NCBI GenBank assembly: GCA_011634665.1
Contig: WAEK01000036.1
Location: forward strand, 1 to 64,000
From: Mortierella sp. BCC40632
Lineage: Eukaryota > Mortierellomycota > Mortierellomycetes > Mortierellales > Mortierellaceae
Reading direction: 5' to 3'
Length of the DNA stretch: 64,000 nucleotides
Shown piece by piece: positions 1-64,000 of this stretch; the stretch's first letter is position 1, and every line of letters begins with the position of its first letter. A program made the translations under genes and the position numbers. The notes beneath the pieces are model-generated. The model did not search any database. It worked only from the letters and a program-made list of their open reading frames with translations, and was not told the DNA's origin.

Positions 1-940
1 CCCTTTTTTCTTTAAAAATCATTAGAAAAATTAATTAGTGTAAGATACAGCATGCTGGAGATAAGAAATTTTCTTGTATGTCTTACCACGAGAAAAGCTA
101 TTAATATTACTAAAATTTATTAGGGGATCCTGTCGATGTTATTGCACAGGTTATTGACTTTCAAACGCATGTGAAAAGCCAGACATTAAGTTTAGTAAAG
201 GAATAGGGATTACCGAATTCTGGCTACTGAAGGTCTAATCTCTTAAGACTGGTTTTTACTAAAATTCATTTTAGCTTAACTGGATAAAGCACTCGAATGG
301 ATTTTGAACCATTATTGTTAGGTTTAGAAGACCTATACTTTTTCCAATTAAGTTACAAGTGCTTATTATTTTTTACCCACAGAGGCTGAGCCCTGAACAT
401 AATTTATAGAAAAAAGAAAAAGTTTAACATTAAGCTCTACCGCAATATGAGGCCTTGACGGGTCCTGTGGGGTATTAAATTATTTGAATTACGTGCATGT
501 TGATTCCTGAAAATTTGGCAGAATCCCGCAATCATACTGCGGGCCGGCGCGGGGACAATATGGTAAATGAAGTAAGATTAAAAATTTGATGAGATGTTTC
601 AATTTTTGACTAGATAAAGATAATAACCCCTGGCACATTAATAACTTCAACCCCTCCGGCTACCCCGATATTTTATCCTCCAAAAAATCTCTATTCTTTT
701 AATTTAGTAAAATCCATTGATTCTTCAAATAACTTAGTTTATCAACACATAATTAAACAAATGTGGGTACAATTAAAAGTATAAAGACGCTTTATAACTA
801 TCAAAGATTTAAATAGTTTATCATTTGAAACGGGATCAAAAGGAGCCATTGGTTTGTGAATTTTACTGGTCTGAAAATTATAATCCTGTAATATGTTATG
901 AAAAGCACCTCAAGAAGCCCAGAGAACTTACAGCACAAAT
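1..940. other. Unassigned noncoding region
   Basis: No coding region was recognised. The stretch is AT-rich with a GC hairpin near 525-560 that resembles, inverted, one near 38245-38280. Around 275-350 there is a tRNA-like D arm, an anticodon-like stem AATGG/CCATT with a loop that could read UUG, and a weak T arm, but no convincing acceptor stem; it may be a decayed trnQ. The rest could be structured RNA of unknown identity. Confidence 0.4.
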
Positions 941-942
941 TT

Positions 943-1011
943 TGCCCTAAGGTTGAATCGAACAACAAATCAAAGGTTTTCAAACCTCTAGCTCAATTAA
1001 GCTATCAGAGC
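943..1011 (-). tRNA. trnF: tRNA-Phe (GAA)
   Basis: The minus strand folds into a cloverleaf with acceptor GCTCTGA/TTAGGGC, D arm AGCT..AGCT, anticodon stem AGAGG/CCTTT and a T arm with loop TTCGATT. The anticodon loop reads TTTGAAAA, one T longer than normal, which a homopolymer error would explain. The anticodon is GAA. Confidence 0.75.
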
Positions 1012-1029
1012 TAATATAAGCAATTAATC

Positions 1030-1370
1030 AATAAAAAGAATCGAACTTTAATTCAGCACGAAACATTTTATAACCATTTACCTTATATAAAGGTTGGGCG
1101 AGGGGGTGTTAGCTTGTTTTAAATAACTTTAGAATTATTTTGTTTAGTTTTTTTAACATGGGTAACGTTTTACATGAAAGCTGAACGGATTCATCGGATC
1201 GGTACTATTAGATTAAATTAACTATAAAAATTATATAGCGATATTATAGAAATTAAATTAATCTGCATCAGAATTCATAATACATTGCTTTACCTTAGCA
1301 ATTTGAATTAAAAGTAAATTTATTCATATATATGAATAGTTAATCAATATGCCTTGGACTTACTAAAAAA
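1030..1370. other. Noncoding spacer with a tRNA-like trace
   Basis: AT-rich spacer. The minus strand at about 1035-1105 has a D-arm-like and a T-arm-like segment (GTTCGATTC) but no matching acceptor arms, so no tRNA is called. A tail-like GGGGGTGTTAGC lies near 1100. Confidence 0.35.
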
Positions 1371-1439
1371 AACTTTAGAAAAGATAATATGAAATAACAA
1401 AAATTGTGGTTCCAGCCCTTTTTAGCAGCACCATTATAT

Positions 1440-1650
1440 ACAAAATGGTTTAGCATAATTTTAGAGTTTCAATAGAATGAGTTTTACCTAACATTCCTCG
1501 TGGATTATTCTCCACCTGATAAGGCTTCACTAATTTTTACTCAGAATGTATTTCCCCATAGAAGGAAAGTCTTTACCCCCGGGAGCATTGGATGATTTCA
1601 CCAGTTTTGGCAAGAACTGACTTTTCTGAATGTTTTTTACCTATTTTTTA
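1440..1650 (-). pseudogene. GIY-YIG endonuclease remnant (NUMOD3 repeats)
   Basis: The minus strand translates in broken frames to NUMOD3-like repeat pieces ([12 protein letters not shown]). These match the repeat region of the intact GIY-YIG genes elsewhere in the window. No GIY-YIG catalytic part is visible here. Confidence 0.5.
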
Positions 1651-2585
1651 AAGAAGGATTTATTCTAAATAAAACTGCCTCTTTCAGATTATCAATATGA
1701 CAATACCTAAAAATATAAAACATTGGATTTTTTTAGATTTTAACAATCCAGTTTTGGCAAGAAAATCTTCTTGATATAAATTTCCTAACTCTGACATAAA
1801 ATAAAAGACATATATTAAATTTTTTTTCTATTTAATAAATTTTTTTTGAATGTTTAAATCCCCCAGAGTAGATGCTACCCTTAGTGGCATTAAAGCGAGA
1901 ATGGTTAAGAATTTTTGTTTTAATAGAATATCATCGTTTTATTTTTTAATATTTTTATTGCATTTTTAAAGGAGGTTTTAAGTCTAGTCAATCTAAATAA
2001 AACTCTATCATTAATCAGTTTCAATATATTAATGTGCTTAAATATGTAAATTGTGATTAAATTACACAGAAGCTCCTTCCGTTCATATAAGTGATATCAA
2101 GAACTGCCACAGCCCCTCGGCGGGGACGCGGGGCAGGGGCGCCTCGAGGGAGTGGAATAAAAGAAATTGACAACATATAATTCTTCAATGATGCAAAAAT
2201 TATTGAGAACCGGTAGAAGAAAGCTCTCTCCGCTTCGCTTATAAAAGAAATACACCTTCAGCGGGAACATATAAGTAATTACATAATTCCACTCATGTTT
2301 TAGTGCCGCAAAGATAAGATTTTTGGCCAAAATACAAAAATCTTGAAAATAAAATAACCAAAGAGAGATCGATATTTCATTTTATAGGTTAATCATATTG
2401 GGGCCAATGGGGACATATCTTACCTCCTCGAGCCCCAATTTGCGGATTAATCAAAATGACTAAAATTATAAGCAAGATTGAATAACAAATGTCACATAAT
2501 TTTGTTATAGTCCAAATCTAGGCACTGGTAATAGAGGCAATCCAAACGGATTGTTATTCTTAATAAGTGGTAACATAATAAAAAT
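1650..2585. other. Noncoding region with a GC cluster
   Basis: AT-rich with no recognised gene. A GC-rich cluster lies at about 2105-2150. The open frame of 77 codons over 2097-2330 on the minus strand runs through this cluster and matches nothing I know. Confidence 0.4.
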
Positions 2586-2589
2586 TTTA

Positions 2590-2706
2590 TTATTATTCTT
2601 TTTCGGGTTTTGTACCTAAACGAATAACGTGTTTCTAAATACCTACTGCTGGTAAGATTACCCAAAGCAAGAGAAAGAAAACCAAAATTATTTGACCTAT
2701 TAGTAA
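2590..2706 (-). pseudogene. Second, decayed copy of the cob 3' end
   Basis: The minus strand encodes a diverged version of the cytochrome b C-terminus: GQIILVFF, then ILPAVGI, then ENT-like, LFRLGTK-like residues. It parallels [21 protein letters not shown] of the real last exon at 3342-3488. It lies about 640 bases downstream of the cob stop codon. It is not joined to any cob exon I can see. It may be a displaced original 3' end, as in nad5 and nad3. Confidence 0.7.
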
Positions 2707-3185
2707 ATAAAAATAGTTTACATAAATTCTAAAATAAAATAAAATAATTTGTTATAATAGAATTTCTTGTTGGCCAGTCACCATAAACCCTAAACAAAAA
2801 TAGTTAATAAATTATAAATTTTCATTGTTAAATTCCTAATTTTGTTATAAATTTATAAACCCTAAACAAAAATATTTAATAAAAAATAAATATTATTATT
2901 TACATCTAGTTTTTAAATTTTAAAATAACGTTTTGGGATGCTTTTTCTTTATGAATATTTATCAAAATTATAAATATTCGATTATATTATTGTTTAATAA
3001 AATTTTTTAATAAAATTTTATTTTTGCATCTTTATTTATTATTAATTTCTTTATCTCCATTAATCAATTTTTTTTTTTACTTAATAAAATTTTTTATATC
3101 TTTATAGAATATAAAAAATAGATAATGCATCTAATATACCGAAAGTTGCCAAAAGATTATATTATTATATATAATCTAAGGCTGG
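2707..3185. repeat. AT-rich spacer with a duplicated segment
   Basis: The segment starting AAACCCTAAACAAAAATA occurs twice, near 2785 and 2860, giving an imperfect repeat of about 75-80 bases. The rest is very AT-rich, with no gene. Confidence 0.5.
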
Positions 3186-3252
3186 TGCAGTTACCTTTAA
3201 TCGAAAAAGGAATTTTGCTTAAAGCACTGGTTTACCATTAGCCTATAACTGC
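3186..3252 (-). tRNA. tRNA of uncertain identity
   Basis: The acceptor stem GCAGTTA/TAACTGC is perfect, the D arm is GG..CC and the T arm CCTTT/AAAGG has loop TTCGATT. The anticodon region (AGTGCTTTAAGCA) leaves too short a loop. With a lost T it could read TTT (Lys), but this is a guess. A degenerate relative lies at 46653-46725 on the same strand. Confidence 0.6.
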
Positions 3253-3341
3253 TTATTATACATATAATGGTCTTATTTGTAAAAGTCACTTATAGTCTTA
3301 TTTATTTTTCTTAGAGGCCCTAGGTGAGGGGGGGTGTTATT

Positions 3342-6300
3342 CTATTTAGTTTTTGTACCTAAATCGAATAACGTGTTTTCTAAAATACCTACTCCTGGTA
3401 AAATAACAAGGAAATAAGCAAAGTAGAAAACTGTACTGATTTGCCCTATCAGTACTAAGGGTTGTTCTGGATGATTAGCTCCGATCCACAGTATTATTAT
3501 CGATAAAGTATTTAACTCTATCTTCCCAATGTCACCATTGGGCTTAGACTATGTTATCAACCAGTAAAATTTAACTGGTTGTAGGGTTCTCGTGTCAGGA
3601 TTATTGTTGGTAGTACTCACCTGTTAGTCGTTGAACGTTCTTGATTCATTTGTTAATAAACAATGTATACCAAATCAAGCTTCGCTGCAAATTGAGTTTA
3701 TTTAATAAACTTGTTCTTGCAATTCACCCTATTTACATTAAAACATTACTGTTTTAAGGGGCTTTTTTAACCCAGGATTAAGAAATTTACTACAAATAAC
3801 CAGTAGAAGAATTTCATAATTGGTCTGAATTGCATAGATCTAATTCTAGAAGTATCAGTTAATGGAGCTATTAATAATATTAATATGGCTGCTACCATAC
3901 CGATTACACCAAGTAGTTTATGTGGAATTGATCTTAAAATTGCATAGAATGGAAGCAAATAGAACTCTGGTACTATAGAAATAGGAGTTACTAGAGGGTT
4001 TGCAGGAATGTAATTATCACTTTCTCCAAAGAAATTTGGATTAAAGAATACAAAATATGCAAATAAGAAGAAGAAAACGAAAACACCTACTAAATCTTTA
4101 AAACTATAGTATGGATGGAATCTAATTCTATCTACATTTGAAGTAATTCCAAGTGGGTTGTTAGCAAATAATAATTAAATTCTTATCAGGCCCTTCCCGC
4201 AGGGGAAAGGGAAGGCCCCCGGAGGGGGCAGGCCTTTCTTATTTTTAATAAAATAATTTATATCCCAAAATAACCTGACGAAACTTAAAAATTTAATTAA
4301 TTATTTCGACTGTACATTAAGCAAAGTGTTCTACTTTACCTACCAGTGACCCAGTCTGTAGCGATTTCCCTCAGCCTCCCGGCTGAGTTATACCGACGGT
4401 CTTCTGCTAAATAGCCATTAACCGTTTTCACTAGTATTGCCTAATAAATCTTACGATTTAAAAAAGATCATTGTCATGATCTTAAAAGGATATTATCCTT
4501 TACGACTATTTATTGTAATAAATTATAAACCTAAAAGACTAATAACATTAAAGTTTGAGATTATCGTGGAAAAAACCATAAATTTTTATATTATATATTT
4601 TTATCTAAATAATAAAGTTTTTATGCTACAATCAAAATATTTCGCAGTTTCTATACGACTTTCAAAAATTTTATAGAGAAACTCCCTCCGGGGGTTTCCG
4701 CCCCGAAAGGGCAGAAACTTTATTTGATATAAGATCTTTAGAAAAACAAATACTTTCTTACTCATTTTAGCCTTGGTTTCTGCAGAATGTGTTTTTCCTC
4801 TTCTAGCCTTACTCATTAAAGCTTTAGTTTCAGCTGAAAGAGTTCTACCAAACATTGGATTATCTTCACCAGTTCTCCCAAACATTGGATGATTTTCACC
4901 TTTTTAGTTTTACTCATTTTCGCTCTAGTTTAATCAGAAATAGTTTTACCTTTATGACTTTCACTAATTTTCAATTTAGTTTCAGCTGAACGAGTTTTAC
5001 CAAAATTCGGATGATTATCACCCAAATTGATTTCACTCAATTCGGATTTAGTTTCTTCTGAGTGATTAAATCCAAGCAAGGAACCGGCTGCGCGCTTCTT
5101 TAAGTGTATTATATGTATTTGGTTCATTTTCCTAAAAGATCTTATCAAGATAAGACTGCTCACATTCCAGAATTCTTTTACGTGTTTCTTCTTTAGATAA
5201 ATTAGAAATATCAATATACTCTAAAATAGATAAACTAAATGAAGAATAAGAATGAAGTATTAATGCTCCCTCCGGGCGCTCCGCCCGGGGGGTGCCCCCC
5301 CCCCTGGGGAGCTCTACTAATATAGTTGTCTGCTGTTTTCAATTGTAAAGGAGAATAGTATTGAAACAGTCTTATAAATAAATTAACAGCAGAACCAACA
5401 TAAATTTTACCTGTTTCTAAATGAGTCCACTGATATATACCAGCTTTACCTCCCCCGGGGGGGGGGTAAAGCCCCCCAGGGGAGCTTTACCTTTATTATC
5501 TAACAAAATTCGTGATTTCTCTGTTTCAGCATTAGAATAAACTTTTATAGGAACAAAAAGTATTCCAATACTATAAACTTCCCCTAGATTTTGTGAGGGG
5601 AAAGAAAGGAATAAAGTAAAGAATAATCCCATTATAAATGAGAATAATCCAAGAATTAGATATAGAGTTTCTATATCCTTAGTTTTTGTTGAATAAAGCC
5701 ATCGTACCATATTTTTTTTTATGTTTGATAATCCTTTATTTATTAAATATTTAAATAAGATTTAAAAAAATCATTTTAAAAAGAAGAACTCGAACAAATA
5801 TCTGAGTTTAATTCTTAGAAAAATGATTCTGATAAATAGAATATGTAATTAATTAAATCCCCGGCCGGCCCGGGGTAATAATTTATATGTTTTAAAGAGG
5901 GAAGCCTAATTTATAAAGCATAGATTCGTGAAAATAAGGTAAAGTCAATTTTCTAATTAAATCAACAGATTCTTTATGAATATAAATTTGATGTTGATTA
6001 ATTTTATAAACAGTATGATAGGTACATTTAATATTAAATTTATTTTTTAATACAGATATTAATAATTCAACTTCTTGTAAAGTAAAACTATGTGTTGCTA
6101 TTTTAATCCCAGGATTTTTCCAAGTACCATCATCTTGAATCCAAATAGCTAAAGATAATGGAGTTAATAAATCATAAATATTATCTGGTATAACTTTTTT
6201 TTTTATTATTATAAAATGATTTATGCAACCATAATAAACTAGAAAAACTGAAAGTATTAAAATAATAAGCATCAAATTCATTATTATTTAATTTTTGTTT

Positions 6301-9300
6301 TATTAATCTTGGAGGGTTATTATTAGTATAACCTCTTTTTAACAAGAATTCGTGTAAATAAAATAAATATTCTTTATGTTCTACACTTTGTTTGAATTTA
6401 AATCTAACTCCACCATTCATTAATCTTTCTCCTGAACAATCACCTAATAATGAACCCACAAAAAATGATATAATTTCTTCATTGTGGGGCCCTATTCTAT
6501 TAATTGCTCTAACATTAGGTTTAGAAAAGGCTAATGATAAAGTTTTAAGTCCACGTTTTTGATCTTTATTAATTTTATGTTTATAATTTTTAAAAATAAA
6601 TTTTGGACCTAAATTTGATCCATGTTCGTGTAGCAAAAATATTATTGATCTAAACTAGGACCTAGTTTATATAACATGTCAGGATGCATATGATCTTTAA
6701 CCAGGGATCTATAATTCACTTTTCATATATATATACTAAATTAACTAGCTAACTAAACCGATTGTCTTGGAAACCTGCTAAATCTTATTCTGAGCCCGGA
6801 GGAACTGAGATAAGTTATATAAAAAATCTTATAAATAATAATTTAAGAAAGAAGAAATGAGGATAGAATAAATTCTTTTTTAAAAATTTTATTAGTATTA
6901 ATATTTCTAGAAATTGTTGATTGATTACAATTAAAATGTTTAGCAGCCTCTGAATAGGAAGAAAACTTCAATAAGACATTAGAAAGATTATCTTTTGAAT
7001 ACACAAATACTTTTTTAGCTTTAATTTCACTCATTATTTTGAATGTCTCTAGAGAATGAGTTTTACCATACATTGGGCTATTTTCTCCTAATCTTGTAAT
7101 CAATTTTTTTTTTTCTCTTTTTTTAAAGCTAAACTTATTTTTTTTTTTTTTTATGCTCTTCTGTGAAAATTCTTTCTTTATTAATTTTACTAAGAACTAA
7201 TCGTGTTTCTTCTGTATGTGGTTACCATATCTAGGATGATCTTTTCCGATTCTTCCAAACATATGATGATTTTCACCACTTATTTTTTCTAATGTTTCCT
7301 CTTTATGTTTGTATCCTAAATTATTTCCGGCATAATTTAATAAATTGAATTTGGGTTTTATTAAATTAATATAATATTGTTCTTTAGAAATTATTTTTTT
7401 TTTTTTTTATTTCATCTTTGGATAGATTAGAAATATCAATATATTCAAGAATTGATAAACTAAATGCTGAATGACCATGTACTCCAATTGCTCTATATAT
7501 AAGTTTTCTCTTTATTTAGACTATATGCTGAATAATACTTATATAATCGTCTACTTTATGGCCTACCAACATATTTTTTACCTGATTCGTGAGTCCATAG
7601 ATATATTCCAGTCTTATTTTTATTTTCCCTAAAAATTGAGTTTTTTTTATCTGTCTCAGCATTAGAATAAATAACAATTGCAGAGATCAAAATTATTTCT
7701 GCTTGTTCAGATCTTTCAAAATTAAATAAGATAATTGAATTTTTCATGTTTATTTTATAAAATTACTATTTGTTCCCAATGTGATTATTAATCACTTATC
7801 TTCGTCTAAAATCGATAATATACTTATTTATTTGACACACTTTATGGTTAGAATTTATTTATATTATATACAAATTATTTATTGTAAGACTCGAACTTTT
7901 TACTAAAATAGTTATTTGCATATAATTCATAAATATAAATTCTTAATATATTTATCAAATTTTATATTTTTGTCAAATTTTTAGCGCAGAAAATTAAAAT
8001 TTAAATAAACATTAGTATCTTATTAAGTCAAGTCTCTTTAATAAAAGACCGCCATTAATTTAAGGAATGATTTTTTATATAACTTTAGTAAATAAATTTA
8101 TTATTTATAATTATTTACTAAATCTCAATGATCTTTAACCAGGGATTTTACTGTACTGTTATTGGGCTTTAGTAATATATAAAGTATATTGAGATCTATC
8201 TTTATACTGAATATTTCTTGAAGCTTTAATAGAGAAATTTTTCTCTAATGCATTTATTAATAAATCTAAATCCTTAGAACTGAATGAATTTGTAAAAATT
8301 CTTAATCCACTACCTGTAAAACTTCCATCATCGCAACGTATGTAGGAATCTGCTAAGGTAAAATTTACAATTCATTCTTATTATTTCTCGCAATCTGAAG
8401 AACCCATGTTTGAACTAATTAAAAAATCTTCGGAACGAGATAAATACCATTTATCCTGAAATAATGAATTATTTCTTATATATCTCATAATTGTAGAATG
8501 AGTAGAATTAAAATATTCAGCAGCTTTTCTAGCTGAACTAAAACTGTTTACTAATGAACCTTGACTATCATAAACATAAATAGTAGTTCCATTTGCAACA
8601 CTTAGTTTTGTTAGAGTCTCTGCGGAATGTCTTTTACCAAAGAAAGGATTAGTCTCACCAGACAAAGCCTCACTAATTTTTAGTTTGTGCTCTTCTGATT
8701 TAGCTACCCCTTTTTTGGCTTCTCTCATTTTTATTAAAGATTCAGCCGAATGAGTTTTACCATACATTGGATGATTTTCAGCCAATCTATTAAACATTGG
8801 ATTATTCTCACCTTTATTAATCTCACTCAGTAAAACCTTTGTTTCAGTACTATGAATTCTATTCTTCATAGCGGCAATAGTTTCCTCAGTGTGTTTATAA
8901 CCTAACGAAGAACCTGCTTCTTTAAGAATATTATAAGTATTAGGTTTATCTACTGAAAAAATTTGATCCAAATAAATTTGCTCACGTTCTAAAATCAACT
9001 TTCGTGCTTCTTCTTTAGATAAACTCGAGATATCAATATATTCAAGTATAGCTAAGGAAAATGCAGAATAAGAGTGACTAAGTAGTGAATTATAGATATA
9101 TACGGTTTTAAATCCCTCTAAATGACTTTCATTTAAGTAGTTCTTAAATCGTTTTGATAAATCTACTGCAGAACCAATATAAATTTTTTTTGACTTAATG
9201 TGGGTCCAGAGGTAAATACCTGCTTTACTTTTATTGTCAGAAATTATTTTTGTCTTATTAGCCTTCACATCAGAATAAACAATAATAGGAACAAAAAGAG

Positions 9301-12300
9301 ATTAAAAAACAGCATCTTCTACCCCATAGAAAAAGACTCGCCAGAAAAGTAAGGATTACTATAATATAAAATACAATAGTAATCATGCCTGAAAATAATA
9401 CTAAATTTAGATATAACATACCTATATCTTTAGCATTTGTTGAAAGCCATCGTTTCATAATTTTTTTTATATATTTGACAATCCTTTATTTATTAAATGT
9501 TTAAATTAGAATATTAGAATCATTTTTTAAGAAATCTTATTCTCAAGTATCAGAAAACCCCGGGCGGGCCGAGGGTTTATAAAAAAAAAAGACTTGAACA
9601 ATCCGGATTAAATGATTTAATTAAAATGATAAAAATATAATAGATTATGTAATTAATTATAATTATTATTCTCAGAAAATGACGATTTGACGTAAGATAA
9701 ATGCTATTTATATTATAAAACAATTTTATATTATTTTAAAGTACTAAGGGTGATGTTGCTGACAAATATATCTATATAAATTTATCTCTCTAGGACATTA
9801 TCCAATAAGCTAAACTTACTGGCGTTAAGAGATCAGCAATATTATCTGGAATTTTTTTTATTTTGTTTTCATAAAAAGAATCATATAATTTGTTGAAACA
9901 TGGAAGAGCTAAAGTAGAGAAACTAAGATTATGTCTAGTTCTACCTGTTTTTGTATCTAAAATGTTAGTTACAGTAGGTGGGGACTAGCCACAAATCTTT
10001 GAAATAATTCATACAAATGTAATAAATAAGATGCATTAGTTGATCCTTGTCTAAATATAACTCTTACGTTAGAATTTTCGGAGAATCTTCTCATGTGGGA
10101 GGGGGCCCAACGGGGTGTTTATTTTATTAATAAAAAAAACCAAAAAAAGATATTATTAAACTGCAAGTTTATACATCAATGATTCATGAAAATATGGTGT
10201 AACAAGAGATCTAAATTTATCCATCGAATCTGACTTAATATAGATTCTATAATTATTTCCACTTTTGTGAATAGGACAATTTAAATCAAAATTATCTTTC
10301 AATACTTTAATCAATAATTCTACTTCACTTAAAGTATAGGAGTCTGTACAAAGTATAAATCCAGATGATTTTATACTACCATCGTCCATTGCCCAATATG
10401 CTAAACCTACAGGAGTCAATAATTCACCAATGTTCAAAGGAATTCTCTTAACTTTATCTACATAAAATAAATCACAATAATAATTGAAACAAGGTAAATA
10501 TCTAGTAATAAAATATACTCTAGTGTATATTTTACCCGTCCGAAAATCAGGTTTTCGGGCATTATATTTAGGCCCTGAAGAACAATAATCTTAAACAAAT
10601 CATATAAATGTAGAATATATGCTTCATGTATTAGCCCTTGTTCAAAATATAAATAAGTATTATGAATAGTAGATTTTCTTTTAACAGAAACATCGCCCAG
10701 AATAATACCTATAAGTACTTCATGTAAATGAGGTGAAACAGAAAAAGAATTCTTCTCTTCATTAGTTAATCTTTTAGTACTATATAATCTATTAACAAAA
10801 CTTGCACGTATATAATTATTAAACTTGAACATTAGATTTGAACTTTCTAGATCATGTCAATTAAGACATGATTTGTATTAAACTATCTTTTAATCAATTC
10901 CTGTTAATTCTTAATAATCGGTCTTAGCCTGTTTATTTTTCATAAATATTTTTTTATACCCTCCCGAGTATATTACCTACTAATACTTGACGTAAGTAGT
11001 CATCAAGTTCATAATTTTCTCTTTCAGCTTTACCTCCCCGGGGGGGTAAAGCCCCCGAAGGGAGCTTTACTCAATCTTTTTACCGAATTACTTATGCTAG
11101 TATGGAAAAGTTTAGCGGTTGACAAGGCCTTCAGCAACGGGGTGGGTGTTAAAGATTTAGATAATTTTCTATATCATTAACGTGTTTCTAATATTAATAT
11201 TTCTCAAACCTGAGAAGGATTACAGTAGATAAAATAACTCTAATTTCAACTGAGCAATCTATAATATATTATAATATAATTACTATTGTTATACTTCTTT
11301 GAAAACAGTGTTATTCAAAGTAGGGAAATTTATCAGATATGGATAAGAGCCACTCGTTTCTAAATAATTTCCCATTTTTAAGTTAATATTGTAGTTCTGC
11401 TTACATTAAAATGTAGAGCCGCTTTTCTAGCTGAACAAAAAGTATTAACAAGTGAACCATCACGAGAATAAACAAAAATTGATGTACCCATCCCAAAACT
11501 AATCTTTGCTTTAGATTCAGCGGAATGAGTTTTACCAAAAAATGATTTTTAGAACCGCTCATATTTGCTTTCTGTTCATCAGATTTTGGTTTTCTCAATT
11601 TTTGTATAGTTTCTTCCGTATGTTTATAACCTAATAAAGAACCGGCTGCGCGCTGTTTTTAGTAGATTATATTTAGGTGAAAAGAAATTAAAATAATATT
11701 GCTCTCGTTCAAGAATCAGTTTACGTGCTTCTTCTTTCTATAAATTCGTAATATCAATATATTCAAGAATTGAAAGACTAAATGTTGAGTATTTATAATC
11801 TTTTAATGCGTTACAAATATACTTTTTATTTCAATCTAAATATTTTATAGAAAAATAAAGTGACATTCGTCTTGATATATCAACAGCAGAGCCTATATAC
11901 ATCTTACCAGATTCATGAGTCCACTGGTATATTCCTGCTTTACCTCCCCCGGGGGGGGGGGTAAAGCCCCCCAGGGGAGCTTTACCTCTGTTATCTGATA
12001 AAATTCTTGATTTGTCAGTCTCAGCATTTGAATAAACAATTACTGGAAGAACAGATAAAAGACAATCGTAATCTAAAGATACTAAAAAATATATTCTAGA
12101 AGAAGGTGGATAAAATAATACCCTAAAATACTGAGTAGAATATTAATTAATAATTTTGTAAAAATTACTTTCTTTTTCGCTAATAATAACATACTTTGAT
12201 GATAAATTGATAGTTGATAGAACCTTCCGTTATATTGAATAAATAAAAATGTCAAATAATTATAAATAAATAAAAATGTCAAATAATTATAAATAAATAA

Positions 12301-15300
12301 TATAAGAAAAGCACATCTGTGAATTAAGATTGTTGATAAATAAAGAGAAGCTTGTGGTATCGTCATTACTAAAATTAAATTTTCTAATAGTAACATATTT
12401 ATATTAAATATCTTTATTTTTTCTTTTCTTCTTTATATTAATCTATTTCTAAATACACCTACTTCCGAAAAAGCTGAATTTTTTTAACAACTTTGAAAGT
12501 CGTATGCCGTCAAGAAAATACGGTTGAGTTATGAACAGTAACTAATAATTTTTTTCAAAATTAAACTGGACTATATCATCATCCTATCTATTCCATATAG
12601 GATATCAAGCGTGTAGTCTCTGAGGTTCCTGTTAGTATATAAATATACATTTAAACCGGTTACCTGCTGATTATTCATTATATTATCCTTAAAATTTTTA
12701 CCGAATGTTTAAGATATAGGTACTTTTTATATTTACCAAATATTTAACATTTTGGTATTTAAGGCTTTTAGAAAATTCCAGCATATAGCTTGATGCTAAT
12801 TATATTATTACTAATATAAAAAGGCCCTACACTTGAGCTATAAAATGCATTACTACTAAAGCTGCTAATATGAATGGTAATAAATAATAATGTAAACTAA
12901 AAGAATCTGTTTAAAAAAGTGGGATTACCTACGCTGAAACCTCCCCATAGAAACTCTACGAAATCATTACCAATCCACGGTATTGCTGACATTAAGTTTG
13001 TAATTACAGTTGCCTAATCTTTAATAAATTTTTTAACCAAAAAACAAATTTATTCCTGTACTATGCTAACCTAGTGTATAACGCTAAGTAGGTAAAAATA
13101 CCGTTAGATAGCCTTGTGATAATATTAATTAAAATATTATAAAGATTCCGACTGTACATTAAGCACCATTTCAGGCACCTACCAATGAGCCAGTCTGTAG
13201 CGATTGTATGAACAACCGACGGTCTTAAACTTTGTTCTTTAACCGTTTTCATTGATATTGCTTTTATCATATCAAACATAATTTTTTCTATTCATATATT
13301 GCAAAATTACTAATGATAAAACTATGACTTAAATTTTTAAATATAACCATTTAATTTATAGTACATCGATGGATGAAGATGAGGGTTTTATAATTTCTGC
13401 TAAATCTTTCATTGACGATTTAGAGATATATAGATTATATTGATTTAAAAGCCCCAGCTTTTATAATAGATACTTTTAAGTTATATTTATCTCTTAATAT
13501 TTTTAGCTAAAATATTAACTTCATCATAAAGTAAAACTATTTGTAGCTATTTTTTAAGCCTGAGGGATACTTTTCCTCCATCATCTTGGATCAGACTGCT
13601 AAAAGCTAAAGGTGATAAGTATTCATCTAAATTATTAGGTATTACTTTAATACCATCTTTATAGAAAAGATTCATGGATCAATTAAAACTTGAAAAAAAG
13701 TGTAAGTTTTAAATCTAGAAATATATCTTAATTTACCTTGTTTACCTATTCTTGAAGTTATTTTTAGGTATTGTACTATTACAATATCTAATTCATAAAT
13801 AATTATGAAACCATAATAAATAAAAATTGTGTAAATGCTCTTGTTGAAAGCAAAATCTAGTACCGTTCCCATGTTTTCAGCATGGGCATCTCCTAATAAA
13901 AAGATCCAATCAAAATAGAAAGGACCTTATAGTCATGAGGGACCTATTCTATTTCGCTGATTTTGTTTTTGGAGCTATAAAAGGTAAAATTGAACTATAT
14001 AAATTAAATTGTTTGGATTTGTATTTAAAAACTTAAGTCATCTTGGGCACAAAATTTACCCCAGAAGCTCATTTGCCCGTATGGAAGTACATACCAATTT
14101 CCTAAATTAAACATAAATATGGTTTTATATATTTTCTTCTAGTTCAATTTACCTGTACCTTATCAACTTATTAATCCCCCAAGTTTTAACTCTTTCTAAT
14201 AAGTATCATTTAAGGCCTTGTGAAAAAATATATATAGTCTTTTTAAAAAAGCAATTAGACTTTTATAATTTTTTGGAAATTCCGACTGTACATTAAGCAT
14301 CATTTTTAGATTAAAATTAATTAACTAAATCAGACACCCATTAGTGACCCAGTCTGTAGCGATTATTCACATAACCGACGGTCTTAAAAAAGAAGATTAA
14401 TTTTTAACCGTTTTCACTAATGTCGCCAGAGAGATCGATGATACTCTCCAATATTAAATAAAAGATATAAGCGAAAAACAAAAGTTGGGTGTTAAAATAT
14501 GACGTATCATATTGGATAGTCCCCTTCTATCCCTTCAGGTTCTGAGTTAACTTTTTGGTTAATTAATTAAAGATGTAGATAAGATCCATTGTTCTTTTAA
14601 ATAATTTACCATTTTTTTGCATATCTTAAAATTGTATCATAGAAACATTAAATTCCTCAGCAGCTTTTCTAGCGGAAGAAAAACTATTAATTAATGTTAT
14701 CTTATCAGGGAGGAATATATATATATAGTAGTACCAAATATTTCACTTAATTTTGCTTTAGTCTCGGGTAAAATAAATTTACCCCTTATTAATATTACTC
14801 AGTAAAAGCTTTTAGTTTTCAGCTGAATGACTTTTTACCTTTATTGGGATGATTCTTACCTTTAAAAGGGGCTTCACTAATTAAAGCTTTAGTCTTATCA
14901 GAATGTTTTTACCTAAATTAGCAACTCTCATTTTTTCTCCTTAGTTTTTCAGTGGAATGGGTTTTACCAAAAGAAAGGATGATTTTCTCCTGACATAATT
15001 TCACTAAGTTTTTTTTTATAGTTTCTGCCCTTTCGGGGCGGAAACCCCGGAAAGGGAGTTTCTGTAAAAAACTGTTTTACCTAAATGAGTTTGACTAATT
15101 TTTTTATTAATGATTCTTCAGTATGTTTATAACCTAACCTAAAAAAGAACCTGCTTTATTAAGTATATTATATTCGGGTCGTAATGAATCTAAGTAATGT
15201 TGTTCCCGTTCTAAATTGGTTTTTTGCCTCATCCTTTGATAAATTCGAAATATCGAAATATTCAGGGATAAATAAAGAAAAACGCTCCAAATCCATGCTC

Positions 15301-18300
15301 TAAAAAGGGCATTACATATATACATAGTTTTATTACGCTTTAAATAGTCTATATTATAATACTTTAATAAACGATTTTTTAAATCGATTGAAGAACCTAC
15401 ATAAATTTTTTCAGATTTCAAATGTTCCCACAGGTAAATTCCTGTTTTACCTCTGTTATCTGATAAAATTTTGGATTTATCGAAATATCTACATTATTAT
15501 ATGTAATTACTGGTGTGAAAAATATTTTTTGTTAATGTCCATTTTTTTTTAGTTTTAGATAATCCTTTATTTATTAAATATTTAATTTTATATTTTAAGG
15601 GGTCATTTTTTTAAGAAAAACTATAAAAAGGTAGGAATTGAGCCGCCTAGGTATAGTTACTTTGCTAAAAAGAATCTAAAAATATTGGTATGTAATTAAT
15701 TATTATTATGTTTAAAAAAAAAAAAAAATGGTATAATCTTTTTTTTTGATTATCTTATAATAATTTTTACTCAGTACCTGTGGTTTCGGGTAACCTTTCA
15801 AAAAAAATAATCTAGTCGTCTAGTTAAGTCTAGTCTAGTGAAGGATAAAACTACAAAAGCAAAATTATAAGTATTTACTGTATAATACATACAAATATTT
15901 ATTATTAAATTATAAAATTGACTATTAAATAAATTCCCGGCCCGCGCCACTGCTGCGGGTCTGCCGGGCGTTATAGTACTACCAAAATTAATCTCCTGAA
16001 ATAAAATAAAGAACAATATATCTTGTATTTAAAATATTGTTAAGTTAATCTCTCCAATATCCCTGTCAGGACATTCTATTCTACTGTAGAATTTTTTTGT
16101 GAAAATTACATAATACTCCGAATAGGACTATAATTAAATATAAATAAATTCAAATTGTTAATATTAACATTGATTTATTACTATTACCTTATTTAAGATA
16201 ATATTAAAGGTATTATTATTTAGAAGGGTTATTAAATTTAACATACCACTGTTTCTTAAATAATTTGTTATTCTCTATAGCCTTATTAATAGTTCTAGTA
16301 TCGCATTTAAAATATTTAGCCATTTCGTATAATCCTGGGAATGAGGTATAGATTGATGAATCTAAATTATAAAAAGTAACTGATTTTTGATAATGTTACT
16401 AATTTTTTTTTAGTTTCATTACTCATATTTAAAAAAAGCTTTTTCTCTCATTAAATATTTAGTATGATCTGAAAGAGGTTTATTTTTATTGATAAAAGCA
16501 ACTTTATTTCTTCGTTCATCAGAATAATTTTCTTTCATTTTTTGTTTTGTTTCTTCAGTATGTTTATAACCAAAAGAATTACCAAAGCGAGAGGCTACCC
16601 CTATTAGCCTAGTATCAACTATGCCTTTCATAGCAGAACCTTCTAATATAATTGAATATAATTTTTTATATAGATTAGATTGAAGAGGGGGGGGGTGTCC
16701 ACCTTAAGTAAAAAAAAGACACGAAATTAAGATAATCTAATTTATAGCGCATGGAACATGGCATATATAAAAACTACAATAGAAACTAATTTAGGCATTG
16801 ATCTTGCTCTAATTCGTATTCTTGGTTTTAACTTTTTATGCATAGGAAGAGTACACTCTATATCATACTTAATAATTAATACATTAATCAATTTAACTAC
16901 ATCTGGTATAGAAAAAAGAGTCCGTACATAAAATTACAGATTTTTTTGATGAAGAGTCCCTGCTATCAAATGAGCTAAAACTTCAGGAGTTATTAAATTA
17001 TAAATTATTTCAAAGTCAGGAATAATCTTAATTCCATTCACATAAAAAATATATTATATAATTCAGTAAAACAAGGTAAAAGCTCTAGTTTGCATTTGTA
17101 AACCATAAGATCTTACCCCGTCTTTAACAGAAGAAGTTAAATTAGGTAAACTTTTATTATAATGAGATAATAAATTAGAAGTATACCAAAAATACTCAAA
17201 ATTAGCAGGAAAAGTTTGTTTAAACCCTAATCTTGCATTTTTATTTCCTGCGCTAGAAAAAGATACCCAACCATCCGATAGAATTAGTCCTATTACAACA
17301 CCTCTTATATGCGGGGGTAAAAAAATTTGATCACTTACAAATCTCGTGAATCTTGGATATCCAACATTAGATGAAAGATTAGATCCATAAGGAACAAGAC
17401 TACAAGATTCCAATCTAGTTGCATAAATCTTGTTAGTTGAAAACATTCGAGATGATTGAAAAGACTCGAACTTTGTAATAATAAAATTTGTTAACATGCT
17501 AAATAAAAAGTTTTACAAAAAAAATGAGATTTAATCATTTATTTATTCGGATATAGCCTGCTTCTATTTATTCCGGACATAGCCACTTTAATAATAAAAA
17601 ATAGATAATATTATCTCTCGTAGGAGTATAATAATTTTATCTATAAAATGTTTCAGGGTTACAAGATTCTAATAAAATATTATATGATGGAGAATAAGTT
17701 TTAATCCACTTAGTCTCAAGATCCATAATGGGAGGCAGGGGGAGTTTAATGCTTTTAAGCAAAAAAAATAATATATGTTTATACTCCCTATCTATAAAAT
17801 TTTTGCTTTTTGTAAAATGTCTAAGAAGAGACAGAACTATCTCTTTTAGATGTAGATAAGATCCATTTGTTTCTAAATAATTTTTCACTTGAGGGGCATA
17901 TCTAAGAATTGTTTTATAAGAACAATTAAGAGATTCAGCCGCTTTTCTAACAGAATAAAAACTATCAATTAATGTTAACCCATCACTTGAATATACAAAA
18001 ATAGGATATCCTAAAAGCAACCCCTATTTTTTTTATTCTAGCCTCAGCTGAATGAGTCTTACCAAAATTTGGATTCTTTTTTCACCTTTATTTTGCAATT
18101 TTCATCGCATCTTTGTGTTCCTTAGATTTTTGCTACTCCTTTCATATTTTTTACTAATTGCTTCTTTGGTTTCTAATAAATGAGTATAACCTAGCGTACT
18201 ACCTGCTGTTAAACTAATATTAAACTGAGGCAAAAGAGTATCAAGATAATATTGTTCCCGCTCCAGAATTAATTTTCGTGCTTCTTCTTTTGATAAATTC

Positions 18301-21300
18301 AATATATTTATTGTCTCAAGAATAGTAATAGAAAAAATTGCCCATAGCCATAAATAGAAAGTGCATTACAAATGAACATAGTTTTGTTTCGTTGTAAATG
18401 AGATTTAGAATAATATTGAAAATCGTTTTGATAAATTAAAAAGATGAGCCAATATAAATTCTACCCGTTGATTCATGGGTCCATTTATAAATTCCTGCGA
18501 GAGAATTATTATCATTTAAAATTTTAGTTTTATCAGTGTCTGCATTAGGATAAAATTTGACTGGAAGACATACAGCATATCTAAAGTCTACCATAGAAAT
18601 ATAATTATTAATATTATAATCACTACAGGTCGAAATAGATAATAAAAAGAATCATAGAACCAAAAAAAAAAGAGGATAAAAAAAAAGCAAATTCTAATGA
18701 ATTAAACATTAAAAATCCAGTTCAAATATAACCAAAAAAATAATGCAAAAAATTAAATATAATATACCTATATTTTTAGCATTTGTTGAAAAAAAAAAAC
18801 CATCGTTTCATTTTTTTTTTATATGTTTGACAATCCTTTATTTATTAAATATTTAAATTAGATTTAAAAAGGATCATTTAGTTTATAATTTAAAACTTGA
18901 GACTTGAGCCATTTTGTTTTAAATTAAATTATAAAAAATATTCTAATAAAAATTGATTATGTAATTAATTATTATTATATTTAAAAATTAAAAAAACGGT
19001 AGAATCTTTTTTTTTTTTTTTTTTTATTATATTTAGTGATAATGGAAAGATTTTCCTTTATGAGCTTCACTCATTCTTTTTTTTTTAGTTTCCTCCCCAG
19101 GGGGGAAACCCCCGGGGGAGTTTCCTCTGTTCTAGGTTTTTTTATTCTTTTTTTTAGACTCCTCAGTATGTTTAAATCCAAAGATGTTTCCGGCCTCAAG
19201 TAAAATATTAAATGAAGGGTTAAATTTTTTAAGATACTTAGTTTCTAAACTCATAAGTTCTTTATTATTTTTTTTAGTAACTTCTTCAGGAAAAAATTCT
19301 AAGATTACAAAAGCAAAATTTTCAATACCATATTTATTTACAGAATTAAAAACGTATTTACTGCCAATTCCTTTAATTAAATGTTTATAAAATCTACTAT
19401 AAAACTTATTTGTAATTGCACTACCTATATAAAAATCACCTGTTTTAATATTAAAAATACCATAAATACCAGCTTTTTTTTTTGTTTCAATTTTTATGTT
19501 TTCTTTTATTTCATCTTTATAAAGAGATTCATAAATTAATTCAGGTTTAATATTATAATGATTTAACCAATAACTTAATTTATTATCTTCTTTATTTGAA
19601 GAATTATTTTGAGAACTAATAGGAACAATAGTTGATACTAAAAAACTAGTCTGTTGAAAAGGTTCACTTTGAATACTTATATTTAACCATTTTAGGCTAG
19701 TTTCCAAACCTAAGAATCCTGTAATAATTAAAAGTAAGAATATTATTACACCAATTGACCATAACATTATTCTAGGTGCTTTGTAAGACAATTATATTAT
19801 CGATAAAGTGTTTAGTTTTATCTTCCAATAGTTACCTATTGGTTTAGACTATGTTATCAACCAAATTACTTAATGTAAATGGTTGTGGGGGCACTCGTGT
19901 CCGGATTATTGCTAGTGTAGCTCACCAATTGGTCGTTGAACGTTCGTATACCTATAAAACACTGATATACGCTTCGCTGCAAATTGTCCATAACTATAAT
20001 TTATGGATGTCTTTTGCAATTCACCCTATTCTCATTAAAAAATATTACTATTTTAAGCGGCTAATTTTAGTATAGAATAAAATATACTATTTTTAAAACT
20101 CAATTGTGTTAATCTGTTCACAAAAATAATATTATGTATTAAAAAAATTACAATATCTTTAAAATTAATTGTAGTTCTCTCTGTACTTTTTAAATCCCAT
20201 ATCAGGGGAATTCTATCCTATTAAAATTGCTTTTTGTGAATATAAATTTGGGATAGGACTATGATAAAAAAAATGCTTTTAAAATGATGGGGGTGTTATT
20301 AATTGTTTTAAAAAAAATTATAACTATAGTAGTATAATAAATTTAATCAGTAATATTTATATAAATTATAGAATCTAGTATATTAACCCCTACTAGATCA
20401 AATCTTATTTTTTAGAGATTAAGGATGTTGTTAATTTCCATTGTTCTAAATATAATTTATCTTTATCTAAATATCTAGATAAAGTACGTCTGTTCAAAAT
20501 ATTTATTAAGGTCAAGGTCCGGAGGGGGGTGTAATTTTATCTCATAAAATAACACAATAAAAAAAGTCTAATCTGTATTTACTATAAGTTTATACATCAT
20601 TGATTCATGAAAATGTGGTCTAACAAGAGAAATAAATTTATCTATAGAATCTAATTTTATATAAATTCTATATTGTTCTTTCTCTGTAATTTTGTGAATA
20701 GAACAATTTAAATCAAAATTTTGTTTTAAAACATTAATTAGTAATTGTACTTCTTCAAAAGTGTAAGAGTCAGTACAAAAAATAAAGGATTTATTTTTTT
20801 TAGCACCATCATCCATTGCCCAATATGCTAGACTTACAGGAGTCAAAAGTTCACCAATGTTCAAAGGAATTCTCTTAATACCATTAATATAAAATAACTC
20901 ATGATAATAATTGAAACAAGGCAATCTATAAGTATGAAAGTTTATAGAAGTATAAGTTTTATTTGATCTTTTATCTAAATATGGAAGATGTTTTGGAGTT
21001 TCCATATTAGTAAAACTCAAAAATAAATCGAATAAATGATAAATATACTCCTTATTTACTAAACCTTGTTTGAATTGAAAATAAGTATTATGAATTAATG
21101 TTTTTCTTACAGCAATCAAGTCGCCTAGGCAAGAACCTATAATTACCTCATGTAAATGCTGAGGAACATTAAAGGAATTTCTTTCAACATTAGTTAATCT
21201 TTTAGTACTATAAAATCGATTAAGAGATCTATATTGAAATAAATTATTGAATAACATTATGACATTATATAAAAAATTAAAATTTAATCTTCCCATTACC

Positions 21301-24300
21301 CTTCCGCAAGCATGCAGAGGGGACAGAAAGACAGCAGGTTAAACCAAAAATAAGTAAAATATATAGAACTAGACAATTATATTTATTCAAAGGAAATCAA
21401 CCTCAGAAAGGAATCTAATCTCTCACTTTAAGATTATAACTTAGTTATAAACAATCTTTTTTAAATTACATATCAATACTATAATTATAACTTTTAGTAA
21501 GATATTAAATAAGTTTGATCTAAATCTCTCGAGAGTAAATATCTATAGTACTGCTGATATCAAAATTATTAGCAGCTTCTATACTAGAATTAAAAGTTTT
21601 ATTCAGTATAAAATCTTTCGTCTCTGAATCGAATGAATAAACAAATACTTTTTAGTCAGAGTTAAAGAAATTTTAGCTTTAACCTCAGTTGAATGAGTCT
21701 TACCAAACATTGGATGAGAATCTTTTGTTTTTGCTTTACTCATTTTAACTAAAGTTTCTGCTGAATGAGATTTACCATACATTGGATGTTTCTCACCAGT
21801 TTTACCAAAATTAGCATTATTTTCACCTTTCAAGGCTTCACTAATAGCTACTTTAGTTTCAGCTAAATGAATATATCCTAATGAAGAACCGGCTTCTTTT
21901 AGAATATTATAAGTATTAGGTTTATTATCTAAAAAGATAAAATCAAGATAATATTGCTCACGTTCTAAAATCAATTCTCGTGCTTGTTCTTTTGATAAAC
22001 TTGTAATATCTATATACTCAAGGATAGATATAGAAAATAGAGAATAACCATGAAGAAGTAAAGCGTTACAAATATAATTTTTCGTTCGTTTTAAATATGA
22101 AGAAGCATAATAATTATTTAATCTATTAGATAAATTAACAGCAGAGCCAATATAAATTGTATTTGTTTCTAAATGTTTCCACATATAAATACCAGCTTTG
22201 TCTTTATTAGCCAATAATATTTAGATTTGTCTGTTTCAGCATTATGATATATCGTTACAGGTACAAGAATAAACATATTATATGGGTATTCGTAAGTACT
22301 GAAAAATATATTATAAGATGAATGAATCTCATTAGATAAATATATACCAATCTGTTCACAAACTATATATTGTGAATAACTTAAGAATCCTGTAATTATT
22401 ATTAATAATAAGAAAATTATAACACATATTGAGTAATAGTATTTATTTTTTTTACTTTCGTTTTTACCGTAATAAAGGCCTTTAGCCATATGGATATATA
22501 TAAAGATGAAGAAGAATGCAGCCCCATTTGCATGGAAATATCTTATCATCCAACCATAGTTTACATCACGCATAATATGTTCTACAGAAATAAATGCTAA
22601 ATCTACATGCGGAACATAATGCATTGCTAGTGTAACACCTGTAGCAATTTGAATTACTAATACAAAACCAAGTAAACTTCCAAAATTCCATAAATATGAA
22701 ATATTTGATGGGGACATGGCAATCAAATTTATCCTGCAATTAAATATTAAATATATTTTTTAGTTGTTTATTATTTCTAGCTAATAAATATCATTGATTA
22801 TAAATTTATGAAAACAATGATTTAATTTATTTATTGAATTAAACTTAGTCCCCGGGGGGCCTAGACCCACGGCGGACGAAAACCCCAAATGGGCTTAGTA
22901 TAATATATTGATCTTATCTTTAATAAAATTAGTACAATTTTTAATTATAAATAATTATTGAAGTCAGTGGGGCTTTAAAGAAATTAAGAATTTTCTTCTT
23001 CTCCCTAAAATCTGATATAATCAAATTATCGTAGAATTATTTTACTCCAAACAATAATAAATTATAAGGATCATAATATAATAAAATTATAAAATGGTTT
23101 TAGCAAAATGAATTTACTTAAACAACCTATTACATTAATCATTTTTTTATGAGTTGAATTATTTTTCCGATGTTGATAAAATCCATTGGTCTCTAAATAA
23201 TTTATTCTTATCTGTATGTCTATAAATTGTCATATAGCTACACTTAAAATATTTAGCTGTTTCTTTACTTGAACAAAAACTATTTACTAGTGTACCCTGT
23301 CTATCATAAACATAAATAGTGGTTTTTTTAGCTGCACTCATCTTTGCTTTAGTTTCAGCAGAATGAGTTTTACCCTTATGAGCGGAACTCATTTTAGCTA
23401 AAGTCTCAGCTGAATGACTCTTACCAAACATAGGGTTATTTTCACCAGACAGAGCTTCACGGATTAATTCTAAAGTTCCTGCTGAAAGAGTTTTACCAAA
23501 TAAAGGATGATTTTCACCTGAAAATTTAGCAAGTGATTCAGGTGAATGTTTGTAACCAAGTGATGATCCAGCAGTAGGATTTATATTAAATATATTCTCT
23601 TTATTTATTGAAAAGATTATATCTAGATAAAACTGCTCTTTGTCTAATACCATATCACGAGCCTCTTCTAAAAAAAGAAACCTTTAATATCTATATATTC
23701 AATAATGTAAAAAAAAAAAAGCGGAATGAGTGTGATGAAGAAGTGCTCTACAAATATATGTATCGTCTCTTTTTAATGCTAAAAGGAGAAAAATATCTAT
23801 AAAATCGCTTGAACAAATTTATTGCTGAGCCAATATAAATTTTACCAGATATAGTGTTAACCCACATATAAATTCCAGCTTTATTTTTTTTATTTTCATT
23901 TAATATCTGAGGTTTTAGATGTTCGAGCATTTGGATATATCATTACAGGTACAATACATGATAAATAAAAAAAAAAGAATCAGAGAAAATTCAAATATTG
24001 AGATTAGTCATTAGTCAATGAAAATAACAATACGGAGAAATATAAAATACCCTCAAATTGCGAAAAATGTAAAAATAGAGATTTAATATTTAATTGATTA
24101 GAAAGGTTTTTGAATTGATAGTTTCTTTCGAAACCCATTAGAGTATACCTTAAATGCATAAATAAATATATTATGCATCTACTACCGTCTACTCGTTGCT
24201 CTTTTACAATGTTTACACTATTAAATGTAAATACACTTAACGGCGTAAACGCTGATTTAGATCCGCGATTGCCATTTTTTTTTTTTTGTCTATCTTATGA

Positions 24301-24494
24301 CTTGTTACCGTACATGGGTCATTACTCCATCCACCTACGGACTTGCGGCCGAGGCTTGGTATCATAAGTTTTAGGGTGTCCCCGGAATTTGGCAGTATGA
24401 ACCCAATAAATGTTTTCCCAAAACATTTGGCAGGTGAATCAATTAAATAACTATTAACTATACTTAAAAATGGATGAGTTTTTAAAAGTTTCAA
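3342..24494 (-). CDS. cob: Apocytochrome b (seven exons)
   Basis: Cytochrome b is the membrane core of respiratory complex III. Exons run downwards: 24432-24494, 22466-22714, 19708-19788, 14058-14093, about 12831-13013, about 3770-4170 and 3342-3488. Joined, they give about 385 codons, the usual length. Landmarks in order are [86 protein letters not shown] and [10 protein letters not shown], ending at ..LGTKTK then TAG. Exon 5 has two homopolymer shifts (near 12905-12925); the others read through. Exon edges are set by homology and by the usual T/G ends of group I introns; the edges of exons 5 and 6 are approximate. A tail-like AACACCCC follows the stop. Confidence 0.93.
3489..3769 (-). other. 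cob intron 6, group I without ORF
   Basis: This intron of about 280 bases separates codons for NFLILG and WIGANHP. On the minus strand it carries the group I core segment GAACGTTCAACGACTA and, further on, ACATAGTCTAA, the P7-forming R and S elements. No ORF is present. The core closely matches that of cob intron 2, so the two are relatives at different sites of one gene. Confidence 0.85.
4300..4440 (-). ncRNA. Group I intron core of cob intron 5 (3' part)
   Basis: The minus strand shows ACTAGTGAAAACGGTTAA, AGACCGTCGGT, ATCGCTACAGACTGGGTCAC and GCTTAATGTACAGTCG. This is the conserved pairing set also seen near 13130-13265, 14270-14430 and 30960-31085. It lies about 130 bases before exon 6, as expected for the catalytic end of the intron. 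Confidence 0.85.
4677..4718 (-). repeat. GC hairpin cluster, family A (target GAAAC)
   Basis: On the plus strand AGAAAC, a GC hairpin, the inverted copy GTTTC, a second GC hairpin, then AGAAAC again. It interrupts the NUMOD1 region of a GIY-YIG gene. Confidence 0.8.
5266..5312 (-). repeat. GC hairpin cluster, family B (AGCT type)
   Basis: The core is GCTCCC..GGGCGCTC..CCGCCCGGGG..GGGGAGCT, sitting at GCTC in GIY-YIG codons. It is almost identical to the copy at 47154-47203 and related to copies at 39516, 43492, 43759 and 48633. Confidence 0.8.
5443..5491 (-). repeat. GC hairpin cluster, family A (target GCTTTACC)
   Basis: Plus strand: GCTTTACC (5443-5450), GC hairpin, inverted copy GGTAAAGC (5465-5472), GC hairpin, GCTTTACC (5484-5491). 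The target codes for the GKAG residues just before the GIY motif; the uninterrupted version is seen at 40681. The net gain of 41 bases shifts the frame. Confidence 0.9.
5892..6636 (-). pseudogene. LAGLIDADG homing endonuclease, one frameshift
   Basis: The first part has the motif [11 protein letters not shown] with [10 protein letters not shown] and [12 protein letters not shown]; the second has the motif [22 protein letters not shown] and [13 protein letters not shown] at the end. The two parts are in different frames that overlap near 6181-6281. One base change would give about 240 residues, the usual length for two-motif enzymes of this type. It may be intact if that shift is a sequencing error. 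It lies in cob intron 5. Confidence 0.85.
6843..7747 (-). pseudogene. GIY-YIG endonuclease with a nad4L leader, broken
   Basis: It begins [10 protein letters not shown], then the linker [11 protein letters not shown] and [15 protein letters not shown]. The frame is lost near 7560 and picked up in pieces through 7200-7500. NUMOD3 ([15 protein letters not shown]) and NUMOD1 ([16 protein letters not shown]) are in frame again over 6843-7103. The 130 bases upstream (7748-7880) match the leader of nad4L at 35322-35450. The cassette is flanked by direct repeats of ATGATCTTTAACCAGGGAT at 6690-6708 and 8128-8146. Confidence 0.8.
7748..7880 (-). promoter_or_regulatory. Copy of the nad4L leader
   Basis: It shares TTTGTTCCCAATGTG, ATTAATCAC and TTATTTGACACACTTTAT with the stretch directly upstream of nad4L (35322-35440). 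A shorter copy lies near 55255-55300. All three are on the minus strand, just upstream of an ORF start. A role in expression is inferred from position only. Confidence 0.75.
8381..9458 (-). CDS. GIY-YIG homing endonuclease with a cox1-like start
   Basis: A body of 295 codons (8381-9268) is open: [51 protein letters not shown], four NUMOD3 repeats, and the NUMOD1 end [21 protein letters not shown]. Upstream, 9270-9458 encodes [17 protein letters not shown], a copy of the cox1 N-terminus, joined to the linker VPIIVYSD by a shift near 9269. It is the most complete of the cox1-leader cassettes. It lies between the two halves of the second LAGLIDADG motif of the split host gene. Confidence 0.88.
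9459..9660 (-). promoter_or_regulatory. Copy of the cox1 upstream leader
   Basis: It carries TATTTGACAATCCTTTATTTATTAAAT-type sequence followed further out by GATTATGTAATTAATTA, in the same order and spacing as upstream of cox1 exon 1 (61770-62002, plus strand). The same block lies upstream of GIY-YIG genes at 5711, 15543, 18812 and 32029. Confidence 0.75.
10156..10832 (-). pseudogene. LAGLIDADG endonuclease cassette, frameshifted
   Basis: N-terminal frame: [18 protein letters not shown], first motif [21 protein letters not shown]-terminal frame (10156-10437): [12 protein letters not shown], second motif AYWAMDDGS, then [16 protein letters not shown] and [11 protein letters not shown]. Pieces between (PARKPDF-like, RVYFIT-like) need a shift near 10450-10600. 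It is closely related to the intact gene at 20568-21296. Its tRNA-like leader is at 10833-10907, and AACACCCCGTTGGGCCCC follows it. It sits at the codons for the first motif of the split host LAGLIDADG gene. Confidence 0.85.
10833..10907 (-). ncRNA. tRNA-like leader of a LAGLIDADG cassette
   Basis: On the minus strand GATAGTTTAATACAAATC is followed by a hairpin ATGTC..GACAT and a T-arm-like AAGTTCAAATCTA directly before the start codon. Two relatives lie at 29737-29820 and 51358-51430. No good acceptor stem is seen, so it is not called a functional tRNA. Confidence 0.55.
11027..11071 (-). repeat. GC hairpin cluster, family A (target GCTTTAC)
   Basis: Plus strand: GCTTTACC (11027-11034), GC hairpin, GGTAAAGC (11045-11052), GC hairpin, GCTTTACT (11064-11071). 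It interrupts the codons for LSKAER in the split LAGLIDADG gene, a gene family different from the GIY-YIG targets of other copies. Confidence 0.88.
11140..11340. other. Spacer inside cob intron 5
   Basis: AT-rich. It holds a tail-like element at 11138-11155 (minus strand TTAACACCC..CCCGTTG) between the nad2-leader GIY-YIG gene and the split LAGLIDADG gene. No gene was recognised. Confidence 0.5.
11937..11986 (-). repeat. GC hairpin cluster, family A (target GCTTTACC)
   Basis: Plus strand: GCTTTACC (11937-11944), GC hairpin, GGTAAAGC (11960-11967), GC hairpin, GCTTTACC (11979-11986). It is at the same GIY-YIG codon as the clusters at 5443 and 26612. Confidence 0.9.
12238..12298 (-). repeat. 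Tandem repeat, 2 copies
   Basis: Two copies of the unit AAATGTCAAATAATTATAAA lie in the nad2-like start of the GIY-YIG gene. They encode YNYLTFLFI twice on the minus strand. Confidence 0.8.
12470..12700 (-). ncRNA. Group I intron core at the 5' side of cob intron 5
   Basis: The minus strand reads AATCAGCAGGTAACC (P-Q type segment), CCTCAGAGACTACACGC and GATGATATAGTCC, the classical group IB core signatures, beginning about 140 bases after the end of exon 5. The second core lies 8 kb away, next to exon 6. Confidence 0.8.
13014..14057 (-). other. cob intron 4, group I
   Basis: It lies between exon 4 (YGQMSFWG) and exon 5 (ATVITN). The group I core is at 13130-13265 (ATGAAAACGGTTAA, AGACCGTCGG, ACAGACTGG, TTAATGTACAGTCG). 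It is about 1.04 kb long and holds one decayed LAGLIDADG gene. Confidence 0.85.
13370..13990 (-). pseudogene. Decayed LAGLIDADG endonuclease of cob intron 4
   Basis: The minus strand gives [12 protein letters not shown] (first motif), [17 protein letters not shown] and, after shifts, a second-motif trace SKMMEEK (from IQDDGGK) with further family residues. Many stops and shifts occur along its whole length, including places without homopolymers. It looks truly decayed. Confidence 0.7.
14058..14093 (-). CDS. cob: cob exon 4 (12 codons)
   Basis: A mini-exon encoding [12 protein letters not shown], placed by its exact fit between exon 3 (..ITGFLG) and exon 5 (ATVITN..). It is flanked by introns 3 and 4, each with its own core immediately on the expected side. 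Confidence 0.9.
14560..15542 (-). pseudogene. GIY-YIG endonuclease, broken
   Basis: Pieces in order: MDINKKYF, a linker, [55 protein letters not shown], several damaged NUMOD3 repeats and a NUMOD1-like end. Frame shifts are frequent. A family A GC cluster lies at 15020-15064. The upstream 200 bases (15543-15740) carry the cox1-type leader block. Confidence 0.75.
15020..15064 (-). repeat. GC hairpin cluster, family A (target AGTTTCTG)
   Basis: Plus strand: AGTTTCTG (15020-15027), GC hairpin, inverted copy GGAAAC (15040-15045), GC hairpin, AGTTTCTG (15057-15064). It interrupts NUMOD3 codons. Confidence 0.85.
15743..16160. other. Spacer inside cob intron 3
   Basis: No gene was recognised. A GC cluster lies at about 15935-15972 (CCCGGCCCGCGCCACTGCTG). 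The stretch 16050-16130 resembles 20190-20270 in cob intron 2 and includes AATAGGACTAT; it may be a remnant of intron structure. Confidence 0.4.
16170..16640 (-). pseudogene. GIY-YIG endonuclease fragment
   Basis: NUMOD3-type region only: [34 protein letters not shown], then a NUMOD1-like end. The catalytic GIY-YIG part is absent. Confidence 0.65.
16735..17497 (-). pseudogene. LAGLIDADG endonuclease, one or two frameshifts
   Basis: The start is [21 protein letters not shown]. It contains [13 protein letters not shown], first motif [23 protein letters not shown] and [10 protein letters not shown]. After a shift near 17065 it continues [15 protein letters not shown] (second motif, with GDS in place of the usual GDGS), [20 protein letters not shown] and RSMPKL. 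A tail-like GGGGGGGTGT block lies at 16685-16700. If the shift is an error, the gene would be full length. Confidence 0.82.
17637..18811 (-). pseudogene. GIY-YIG endonuclease with a cox1-like start, broken
   Basis: ATG at 18809-18811 begins a cox1-like [19 protein letters not shown], extended by poly-A/T runs. The linker is damaged, then [22 protein letters not shown], [25 protein letters not shown]3 [19 protein letters not shown]1 [20 protein letters not shown] second GIY-YIG end piece ([12 protein letters not shown]) is fused at 17640-17730. Many frame breaks. Confidence 0.75.
18812..19010 (-). promoter_or_regulatory. Copy of the cox1 upstream leader
   Basis: It holds GTTTGACAATCCTTTATTTA, ATTTAAATTAG and GATTATGTAATTAATTATTA, matching the plus-strand stretch before cox1 exon 1. 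Confidence 0.75.
19087..19127 (-). repeat. GC hairpin cluster, family A (target AGTTTCCTC)
   Basis: Plus strand: AGTTTCCTC (19087-19095), GC hairpin, inverted copy GGAAAC (19104-19109), GC hairpin, AGTTTCCTC (19119-19127). It interrupts NUMOD3 codons at the end of the GIY-YIG ORF of cob intron 3. Confidence 0.9.
19132..19788 (-). CDS. cob exon 3 with in-frame GIY-YIG intron ORF
   Basis: The first 27 codons ([20 protein letters not shown]) are cob exon 3. The frame continues through intron 3 into [61 protein letters not shown] and [11 protein letters not shown]. It is a GIY-YIG nuclease made as an exon-intron fusion, a usual mode for intron-encoded enzymes. The C-terminal repeat region beyond 19132 is cut short by a stop next to the GC cluster. 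Its [18 protein letters not shown] style differs from most GIY-YIG genes here. Confidence 0.85.
   Translation of the reverse strand, partial: SYKAPRIMLWSIGVIIFLLLIITGFLGLETSLKWLNISIQSEPFQQTSFLVSTIVPISSQNNSSNKEDNKLSYWLNHYNIKPELIYESLYKDEIKENIKIETKKKAGIYGIFNIKTGDFYIGSAITNKFYSRFYKHLIKGIGSKYVFNSVNKYGIENFAFVILEFFPEEVTKKNNKELMSLETKYLKKFNPSFNILLEAGNIFGFKHTEESKKKNKKT
19797..20085 (-). ncRNA. Group I intron core of cob intron 2
   Basis: The conserved R and S segments are separated by a stem closed by TTGGTTGATAACATAGTC. This closely parallels cob intron 6 (3500-3766): TTCGCTGCAAATTG, TTGAACG and the TTATCGATAAAG end are shared. Confidence 0.85.
20380..20530 (-). pseudogene. GIY-YIG C-terminal fragment
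   Basis: The minus strand encodes [19 protein letters not shown] then [10 protein letters not shown], the last part of a NUMOD1 domain. It may be the severed end of the GIY-YIG gene at 21545-22465, from which it is separated by the LAGLIDADG cassette at 20568-21296. Confidence 0.55.
20568..21296 (-). CDS. LAGLIDADG homing endonuclease, intact
   Basis: 242 open codons. N-terminus with a mitochondrial-style [11 protein letters not shown], first motif [11 protein letters not shown] at about residue 60, [34 protein letters not shown], second motif [23 protein letters not shown] and [10 protein letters not shown] at the end. Both catalytic acidic residues are in place. It is the best representative of the cassette family also found at 10156, 29018, 50669 and 53968. 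It ends before ATTACACCCCCC, its tail element. Upstream is a GC double hairpin shared with 43225-43290. Confidence 0.92.
   Translation of the reverse strand: MGRLNFNFLYNVIMLFNNLFQYRSLNRFYSTKRLTNVERNSFNVPQHLHEVIIGSCLGDLIAVRKTLIHNTYFQFKQGLVNKEYIYHLFDLFLSFTNMETPKHLPYLDKRSNKTYTSINFHTYRLPCFNYYHELFYINGIKRIPLNIGELLTPVSLAYWAMDDGAKKNKSFIFCTDSYTFEEVQLLINVLKQNFDLNCSIHKITEKEQYRIYIKLDSIDKFISLVRPHFHESMMYKLIVNTD
21285..21347 (-). repeat. GC double-hairpin repeat
   Basis: On the minus strand, ACCTGCTGTCTTTCTGTCC followed by CTCTGCATGCTTGCGGA and GGGTAATGGGAAGATTA. The same sequence stands on the plus strand at 43225-43286. Confidence 0.85.
21545..22465 (-). pseudogene. GIY-YIG endonuclease fused to cob exon 2 via an exon-3 mimic
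   Basis: The frame of exon 2 (..KGLYYG) runs on into [12 protein letters not shown] then [18 protein letters not shown], a diverged copy of exon 3, then the linker [14 protein letters not shown]. After one shift near 22210 it continues [42 protein letters not shown]3 repeats ([15 protein letters not shown]) and, after another shift, NUMOD1 ([16 protein letters not shown]), where it breaks off. Nearly complete apart from the two shifts. Confidence 0.85.
23159..23965 (-). pseudogene. GIY-YIG endonuclease of cob intron 1, frameshifted
   Basis: Linker [13 protein letters not shown], then [21 protein letters not shown] (23748-23930), a gap with an A-run shift near 23710, then [24 protein letters not shown]3 repeats ([46 protein letters not shown]) and NUMOD1 ([20 protein letters not shown]) to a stop at 23159. 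Two shifts only, both at runs; it may be functional in a corrected sequence. Confidence 0.82.
24100..24240 (-). pseudogene. Truncated LAGLIDADG N-terminus in cob intron 1
   Basis: The minus strand gives [17 protein letters not shown], which matches [18 protein letters not shown] of the LAGLIDADG gene of nad5 intron 2. The homology ends shortly after, where the GIY-YIG gene takes over. Confidence 0.75.
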
Positions 24495-24499
24495 AATAT

Positions 24500-24952
24500 T
24501 TTTATATTTTTTATATTCCTCAATCTTCCATCACTATAAAATCAAAATTAATAATGCTTTATTAAGACAAAATGAAAAAGGTATATTCCTTTACAGAAAT
24601 ATAATATTTTTATTATTTACATCTATCTTTTTATTAGGCACTAAAGAATTTCTTTTTCCTAGAAGAAAGAAAACTTTTTAAATAAAAATTCATGAAAAAT
24701 AATAAAATAAATTAGTTTTTAATTTAGAGTTATTTTTTAGCTTCCTCACATATAATATTAATATTATGGGTTTAAATTTTAACTAAATAAGCACTTTAAT
24801 TTATTATAAAAAATAATTAAGTATTTTTATTGGTTTAAATAAAAAAATAACGAAATATTCAACTTAATTAAAAAAAATTAAAGAATTCAATAATATACAG
24901 ATCTGTATACTATATTAAATAATATTACCTTAATATAAAGGTAGAAATTTGT
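24500..24952. repeat. AT-rich spacer; partner of an inverted duplication
   Basis: 24750-25040 (minus strand) is repeated on the plus strand at about 40070-40380. Shared words include ACCTTTATATTAAGGTA, AATATAGTATACAGA, AAATTAAAGTGCTTATTTAG and AAACCCAT. No gene is seen apart from the trnM at its end. Confidence 0.8.
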
Positions 24953-25023
24953 TAAGACAAGGAAGAGTCGAACTTCCATCAGTTCCGTTATGAGCAGAAA
25001 GCTTTACGTTAAGCTATTGTCTT
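24953..25023 (-). tRNA. trnM: tRNA-Met (CAU)
   Basis: Acceptor AAGACAA/TTGTCTT, D arm TAGCTTAACGTAAAGC, anticodon stem TTCTG/CGGAA with loop CTCATAA, T arm GGAAG/CTTCC with TTCGACT. All arms pair. Confidence 0.9.
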
Positions 25024-25149
25024 ATTAATATAATTTTAATTAAATAACCCGTTAAATAATCACTCTATATTTATTTTAGTATGCTCGGGGGGCCAACGGG
25101 GAGTTTGTTTTGGTTTGGGCGGGAGAAGAATCGAACTTATTTAAAAACC

Positions 25150-25680
25150 TAGTTTGGGATATATCCGTTATCTACTGATGCTAAATTTCGACTAGTACTA
25201 GAAAAGATTAGTTAATCCTGTTGGACCTACTAATTCTAGTGTACCTCTATCGATGATTTTTATGAGTCATATATCTAGATTTAAAAACTAAACCAACTAA
25301 ACGAGAATAAACTAAATCAAAAAAAGTATTTTTGGTTAAGGAACGTATATATCGTTCTTCCCAATTTGAACAGTTTAATTTCAACCAGGATATTTGGTAC
25401 AAACTCGTAAAATAATAAAAGTACCTAAAAATCACAAATTGTTAAGATAGATGGTAACAATTTAATGAACAATGGTATTGCAAATTCAGCATCTAAAAAA
25501 TTATATTATTAGGATGAACAAATATTGCATTAGCATTAAAAAAAAAATCTGAACCCATCCCGATAAACAAGTCTTTTGATAAATAACCGAAAACTACTGA
25601 TAACATAGCTAATATACCTAATGGGATTGCCATAAAAAAAGGAGCTTCGTGTGTATTCTCATAGTTATTGTCGGTTAGTG
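25150..25680 (-). pseudogene. Second copy of the nad5 3' end
   Basis: The minus strand encodes, with shifts, [85 protein letters not shown] and DNGYIPN. This is the same stretch as 27030-27550 in nad5, with scattered differences. It begins just after the GIY-YIG gene that is fused to the end of nad5. It fits a displaced original 3' end left behind by that insertion. A tail element (AACTCCCCGTTGGCCCC) follows at 25085-25106. Confidence 0.88.
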
Positions 25681-25799
25681 TTATAGCCTTGCTTGCGTAG
25701 CAACAGACACTTTAACAAGAAATTATGAGTAATTTCATGACCCTTATAACATAGGCTCCAGCTATTATTTTTTAGCTATTATCTCTTACTAAAAATGAA

Positions 25800-26706
25800 G
25801 ATAAAATCCATCCATTTTTTTATATAATTTATTTTTTATCTAAATAATTTGTTATAGTACGTGTGGAACAGTCAAAAGAATTTAGCAGCATCAGTACAAG
25901 TATTAAAAGATTTATACAGTATAGTTTCTTTTTGTCTCTGGATTTAATGAATAAACATATACTATTTTACTCACTGGGTTATTTTTTTCACCAGCTCTTG
26001 AAGACTCATTAAAGCTTTAGTATCATCAGCAGTATGTGTTTTACCAAACATCGGATTATTCTTACCTAAATTGATTTCACTTAATAAGGCCTTAGTATCA
26101 GCAGTATGAAATTTTCCAAATCTAGGACTATTCTCACCTAAATTGATTTCACTCAATAAAGCTTTAGTGTCTGCTGAATGAGATTTACCTAAAAAACCTC
26201 GAGGGTTTTATCACCAATCATGCAACACTAATTAAAGTTTTAGTTTCTGCAGAAAGAGATTTATTAAATAATGATTTGTACCACTTCTTTTAGCTATTGA
26301 TTCTTCACTATGTTTGAATCCTAGGGAAGATCCGGCTGCGCGCTATTTTAAGTATATTATAAGTATTAGGTTCGTCTACCAAAAATATTATATCAAGATA
26401 TTTTTGCTCACTTTCAATGATTAAATTATGTGATTCTTCAACAGATAATCCCGAGATATTTATATATTCTAAGATTGATAAAGTAAATGCTGAATATCCG
26501 TGATGAAGAAGTCCTCTAGAAATATAATAATCTTGTAATCGATTAGATAAATCAAATGCAGAACCAATATAAATTCTATCGCTTTCTATATGTTTCCACA
26601 TATAAATACCAGCTTTACCTCCCCCGGGGGGGGGTAAAGCCCCCCAGGGGAGCTTTACCTTTGTTTTCTGATAAAATGATAGATTTTTTAGAATTAGCAT
26701 TATCAT
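25800..26706 (-). pseudogene. GIY-YIG endonuclease fused to the nad5 C-terminus
   Basis: The nad5 frame runs into YDNANSKKSIILSENKGK, where a GC cluster (26612-26659) shifts it. Then [55 protein letters not shown], damaged NUMOD3 repeats (LGENSPRFGKFHTADTKAL) and a NUMOD1-like end near 25800. Without the GC cluster nad5 and the nuclease would be one reading frame. Both flanks are nad5 3' sequence, the usual footprint of a HEG that brings its own gene end. Confidence 0.82.
26612..26659 (-). repeat. GC hairpin cluster, family A (target GCTTTACC)
   Basis: Plus strand: GCTTTACC (26612-26619), GC hairpin, GGTAAAGC (26633-26640), GC hairpin, GCTTTACC (26652-26659). Confidence 0.9.
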
Positions 26707-26839
26707 ATATTTTTAAAGGATTAAAATTAATAAAATTCGTCATTTTCGGCTCTAAATCTGTATTAATCCCATTATTGTTTTCAATATTTTTTCTAAATAA
26801 ACTTGACATATGAAATTTTCGAGTTTGATATGTAGTCCC

Positions 26840-29800
26840 AAAAGAACCTAATTTATTTACTTTATTTAAATAAAAAGAACCTTCTGAGTGGGGGGAGTTT
26901 GTCTTTGTTGTAAAACGACGAGAATTTAAAACAAATAAAGTAGAAACAAACACTAATAGTAATCTTGCATCATCTAGGTATAACACTGATGCTGTTAATG
27001 TGATAACAGATAAAATGATATACAAGGCGTAGTTTGGGATGTACCCATTATCTACTGAAGCTAAATTTCTACTAGTACTAGAGAATAAATTAGTCAATCC
27101 TGTTGGACCTACTAATTCTAGTACACCTCTATCCACTACTTTTGTGTGTTATGTATCTAAATTAAGGATTAAAACTACTAAACGAGAATAAACTAAATCA
27201 AAAAAAATATTTTTGGTTAAGGAACGTATATATCGTTCTTCCCAATTTAGACAGTTTAATTTCAACTAAAATGTTGGGAACAAACTCATAGAATAATAAT
27301 GTACCTACAAAACCAAAAATTGTTAAGATAGATGGTAATAATTTAATGAACAATGGTATTGCAAATTCAGCATCCACAAAGTATAATATTGTTTGGATGA
27401 ATGAATACTGCATTTCAAAAAAATCACTTCCCATTCAATAAACAGATCTTTACTTAAATAACCAAAAACTACTGACAGTATAGCAAGTATTCTAATGGAA
27501 TTGCCATAAAAAAAGGAGCTTCATGAGTATTCTCATAATTATTTCTAGGACCATTAGGTATTGAAAAGAATGTTAAATATAACAATCTAGTAGTATAAAT
27601 AGAAGTAAAAAAAAGCTGCTAAGGTTGTTAACCAATAGGCGAAAAGAACCTTGAAATGTGTACTGTCCGAATCCTGATAATATAATTATCTCTTTCGAAT
27701 AGAAACCAGATAAGAACGGAAAAGCGATGTTACTTAGAGCGGCTATAAACATTACTACGAAAGTATACGGCAATAAGTGAGCTAAACCTCCCATTTTTCT
27801 AACGTCCTGTTCATCAGCCATCGCATGGATAACTGAACCGGCTGCTAAAAAAAAAAGTGCTTTTAAAAAAGCATGATTAATAATATGATAAAAAGCTATG
27901 TTATATTGGCTTAAACCACAAACTGCACCTAAATATCTAATTGACTAGCTGTTGAATAAGCAATTATTCGTTTAAGATCATTTTGAACTAATCCGATAGA
28001 AGCAAAAACAAATGCAGATAATGAACCTAAACATGTGATTATTATTAATGCTGTACTACTATATTCTAATAATGGTGAAGTTCTAATCATTAAAAAAATT
28101 CCAGCTGTTACCATTGTCGCTGAGTGAATTAAAGCTGAAACTGGGTAGGACCCTCCATGGCCGTAGGTAGCCAAGCGTGCAGACCTAATTGAGCGGACTT
28201 AGCCATAACACCTATTAATAAACATAAACTAATAAATGTTAAAATATCAGTATTAATATATGGAGCTAAAAAGAGAATATATTAGAATAATCTAAATTCC
28301 CAAATACAAAAATAATTGCAAAAAGAGCAATAGACATTCCCCAATCACCTACTTTATTAGTAACTATAGCTTGTATTGCTGATTTAGTAGCAGCTATTCT
28401 TGTAAACCAAAAACTAATTAGTAAATACGAGCAAACACCTACACCTTCCCAACCTACGAATAATACTAATAAATTATCTCCACATACTAATAATAGCATA
28501 GAAAGTAAAAGCTGATAAATAACTAAAAAGAATCTCTGAGTGTGCATGGCAATCAAATTAATCATGCAATTAAATATTAGAAATATCTCTACCTCTATTT
28601 ATCCCAGACTTTATTTTTTCCGTATTAAATTTAATCCTTCAGGTGTAAGATGAGAATTATCTATCATTAACATAACAACTTTACACCAATCAAGATAATC
28701 AAGATGTTTTACACCAAGCAAAAGGATTTTCCTTAAATAGAGGGATTATTATATTAGAGATATCCGAAAATTTAGTAATCATTATTACTACAGCAGCTTT
28801 ATCGGAATACTTATACAATTTTCCAGCACCTAGATATTTTATGATAGTTTCCATTAATTTTTTATCTCTATCATGTTGATTAATTCTAAATCTTAATTGA
28901 ACTCGAAAACCTGTTTTACTTCTTGATTGGCTAATTCTTATATCGAAATATACTAGTTTATAGGGGCCCGATGGGGGTGTTTAAAAAAATAAAATTAATT
29001 ATAACACTTAAAATAGATTATCCGTTACTATCAATGTTGTCCTTACTCATTTTATACATCATAGATGGCACAAAATAAGGTGAAACTAAATTTCTTAAAT
29101 CATTTAAGGATTTAGTTCTCACGTAAATTCTTAATTTATTAGAATCTCGTTTCATAGGATTACAATTAATATTGAATTTCTCCTTTAAAACAGATATAAG
29201 TAATAATACTTCTTGTTCTGAATAAGATTCAGTACAAATGCTTAAACTAGTACTGTGTTTAAAAGAATCATCCATTAACCAATAAGCTAAAGATCTAGAA
29301 GTTAAAAGTTCACCAATGTTCAAAGGAATTCTCTTAACTCCATCTACATAAAATAAATCACGATAATAATTGAAACAAGGTAAAGAATAAGTGGCAAAAG
29401 AAACCCTAGAGTAAATTTTCCCTGTTCGAAAATCAGGTTTACGTTCACCGTATTTAGGGCCTGTACCACAATAACCTTTAAATAAATCATATAAATGTAA
29501 TAAATATGCTTCATTTATTAAACCTTGCTCAAATACTAATAAAGCATTTCTATAATCTCTACGGATATGTAAATCTCTAAAAAGATAAGCCTATAATTAC
29601 CTCATGTAATTCTGGAGAAACAGTAAAAAAAATTTCTCTCAACATTAGTTAATCTTTTTTTAGTACTATAAGATCTATTAACAAAACCTGCACCTTTTAC
29701 AGAACCAGCACCTATTAATTTAAAAATTGTAAACATATTAGACTTGAACTTTTGATGACGTGCTAATTAAAGCTCGACTTGAATTAAACTATCTTTTAAT

Positions 29801-32800
29801 CAATTCTTGTTATTTATAAACATTCTCATCAGGCCCCCTATTTAGACAGATGAACCTGAAGTAAATCCTGAAATCCAATTAGGATCGGGGATGTTTTCAG
29901 TATTAATGATTTCTCTTTCAACAGGGTAAAAATTTTTAAACTCAGATTTTTAAAAATCGGATAAACCTTTATTCATTGAAGCTTTCAAATTAATAATTTG
30001 ATAAATCCCTTCTATCGAAAGATGAGCTTTATTATTCATTAAATTAATTGCTTCTTTAAACAAAATAAAATCCGCAGCTTTTTGAGTTAATAATGGATAT
30101 TTTTCTAAAAAAGTTATTAGTATTGTTAAATCTTTTTTAGAGTTAATTGTATAGTTTAACATATCAGATGAGGAATTTGTATATATCGTTCCGATTCCAC
30201 CAAAAAATTCTTGTAATTGTAATAATAATGATAAATCTCGTTTATCTAGACCTAGTGGAATTTTGGTTCTACTCGCCACCCTGTTTTATGTGTTTTACTA
30301 TTACTTATTATAAGACTGAAGCTACCTTCAGCATCTATAAGACCACTCCAAAACCAAGGGTTTAGATTTGATGAACCTTTAGAAGTAGAAAATTCTCTGC
30401 GATTTAATTGGTTAGAAGGGATTTTGAATTGATAGTTTCTTTCGAAACCCATTAGAGTACATCTAAAATGCATAGGATTATATTTAACTATGCACCAACT
30501 ACCGTATACTCGTTGCTCTTTTACACCATTAAAAATTAATGATGATTTAGATCCGCGATTGCCTATTTTTCTTTTGTCTATCTTATGACTTGTTACCGTA
30601 CATGGGTCATTACTCCATCCACCTACGGACTTGCGGCCGAGGCTTGGTATCATAAGCTTTAAGGCTTCCCCGGAGTTTGGCAGTTTTATCCCAAATAATA
30701 TTTTCCCAAAATATTTGGCAGGATCAGCTCCCATATATGAAATTGAATACATATGAACTAATGAAGAAATAAATACAACTGGTATTAACATTGAACAACC
30801 CTAATTAACTTGCCTTAATGTCGCCTCTGAAATTATCACTAAGAAATAGACATTAAGAGTAGTTTCTCTACTTAGGAGTTTATGACCTTTGCGGAAAGGC
30901 TATCCACTGTGCGTAGTGTTTTTTTGATAAATATTTCCTCCCTACGATCTCGCACTCGTTATAGGGCCCGACTGTACATTTAGACAGACATTTCAGCCTA
31001 ACCTTGGTGAACCAGTCTGTAGCGACATTTATAACTGCCGACGGTCTTGGAGTATATTCTCTTTAACCGTTTTCACCGATATATATAAGTATAGGATTGT
31101 TTGATTATAATCTTGCTCAATCCCTAATTATACCTTTATTAACATATTATCTCATTAATATTCAAGAAGATAAGATTTCCTTTCCAAATTTCCTTATTAT
31201 ATATTATCCTATTCCTTAGTTATTAAAGATGCGGATAAAATCCACTGATCTTTAAATAACTTACCACTATTCAAATAATTTACAATTGTTACATGAGAAC
31301 ATTCAAAGAACTTTCCTGCCTCTCTAGTTGAATAAAAACTATTTACTAGAGAACCTAGACTATCATAAACATATATAGTTGAACCTCTAGCAATTCTAAT
31401 TTTAGCTTTCGTTTCAGCAGTATGAGTTTTTCCTGTTTTAGCGATTCTCAATTTAGCAATTGTTTCCTCAGAAATGTTTTTTACCAAACATTGGATTGTT
31501 TTCACCTTTCTTGGCAACACTCATTTTAACTTTAGTTTCTGCTAAAACAGTTTTACCAAAGTTTGGATGATTCTCACCTCTTATACCAAACATTGGATGA
31601 TTCTCCCCAGATTTAGCTTCACTCATTAAAGCAAGAGTTACTTCACTATGTTTATAACCTAGTAAAGAACCCGCAACTAGTAATATGTTAAATTTGGGTT
31701 TAAGCTCATTAAGATAGAATTGTTCTCGTGATAAAAGTTCTTTTGACTCACAATATTCAAAAACAATTAAATAAAAATCTTGTAAATTATATTTATTTAT
31801 TGCTCTTTGTAGTAAAATATTTGATTTTTTGCCCTTAATATGATTATTAAAGCGAGTGGCTAAATCAATTGAAGAACCTATATATAGTTTGTCATTAGTT
31901 TTACAAATAAACCCGTAAACACCTGGTTTATTTTTCAATTCTTTTTTAATAATATCCTGAATTTCTGCTAAATGTAAATTACCTATCAATTGCTCGATGG
32001 TAGAAAAAAAAGGTTTAAGTTGTGTCATTGTTTTTTTTTGTTTTAAAATCCTTTATTTATTAAATATTTTACTTAATTTTAAAGACCATTTAAAAAAAAG
32101 GAATGAAGAAAGATTTGAACTATGTTGTTCAAAATACCTTTATCTAAATGATTCCTAAAAAGATTGATTATGTAATTAATTGTTATTATTTAAAATATTA
32201 TTATAAAATCGGTAAACGCTATAAATTAGATACTTTGGATTAGACAGAATTGAAAAATTTAATTAACCTAATCAAAATAGCTCTGCTAGGTTCCAATTAT
32301 TCTAGCAGGCTTATTATATAAATTCTTCTATAATTTAAAGGAACAGGTACTTAGATAAAAAGAAGTTCTTACTAAGAACTTCTTATTAAAATAATTCAGC
32401 TCACTAATTAACGAATATCTTTATAATGAGTGTTAAATGGTATTGATTTATTCAAAAATTTTTTAAGCATAGCTCCTGCGGCCATATTTATTCTATAAAG
32501 AATTAGGCCCATGAATAGGCCCCCGCAGATGCCTAATGAATGCTGGTATAATGTCATCAATAAATTGATAGATTGAAAAATTGTGGTCTACGAAGGGACG
32601 TTTATTTATATATAATTTAATGATTTAGGTATTATTTACCCTCCTCCTCCCCTACCCTAATGAGAAATATAAAATATACATAAGGTAGACACTATGTTTT
32701 CTTGAGTGCAAAAATACTTTTTCGCATTTAACTAGTCAAGACCGCATTACTAAAATTGTTTTCTGGGCCAAAAATAACAACTTAGACCTTTAAACCAAAT

Positions 32801-34668
32801 TATTATATAAGAGCCCTTAGGCCATAAATAAATTCAGAAACTAGATACCATGGTTACTTAGTAGGAAAAAATACACGTACTCTTCTAATTTTTAAGGGCC
32901 GGACCAGTAAGCCGGGCCGAGATTTATTAATTTCTACGAATACTCCCTCTGAATTTAAGATCTCAATATCTAAATATTTACTTAAAGTCTCAGGATATAG
33001 TCCTACAATTGAAGCAGCTTCGCTTAAAGAATTAGCCAAGGTAAAAACTCCAGGTTCTTCACAAATTTCGTATATACAACTGTTTTGTTTAGGAAGTATT
33101 TTTTTTGTGGCACTATCTATCACTCTTCCATCAAGAAGATGTTCAAATGTAGGTGTAGCAGATAATAATTTTTCTATTTGCTCTAAACTTAAAGATTTTA
33201 CTTCTCCTTTATAAGTAGATAATCTAAAATTATTCATTGTGTTCGATAAATCTAAGATTAAGGATCTGATCTCCTCTTTTTTATGTGCCCCAACATAAAT
33301 ATTTTGGCAAATAATCTTAAAATCTTGAAAATCTTTACCTTTTTTAGTTAAAAATTCCATATCAGCAAATAAAGGTATCAAATAGTTATTTAAAACATAA
33401 ATATTTTTTATAATAAGCGATACACTACTTTTGCCGTTACTGCTTCTAGCCTTATTTGAATTAATTGCTATAATAGAAGAGTTTTTTAGTTTATACAAAG
33501 AATAAGTATCAAAACCTAGAGCTGAATTCTCTAAAAATTCTTTTATTTTAATTAAAACAGGAAGCTGCACTCCGGATAATTCTATAGAAAACGTAGGCGT
33601 TAAAGTATCTCTTCTTAAAAAAAATGAGGCATCTCCTTCGATGAATCCAAGTAACCAATTTTTCGTGATTATTATTTCAGAATTTTCTGGTCTATCAAAA
33701 TAAATACGATTAGTATTCATTTTATTTTTTAATTCTAATATTTTATTATTTACCTCCTCTCTGACCTCTGTATTTATTGAAGCAAGATTTAAAAATTTAT
33801 CTCTATTTAAGTATAAATAAAAAGCTTCTTTAAAATCTAAATAATCAAGATATTTAGATGTATTTAGATTATATTTATCGAAGATAGAGATTAATAAAGC
33901 AATCCCTTTTTGATCGGTAACAGTAAATATACATTCATCTTTATAAAGACGAACTCCACCAATACCTAATTTATCCTTAATATAATTTAAAACCTTTTCA
34001 TCATCTTTGTGTAATGCTATTTTAAAAATAAATGTAAATCTTGAAGTAGTTAAATTATCTTTTTTAAGTAAACGATTAATAATGAAACAACCCTCAGCAT
34101 CACTGAATCCTACGAACCATTCTAAGAAATTTGAATCCAGATTACCAAAAGGTTTGTCCTGAGAAATAAGATTATGGCTCATATTTTTGGCATTACCTTC
34201 ATTATTAAGGTCGACATAATTAATAGTTGAATAATTTATTAAATTATTTTTTTTAAATAAAAGATAATTGAATGGAAATCGTTTAAAAGATTTAAGTTGA
34301 AAGAAAAGATTTATTAATGTATACCAGCAAATAAAAAATTTTTGAATAAATATGTTCTTATACAGTTGGATTTTAACCAACACAGCCTCTATTCCTATAC
34401 CAAAGGAACCCGCAAATAAAACTGTTAAGCTATCAAATAAAAATCCCCATGATACGAAAAAATATTCAGAGTCAATCCAAGAAAATAAATTTACTGATAC
34501 ATTAGATTGGTTTAATCCAACTTCTACAAATGCTGTTAGAGATAATATACATGTAATAATTAACCCTAATGTAGTAATTAATTGGCTACCTTGGGCTCCT
34601 AATTTTCGCCCGAAAAGTCCACTAATAATTGAACCTAATAATGGTATTAAAATGATTGATAAATACAT
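26840..34668 (-). CDS. nad5: NADH dehydrogenase subunit 5 (three exons)
   Basis: Proton-pumping membrane subunit of complex I. Exon 1 34421-34668 ([23 protein letters not shown]), exon 2 30720-30795 ([20 protein letters not shown]), exon 3 from 28544 down ([88 protein letters not shown]). It reaches [16 protein letters not shown] near 26940 and then runs into the fused GIY-YIG gene. Exon 3 has about five homopolymer shifts (near 28180-28260, 27830-27930, 27600, 27430-27490, 27140-27200). The native stop codon is not in the main copy, so its end is approximate. Confidence 0.9.
29018..29736 (-). pseudogene. LAGLIDADG cassette inside another LAGLIDADG gene
   Basis: N-terminal pieces [17 protein letters not shown] and a damaged first motif (IGLSF-like), [35 protein letters not shown]. 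The C-terminal frame 29018-29323 has [12 protein letters not shown], second motif [10 protein letters not shown] (DDS instead of the common DDG), [18 protein letters not shown] and [12 protein letters not shown]. Shifts near 29590-29650. tRNA-like leader at 29737-29820; tail AACACCCCCATCGGGCCCC at 28963-28984. Confidence 0.82.
29737..29820 (-). ncRNA. tRNA-like leader of a LAGLIDADG cassette
   Basis: The minus strand has AAAAGATAGTTTAATTCAAG, then a hairpin whose stem differs from the other copies yet still pairs (GAGCT/AGC plus flanking CG), then AAAGTTCAAGTCTA before the start. Compare 10833-10907 and 51358-51430. Confidence 0.6.
31209..32028 (-). pseudogene. GIY-YIG endonuclease of nad5 intron 1, one frameshift
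   Basis: [83 protein letters not shown]3 repeats ([19 protein letters not shown]). After one shift near 31470-31490: [20 protein letters not shown] and NUMOD1 [19 protein letters not shown]. The same unusual start (QPFFSSIELFIGSLHLVE) recurs on the plus strand at 63770. A cox1-type leader block lies upstream (32029-32230). Confidence 0.85.
32230..32853. other. Spacer in nad5 intron 1 with hairpins
   Basis: Two clear inverted repeats: CTGCTAG..CTAGCAG near 32282-32312 and AAGAAGTTCTTA..TAAGAACTTCTT at 32361-32386. No ORF. Hairpins between two intron genes could be processing or stability elements. Confidence 0.5.
32854..34420 (-). CDS. LAGLIDADG endonuclease fused to nad5 exon 1, intact
   Basis: The nad5 exon 1 frame stays open for 604 codons in all. 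The intron part has [16 protein letters not shown] (first motif) and, near residue 340, [17 protein letters not shown] (second motif), with [15 protein letters not shown] after motif 1 and [14 protein letters not shown] after motif 2. A C-terminal extension ([29 protein letters not shown]) looks like a NUMOD1-type DNA-binding module. No stop or shift, so this enzyme is likely made, as an exon-intron fusion. Confidence 0.92.
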
Positions 34669-35057
34669 TGTAATATTTTATATAAAATTCCTCTTTATTT
34701 ATAAAACGCTATTTGCCAGCTAAACCGCGGCTATGTTTTATTTTAATAGATAAAACTAAAATTTTCCCTCCCAACCGCCCTTATTTGAAAACATGAATTT
34801 AATTATAAATTTACATTAAACTCACTAAACAATGCTATCTTATTACTAATAAATGCCATTATAACATAAAAATATCCAATAAAATAATAAAGACGAGATT
34901 AAAATTACTTTATCATTATTTTTATTAGATAAATATTATTTGATACAGATATATAATCCAATAATTGAGATTTCTGTCCGAAAAGAATCTACGAAACTTT
35001 CCAATACCTTTAAAGGTATTAATTCACCAAATAATAATTTAATTTCTATTAAAAAGG
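34669..35057. other. Spacer between nad4L and nad5
   Basis: About 390 AT-rich bases with no gene. Many fungi have nad4L and nad5 touching or overlapping, so this gap is longer than usual. Confidence 0.6.
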
Positions 35058-35321
35058 CTATTTAATTAAGATAGAACCTCTTAATCTGTAGAAGGCGATC
35101 ACGATACCTAATCCGATTGCGGATTCTGCTCCTGCAATTGCGATAATATAAATAGCGTATATTTCACCAATAACATCATCAAAAGCAAAAGATGAAATTA
35201 AAATCATGAAAGTAACTGCTAATAACATTAATTCAATAGAAATTATTAATAAAATTATATTTTTACGATTTAAAATAAACCCCGCCAATCCAATTATAAA
35301 AAGAGTAATAGATAAAGTCAT
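35058..35321 (-). CDS. nad4L: NADH dehydrogenase subunit 4L
   Basis: 87 codons, the usual length. MTLSITLFIIGLAGFILNRK, then IELMLLAVTFMIL and the highly typical AGAESAIGLGIVIAFYRLRG near the C-terminus; three membrane helices. Small membrane subunit of complex I. It lies upstream of nad5 on the same strand, as in many fungi. No frameshift. Confidence 0.96.
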   Translation of the reverse strand: MTLSITLFIIGLAGFILNRKNIILLIISIELMLLAVTFMILISSFAFDDVIGEIYAIYIIAIAGAESAIGLGIVIAFYRLRGSILIK

Positions 35322-35470
35322 AATTTTTTTATAATATTGCTATTTGTTCCCAATGTGATTATTAATCACCTATTATTGTTTAAAATAAAAATTAATAGTA
35401 TACTTATTTATTTGACACACTTTATGGTTATAACAAAATTAAATAAAAGACTTGAACAAATAACTATTTT
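35322..35470 (-). promoter_or_regulatory. nad4L leader, donor of cassette leaders
   Basis: It carries the words TTTGTTCCCAATGTG and TTATTTGACACACTTTAT that also precede GIY-YIG genes at 7747 and 55230. Which copy is original is inferred from its position before a host gene. Confidence 0.65.
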
Positions 35471-35759
35471 TCAAGAGTAAAAGTCAAGAATATTAATTTT
35501 ATTATTGTTTTATAAATAAAACATAAATAGCCTTATCGTTTAAGAAAGAGAGGGATGTTTATTTAATAAAAATACAAGACAGTAAAGTCGTATTTAATAA
35601 CACAAGTATTCAGAAACAATATCTAACCATTATTAAGTAAATTAAAATTAATTAACTATTAATTATTATATACTTTATTCGTGTCAATATAATTAAAATA
35701 ATAATATTATTGCAACTAAAATATTTAGTTGCATCTTATATCAAAGCATTTAAATAGAT

Positions 35760-36075
35760 TTAATAAATGCATCAAAAATAAATACTCCCAAAGGCGCTCG
35801 CCCGCAGGATTTTTTCACCGTTATCTATAAAACTTAATTTAATACGTACTTCTGTGGTATAAAATTTTCCAAATCTTAGATAATTTATACCTATTACTAC
35901 GCAAGAAATTTCATTACTATTGGCTTCACTAATTTTTCTTCATGATCATCAGTTTTAGTAATTTCAATCTGGGCTTATAAAATTTTGCTTGTAACTCTAT
36001 GTTTATATCCCAGACTTCACTTTAACAGCCCCCCTCGGGGACGCGGGCGCCCCCTCAGGGAGGCTGTTAAAATAT
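35760..36075 (-). pseudogene. GIY-YIG fragment (NUMOD3) with GC clusters
   Basis: The minus strand gives YKHRVTSKIL, KISEANSNEISCVV, LRFGKFYTTEV in broken frames. A partial family B GC cluster lies at 35782-35812 and a palindromic one at 36023-36070 (TTAACAGCC..GGCTGTTAA). Confidence 0.5.
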
Positions 36076-36138
36076 TGTATTCTAAAGGCAATTAATCAAG
36101 ACTATATTGTTTTGTTATAATATTAATTTTTTGATCAT

Positions 36139-36220
36139 TACCTGTTGTGAGACTCGAACTCACACGCTTAAAAGCAATTGATTTTAATTCAACATCGTAT
36201 ACCATTTTCGACAAACAGGT
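36139..36220 (-). tRNA. trnL: tRNA-Leu (UAA)
   Basis: Acceptor ACCTGTT/AACAGGT, anticodon stem GTTGA/TCAAT with loop ATTAAAA, long variable arm as expected for Leu, T arm GTGAG/CTCAC with TTCGAGT. Confidence 0.92.
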
Positions 36221-36434
36221 TATTATAAAAATCTTAAAACTAAACAAAAGGTATCTTACTTGCTGAATGGTTTCTTTGTTTACCTTTAAAAAAAAGACCC
36301 GAACCATTTTTTTTTTTTTATAAAACTCCCCTGATAGGCTGTAAATAACTAAGTTAATTCCTATTATTAATTGACCTTTTCCAATTAACTGACCTTTGGT
36401 CTTATAAAGTGAAAAATGGGGCCCAACGGGATTT

Positions 36435-36525
36435 ATGTTATTATTAATATTTTTTATATTAGTAATGACAACATCATTAGCTTCTCTTTATTTATCAACA
36501 ATCTCAATACATAGAATTGCTTTTT
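36435..36525 (+). pseudogene. nad2 5'-end fragment
   Basis: ATG followed by LLLIFFILVMTTSLASLYLS and TISIHRIAF, a copy of the nad2 N-terminus. The homology stops after about 30 codons. A tail-like GGGCCCAACGGG (minus sense) lies immediately before it. No endonuclease follows directly. Confidence 0.8.
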
Positions 36526-36529
36526 AATA

Positions 36530-36955
36530 TTTCTATTTAGTACTTTATTATATGATATGTAATTATTAGTAGAAATATTAAGGGGGCCCAATACAGACGG
36601 GGTAATTTTAACTATTATTATATCTAAATTATGATACATTATTGTTATTTACCCCACCCTCTTCCTTCAGAAGAATAGTCTCTAAGGGACCTGTTATAGT
36701 TTATTCTAATGCGGATTCTTATAAATCAATTTAGATGATAAAAAATTAAAAACAGAAGTCTATCAATAGACACATCAGAATCAGGCAAATATAAGTTGGT
36801 TCTTAGTGGATTAATCTAAGCTATTTAGATTTTATTACCCAATAAATCATTTAACTCGTTATATTCATATGCTTATTATGCTCCCAAGGATGCTCGCCCG
36901 CAGTTTATTTATAAACATTTCAAAAAGAAAGGGAATACCCCGGCGGGGTCCCGAC
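36530..36955. other. Spacer
   Basis: No gene recognised. It includes a tail-like GGGGGCCCAATACAGACGGG near 36583 and a partial family B GC cluster near 36880-36905. Confidence 0.4.
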
Positions 36956-36959
36956 GAAA

Positions 36960-37180
36960 CTTTACTTAAATATGATTATTCAAATTTTAGTCTAACTATA
37001 TTAGATCTAGTCAATATAATCAATTAATCGGATGCTGAATCACGTTAATTTATTCTAGAAAGGAAACTATATTATATTGACTCTTGCGCCTGAATATATA
37101 AAAATCGCAGATAGTTCCTTAGAACAAAAACATTCAAATGAATCATGTTGTCTAATGAGTGAAACTAAAAAAAAGGAAGT
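36960..37180 (+). pseudogene. GIY-YIG fragment
   Basis: The plus strand reads SNFSLTILDLVN, then LILERKLYYIDSCAPEYI and EQKHSNES, matching the middle of GIY-YIG genes (LSILEYID.., [12 protein letters not shown].., GYKHSEES). The catalytic part is missing. Confidence 0.65.
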
Positions 37181-37189
37181 AATAATCCT

Positions 37190-37335
37190 TTTATGATATA
37201 ATTATTTCCCGGCCTGCTCCACACAGGGTTTAAATTATATTTAAAACATTATCCCAGCGGGACCCGCGTTTGGCTCCATAGCGGGACGGGCCCGGGCGAA
37301 GAAAGCGGGACGGCCGGGCACTTTACTAATTTTTT
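37190..37335. repeat. GC-rich cluster region
   Basis: Blocks GCGGGACCCGCG, GCGGGACGGGCCCGGGCG and GCGGGACGGCCGGGC within AT-rich DNA form several possible hairpins. A related short block is near 60495-60575. Confidence 0.55.
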
Positions 37336-37454
37336 TATTGTTCGTATTTTAAGCAATCTCATTTATTATTTTTAACTTAAAATTATGTTTAAAGATCAAT
37401 TACCTATATAATTAATTTATACCTCCCCGGCAAAGATTTTTTATTAATAAATAA

Positions 37455-37528
37455 GTCAGATTAATTTTAATTGGTAAAATACATGATTTGTAATCATCGA
37501 TATGCTTGTTCGAATCAGGCATCTGGCA
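37455..37528 (+). tRNA. trnT: tRNA-Thr (UGU)
   Basis: Acceptor GTCAGAT/ATCTGGC (with wobble pairs), anticodon stem CATGA/TCATC with loop TTTGTAA, T arm GCTTG/CAGGC with TTCGAAT. Confidence 0.85.
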
Positions 37529-37539
37529 ATAAATATCAT

Positions 37540-38320
37540 AAAAGGTGAACCGCCTCTCGTTATATCTTTACCCCTTCGGTACTCCCCCAAGTCCAGAAGG
37601 TGCCCGGAGGGCTCAATATATTTTATTATTTAGTTTTGTTTACCCTTAATTTGGGAGCAAAGTTTTATATAAAAATAAAGGTCGAATAATTTTCTTCTAT
37701 AGGTGATATGGAAAACTGAAAAAAACATTAAGAAGATCGTAAAATTAAATAAAATCACATTAGGCTAACCTTGTAAATGATGATATTTAACTGTATATTG
37801 TATCTATATCCAATAAGCTAAGTCCTGTAGGGTATATAGGGTATTATTATGGAGAATAGGGGGAGATCGGTGTGGGGTAAAAACAGAGGGAGCGGAAATA
37901 TTTGATTAGTATTATGACTCTCCCAAAAATGATAAGTCCCAAGCTTAATCTATAGGGTAGGTTTTTAAATAGGGTAGATTGTTAAATTGATTCGAGTCTT
38001 CTCCGCCCTATTATTTTAAACATCTTTTTTGTAAAAAGATAATAACTTATCGTAATATTGCTCCGTTAACACCTTCCCCCTGCCTTCTTATATCTTAATG
38101 ATACCTTTTTCTTCAAATAATGTAATTTTTTAGCAAATCCGGTCATTAATGGGGATTATAAATAATAAGATCTAAGAGCTTACCGAACTTGCCTTTTTCA
38201 ATATATGATAAAGGTCTGATTCTATCTTCAAATTTTAAATTGTCCCCGCGCCGGCCCGCATAATTGCGGACGGCCGGGGCCCGAAAAAATTAGAGTCAGA
38301 AGCTGCTTGGAATTGGTTTA
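37540..38320. other. Noncoding region with a dispersed repeat
   Basis: 37850-38020 resembles, inverted, 55850-55990 (GGGAGCGGAAATA, ATTATGACTCTCC, TTGTTAAATTG). It ends in a tRNA 3'-half-like GATTCGAGTCTTCTCCGCCC. A GC block at 38245-38280 is the inverse of one at 525-560. No gene recognised. Confidence 0.5.
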
Positions 38321-39251
38321 ATGACTAATAAATTCCAAGTGTATCTTCTTTATGGACAAAATTAGGATTAAAAAAAAAAAAATAAAAAATGGGGAAGTAA
38401 ACATCCTATCAGTTTACGATTAAAAACAAAACAAAATTGGGGTAATACCTCTTATTATTTTAACTCTAAGAGTGAATTATATAATTATTGGGGTGTAGAT
38501 AAAATAGCTTTAAATGTAATTAAACATTATTTTCAATTTGCTTTAATTTCAAAAGTAAAATTTTATAAAAATTCAAATAAAGTTGTAATAAGTTTTTATT
38601 ACTTTTTAAATATACCAGTATCAAAACGATACAATGCAAATGGAGAATCAAAAAGAATACAATCTTTTGGAAATTTAACAACCAATACAACCAATACAAC
38701 CAATAATTTAACAACAAACTTAACAACCAATAATAAAAATATATTACCTTTTGAAGCTAAAGGATATAATAAATTAATATTAAAATTATCAAGATTTTAT
38801 GGAAAACCAGTCGAATTAAAACCTGTAAGAATTCATTATCCTTATTTAAATTCTTACATTTTAGCACAATATTTGGCATAATATAAAAAAGGGATTTTTT
38901 TAATATATTAATGCGAACTTTATTTAAAAAAGCGAAATTAATTGAGAGTAATAATAGTACTATTAGTAAATTTAAAGATTTAATAAAATATTCTTCTGTT
39001 ATAAATCAACCTCAATATTTAACGGGTATAAAAATCGTGGTATCTGGACGGCTTTCTCAACGAAAGGCTGCTAGTAGAACAAGGATTGTTAGAAAATCTA
39101 TTGGAAGCCTGCAATTAAACAGCAACTTTTCAATCGATGCCAGTAAATTTAATATTACAGGTAAGAATGGTAGCATTACAGTTAAAGTTTGGCTTTTTCT
39201 TCATCTTTTGCAAATTCGTTAATTAATAATAGTACAGTTAAAAAGTACTAA
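38321..39251 (+). CDS. rps3: Mitochondrial ribosomal protein S3
   Basis: Small-subunit ribosomal protein of fungal mitochondria. In order: KKWGSKHPISLRLKTKQNWG, YYFNSKSELYNYWGVDKIAL, a run of NTT repeats in a variable spacer, LSRFYGKPVELKPVRIHYPY, LNSYILAQYLA. After a shift: MRTLFKKAKLI, YLTGIKIVVSGRLSQRKAAS, RTRIVRKSIGSLQLN, NGSITVKVWLS. Shifts lie near 38370 (A-run), 38880 and 39195; the last, with SSSFANSLINNSTVKKY, ends at TAA 39249-39251. The start is a candidate only. It is followed at once by AACACCCC. It stands free, not inside an rnl intron. Confidence 0.85.
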
Positions 39252-39289
39252 TTAGTTAACACCCCACTATTACTGAGCTCTAACAGTTT

Positions 39290-39948
39290 GAAAATATCTG
39301 GAGGCAACAGAAATTATATTACACAAGGAATTCGATATTATTCTACTAATAATAACTCTATAAATAACAATGAACTTTTTACTAGCCCCAACGCCCGGGA
39401 GTAATTAAATATAACAATGTGGAAATAGAAAAAAAATTAGATTTTTAAGTGACAATAAAAAGATAAGACCTGTATATACATGTGGACGCATGAATTAGGT
39501 AAAAAGATATGTTGGTTCAGCTCCCGTCGGGGCACCCGGCGGGCGAGCGCCCTTGAGAGCAGGTAATTCTTTAGGGCAAACACGTTCAGAGGAATCTAAA
39601 GCTTTAATGAGAAGACCTAAATCCGCTGAGACTAAATTTAAAATTAGTGAATCTCTTAAAGGTAAAACTCATTCAGAGAATACAAAAGCTAAAATGAGTT
39701 TATCAAAAACAGGTGAGAAAAATCCAAATTTTGGTAAAGCTCGTTCAGCGGAAACTAAAGCTAAAATGAGTGTTGCTCGAGGAACCGCAATTTTTGTATA
39801 TTCATTAGATGGTACCCTTGAAATTAGTTTTTCTTCTGCTACAGCGGCTGGAGAATTTTTAAATACTCATAATAAAACTATATTAAGATACCTTAGAAGT
39901 GGCAAGATATATAAAGAAAAATGGTTATTATCTTCTTATAAAAAATAA
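39290..39948 (+). pseudogene. GIY-YIG endonuclease with an internal deletion
   Basis: N-terminal pieces RYYSTNNNS, YNNVEIEKK, then YTCGRMN-like and YVGS. At a family B GC cluster (39516-39556) it jumps straight to AGNSLGQTRSEESKALMRR, losing about 80 codons compared with 40541-41425. From 39553 the NUMOD3 repeats and NUMOD1 (FSSATAAGEFLNTHNKTIL) are open to a stop at 39948. The shared C-terminal part is strongly alike in the next gene, so they are tandem relatives. Confidence 0.82.
39516..39556 (+). repeat. GC hairpin cluster, family B, at a deletion join
   Basis: CAGCTCCC..GGCACCCGGCGGGCGAGC..GAGAGCAGG. It sits precisely where a GIY-YIG gene lacks its middle. Confidence 0.8.
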
Positions 39949-40083
39949 GGGAATTTATAATAGTAGGGGGCAATATACTATTATTAATAAATAACTTGTT
40001 TAGTAAGTAATATTACTAAACTCCCCCCCCCGCAGTGGGCCCCTTTTTAATTACTTAAAAGGCATATTATATATAATAATAAT
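39949..40083 (+). terminator. Spacer with tail element
   Basis: Contains ACTAAACTCCCCCCCC then GCAGTGGGCCCC at 40015-40050, the tail element in plus orientation, after the plus-strand GIY-YIG gene. A role at mRNA 3' ends is inferred. Confidence 0.5.
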
Positions 40084-40160
40084 AAGACTTTATGGTCAAA
40101 TGGTCTCTTTTGCTTAATGCTCAAAAGGATCCGTGGGAGTTCGATTCTTCCGTTGTCTTA
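40084..40160 (+). tRNA. Degenerate tRNA, relative of trnM
   Basis: The ends AAGAC/GTCTT and the T arm GGGAG/CTTCC fit, but the inner acceptor pairs fail and the anticodon loop (CTTAATGCT between TTTTG and CAAAA) is two bases too long. Its 3' half and the 220 bases after it match trnM at 24953 in inverted orientation. Probably a decayed or rearranged copy. Confidence 0.55.
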
Positions 40161-40540
40161 ACTAGTTTTTACCTTTATATTAAGGTATTGTTATTAATAT
40201 AGTATACAGACCTGTATATTATTAAATTCTTTAATTTTGTTTTAATTAAGTTGAATATGTCGTAATTTTTTATTTTAATCAATAAGAATACTTAATTATT
40301 TTCATAATAAATTAAAGTGCTTATTTAGTTAAATATTAAACCCATTATATCCTATAAATGGGTGGCTAATAAATTGCCTTAAATTAATAACTAATATTGC
40401 AAATTATATCTTTACCCATGGATTTTATTATTATTGTTAATGACATTCATGAATTTTTATAATTTGACATATACTAGAGTCATCTAGTATACCTAATCAT
40501 TCATGATAACGGTTATATAAAAATTTATAATAAAACAGAA
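40161..40540. repeat. Inverted duplicate of the trnM flank, then spacer
   Basis: 40161 to about 40380 matches minus-strand 24750-24950. 40380-40540 is AT-rich, with no gene. Confidence 0.8.
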
Positions 40541-41425
40541 ATGAAATTTATACTTACTTATTATTTAAACTTACCTTCCTTGGAAATCTTAGAATTTTCA
40601 AGTTTATTATGTACTTTACCTGTAATAATTTATTCAAATGCGGAAACCTCTAAAGCAAGTATTCTATCAGAGCATAGAGGTAAAGCAGGAATATACAAAT
40701 GGACCTATTTAGAATCTTCGGGATTAAGCCTGGCGGCAGAATCTGAAAAAATATATATTGGTTCTTCCGTGGATCTATCTAGACGGTTGAAAGATTATTA
40801 TTCTCCTTTAAAATTAAAAAAAGCAAATAATTATATTTGCAATGCTTTAATACGTCACGGTCATTCTGCATTTTCTTTATCGATTATAGAATATATAGAT
40901 ATTTCTCAATTATCTAAGGATGAAGCAAGAAAATTAATTCTTGAAAGAGAACAACATTTTTTAGATAGTTTAGAGCCAAAATATAATATTCAAAAAATTG
41001 CAGGTAATTCTTTAGGGCAAACACGTTCAGAGAAAACTAAAGCTTTAATGAAAAAAATCAAATCTGGTACATTCCATTCTGAAGAAACTAAAGCAAAAAT
41101 TAGCGAAGCCCTTAAAAGAAGAAATCATCCTTTATTTGGTCAACCTTTTTCAGCTGAAACTAAAGCAAAAATGAGTGTAGCAAAAATAGGTCAAAATAAT
41201 CCAAATTTTGGTAAAGTTCATTCAGCTGAGTCTAGACAAAAAATGGGTCTTGCTCGAGGAATTCCAATTTTTGTATATTCATTAGATGGTACGCTTGAGA
41301 ATAGTTTTCCTTCTGCTACTTTAGCTGGAAATTTCTTTAATGTTCATAATAAAACAATATTAAGATATGTTAAAAGTGGTAAGATACTCAGAGAAAAATA
41401 TATTTTATCTTTAATAAAAAAATAA
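40541..41425 (+). CDS. GIY-YIG homing endonuclease, intact
   Basis: 294 codons. N-terminus MKFILTYYLNLPSLEILEFS (origin unknown), linker LPVIIYSNAETSKASIL, GKAGIYKWTYLE (GIY) and KIYIGSSVDLSRR (YIG), then SLSIIEYIDISQLSKDEAR, LILEREQHFLDSLEPKYNI, three NUMOD3 repeats ([31 protein letters not shown]) and NUMOD1 FPSATLAGNFFNVHNKTIL. The best complete reference for the family: it lacks the GC clusters seen in relatives at GGTAAAGC. Not within a recognised intron. Confidence 0.93.
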   Translation: MKFILTYYLNLPSLEILEFSSLLCTLPVIIYSNAETSKASILSEHRGKAGIYKWTYLESSGLSLAAESEKIYIGSSVDLSRRLKDYYSPLKLKKANNYICNALIRHGHSAFSLSIIEYIDISQLSKDEARKLILEREQHFLDSLEPKYNIQKIAGNSLGQTRSEKTKALMKKIKSGTFHSEETKAKISEALKRRNHPLFGQPFSAETKAKMSVAKIGQNNPNFGKVHSAESRQKMGLARGIPIFVYSLDGTLENSFPSATLAGNFFNVHNKTILRYVKSGKILREKYILSLIKK

Positions 41426-41584
41426 AATTTCAAGTTTATTAAATAGGAACGAACAGGTATTTAATAATGGTAGGGGGTAATATACCATTACAAACATTTT
41501 GAATTTGTTAAATTGTTAAATAATAATAATTTAACACCCCCCTTAGACCTATAAATTTAATAATATATATAAATAATATATAAA
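41426..41584 (+). terminator. Spacer with tail element
   Basis: TTTAACACCCCCCTTAG at 41529-41545 follows the intact GIY-YIG gene in the same sense. Confidence 0.5.
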
Positions 41585-41655
41585 GGTTCTATGGTCAAAC
41601 GGTAAGACACTGTTCCTTCACAACAGGGTTATCGGTTCAATTCCGATTAGAATCA
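41585..41655 (+). tRNA. trnE: tRNA-Glu (UUC)
   Basis: Acceptor GGTTCTA/TAGAATC, anticodon stem CTGTT/AACAG with loop CCTTCAC, T arm ATCGG/CCGAT with TTCAATT. Confidence 0.93.
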
Positions 41656-41660
41656 AATAA

Positions 41661-41719
41661 ATGGTCAAGACGCTATTCTTTCACAATAGAGTTACACGGT
41701 TCAATTCCGGTTAGAGTCA
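41661..41719 (+). pseudogene. trnE copy 2, 5'-truncated
   Basis: Lacks the 5' acceptor strand; keeps ATGGTCAAGAC, anticodon arm CTATT/AATAG with loop CTTTCAC, and T arm ..CGGTTCAATTCCGG. Anticodon TTC kept. Confidence 0.85.
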
Positions 41720-41720
41720 A

Positions 41721-41776
41721 AATGTTAACAACTCCTTCACAGTTGAATTACCGGTTCGATTCCGGTTGAAGTCAAT
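41721..41776 (+). pseudogene. trnE copy 3, further truncated
   Basis: Lacks the acceptor 5' strand and most of the D arm; keeps anticodon arm CAACT/AGTTG with loop CCTTCAC and T arm CCGGTTCGATTCCGG. Confidence 0.82.
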
Positions 41777-41804
41777 AAAATATTTAACTACTTTAAATTT
41801 TTTC

Positions 41805-41840
41805 GGTGGGAGAAGACTCGAACCAATTTAACAATCTAAA
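41805..41840 (-). repeat. tRNA 3'-half-like dispersed repeat
   Basis: Minus strand TTGTTAAATTGGTTCGAGTC then TTCTCCCACC. Other copies lie at 25117-25140 (-), 37981-38010 (+), 43284-43312 (+), 55221-55246 (+) and 55850-55885 (-). Confidence 0.7.
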
Positions 41841-41859
41841 CAATTCTTTCTAGAAGTTT

Positions 41860-42420
41860 TATTACCATCCTTTTATATTCTTAATTTAACGGGATCTCTT
41901 CAAGGGTATAAACATTCAGAAGAATCAAAAGCGAAAACGTGTTTATCGAAATCTGATGAATACAAATCAAATATTTATTTAGCCATAACAGATGAGAATC
42001 ATCCAAATTTTAGTAAATCTTTTTCTGCTGAAACTCGTTCTTTAATTAGTCTTGCGATCTTACATAAAGATCTAAAGAACATAAAGCAAAAATGAATATT
42101 GCTAAAGGTATTTCGGGGGGGAGGAAAGGATTTTTGTATACTCCAGTAATGAGCTTACATTAATTAATAGTTTTTCTGAGGCCGGGGCCCGGCCTCCGGC
42201 GTTTGTTTTTAATATAAATTTTTAAACTCTGCATCTAGGGTGGGCCCCCGGGACTGCAAATATACAGATGTAGCCCCGGGCACTTAAAAAAAAGCGAGTG
42301 AATTTGAAATTGTTCGGATCATACTATTAAAAGATATTCGGCCTCCGGCATAAGTGGTAAATTATTTAAAAACAATGGATTTTATCTACAACTCTAAGAG
42401 GTAACTCTGCTTCTTTTTAA
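41860..42420 (+). pseudogene. GIY-YIG fragment with a 110-base GC-bounded insert
   Basis: SLQGYKHSEESKAKTCLSKS, DENHPNFSKSFSAETRSLI and KAKMNIAKGI are NUMOD3; NSFSEA starts NUMOD1, which is cut at 42181 by an insert bounded by GCCGGGGCC and CCCCGGGC. NUMOD1-like residues resume after about 42293. The N-terminal catalytic part is missing. The same insert stands at the same codon in the minus-strand gene near 45880-45986. Confidence 0.75.
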
Positions 42421-43084
42421 TGAGATTAAAATTTTTGTCAATTTACAACCAAAACAAACTTCCCGTTGGGCCCCACCAGCTCCAAATATCTATATAAATT
42501 ATATATTTATATTTTAGAAGTCTGGTTTTGCCTCGGATTTATATTTTACTATAATAATAATGAATTATATATATTATTATTCATATATAATATAGTATTA
42601 TTGCTTGGTCTTCATATTATAAAAGGTTGAATTTTTCTTTATGTGTTAACTTCTTTGTAGGAAAATATGCTATTTAATTTAGTTTCTAAATAAAATTGAA
42701 CCCCGGTTAATTGGTTTTATCTTTGATTTTCCTGCTGGATCCTGTTAGGTTTTCTCGGGCCATCGTCTAATTGTAGGGTCTTTTATAAAATATGAATTAC
42801 CAACCATTTTGCAAAATTCAAAGTTAAGTTTAATATAATAACAGTATGGATATGTGATCTTGAAATCCTCGGAGGGGCCGATTATCTTTAAAACTTAAAA
42901 GTTCAAATCTGTTTTTAATTATTGAAAAGTTTATTAATAACTATATAATAATAGTAATTATTCGTTTTAGAATAAAACGAATAATTAATGCTAATTAAAT
43001 AAAAAGTTTTTTTTTTTTTTCTTAATGGGGGGGGCTTAAAAAATTAGATTTGGAATTAGTTTCCTAAATTAAATTATACAAAGT
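42421..43084. other. Spacer
   Basis: AT-rich; a tail element AACTTCCCGTTGGGCCCC at 42458-42476 (plus sense) follows the GIY-YIG fragment. Nothing else recognised. Confidence 0.45.
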
Positions 43085-43156
43085 GGTTAGTTAGCATAAT
43101 GGTAATGTATTGGTTTGCAAAACTTAAAGATGTATGTTCAAGTCATACACTAACCT
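43085..43156 (+). tRNA. trnC: tRNA-Cys (GCA)
   Basis: Acceptor GGTTAGT/ACTAACC is perfect; D arm TAGCATAATGGTAATG; anticodon loop TTGCAAA with an imperfect stem (TTGGT/ACTTA); T arm GTATG/CATAC with TTCAAGT. Confidence 0.87.
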
Positions 43157-43224
43157 AGATTAAATAAGAAATTAATAAGATCGATTCCTCTTAATTAGTC
43201 TTTTTTATTTTTTACTAAATTTTG

Positions 43225-43312
43225 GTAAACCTGCTGTCTTTCTATCCCCCTCTGCATGCTTGCGGAGGGGTAATGGGAAGATTATTAAATTGGTTCGATT
43301 CCCCTCCCTCCC
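43225..43312 (+). repeat. GC double hairpin plus tRNA 3'-half-like repeat
   Basis: ACCTGCTGTCTTTCTATCC and CTCTGCATGCTTGCGGAG match minus-strand 21285-21347; directly after comes TTAAATTGGTTCGATTCCCC, the tRNA-like dispersed repeat. Confidence 0.8.
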
Positions 43313-43491
43313 AAAATTACCATATTTATTTTACCTAGATTTAACTTGTTGTTTGCTGTTAGAATGTCTAGTGTACAACTTCCCTAAGAACGCTAGTACA
43401 TTAACCCCGGCCTGCGGCGTTTATTTTATACAAGCGATTTTATTCTTTCTTATCTCTTTATCTGTTGAGTTATTGCTTACTACTTTATTAA

Positions 43492-43542
43492 AAGCTCCCC
43501 AGGGGGGGCACCCGGCGGGTGAGCGCCCGGAGGGAGCTGGTG
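43492..43542 (+). repeat. GC hairpin cluster, family B
   Basis: AAAGCTCCCC..GGGCACCCGGCGGGTGAGC..GGGAGCTGG; inverted relative to the copy at 47154. Confidence 0.8.
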
Positions 43543-43758
43543 ATATATTATATCTTATTTTGTACCTGTGATGATATATCATAATGCTGAAACTGATAAA
43601 TCAAAAAATTTATCTAATAATAAAGGTAGATCAATTATTTATATGTGGACTAATAAGAAAACAGGTAAAATTTACATCGGTTCTGCTTTTGATACATCTA
43701 AACGGTTAAAGGATTACTATTCAACTTATTATTTAAACCGAGCGAATAGCTATATTTG

Positions 43759-43809
43759 TAAAGCTCCCAAGGGCGCTCACCCGCCGGGTGCCCCCGATGG
43801 GGAGCTTTA
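43759..43809 (+). repeat. GC hairpin cluster, family B
   Basis: TAAAGCTCCC..GGGCGCTCACCCGCCGGGTG..GGGGAGCTTTA inside GIY-YIG codons for ICKA/LYITH; AGCT is repeated on both sides. Confidence 0.85.
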
Positions 43810-44385
43810 ATATATCACACTCATTCAGCCTTTTCTTTGTCTATCCTTGAGTATATAGATATATCAAATTTATCTAAAGAAAAAACATAAATTAATACTT
43901 GAACGAGAGCAATTTTATCTCGATTTGATTTTTTCAGTAGATGAGCCAAATACTTATAATATACTTAAGGAAGCTGGATCTCGATTAGGCTCTAAGCATT
44001 CACCAGAAACAATAGCTAAAATGTCGAGAAAATAACTTTTTTTTGGTAAAACTCATTCTGCTGAGACATTAGCTAAAATGAGTGAAATACAGAGAAGCAT
44101 TAACAGAACAGGGGAGAATAATCCAATGTATGGTAAAACTCTTTCTACTAAGCTTTAATGAGTAAAGCTAAAATTGGTGAAAATAATCCAGCTAGTAAAA
44201 GTGTATATCTTTATTCAATTGATCCAGAAACAAAAGATTTAATACTATTTAAATCTTTTAATACTTGTACTGATGCTGCTAAATATTTTAATTGTAGTAT
44301 TTCAACTATATCTAGGCATTTAGCTAAAAATAAAATTTATAAAGATAAATGGATTCTCTCAGTATCCATAATTTCTAAGGAATAA

Positions 44386-45770
44386 TAGTAAGGGTTATAT
44401 ACTATTATCAATAATTTTTTGTTAGCAATTAGAATAATTAATTATAAATTACTAACACCCCCCCCCTGTTGTTCAAATGAAAAAGTTTAGTCGGGAATAG
44501 AGAGGGGTGTTCTTAGATTATTATAAGCCAGATTCAGTTATATAATTAAATATAATATATTTATTATAAAGTGATTCAATAAACTTTTTAGAATTATAAT
44601 TAAATCTACTTAATAAAGTCCTATAAAGACTTAATTCGAATTAATAATATTAAGTTATATCCATTTACTCAGAAAATCTATCTTACTCTTAAAGAGCTAA
44701 ACTATAATAGGTCTTATATTAACATTCTTATACTATTAAGGTTTTATCCTTTTACTTGCTAACATAATTTTCATTTACCATAAAGGTTTAAATTAAGCTA
44801 ATAGTAAAATCCATTAAAAATTTCCAGTAGAAAAGATTAATAACATAAAATTTATTCGATATTATAAAGAATAAATTAGGGCCCAACGGGCTTTTATTAA
44901 TAATTTTTAAAGAATCAGGGAATTTTATCTTAAAGTAAATAGTAAAAGATTTGATTTCTTTAAAAGTACCTCAATTTTTTAATTATTAATTTAAATATTA
45001 TATTATCCCGGATAAAAAAAATGTATTTAATATATTCATAGATTAAAAATTATGGATATATTTTAAAAATACACTACTTTTTTCTATATATCAATCTTAT
45101 ATATAAAGCAAACCTCTATACTTTATATTTTATCTTATAAAACAAAACTCGGGGGGGGTTTCTCTGAAACCTAAGTTTTCCAAAAAAGGAAAACCCAAAA
45201 CTAAAGTTCTGTAAGTTTAAAAAGACTTATTAACTAGATAGATAAAAAATCCGTCCGGTAAACTAAGAAAAATAAAACGTTTTAAAAATTTCAAACTTTT
45301 ATATAATTTTTCAGACTTAAGGAACAAAATTAGGGCTTTACTAAATAAATTAATAGGTAGAAATATATATTTTATCTTGGTCTCGAAAATTTAGTATTTT
45401 AATTATTATCAATATATTATTAATATTATGTATATATTTAATTAAATAAGGATAATTTTATATAGTGTTTAATTAGCTTCCCAAAGGAAGCTAGTTTTCT
45501 TAGTTTTAGTATTCTGGACTTTCCTTTAATTTATCCTAAGACAAAAAACTGGGGGGTCACTCAATTTTTTTAAAAAAAAAACTTGAAAATTATACGAAGT
45601 GAATAAAAAAATTTTGATGAAAATTTATCATCTATTTACCAACAAATTTTTTAATATTACATTATATTTAAAAAAGGCTAAAGGGGGGCCCTGTGGGGTG
45701 TTTAGAAATAAATATAAATATTTTAAAACTAAATTATAATTGATAATAGTATATTAAACCCCTACTATTA
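44386..45770. other. Long noncoding stretch
   Basis: No gene recognised over 1.4 kb. Tail elements: AACACCCCCCCC at 44452 (plus sense, after the GIY-YIG gene), AGGGCCCAACGGG near 44880 and GGGGGGCCCTGTGGGGTGTTT at 45683-45703 (both minus sense). The rest is AT-rich. Confidence 0.45.
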
Positions 45771-45779
45771 TTTATCCTT

Positions 45780-46600
45780 AGAAATTAAGGATGTAGATAT
45801 TATCCACTCGTTTTTAAACAATTTCCCGCTTTTGTATATTTTTAAATTGTATGATAAGATACATTTAAGTATTCGCTTTTTAAAAGTGCCCGGGGCTACA
45901 TCTGTATATTTGCAGTCCCGGGGGCCCACCCTAGATGCAGAGTTTAAAATTTATATTTAAAACAAACGCCGGAATGGGCCCCGGCCTCAGAAAAACTATT
46001 AATTAATGTTAACCCATCTTTACATAAAAATTGAAGTACCATTACTAACACTAATTTTATTCTAACTTTCAATAGAGTTAGTTTTACCAAACATTGGATG
46101 ATTTTCACGAGATAAAGCAAGACTCATTTTAGCCTTGACTAAGTTTCTTCACTATGAGTTTTACCAAACATTGGATAATTTTCGCCTAATTTTGCTTAAC
46201 TCATTTTCATCTTTGTTTCAGGTGAAAATTTTTGAAATTTTTTTTTTTGCTATTGATTCTACTGTATGAAAATACCCTAATGAAGAACCCGCTATTGGAT
46301 TTATATTAAATAAAAAAAATTAATGAGGTTTAAGCTCATCGATATTAAATTGCCCTCGAAATATCAACTCTTTTGTCTTACAGTATTCAAAGATTATTAA
46401 ATTAATATCTGACCCGCATCGCGGGGCCCCTACATCAGGGGTGGGCCCCGGGAGTAAATTATATTTATTTATTGCTCTTTGGGTAAAAGCATTTGATTGA
46501 AATCCGTTAATATGTTTATAAAAGCGAATATCTAATGTTTTGAAGAACCTCGATGGCTCCCTCGGGTGGGTCCCCCCCTCTCTAGTCTGCACGGAAGAAC
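45780..46600 (-). pseudogene. GIY-YIG endonuclease, broken by two GC inserts
   Basis: RFYKHINGFQSNAFTQRAIN then KYNL, a GC insert (46408-46455), INLIIFEYCKTKELIFRGQF, DELKPH, NPIAGSSLGYFHTVESIAKK, NUMOD3 traces, NSFSEA, the 110-base insert (45880-45986), then YTKAGNCL-type NUMOD1 end. It is related to the nad5 intron 1 enzyme ([20 protein letters not shown]). Catalytic start lost. Confidence 0.75.
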
Positions 46601-46652
46601 CTTAAAAAAGTAAATTTCCGATATAACTCGGATAAGATATTAGAAATATAGT

Positions 46653-46725
46653 TAGTAATCTTCTATCGAAAAAGGATTATTGCTTTTTTTTTTAGAGCAC
46701 TGGTTTACATTAACCTATTACTGAA
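46653..46725 (-). tRNA. Degenerate tRNA-like copy
   Basis: AGTAAT/ATTACT outer pairing, D arm AGGTTAATGTAAACC and T arm CTTTTTCGATAGAAG resemble the tRNA at 3186-3252. The anticodon loop is replaced by an A-run of ten. Probably nonfunctional. Confidence 0.5.
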
Positions 46726-46739
46726 GTATTATAAATTAT

Positions 46740-47010
46740 AATAAGCTAAACGAGCTACCATAATGCTAGTATAATAAGATAAATAGGGGGCTTTATCGTA
46801 CTTTTCAGAAAGGGAATTAAATATTTTTTGAAAGAAAGAATCAAACCTCTCTTTCAAAAAAAAAAAAATAACCAAGCAATTAATATCTATTAATTTTTAC
46901 ATATCAATACTATTATTATAAATTATTTAAAAATAACTTCTTGCTTTTGGAAATTTTAGCAAAAGAGCTTGGAATCAAACCTTTCACTTTCAAAAATAAA
47001 CTATAAATAT
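46740..47010. other. Spacer with tRNA-like scraps
   Basis: Two short pieces with AATCAAACCT.TC (near 46838 and 46975, minus sense T-arm-like). No full cloverleaf. Confidence 0.35.
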
Positions 47011-47289
47011 TTATTTATTAAATATCAATATTGTTATAATAAATAATTTTTTAATTCTTAGAAGTAAATAATAACCATTCCTTTTTAAACAATTTCCTGC
47101 TTTTGTATATTTTAAATCTTTCGTATGATATAAAACATTTAAGAATTGACCAGCTCCCTCCGGGCGCTCCGCCCGGGGGGTGCCCCCCCCCCTGGGGAGC
47201 TTTACTAACAGAAGGAAAATTATAAATGTTAGCCCATCATTATTCAGTCGATATTCAAATATTGGAGTACTTTTACTGATACTAATCAT
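47011..47289 (-). pseudogene. GIY-YIG C-terminal fragment with a GC cluster
   Basis: STPIFEYRLNNDGLTFI, then the GC-cluster-coded stretch, then QFLNVLYHTKDLKYTKAGNC: a NUMOD1 domain interrupted by a family B cluster at 47154-47203. Confidence 0.7.
47154..47203 (-). repeat. GC hairpin cluster, family B
   Basis: Nearly identical to 5266-5312, flanked by AGCT on both sides. Confidence 0.88.
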
Positions 47290-47496
47290 TATTTTTAGTT
47301 GAAAAATCCTTTATTTTAATAATCCTAATAAAATAGAATATACATAATTAATGATTATTATATAAATATAGATTTTAGATAAATCATTAGAATATAAATT
47401 ATCGGATGTTTGATTCGAACAACAATTAAGTTTTAGATTAATATTTGTTTTTATTAAAAATTAATAATAATTTTATCTTTGAAGAAATAATTTATT

Positions 47497-47567
47497 TAGG
47501 AAATGAAAGAATTGAACTTTCACCTTCTTATTGTAAGTAAATTGCTCTACCGTTAAGCTAATTTCCT
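47497..47567 (-). tRNA. trnV: tRNA-Val (UAC)
   Basis: Acceptor AGGAAAT/ATTTCCT perfect, D arm TAGCTTAACGGTAGAGC, anticodon loop CTTACAA with a four-pair stem (TTTA/TAAG), T arm TGAAAG/CTTTCA with TTCAATT. Anticodon read as TAC. Confidence 0.8.
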
Positions 47568-47779
47568 ATTTAATTTAAAAAATTCTTTTTTTGATAAAAG
47601 GCGAAATTATCATGTTCATGTTTATGTTAATAATTAGGGGGCCCAACGGGGTTGCCTCTAATTATTATTGATAAAATAAAAAGTAAAAGAATAGGGTTAT
47701 ACTTATGAAAAAAAAATTAGTGACTTGACTTTATGACCATTAACTTTAGAATTAAAAATCCCGTTGACCCCTCCAAATG

Positions 47780-47845
47780 AAGGTGCTACAAGAGAAATAG
47801 CAAAACTTATTATAAATTCATTATTTGGATGGGTAAATTAAATTT
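47780..47845 (+). pseudogene. Fragment of a family B DNA polymerase (plasmid type)
   Basis: The plus strand reads PNEGATREIAKLIINSLFGW then VN and a stop. The K-L-I-I-N-S-L-F-G pattern is motif B of protein-primed family B DNA polymerases (K-x3-N-S-x-Y/F-G) carried by fungal mitochondrial linear plasmids. Residues before it are shifted by one base near 47794. Only this motif is visible; no terminal protein or RNA polymerase was found near it. Confidence 0.6.
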
Positions 47846-47849
47846 TTCA

Positions 47850-48155
47850 TGGTTATCCTTTTACTTATATTTATGTTCCCGGTCCCCTCTGGGGCTTGCT
47901 AATATTTATTTTCCTTAAATTAACCTTATTTCTGAGACCGACCCCCTGAAAGCATGCAGGGATGGGCACTATTCTTAATTGGGGGATTTAATTATTTACT
48001 ATAAAATGGAATTACACCATTATCTGGTAATTAAGACTTACCATATTTAATAACACTTTATCAACTATTAATGTGGAGGGCCAACGGGGTGTTGAGGGAT
48101 TTTGATTATACAAACTAGCTCTAGTCTTTCACAACTATATTACCCGGGAATTAAT
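47850..48155. other. Spacer
   Basis: No gene. Tail element GGGCCAACGGGGTGTTG at 48077-48093 (minus sense). A second one lies before this stretch at 47637-47656. GC pieces near 47875-47960 include AGCATGCAGGG. Confidence 0.45.
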
Positions 48156-48159
48156 AATT

Positions 48160-48720
48160 AAAATTAATTCTTAAGCAAATTAGAAAATAATATCCATTTA
48201 TTTTATATGGTTTATTAGTATCTACATATCTTCCTTTAGTTGTGCTATGGCAATTAATATATTTAACAGCATCTGTATGAGTGTCAAATTCTTTAAAATT
48301 AAAGGATTTTTAGTTGAATATAAAATCCCGTAGGCCCCTTTTTAATTTAGGGGTTTTACTTCCAGTTAAAGCTAGAGAAATTTTTTAATGTTGTTTATAT
48401 TTTTTTATTAATAATATTCAATTTTGCTCTAACCTAATCATTAAAAATTTATCATAAAAGGATTTTTATTCTCGGTTTAACCATATATAGGGTAATTTTA
48501 CCTGATTTAGCAAGACTCATTTTTTATTAATGTTTCCTTTAAATGTTTAAAACCTCGTTAGGCCCCTGAGGGGCTGAGAAATTCCCATCAATATTAAATA
48601 GATTATAATCTGGTAAAAATTAATTTATATTAGCTCCCGTCGGGGGCGCGGGGGGGCGAACGCCCTTGGGAGCTCTTTAAATATAATTTTTTTGCTTTTT
48701 TAGTATTATCTAATTAATAA
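48160..48720 (-). pseudogene. GIY-YIG remnant
   Basis: NUMOD1-like (FKEFDTHTDAVKYINC), NUMOD3 traces (SLAKSGK), and near 48700 LEYIDI-like residues, all in broken frames. Family B GC cluster at 48633-48674. Confidence 0.55.
48633..48674 (-). repeat. GC hairpin cluster, family B
   Basis: TTAGCTCCCGTCGGGGGCGC..GGGCGAACGCCC..GGGAGCTCTT. Confidence 0.8.
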
Positions 48721-48988
48721 TATCGATATACTCTAAATTATTAAATTAAAGTAAGAATGACTTTCTTAAAAGTAAAACATTACATATTAAAATTATATTA
48801 TTAAATTAAATATTCATATTTAAAACTAGGAAAGGGGGGGTTTATAAAATATATAACTTTTTATGCGGCCGAATATTATTAATAAAAGATAGTTTATAAC
48901 TACTTTTTAGGCTACCCCCGGCCGGGGCACAGGCTATTTTTTTTTTTTTTTTCAAGTTCTTTTCATTTTTTTCAAGGTTTTTTTTTTT

Positions 48989-49064
48989 TAAGTCATTAAG
49001 AAGAATTGAACTTCTATCTAAAAAGTATGAATTTTTTGTTTTAACCGTTAAACTATAATAACTT
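48989..49064 (-). tRNA. trnM: tRNA-Met (CAU), second gene
   Basis: Acceptor AAGTTAT/ATGACTT, D arm TATAGTTTAACGGTTAAAAC, anticodon stem AAAAA/TTTTT with loop TTCATAC, T arm AGAAG/CTTCT with TTCAATT. CAU can also be a modified Ile tRNA; the sequence alone does not decide. Confidence 0.87.
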
Positions 49065-49079
49065 ACTTTAATTGTAGTT

Positions 49080-49296
49080 TAAATAAATTATTTCTTTTTC
49101 AAAAACTAAATTTATTCTAGCCCTCCGGGTCTAGATTTAAAAATTTTGGGGCCCAACGGGATTTTAAAATTAAAAACGCCCCCATTATAAGATTTATAAA
49201 AAGGCTAAAAAAAAAAAAAGAAGCCTATCGAGAGTTTATAATCCTTAGCTTTTGATTTATGTCATTTAAAACATCATTTAATTAATGAAGTATATC
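49080..49296. terminator. Spacer with tail element
   Basis: GGGGCCCAACGGGATTTT at 49148-49165 (minus sense), downstream of the HEG at 49297-50482. Confidence 0.5.
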
Positions 49297-50482
49297 TTAT
49301 TTTAATAATTCTATAGGAATAATAAAAAATCCTGAACCTTTATTTTTAGGAACTTTAACACAAGAATAAATAATTACCCCTTTATTAAGATATTTCCATA
49401 ATGTTGTCCGAGATATATTTAGAGCTGTATAAGCTCGAGCTAAATTATAAAAAGATTCCCTAAGAATTAATTTATTTTCCAAGATTTCATATAAATAAAC
49501 TTTTTTACCACAATTCCAATTTGGATGTAATTCTCCTTTCCAACCCTTAAATGAAGAAAATCGTCTTAATTTATTACTATTCATTTATTTTGTAAGAATA
49601 AAAAAAATAGTATGTATTTTTAAGGGCTTTCCCTGTATTAATGTAAGTAGATATTGTTGTTCGAGGTATCTCCAATTTACGTGCTGACTCAGTAACAGAA
49701 TTAAATTCATGTAATAGCTCAAAATTAACGCCGCAGGCCAATAAAACATATATTTTAACCGTTTTAAATAATGGATTAGATAAACCAATATTATCTATAT
49801 TTATTTGTTTGTCTTTTAATTGACCAAATGAAAAATAGTATTTATTATTAAATAGTTCTCCTGACTTAATATATTTAGAAACAGACCAACTACTAATACC
49901 TAAATTTATTGCTGCTTCTTTTATGGAAACATATTGATTTATTAATTCCTTATCTATTGAATATACATTTATAAAACCATTACCATGTTTAGTGTTTGAA
50001 GAGTATAAATCTAATTTAGTTTTACTCATTAAAGCCTTACTTTCATTTGAGTATCTCAAATTCTCTCTAGATGCAGAAATTCTAGATTTATGTTCTTTAG
50101 ACAATTTTCTCCCAATTGTTGAACCTGCTTTTCTAAGTAAATTATATTTTGAGTTATAGTAATCAATAAGGAATTGTTCTAATTCTAAAACTTCTTTTTC
50201 GTTTTTTTATCTGATAAAGTTATAATAATAAAAAGAAAAATTTTTCCATACCATGACGTAATAAAAGCAGCAATAATTAATGAAGTAAATTTTAGTTTAA
50301 CAGAATTGTAAGTATAATAAAAACCTAATCTTTCAGCTAAATTCAAAAGAACTACCTACGTAACATTTAGATTTTTTTTCTATTAAGCCAGATATAACAT
50401 CCTGATTGGTTTTTAGTTAATTTATATATTTCCTTTCTTTGTAAATAGGGATCATTAAAAACGTAAGTTTGACTCATTATTT
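49297..50482 (-). pseudogene. Endonuclease with three NUMOD1 repeats, broken N-terminus
   Basis: Start MSQTYVFNDPYLQRKEIYKL, NQSGCYIWLNRKK (GIY-like, as GCYIW), then broken frames to LELEQFLIDYYNSKYNLLRK, AGSTIGRKLSKEHKSRI. An open stretch follows, 50104-49577, with two NUMOD1-like units (VSIKEAAINLGISSWSVSKY; NSVTESARKLEIPRTTISTY). One shift later a third follows (YNLARAYTALNISRTTLWKY) to 49297. It differs from the other GIY-YIG genes in its C-terminal NUMOD1 array and WSVSKYIKSGEL style. Its upstream leader is shared with the LAGLIDADG gene next to rns. Confidence 0.78.
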
Positions 50483-50499
50483 TTATATTTCCAAGGGTA

Positions 50500-50605
50500 A
50501 ATTCTTACTATTAGCCCCCTTCATTATTTCAGATATAGTTACAGCTTAGTAAAGGGGGATTTTTAATTCCTTGGTTCATTACTACTCCCGGAACTAGGGG
50601 AATCA
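50500..50605 (-). repeat. Copy of the rns 3' flank
   Basis: Minus strand GGAGTAGTAATGAACC, AAAAATCCCCCTTTACT, AGCTGTAACT and AAGGGGGCTA, matching 52145-52225, the sequence that joins the rns 3' end to the next HEG. Confidence 0.82.
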
Positions 50606-50609
50606 AGAG

Positions 50610-50645
50610 GAGGGGCCCACCGGGGGGGGGGTGTTATATTTAAGA
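50610..50645 (-). terminator. Tail element
   Basis: Minus strand ATAACACCCCCCCCCC then GGTGGGCCCC, directly after the LAGLIDADG cassette 50669-51357. Confidence 0.55.
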
Positions 50646-50668
50646 TTTAAATAACACTATATAATGAT

Positions 50669-51357
50669 CTAATCAGATTTAACTTTAAGTTTATACATCA
50701 TTGATGAATGGAAATGTGGAGTAACAAGAGATCGAAATTTATCCATTGAATCTACCTTAATATAAATTCTATACCGATCTTTACTTTTCTTGTGAGATGT
50801 ACAATTTAAATCAAAATTTTCCTTTAAAACTTTAATTAATAACTCTACTTCACTTAAAGTATAGGAGTCAGTATTTAGATGAAAACCATTTTCATGTTTA
50901 CTACCATCATCCATTGCCCAATATGCTAAACCTACAGGTGTTAACAATTCACCAATGTTTAAAGGAATTCTTTTTTCTCCATTTACATAAAATAAATCAT
51001 AAATATTATTAAAACACGGCAATGAATATGTTTGAAATATAACTCTAGAGTAAATCTTACCTGTCCGAGAATCAGGCTTACGATCACTATATTTAAGGCC
51101 TAAATTACAATAATCTTTAAATAATTCATACAAATGTATTATATATGCTTCATGAATTAAGCCTTGTTCAAACTGCAATCTCGCATTTATACCTCTAAAA
51201 ACTTTACGGATACATAAATCCCCTAAAGATTAAACCAATCTTACCTCATGTAAATCTTGAGATACAGAAAAATTTTTTTTTTTATAACATTAGTTAATCT
51301 CTTAGTACTATAAAACCGATTAACATAACCTGCACTTAAATTATTAAAATAAAACAT
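50669..51357 (-). pseudogene. LAGLIDADG cassette, one or two frameshifts
   Basis: [12 protein letters not shown], then a damaged stretch with the first motif (51225-51300; VRLV.SLGDLCI), then an open 169 codons: [51 protein letters not shown], second motif [33 protein letters not shown]. It follows the LAGLIDADG gene at 51601, which ends at its own second motif. Confidence 0.85.
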
Positions 51358-51430
51358 TAGACTTGAACTTTCTAGATTATGTCAATTAAGACATGATTTG
51401 TATTAAACTATCTTTTAATCAATTCTTGTT
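51358..51430 (-). ncRNA. tRNA-like leader of a LAGLIDADG cassette
   Basis: AAAGATAGTTTAATACAAAT, hairpin ATGTC..GACAT, AAAGTTCAAGTCTA, then the start codon. Nearly identical to 10833-10907. Confidence 0.6.
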
Positions 51431-51439
51431 ATTTATAAT

Positions 51440-51525
51440 TTTTCATGCTAAAAAAACATGACTTAGATAAAACTATTTTCATGCTAAAAAACATGACTTA
51501 GATAAAACTATTTTTTATTATTTTT
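51440..51525 (-). repeat. Tandem repeat, 2 copies of about 37 bases
   Basis: Unit with TTTTCATGCTAAAAAACATG and ACTTAGATAAAACTA, repeated head to tail. Confidence 0.85.
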
Positions 51526-51600
51526 AATAAGAAAACAGTCTTTGACCTGGTTAATCTCTTGTTATATTATAAATATAAATAATTACCCGCTATTAACTAT

Positions 51601-52140
51601 TTATATACCACCTGCTATAAATCCTGATATATAATTACCATCAATAGGAATATAATTATCATTATTTTTATTACAATGTGAAGGTAAATAATTTTCTATA
51701 ATTATACGTGATTTATTCATACTTTTAAATAAATCAGCTAGTTTAGTAATACCGTCCGAAGTCAAATGACTTCCTGATGTTATAATCTCAGCAGCTAAAC
51801 ACCAAGATTCAAAATCTTGGAATTTATTACCTCTTAAAGGGTAAGATTGAAAATGTGGTATAATTATATTATTTATATCTGATATTTTAGAAACAGTAAA
51901 ATGAATCATTCCATTTGTACGTGGCTTAGATATAATCCCACAATTAAAGTAATTTTGTACTACTTTTAGTAATTCTATATCATTATCCATAATAGCAATT
52001 GAAAATCTTAATTTAGCTGTTTTTTACCTGATTTAGTTTTATAAATATTTATATTGAAACAACCCTCTGCTTCAGTAAATCCTGTCATAAACCAAGCTAA
52101 TTTATAGTTATTTATCATAATTTTACGTTTTCCAGGGATA
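51601..52140 (-). pseudogene. LAGLIDADG gene next to rns, cut at its second motif
   Basis: PGKRKIMINNYKLAWFMTGF, first motif GFTEAEGCFNI, one shift near 52020, KLRFSIAIMDNDIELLKVV, PHFQSYPLRGNKFQDFESW, IPIDGNYISGFIAGG, then a stop where DGS.F would follow. The second half of the enzyme was not found. It lies about 70 bases downstream of the rns 3' end. A LAGLIDADG cassette follows the break. Confidence 0.82.
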
Positions 52141-52211
52141 ATATCTTATTCTCATAGCCCCCTCTATTTGAGATTCAGTTAGTTACAGTAAAGGGGGATT
52201 TTTAAATCCCT

Positions 52212-53720
52212 GGTTTATTACTACTCCACTGCAGTTTCCACTACACTAACTGTGGTTCGACTTCACAGCAGTCATAGAATAACAGGCATAAATATAATCT
52301 TAAAAATATTTATAATCAAATATAAACGATTGTCTATATATAAAACTATAAACACAATTAAACCTTATTTACTTGGGGTTATTCTATTTCCGCCGCGTGA
52401 CGAGCGATTTGTACACACCGAATATTATGTTTCACCCGGGCAATCCTGATCCCGGATTACTAGCAATTCCTACTTCATATAATCGAGTTGCAGATTATAA
52501 TTCGTTTATTAACCTTTTTTAAAGATTAGCTCAAATATAAATTTTTGCTTCTTATTGTAAAGGTCTTTGTGGCACGTCTATAGCCCACTCCATAAGGGCC
52601 ATGAAGGCTTGTCTTAGTCCTAATTAACTCAACATTAATCGAGTACTTCTGTAGTTTAAATTAATTTTTATTTTAATTTTCATAATTACAGACAAGGGTT
52701 TTGCTTGTTAACGAAATTAATCTAACGTCTTACGATACAAGCTGACGACAGCCATGCAACGCCTGTGTTACCAATATAATTAGTACATTGCAAGAAGTGG
52801 TAAGGTTATGCGTGGGTTATCGAATTAAATAACATGCTTCACTGCTGGTCTTCAGCACCGTCAATACTTTTGGGTTTCAATCTTGCGATAGTACTCCCCA
52901 GGTGGAGTGGTATAGTCTTCACATTAAAACTGATTTTATTACCAATTTTATCCACTCATAGTTTAGGGTATGGACTACAAGGGTCTCTAATCCTTTTTGC
53001 TCCCCATACTTTAGTATCTCAGTGTCAGTGTTTAATTAGATAGATGCCTTCGCCTTTAGTGTGTCTACCAAGTATAAAAAGATTTCATCCTTACTCCTAG
53101 TATTCCTCTATCTTCAATTACACTCTAGTATCTCAATTACATTTTATAATTTTTCTATTGAAATTTTATAACTACTGTTTGATAATACAACCTACATACG
53201 CTTTAGACCCATTTATGTTGAAGAACGTTAACCCCTCTCGTATTACCGCGACTGCTGGCACGAGATTGGTCGGGATTAATAAATAGGTAACGTCATTATC
53301 CTCCCTATTTTAGAGGTATACCATAAAGATGCTTTTCCTCTTCTAGTTAGCTGGATCAATCTTTCGATCATTGTCCAAAATTCTTTACTGCTGACCTTTT
53401 TGTTAGGTATGGCTATTATTTCAGAGCCATTGTGACGAACCCTCCTCTCAGACTCGCTACAGATCGTAGGCTTGGTAAGCTGTTACCCCACCAACTACCT
53501 AATCTGAAATAGGCGCATCCCACGGTGAAAACTTTCCTTTTTACCATTCCCGGAGGAATAGCAATATAAGGGATTTACCCTATCCGTGGTGTAGCTTCCT
53601 ATTTATTACTCACCTGGTCGCTATGAATATATAATATTCATTCAACTAGCATGTATGAAACTTCTAGATAACGTTACTTCCGAGCTAAATTCAAACTCTT
53701 ACAATATTTACCCTTTTGAG
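52212..53720 (-). rRNA. rns: Small subunit ribosomal RNA
   Basis: RNA of the mitochondrial small ribosomal subunit. Minus strand landmarks: AGAGTTTGAATTTAGCTCGG at the 5' end (53699 down), GTGCCAGCAGTCGCGGTAAT (530 loop, near 53261), GGTGTGTACAAATCGC (near 52417) and the last helix GTAGTGGAAACTGC with the end at about 52212. About 1.5 kb, usual for fungi. No intron seen. Both ends are estimated within some tens of bases. Confidence 0.95.
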
Positions 53721-53739
53721 GTGACAATAATATTTTTAT

Positions 53740-53805
53740 TATATACGATAATCGGATATAGCCAGTTAATTTAATTCAATAATCGAATATAGCTAGTTTA
53801 TTTAA
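53740..53805 (-). repeat. Imperfect tandem repeat upstream of rns
   Basis: Two copies of a unit containing ATAATCGGATATAGC and TTAATTTAAT near 53747 and 53780. Confidence 0.65.
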
Positions 53806-53874
53806 TACAAGGGGGGAAGAAAGCCCAATAATATTATTAGTTTCTTGGGGGGGGAGCCACCCAGAATATTTGGA

Positions 53875-53900
53875 AGGGGGGGGGGTGTTCATATGATTGT
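53875..53900 (-). terminator. Tail element
   Basis: Minus strand ATGAACACCCCCCCCCC, after the LAGLIDADG half at 53968-54350. Confidence 0.5.
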
Positions 53901-54379
53901 CATATGAATAAAAAAGTTAGCTGATATATTTATAGGCCCCCTACCAGAGACTAAATTAATAGTATAATATTTAAGCTCTTAATTTATACATCAATGATTC
54001 ATGAAAATATGGTGTAACAAGAGATCTAAATTTATCCATCGAATCTGACTTAATATAGATTCTATAACTATCTTTCCCTCTTTTATTATAAATACAATTT
54101 AAATCAAAATTTTCTTTTAAAACCTTAATTAATAATTCTACTCCAGTTAAAGTATAAGAATCAGTACATAAATGTAAACCACTATTATGCTTACAGCCGT
54201 CATCCATTGCCCAATAAGCCAAACCAACAGGTGTTAATAATTCATTTATATTCAAAGGAATTCTTTTAACTCCATTGTAATAGAATAAATCATAATTATT
54301 ACTAAAACAAGGTAAAGACAAAGTTTTAAATCTAATAGAAGAATTAAACTGACTTCCTAATACTATTTCGCCTCTAGTA

Positions 54380-55230
54380 TTAATCCTTAGTAATTAAGGA
54401 AGTTGATAATTTCCATTTATCTTTAAAGATATTTGACCATTTTGAGCATATCTCAAGATTGTATTTTGAGAACATTCAAAATGTAATGCAGCTTTTCTAG
54501 CAGAAGTAAAACTATTTACAAATGAACCGTGGAATCATATTGATAAATAGCAGTTCCTTGTGTAGCACTAATTAAAACTTTAGTTTCTTCAGAATGACTT
54601 TTACCATAATTTGGATGATTCTCACCTAATTTAGCTATGCTCATCTTAGTACGTGTTTCAGCAGAAAGAGATTTTCCTTTATTGGCTTCACTAATTATTG
54701 CTTTAGCTTCTTCACTATGACTTTTACCAAAATTTGGATGATTGACTCCAGTTCTACCAAATAAAGGATGATTTTCACCAGATCTTTTCGCTAATGATTC
54801 TTCATCATGTTTAAAACCTAGCAAGAACCTGCAATTTAAGTATATTATAAGTATTTGGTTCATCCTCCGAAAAGATCAAATCAAGATAATATTGCTCACG
54901 TTTAATAATCAATTTACGAATTTCTTCTGTAGATAAATTAGAAATATCTTTATACTCAAGAATATTTAGAGAAAATGCAGAATATCCATGACAAAGAAGA
55001 GCGTTATATATATGCATAGATTTATTACGATTTAAATAACTTTTAATAAAATAATTTTTTTAATCGTTTAGATAAATCCATTGCAGAACCAATATAGATT
55101 TTACCAGATTCGTTATGTTTCCACTGATATACTCCTGCTTTTCCTTTACTATCCTTTAGAATTTGATCCTTACAAGTTTCTGCATTAGAATAGATAATAA
55201 CTGAAACAATATTATTTTTTAAATTGGTTC
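54380..55230 (-). pseudogene. GIY-YIG cassette with a nad4L-type leader
   Basis: Linker [30 protein letters not shown], then HIYNALLCHGYSAFSLNILE, YKDISNLSTEE, KREQYYLDLIFSEDEPNTYN, NUMOD3 repeats ([35 protein letters not shown]) and NUMOD1 ([19 protein letters not shown]). Shifts near 55050, 54830 and 54530. The stretch after 55246 repeats the nad4L leader. Confidence 0.82.
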
Positions 55231-55476
55231 GATTCTTCTCCCGCCCGATGATTAATAGTATACTTATTTATTTGACACACTTTATGGTTATAATAATAAT
55301 AAAGGGGGTAGTAGACTTGAGCAATTACTCTTCTTGAATCACAATTAAAAATTAAAGTCAAGCATATTATTATTTATTATTGTTATTATATATGAAATAT
55401 ACTGTTATAATTTTAAAGTAGGTTTGCCGAGATTTTCACAAGAATATATTAAACCGGCTGCGCGTTCTTTTATCTA

Positions 55477-55522
55477 GTTTACCCTCCCCCCCGGGGGGGG
55501 TAAACCCCAAGGGAGTTTACCC
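55477..55522 (-). repeat. GC hairpin cluster, family A (target GTTTACCC)
   Basis: Plus strand: GTTTACCC (55477-55484), GC hairpin, inverted copy GGGTAAAC (55498-55505), GC hairpin, GTTTACCC (55515-55522). It is in LAGLIDADG codons. Confidence 0.92.
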
Positions 55523-55849
55523 TTATAAAGTTTAGGAGCAGAACCACAATAATCTTTAAACAAATCATATAAATGTAAAATATAAGCTTCATTATTTGAA
55601 CCTTGCGCGAATTGCAATCTTAGATTTTACCCGGTTTGGTTATACATAGATCACCTAGACATAAACCAATAAGAACTTGTTCTAAATCAGGATTTATAGA
55701 AAAAGAATTTCTTTCATTCTTAGATAATCTACCAGAACTATAAGATCTATTTAGAAACACTGCATTCGTTAATCTTGTAACAAAATTAAGATCTAATTTT
55801 TGTTTAGGATTACCCGTTACTCTAATTAAAGGTATGAAAAAAAGAATAG

Positions 55850-56159
55850 GGAGGGAGGGGACTCGAACCAATTTAACAATCCAATTTAAAAACATCATTT
55901 TTTGGAGAGTCATAATTCTAATCAATTATTTCCGCTCCCTCTATTTTTATCTCACGCCGATCTCCCCTATTCTTTCGAATAGTCAGCTACATAATATAAC
56001 TCGGCTCTCTGGGCGTATAAATTAAAGGAAATAAAATTACGATTAATAATAGAAAGGAATATGATAAATATTAAGGGTTCAGCTTCATGATAGGGATAAA
56101 TATTTAGTAATAGATAGATATAAAGAAGAAAAGGTGAATAAGTAATATTTAAAATAATA
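55850..56159. other. Spacer upstream of nad2
   Basis: It begins with the tRNA 3'-half-like repeat (GGGGACTCGAACCAATTTAA, minus sense) and continues with the repeat shared, inverted, with 37850-38020. The last 60 bases (TAATAGATAGATATAAAGAA) match the leader in front of the nad2-like GIY-YIG gene at 12397-12450. Confidence 0.6.
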
Positions 56160-57779
56160 ATGTTACTATTAGGAATTATAACTCTAGTAATGACGATACC
56201 ATTAGCTTCTCTTTATTTATCAACAATCTTAATTCACAGATTAGCTCTTTTAATATTACTATTCAGTGCTTTATTATCATATAATACGTTATATGTAATA
56301 CCATTATCAACTGGTATAGGAATATTAGGAGGGTTATTTCAACTATCATCTTTATCTCAAAGCCTAGAAATATTTATATTAATTATAGGAAGTATAATTT
56401 TATTATTAGTACCTGAAGGGAAAGAAAATTAATAAAAATAGTTTTCTCGGGCCAAGGGTCGAAAAAAAATATTAAAAGATCCCTATTAAAACAGCAACTT
56501 TATGGAATTATTGGGATAACTTATCATCTAATGTTAAAAAAAGTTTTATCAATTACAAATAAAACTAATAATAATTTAGGATTGAAAGATTATCCTTTAA
56601 TTATTTTATTCACTACATTAGGGATGTCATCATTAATATCTAGTTCTGATTTAATTACTATGTTTTAGCAATAGAATTACAAAGTTTTTGCTTTTTATAC
56701 ATATTAGCTACTATGAATAGAAATTCAGAATCAGCAGTAGCAGCAGGATTAAAATATTTTTTTACTTGGTGGTCTTTCTTCTTGTTTTATTTTATTAGGT
56801 TCTACATTAATATATTCTTATACAGGTTTAACTAATTTTGAATCATTAAACATCTTACAAAGTGTTATTGGTCAATCATTTGAAGAAAAATTCTTATAAT
56901 TATTTAGCTATAGGTGCCTTAATCTTGACTATGGGATTCTATTCAAAATTAGTGCTGCCCCATTACACTCTTGGGCTCCTGATGTTTACGACGGGGTTCC
57001 TACTATAGTTACAACTTGGTTAACTATAATGCCTAAATTGTCTATAATTGTCTTTTTTTTTATGATGAATAAATTCCTTTTTAAACTCTAATTTATTAAT
57101 GATATCTGCTTTTTATTATCACTATTATTGGGTTCTATTACTGGATTAGCTCAATATAAAATAAAACGACTATTAGCTTATAGTACTATCTCGCATGTTG
57201 GATTCATCCTTTTAGCTTTTAGGAAATGAAAGTGTTAATGGTTTAGAAAGTACGTTATTCTATATTACTCAATATACTATAACTAGTTTAAATACTTTCT
57301 TGATATTAATATTATTTAGGCTATACATTAGATAAAAAAAATAATATTGTATCTATTTATTCACCTATTCAATATATTTCTCAACTTCGAGGGACAATTC
57401 TACCATAATCCTACACTTGGTATTGCATTGGCGTTATCTTTTTATTTTCTATGGCTGGTATTCCACCGTTGGCGGGATTCTTCGCTAAATATTATTTTGT
57501 TATTAATTCGGCTTTAATGAACGGTAACTATTTCTTAAGTTTGGTTATAGTTATCTCTAGTGTAATTGGTGCTGTTTATTATCTTCAAATTATTAAAACT
57601 TTTATTCTTACCTGATAATAATAATATTTCTTCAATATCAGAAAATAATAATTTATCACCTATATTAGCTTATATTATAGCAATATTAACCTTATTTATT
57701 ACTTTTCTTTTATAATTTACCCTACACCAATATTAAAAATAGTATACACATTATAGCTACCTCTCAATATTATTTCTAA
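56160..57779 (+). CDS. nad2: NADH dehydrogenase subunit 2
   Basis: Proton-pumping membrane subunit of complex [21 protein letters not shown] at the start; then, in changing frames, [24 protein letters not shown]-like, [80 protein letters not shown], ending SQYYF then TAA. About eight one-base shifts, mostly at runs, between 56432 and 57720. The stop TAA (57777-57779) overlaps the nad3 ATG by one base, a common fungal arrangement. Length about 535 codons after correction. Confidence 0.88.
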
Positions 57780-58146
57780 TGAATTCATTTTTATTTTATT
57801 TTTATTTTAGTACTGGTAATTGTAATTGCCCTTCTTGTTCTTAATTTATTCTTCTCTGCTTCAAAACCAAACGAAGAAAAATTAACTACTTTCGAATGCG
57901 GGTTCACTCCGATCGACCAAGCTAGACAGAAATTCTCTATTCACTTTTTACTTGGTTGGGATTTTTTTATTCCTAGTTTTCGATTTAGAGGTATTACTTC
58001 TTTTCCCAGCTGCTGTATCGATGAATTCTATCGCAAATTACGGTTTTGGATTCTTTTATTCTTTTTAGTTGTACTGACAATCGGGTTTTATTTATGAGTA
58101 CTGCTCAGGAGCTCTTAACTACGCTAACAAAAGAAAAACAATCTAA
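57779..58146 (+). CDS. nad3: NADH dehydrogenase subunit 3
   Basis: Small membrane subunit of complex I. Starts MNSFLFYF and, with shifts near 57815, 57955, 57970 and 58045, gives IVIALLVLNLFFSASKPNEE, KLTTFECGFTPIDQARQKFS, FDLEVLLLFPAAVSMNS, FFLVVLTIGFIYEYCSGALN and YANKRKTI, then TAA. About 120 codons. A CACCCCC tail follows at 58149. A second copy of its 3' half lies at 60645-60857. Confidence 0.9.
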
Positions 58147-58179
58147 ACACCCCCAGCTCAGTCTTTTTTTATTCATAAT

Positions 58180-58770
58180 AATATGTCTTCTAAGAATAAT
58201 AAATCAATATTTATAAATACAAATAGTAAAAATATAATATTAGAAATTTTAGTTCTGCATCAAATAATGGTTTACTTAAGGATTACTGGTTAAATCTGAA
58301 ACCAGTTTCTAAGTGGTATTGTTTAGATGAGAATGGTAATTCTATTAATTATTCTAATGAGTTCAAGGAAATTAATGGAATTTATATTTTTAGATTAATT
58401 AAAGAACCTTGGAAATGTTATGTAGGTAGCGCAGTCTCTTTATCTAAAAGATTACTAACTCATAAATGGGCTTTTATTCATTCTATTAATTCTGGTAATT
58501 CTTCAGTTCCTTTATTTTATAATGCAATTAATAAACATGGTTGGAAATCCTTTGAAATAGCAGTCTTAGAGATAGTGCCTATAGCAGAATTAGCTAATCG
58601 TGAGAATTATTATGTTTTAAACCCTACTATAATCTAAAATATTCAATTGATGGTAAAGTTCAACATTCAGATGAAGTACGAGCTCAAATTAGTTTATCTG
58701 TTTTAGGCGAGAATAACCCTTTTTTTGGACGGACGCATAGCGAGATATCCAAATTAAAGATCTACTAAAT
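58180..58770 (+). pseudogene. GIY-YIG endonuclease downstream of nad3, frameshifted
   Basis: MSSKNNKSIFINTNSKNI, SSASNNGLLKDYWLNLKP, FKEINGIYIFRLIKEPWKCY then VGSAVSLSKRLLTHKWAF, FYNAINKHGWKSFEIAVLEI, ANRENYYVL, NUMOD3 LGENNPFFGRTHSEISKLK. Shifts near 58250, 58610 and 58760. A subfamily apart from most others here (NGIYIF, NKHGW). Confidence 0.78.
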
Positions 58771-58787
58771 TATTATCTAAACTGGCT

Positions 58788-59763
58788 ATGTCCGTTGTAA
58801 AATATATAATGACAAGTACAATTTCTATTATTATATATATGCTAATTTTTATTTTCAACTATTATGTTATTTTATTTGTTCAATTCTTTTCATATAAGGC
58901 GAGAGCATATAGCTTAGGGTTACGATTAACGGCCAATATGATTAAAGGCCTTGCTTTCATTTTTCTTATATTTTTTACATATAATATCTTTTTTGATCTT
59001 CTTTATCCTGATTCTATTATTATTTATTCTTTTATTCCTATAATAACATATTCAAATGCTGAAACAGACAAGTTAAAAATTTTAGTTGATTCTAAACAGA
59101 AAACTGGTATTTATATGTGGAAGCATAAAGAATCGGAGAAAATTTATATAGGTTCTGCAATGGATTTATCTAATAGATTTAATATGTATTTTTCTAAAAG
59201 TAGTTTAAGTCGTCATACATATTCTTATATATATAACGCTTTATTACTCCATGGCCTTTCTATGTTTTCTTTATCAATTCTTGAATACGTTGATGTCTCT
59301 AATTTATCAAAAGAAGATGCCCGTAAACTAATTTTGGAACGAGAACAGTACTATCTTGATATCATTTTTAAGGAGACTAAACCAAATATTTATAATATCT
59401 TAAAGGTAGCAGGATCTCGCTTAGGAACACGACATACTAACGAAGCGAAAGAAAAATTAGTAAAAGCTAATTCTGGTGAGAATCATTCAATGTATGGTAT
59501 TGATAGAACAGGTGAGAAAAATCCAATGTTTGGAAAAACTCATTCTGTTAAAACTTTAGATAAAATAAGTATAGCTAAAAAGGTACATCTATTTATGTTT
59601 ATTCTTCGGATGGTTCAACACTTATTAATACTTTTACTTCAGCAAGGAAAGCCGCTGAGGAATTTAATTGTGACCATACAACTATCATGAGATATGTTAA
59701 AAATAATAAACTATTTCAGAACAAATGGATTTTATCAGCAACCTTAATTATTAAGGAAAAATA
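58788..59763 (+). pseudogene. GIY-YIG endonuclease carrying an atp6-like segment
   Basis: Residues 34-54 (SYKARAYSLGLRLTANMI) match the most conserved part of ATP synthase subunit 6 (ISY.ARA.SLGLRL.AN). After hydrophobic residues follows the linker [17 protein letters not shown], then [61 protein letters not shown]3 repeats ([24 protein letters not shown]). One shift near 59580 leads to NUMOD1 [20 protein letters not shown] and a stop at 59761-59763. It lies between the two nad3 3' ends. With that one shift corrected it is complete. Confidence 0.86.
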
Positions 59764-59985
59764 GTAGGGGTTCTAAATATACTATTGCTGTAGTCTTGTT
59801 ATATATTAGACTCTAGTCTAACATCCACTGGCCCCCCTCCTGTAATGAACACGGAGGATCAGATTATTTAGAAGCATTAATTAAATCTAAAAAAAAACTT
59901 CCTTAAATAAAACTATTTATCAATTGTCTAAAAAAAAAAAATTAATTAATTCTTTTCCTTCATTAAATATAACTTTGCTTTATAC
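59764..59985 (+). terminator. Spacer with tail element
   Basis: CTAACATCCACTGGCCCCCC at about 59817-59837, in plus sense, behind the GIY-YIG gene. Confidence 0.5.
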
Positions 59986-59989
59986 TTTA

Positions 59990-60315
59990 AATTAGATAAA
60001 AAACTATTAAAAAAAATATGTAGATTCTGGGATATTATTAGGTAATGAATGGTTTCTTATTACAAGTATTAATAAAAATCCTGAACAAGAAATTTATAAT
60101 ATTAAAGATTCAGGAATCAATAAATCTATTTTAACCCCTGTTTATCAGTATTTAATAGATAAGGAGAGCATTAAATTAATAAAAACTTTCCCTTCTATTA
60201 TTACTGCAGCATCATATTTTGAGTTAATCCTAGTACAATAAGAAGATATCTTAAAAGTCAAAAAACTTTTTAAAGATATATATTTATTAAGTAATGATAA
60301 TTCTTTTAGATAATA
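59990..60315 (+). pseudogene. HEG C-terminal fragment with NUMOD1
   Basis: SGILLGNEWFLITSINKNPE, SILTPVYQYLIDKESIKLIK, TFPSIITAASYFELNPSTIR then RYLKSQKLFKDIYLLSNDN; the last part is a NUMOD1 domain. No catalytic domain is visible upstream. Confidence 0.65.
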
Positions 60316-60644
60316 CTAGTAATAACAATAATTCACCTTCTTAATATATCAAACTTTTTTTAATTCTCAGTATTTAATTTGTTTGAGGTCAATTGGCTAT
60401 AAAATCAGTTAACACCCACTGGGCCCCTCATAGTTCCTTTCCCAGTCAGCTGTTGATTTTCTTCGATTAAAACCTAGAAAAAAATATTAAATTACGATCC
60501 GGTCCGTCCCGCCTTTCTTCTAAATGTTTATATTAATAGATATTAACTGTGTGGAGCCAAACGCCGGCCGGGCTTAATAAAGATTCTAGTAATTACTAAT
60601 TAAGATATATAAGTAATCCTTATTAAGTATAAAAGGTTTTTCCC
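60316..60644 (+). other. Spacer with tail element and GC blocks
   Basis: GTTAACACCCACTGGGCCCC at 60408-60427. GC blocks near 60495-60575 (GTCCCGCC; GGAGCCAAACGCCGGCCGGG) resemble the inverted 37260-37330 region. Confidence 0.5.
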
Positions 60645-60857
60645 CTGTTCTGCAAGCACGGCAAAAATTCTCTGTTCATTTTTATTTAGTGGGTCTACTT
60701 TTCCTTATTTTCGATTTAGAAGTGTTACTTCTTTTCCCGGCTGCGGTATCGATGAATTCTATCGCAAATTACGGTTTTTGGGTTCTACTATTCTTTTTAG
60801 TTGTACTGACTATCGGTTTTCTGTACGAATATCGATCAGGTGCTTTTAAATTATGCT
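60645..60857 (+). pseudogene. Second copy of the nad3 3' end
   Basis: QARQKFSVHFYLVGLLFLIF, DLEVLLLFPAAVSMNSIANY, FFLVVLTIGFLYEYRSGA: the same stretch as 57925-58130, with fewer frame breaks. It starts abruptly at QARQKFS. A tail AAACACCCCC follows at 60876. It fits the displaced original end behind an HEG insertion in nad3. Confidence 0.9.
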
Positions 60858-60959
60858 AACAAGGAGAAATAATCCAAACACCCCCTTTCTATTTCAAAAT
60901 TAGTAATGGGTCGTTTAACAAGTCACAATCTCGTAATTACCATGTGTTTCCTTCATTAA

Positions 60960-61640
60960 GAAAAAAACTATAGAAAATTTAGAAGATAATGATAATAAAA
61001 ATTTACCTGGATTAGATGTAGATATTATTAAATGGCTAATCACAAATAAACCTGCTAAAAAAGTATATAAATAGTGAAAGAGTCTAAAAATAATATTTAT
61101 AAAAGATAATAAAAAGGGCAATCTGGGATATATTTATGGTTAAATACTACTAACGAGAAGTATTATATTGGTTCAGCTAAGGATCTTAGAAATAGATTGG
61201 CTAGATATTATAGTTCTAAGGAACTAGCTAGTGCTAATCATCTTATACATAAGGCTATTATAAAACATAAACATCAAAATTTTTTTTTTTTTTATATTAG
61301 AATATTGTAATTTAGAGAATTTAATTGCAAGAGAGCAATTTTATTTAGATTCTCTTACTCCATTTTATAATATACTAAAAATTGCTGGTAATTCTTTGGG
61401 TTTTGAACATTCAGAAGAAACTAAAAAAATTAATACGTAAAATTAAAATTAATGATCTAATTTATTAGAACGTATAGAAAGGGTTAAGTACTATAAATAG
61501 GGGGGTACTAAGTCTGAGGAATTCAAAGCTCTTCGAAGTGCTTTAACTAAGGGGGGAGAATAATCCTATGTTTGGTAGGACTCATTCTCCTGAATCTCGA
61601 AACTATAATGGGTTCAAAAAAAAAAAAAGGAATTCCTTTA
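60960..61640 (+). pseudogene. GIY-YIG endonuclease, broken
   Basis: LDVDIIKWLI, then NLGYIYLWLNTTNEKYYIGS, AKDLRNRLARYYSSKELA, HKAIIKHKHQNF, ILEYCNLENLIAREQFYLDS, LTPFYNILKIAGNSLGFEHS; NUMOD3 traces to about 61640. The catalytic first part is almost unbroken apart from shifts at 61130 and in the T-run at 61280. Confidence 0.78.
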
Positions 61641-61699
61641 AGTGAAGCCCAGCACATAAAGGTAAATCAAAGTCTGGCTCCATTAATATTCTGGCCCCA

Positions 61700-64000
<2,301 letters not shown>

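Follow-up and report, generated by a model that had tools for sequence, protein, structure and literature searches.

Why is a homing endonuclease gene broken at the very codons of its active site? The question is raised by a gene on the minus strand of the window, the whole stretch of 64,000 nucleotides of Mortierella sp. BCC40632 DNA analyzed here. Four gene pieces, three endonuclease cassettes, breaks at both catalytic motifs and 19-nt direct repeats had been described in the original prediction, and all were found on the minus strand. The pieces belong to one I-SceI-like LAGLIDADG_2 gene, hereafter named host 1. Once aligned, they are collinear with uninterrupted relatives, the best intact one being P0001 (247 aa, 86% identical). 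A profile made from 34 relatives (231 positions) is matched in consecutive stretches, at 22-49, then 50-88 and 87-149, then 145-206, then 199-229. This tiling bears out the derivation of the four pieces from a single parent gene. PF03161 matches pieces 2 and 3, and the relatives' profile matches all four.

Piece 1 (10963..11125, minus strand) reads ...KRLSK, followed by a GC-rich cluster, and its 3' end lies directly before the motif-1 Asp codon. The cluster (11070-11026), flanked by GTAAAGCT, is a further interruption of this piece, and the portion before it gives only a weak profile match (E 0.55). Piece 2 (9796..10097, minus strand; HMRRFSENS...LAYWIM) stops immediately short of the motif-2 Asp codon. 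Piece 3 (8128..8332, minus strand) reads DDGSFTGSG...YITKAQ, then SLVKDH in a different frame. It terminates in one copy of the 19-nt direct repeat (8146-8128, minus strand), and piece 4 (6642..6708, minus strand) starts with the second copy (6708-6690), the two bracketing cassette 3. Cassette 1 is positioned at motif 1 (GNILG/D, the slash marking the break), cassette 2 at motif 2 (YWIM/DD) and cassette 3 near the C-terminus; the breaks are thus at motif codons, as predicted, for two of the three. About two codons (Asp-Val) are missing at the first break and none at the second. With its frame interrupted before both catalytic Asp and about two codons gone at the first break, host 1 is a dead member of PF03161.

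Host 1 had been assigned to cob intron 5. A cob intron does hold it (about 6634..12835, minus strand; splice sites deduced from the cob reading, the upstream exon ending ...ATAGCT at 12836), but a putative 16-nt mini-exon splits the former intron 5, and host 1 lies in the upstream one of the two resulting introns. The mini-exon (CTACACGAACATGGAT, 6618..6633, minus strand) is suggested by the reading MHFIA/LHEHGS/NNPLG, with the next exon from 4164. The next cob intron (4165..6617, minus strand) carries an exon-fused LAGLIDADG ORF (6617-5892), which is a single open frame on contig C42, then a GIY-YIG ORF with a cox1 leader (5779-5628).

Four cassettes on the minus strand occupy the host 1 intron. 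Cassette 0 (11384..12455), upstream of host 1, is a GIY-YIG ORF with a nad2 5' leader (84% over 161 nt). Cassette 1 (10098..10962, ATG at 10832) is an I-SceI-like LAGLIDADG_2 ORF with a GC-rich 3' tail and a leader common with atp9 from about 10905. It is matched across the profile with both catalytic Asp present, and an intact paralogue matches I-SceI at 5.4e-21. Cassette 2 (8333..9795, ATG at 9458) is a GIY-YIG ORF whose leader (9525-9364) matches the 5'UTR and start codons of cox1 at 84% over 166 nt, and cassette 3 (6709..8127, ATG at 7747) is a decayed GIY-YIG ORF behind a nad4L 5'UTR (7853-7744, 83% over 116 nt); both leaders had been anticipated. The GIY-YIG profile matches cassettes 0, 2 and 3, the frames of 0 and 3 being broken. 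Cassette 1 is 865 nt long for an ORF of about 675 nt, which leaves little space for a ribozyme. Judged by their length, the cassettes would be ribozyme-free bare ORFs, so that splicing would not restore the interrupted rival. An Rfam scan of 4100-13000 matched no intron core and missed the host intron's own core too.

Since the assembly is rich in indels, frameshifts are suspect. On the redundant contigs C42, C46 and C40, the order of elements is identical to that on C36 as far as each reaches; the C40 alignment stops at window position 6823, and piece 4 is absent there. Piece 2 has a 2-nt insertion on C36 only. The frame shift of cassette 1 at about 10580, possibly a sequencing error, is common to C36 and C42, but C46 and C40 do not show it in the same form. 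Cassette 2 with its leader stays open on C42 until an indel is reached; beyond that point, its frame is open on C36.

Are the broken positions especially conserved? The original prediction held that LAGLIDADG codons are the most conserved of such genes. In terms of protein conservation, this holds only in part: among 207 positions in 52 relatives, break 2 ranks 7th, break 1 42nd and break 3 173rd. In a wider set of 11, the ranks for breaks 2, 1 and 3 are 5th, 38th and 121st, respectively. Recurrent breakage was also sought in protein ends: among 120 listed host 1 relatives, many have their first residue at Met68 or their last at Tyr163 (P0001 numbering), beside the motifs. This evidence was rejected because Met68 is the next ATG and the Tyr163 end is an effect of TGA=Trp under table 11. 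In viral contigs, neither an uninterrupted host 1 DNA allele nor cassette c was found, and the GIY-YIG query gave 19 distant loci.

Recurrence was found within the same mitogenome. Four LAGLIDADG_1 genes have a relative of cassette 1 at the acidic codon of their second motif (GFTSG/, GFIAG/, GFISD/ and LAGFIDT/). Host b (28681..30350, minus strand), a nad5-intron gene of the I-OnuI type, is broken at NWISGFTSG/ and resumes with FDIRI, the cassette-1 relative lying at about 29853-28950 on the minus strand. Of 940 nad5-type homologs, 120 were listed; all of these align across the host b break, and the residue after it is Glu or Asp in 119, one reading SEGGN; host b is without this codon. Host c (50590..52145, minus strand), beside rns, ends at NYISGFIAG/ and is followed by a cassette-1 relative with a broken frame (51402-50669); the second half of host c was not found. 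Hosts b, c and f are similar to I-OnuI-type structures (LAGLIDADG_1). In total, the LAGLIDADG_2 insertions found within LAGLIDADG genes are at the motif acid codon in 5/5 cases, in five different hosts, four of them with both halves and one (host c) with the first half only; in host f, where the missing acid is deduced from I-PanMI, the position could be off by one codon. GIY-YIG insertions within LAGLIDADG genes are at a motif in 1/4 cases (cassette 2), and 7/12 LAGLIDADG_2 copies with flanks read lie outside any motif. All insertion cases come from a single assembly. The recurrence of cassette-1 relatives at this codon in four more LAGLIDADG genes supports the proposal that a motif-targeting enzyme could attack many competitors.

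A dead endonuclease ORF within an intron could instead be neutral ground on which cassettes settle anywhere, the motif positions being reached by chance. Host 1 indeed holds three cassettes and the GC cluster. In addition, cassette 3 is off-motif, as are the GIY-YIG cassettes of host g and of a second LAGLIDADG_2 gene (53971..55925, minus strand; nad4L 5' leader 55401-55251). For the four cassette breaks in LAGLIDADG_2 genes of the window, the probability of at least two in motifs is 0.049, or 0.077 counting the GC cluster as a fifth. However, the five of five LAGLIDADG_2 insertions at one codon make such neutral settling unlikely. Two LAGLIDADG_2 fragment loci (L043 and L044) have broken frames and gave no GIY-YIG match.

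Spread by recombination between short homologous stretches of motif DNA, with no cut made there by the enzyme of the cassette, would account for TCAGGATTTA, common to hosts b, c and f immediately before the break, for the codons missing at insertions a and b, which count against clean homing, and for the 19-nt duplication around cassette 3. We consider it quite unlikely, because host 1 has target DNA very different from the targets in the other four, and homology alone leaves its break at the same codon unexplained. A single insertion in an ancestral LAGLIDADG_1 gene, followed by copying of the composite with its host into new introns, would fit the four LAGLIDADG_1 hosts all broken at motif 2. 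This appears very improbable, since the first halves of hosts b, c, f and g are 18-36% identical while cassettes a-f are 51-72% identical, which speaks against one composite copied around. Furthermore, host 1 is a LAGLIDADG_2 gene broken at motif 1, and cassette f carries a cox1 5' region (77% over 294 nt) instead of the atp9-type leader.

Many cassettes share their 5' end with cox1, nad2, nad4L or atp9. Six of the seven extra copies (at least 100 nt) of cox1, nad4L and nad2 5' regions are followed by a GIY-YIG domain at a distance of 17-234 nt, and six control segments, the nad5 5' region among them, have no extra copies. The atp9-type leader occurs at 20 places, redundant contigs included, with no case of the reversed pattern; it also occurs at C33:44164 and C33:46015, for which no LAGLIDADG_2 match was reported. 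The leaders may have been taken from respiratory genes and may permit translation at a new site. For atp9, the copying may have gone in either direction.

Endonuclease-in-endonuclease insertion is already known. In Leptographium cox1-212, a fungal mitochondrial intron, a LAG(2) gene lies within a resident GIY-YIG ORF. It differs from host 1 in that the site is N-terminal and the insert brought part of an intron and is in frame with the exon; the passage describing it mentions neither an active-site codon nor recurrence (PMC10448965). In Ophiostoma montium cob-490, a LAG(2) is apparently interrupted by a potentially single-motif LAG, again LAGLIDADG in LAGLIDADG in cob, with the motif position unstated in the legend (PMC12308204). 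Mobile elements inside endonuclease ORFs or their introns are likewise described for Chaetomium mS1247 and Cryphonectria nad5 (PMC8393795) and for Leptographium cox1-281 and Raffaelea cox2-657 (PMC7902536). There the inserted element is an intron, whose splicing in mS1247 restores the endonuclease ORF (PMC8393795), whereas the cassettes here look like bare ORFs. Respiratory-gene pieces also adjoin endonuclease cassettes in Phlebia radiata, as duplicated C-termini of cox2 and atp6, that is, the host gene's 3' end rather than a 5' leader ahead of the endonuclease (PMC4019555); our copy e at cox2 resembles this type. In Sclerotinia borealis, the respiratory-gene part ahead of another ORF is a whole, stopless second atp9 copy fused to an unrelated 213-aa stretch, not called an endonuclease in the passage concerned (PMC4162613). 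Within the literature searched, which included few subscription papers, we found no recurrent insertion at LAGLIDADG active-site codons and no endonuclease cassettes regularly carrying respiratory-gene 5' leaders, the nearest being, in the passages concerned, the atp9 fusion (PMC4162613) and fusion to an upstream exon, by which endonucleases gain access to expression signals (PMC7487136).

Overall, host 1 is probably a cob-intron homing endonuclease gene of the I-SceI family killed by a motif-targeting LAGLIDADG_2 gene and other endonuclease genes. The cassette 1 family would have as one insertion site the active-site DNA of rival LAGLIDADG genes, at the catalytic Asp/Glu codon. Its enzyme would cut at the motif DNA, and break repair would then copy the cassette in. 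The decayed cassette 3, at the dispensable C-terminus, may have come first and the two fatal motif insertions later. Whether a homing endonuclease lineage has specialised as a predator of other homing endonucleases, reading their active-site DNA and carrying a respiratory-gene leader for translation anywhere, seems to us, on sequence grounds, an evenly balanced matter. If so, a rival could not alter the target without losing activity.

Conserved and essential sites of the host are known targets of selfish genes. In the present case, the essential site is part of another selfish gene, which, if true, would amount to an arms race among mobile elements within an organelle. The leaders suggest how free-standing endonuclease genes gain expression signals. 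Our reading predicts cleavage of motif DNA; if the enzymes do cut there, they might limit intron spread and might explain the fragmented look of many fungal mitochondrial endonuclease ORFs.

When the four pieces of the interrupted minus-strand gene were joined by reading through the breaks, the query retrieved 142 relatives, the best of which (P0001, 247 aa) is uninterrupted and 86% identical across the entire query. Alignment to relatives shows that piece 1 stops at ...VLVGNILG, after which most relatives displayed continue with DV(H/Y)MRR. Piece 2 spans HMRRFSENS through LAYWIM, piece 3 opens with DDGSFTGSG, and piece 4 aligns after piece 3. A profile built from 34 relatives tiles the pieces alike, which supports the original prediction of one parent LAGLIDADG gene (host 1). 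I-SceI, in which each motif supplies a catalytic Asp, is the nearest solved structure to an intact paralogue (5.4e-21). As predicted for two cassettes, the breaks fall at motif codons: break 1 lies immediately 5' of the first Asp, with Asp-Val gone, and break 2 immediately 5' of the second, with no residues lost. The gene had been assigned to a single cob "intron 5", which proved incorrect. On the minus strand, between an upstream cob exon end read from the sequence (...ATAGCT, 12836) and the next exon start (4164), lies a 16-nt mini-exon, CTACACGAACATGGAT (6633-6618; cob reading MHFIA/LHEHGS/NNPLG). With these predicted splice sites there are two introns, and the broken gene sits in the first.

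Piece 1 is also split by a GC-rich cluster with flanks GTAAAGCT. Several endonuclease ORFs contain GC-rich palindromic clusters, often readable in frame, with (G)GTAAAGC(T) on either side (window 5441-5490, 11026-11070, 11937-11985 and 26610-26658).

Cassettes break LAGLIDADG_2 genes at four places in the window. The post hoc probability that at least two of these breaks fall in motifs is 0.049, and that at least two lie no more than one codon from a catalytic Asp, 0.005; adding the GC cluster to make five breaks gives 0.077 and 0.008. Ranked by conservation among 52 relatives, the eight-residue windows at breaks 1, 2 and 3 are 42nd, 7th and 173rd of 207. Taken alone, the pattern in host 1 is only suggestive.

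The assembly (49.9 Mb, 62 contigs) holds further versions of this region, whose genes are fungal mitochondrial ones (translation table 4). The longest alignments of contigs C40, C42 and C46 to C36, the contig of the window, are 97.5%, 98.2% and 96.3% identical and contain many small indels. We read all four as unpolished, redundant assemblies of a single mitogenome, although C40, C42 and C46 may be real haplotypes. Element order agrees among the four up to where each contig ends, and we therefore accept the architecture as real but place no trust in frameshifts there. The three contigs duplicate stretches of the window, differing by numerous indels, and ORF counts are unreliable without polishing.

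Flanks were read for 12 LAGLIDADG_2 copies, part of the assembly's matches (both flanks for eight; the upstream flank alone for L047, L050, L051 and L043). Five of the 12 lie inside another LAGLIDADG gene, all five at the acidic codon of a motif. Copy a is cassette 1 in host 1 (break after VLVGNILG). Copy b interrupts an I-OnuI-type gene in nad5 (break after NWISGFTSG, resuming FDIRI); copy c, a LAGLIDADG_1 gene beside rns (break after NYISGFIAG), whose second half was looked for and not found; copy f, locus L046 on contig C33 (break after QWVSGFISD, resuming GGFSIII); and copy g, locus L045 on C33 (break after SWLAGFIDT, resuming DGGFSIKGF). Hosts b, c and f match solved I-OnuI-type enzymes. 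The acid presumably lost from host f is deduced from I-PanMI (...GFVDAEGCF), and this break position may be one codon off. All 120 nad5-type homologs listed (the best 120 of 940) align across the host b break, and the next residue is Glu or Asp in 119 of them (SEGGN in one), so host b lacks E-G-(N/S). The remaining seven copies lie outside any LAGLIDADG gene: one follows a GIY-YIG ORF (d), one is at cox2 (e) and one at cox3 (l); the other four are L047, L050, L051 and L043. Among GIY-YIG insertions in LAGLIDADG genes, one of four is at a motif (cassette 2, motif 2); cassette 3, the cassette in the gene at 55.9-54.0 kb and that in host g are off motif. At C33:9513-10370 and C48:14083-12830, closely spaced LAGLIDADG_2 and LAGLIDADG_1 matches, for which open frames of 360 and 434 aa are reported, suggest in-frame fusions.

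Pairwise identity is 18-36% among the first halves of hosts b, c, f and g (g over ~55 residues only) and 51-72% among cassettes a-f (cassette g left out). Judged from these sequences, the cassettes appear to have moved between hosts, or into hosts, at the motif site. By arithmetic, five of five at a target of 6 of ~300 codon boundaries has a chance probability of ~3e-9 if the insertions are independent; insertions that arise by homing within a single lineage are not independent, and such homing is the hypothesis itself.

The search for respiratory-gene 5' leaders covered the window together with 43.5 kb of C42 and C46. Seven extra cox1, nad4L and nad2 5' copies of at least 100 nt were found, all within the window, and in six a GIY-YIG domain lies 17-234 nt downstream. 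The seventh, a partial nad2 5' copy (window 36435-36551, plus strand; 82% over 118 nt), has no such domain behind it, nor do three shorter nad2 matches, of 65, 26 and 26 nt. Six control segments, including the nad5 5' region, gave no extra copy in the DNA so covered. Cassette 2 carries the cox1 5'UTR and start codons, cassette 3 the nad4L 5'UTR as far as the ATG, cassette f a cox1 5' region (294 nt, 77%), and both the upstream GIY-YIG cassette 0 and the L045 GIY-YIG a nad2 leader. The common leader of cassettes a, b, c and g also lies immediately 5' of atp9 (~C33:45.6 kb). This atp9-type leader occurs at 20 places in the assembly, redundant contigs included (reversed pattern, 0). Because it is also present at places without a reported LAGLIDADG_2 match, it could either have been taken from atp9 or have arrived there. 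Among the best 120 of 707 GIY-YIG relatives, at least seven have what we take, by reading, to be a cox1-like N-terminus (cox1 also by PF00115), and others presumably start nad2-, nad4L-, atp6- or cob-like. In some of these relatives the ORF may be joined to a true exon.

Published reports describe endonuclease genes (PMC12308204, PMC10448965) and introns (PMC7902536, PMC8393795) within endonuclease ORFs, endonuclease cassettes with duplicated respiratory-gene 3' ends in Phlebia (PMC4019555), and an atp9 copy joined to an unrelated stretch (PMC4162613). A LAGLIDADG_2 copy lying past the end of cox2 (C42:46138-47400) precedes a duplicate of a cox2 3' stretch, an arrangement resembling the Phlebia cox2 case. 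In the portions of the literature covered by our search, neither recurrent insertion at LAGLIDADG active-site codons nor a regular association of respiratory 5' leaders with endonuclease cassettes was found.

We propose that cassette-1-type enzymes would cut motif DNA and that break repair would copy the cassette in. The cassettes are probably not removed by splicing, because cassette 1 totals 865 nt with an ORF of ~675 nt, and they may be translated from their borrowed leaders. The frame of cassette 2 on C42 is open together with its leader; cassette 3 is decayed, with a stop in the GIY-YIG region common to C36, C42 and C46. The 19-nt duplication on both sides of cassette 3 and the codon losses are not accounted for by this mechanism. 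Cassette 3 would have entered first, at a dispensable C-terminus, and the fatal motif insertions would have come later.
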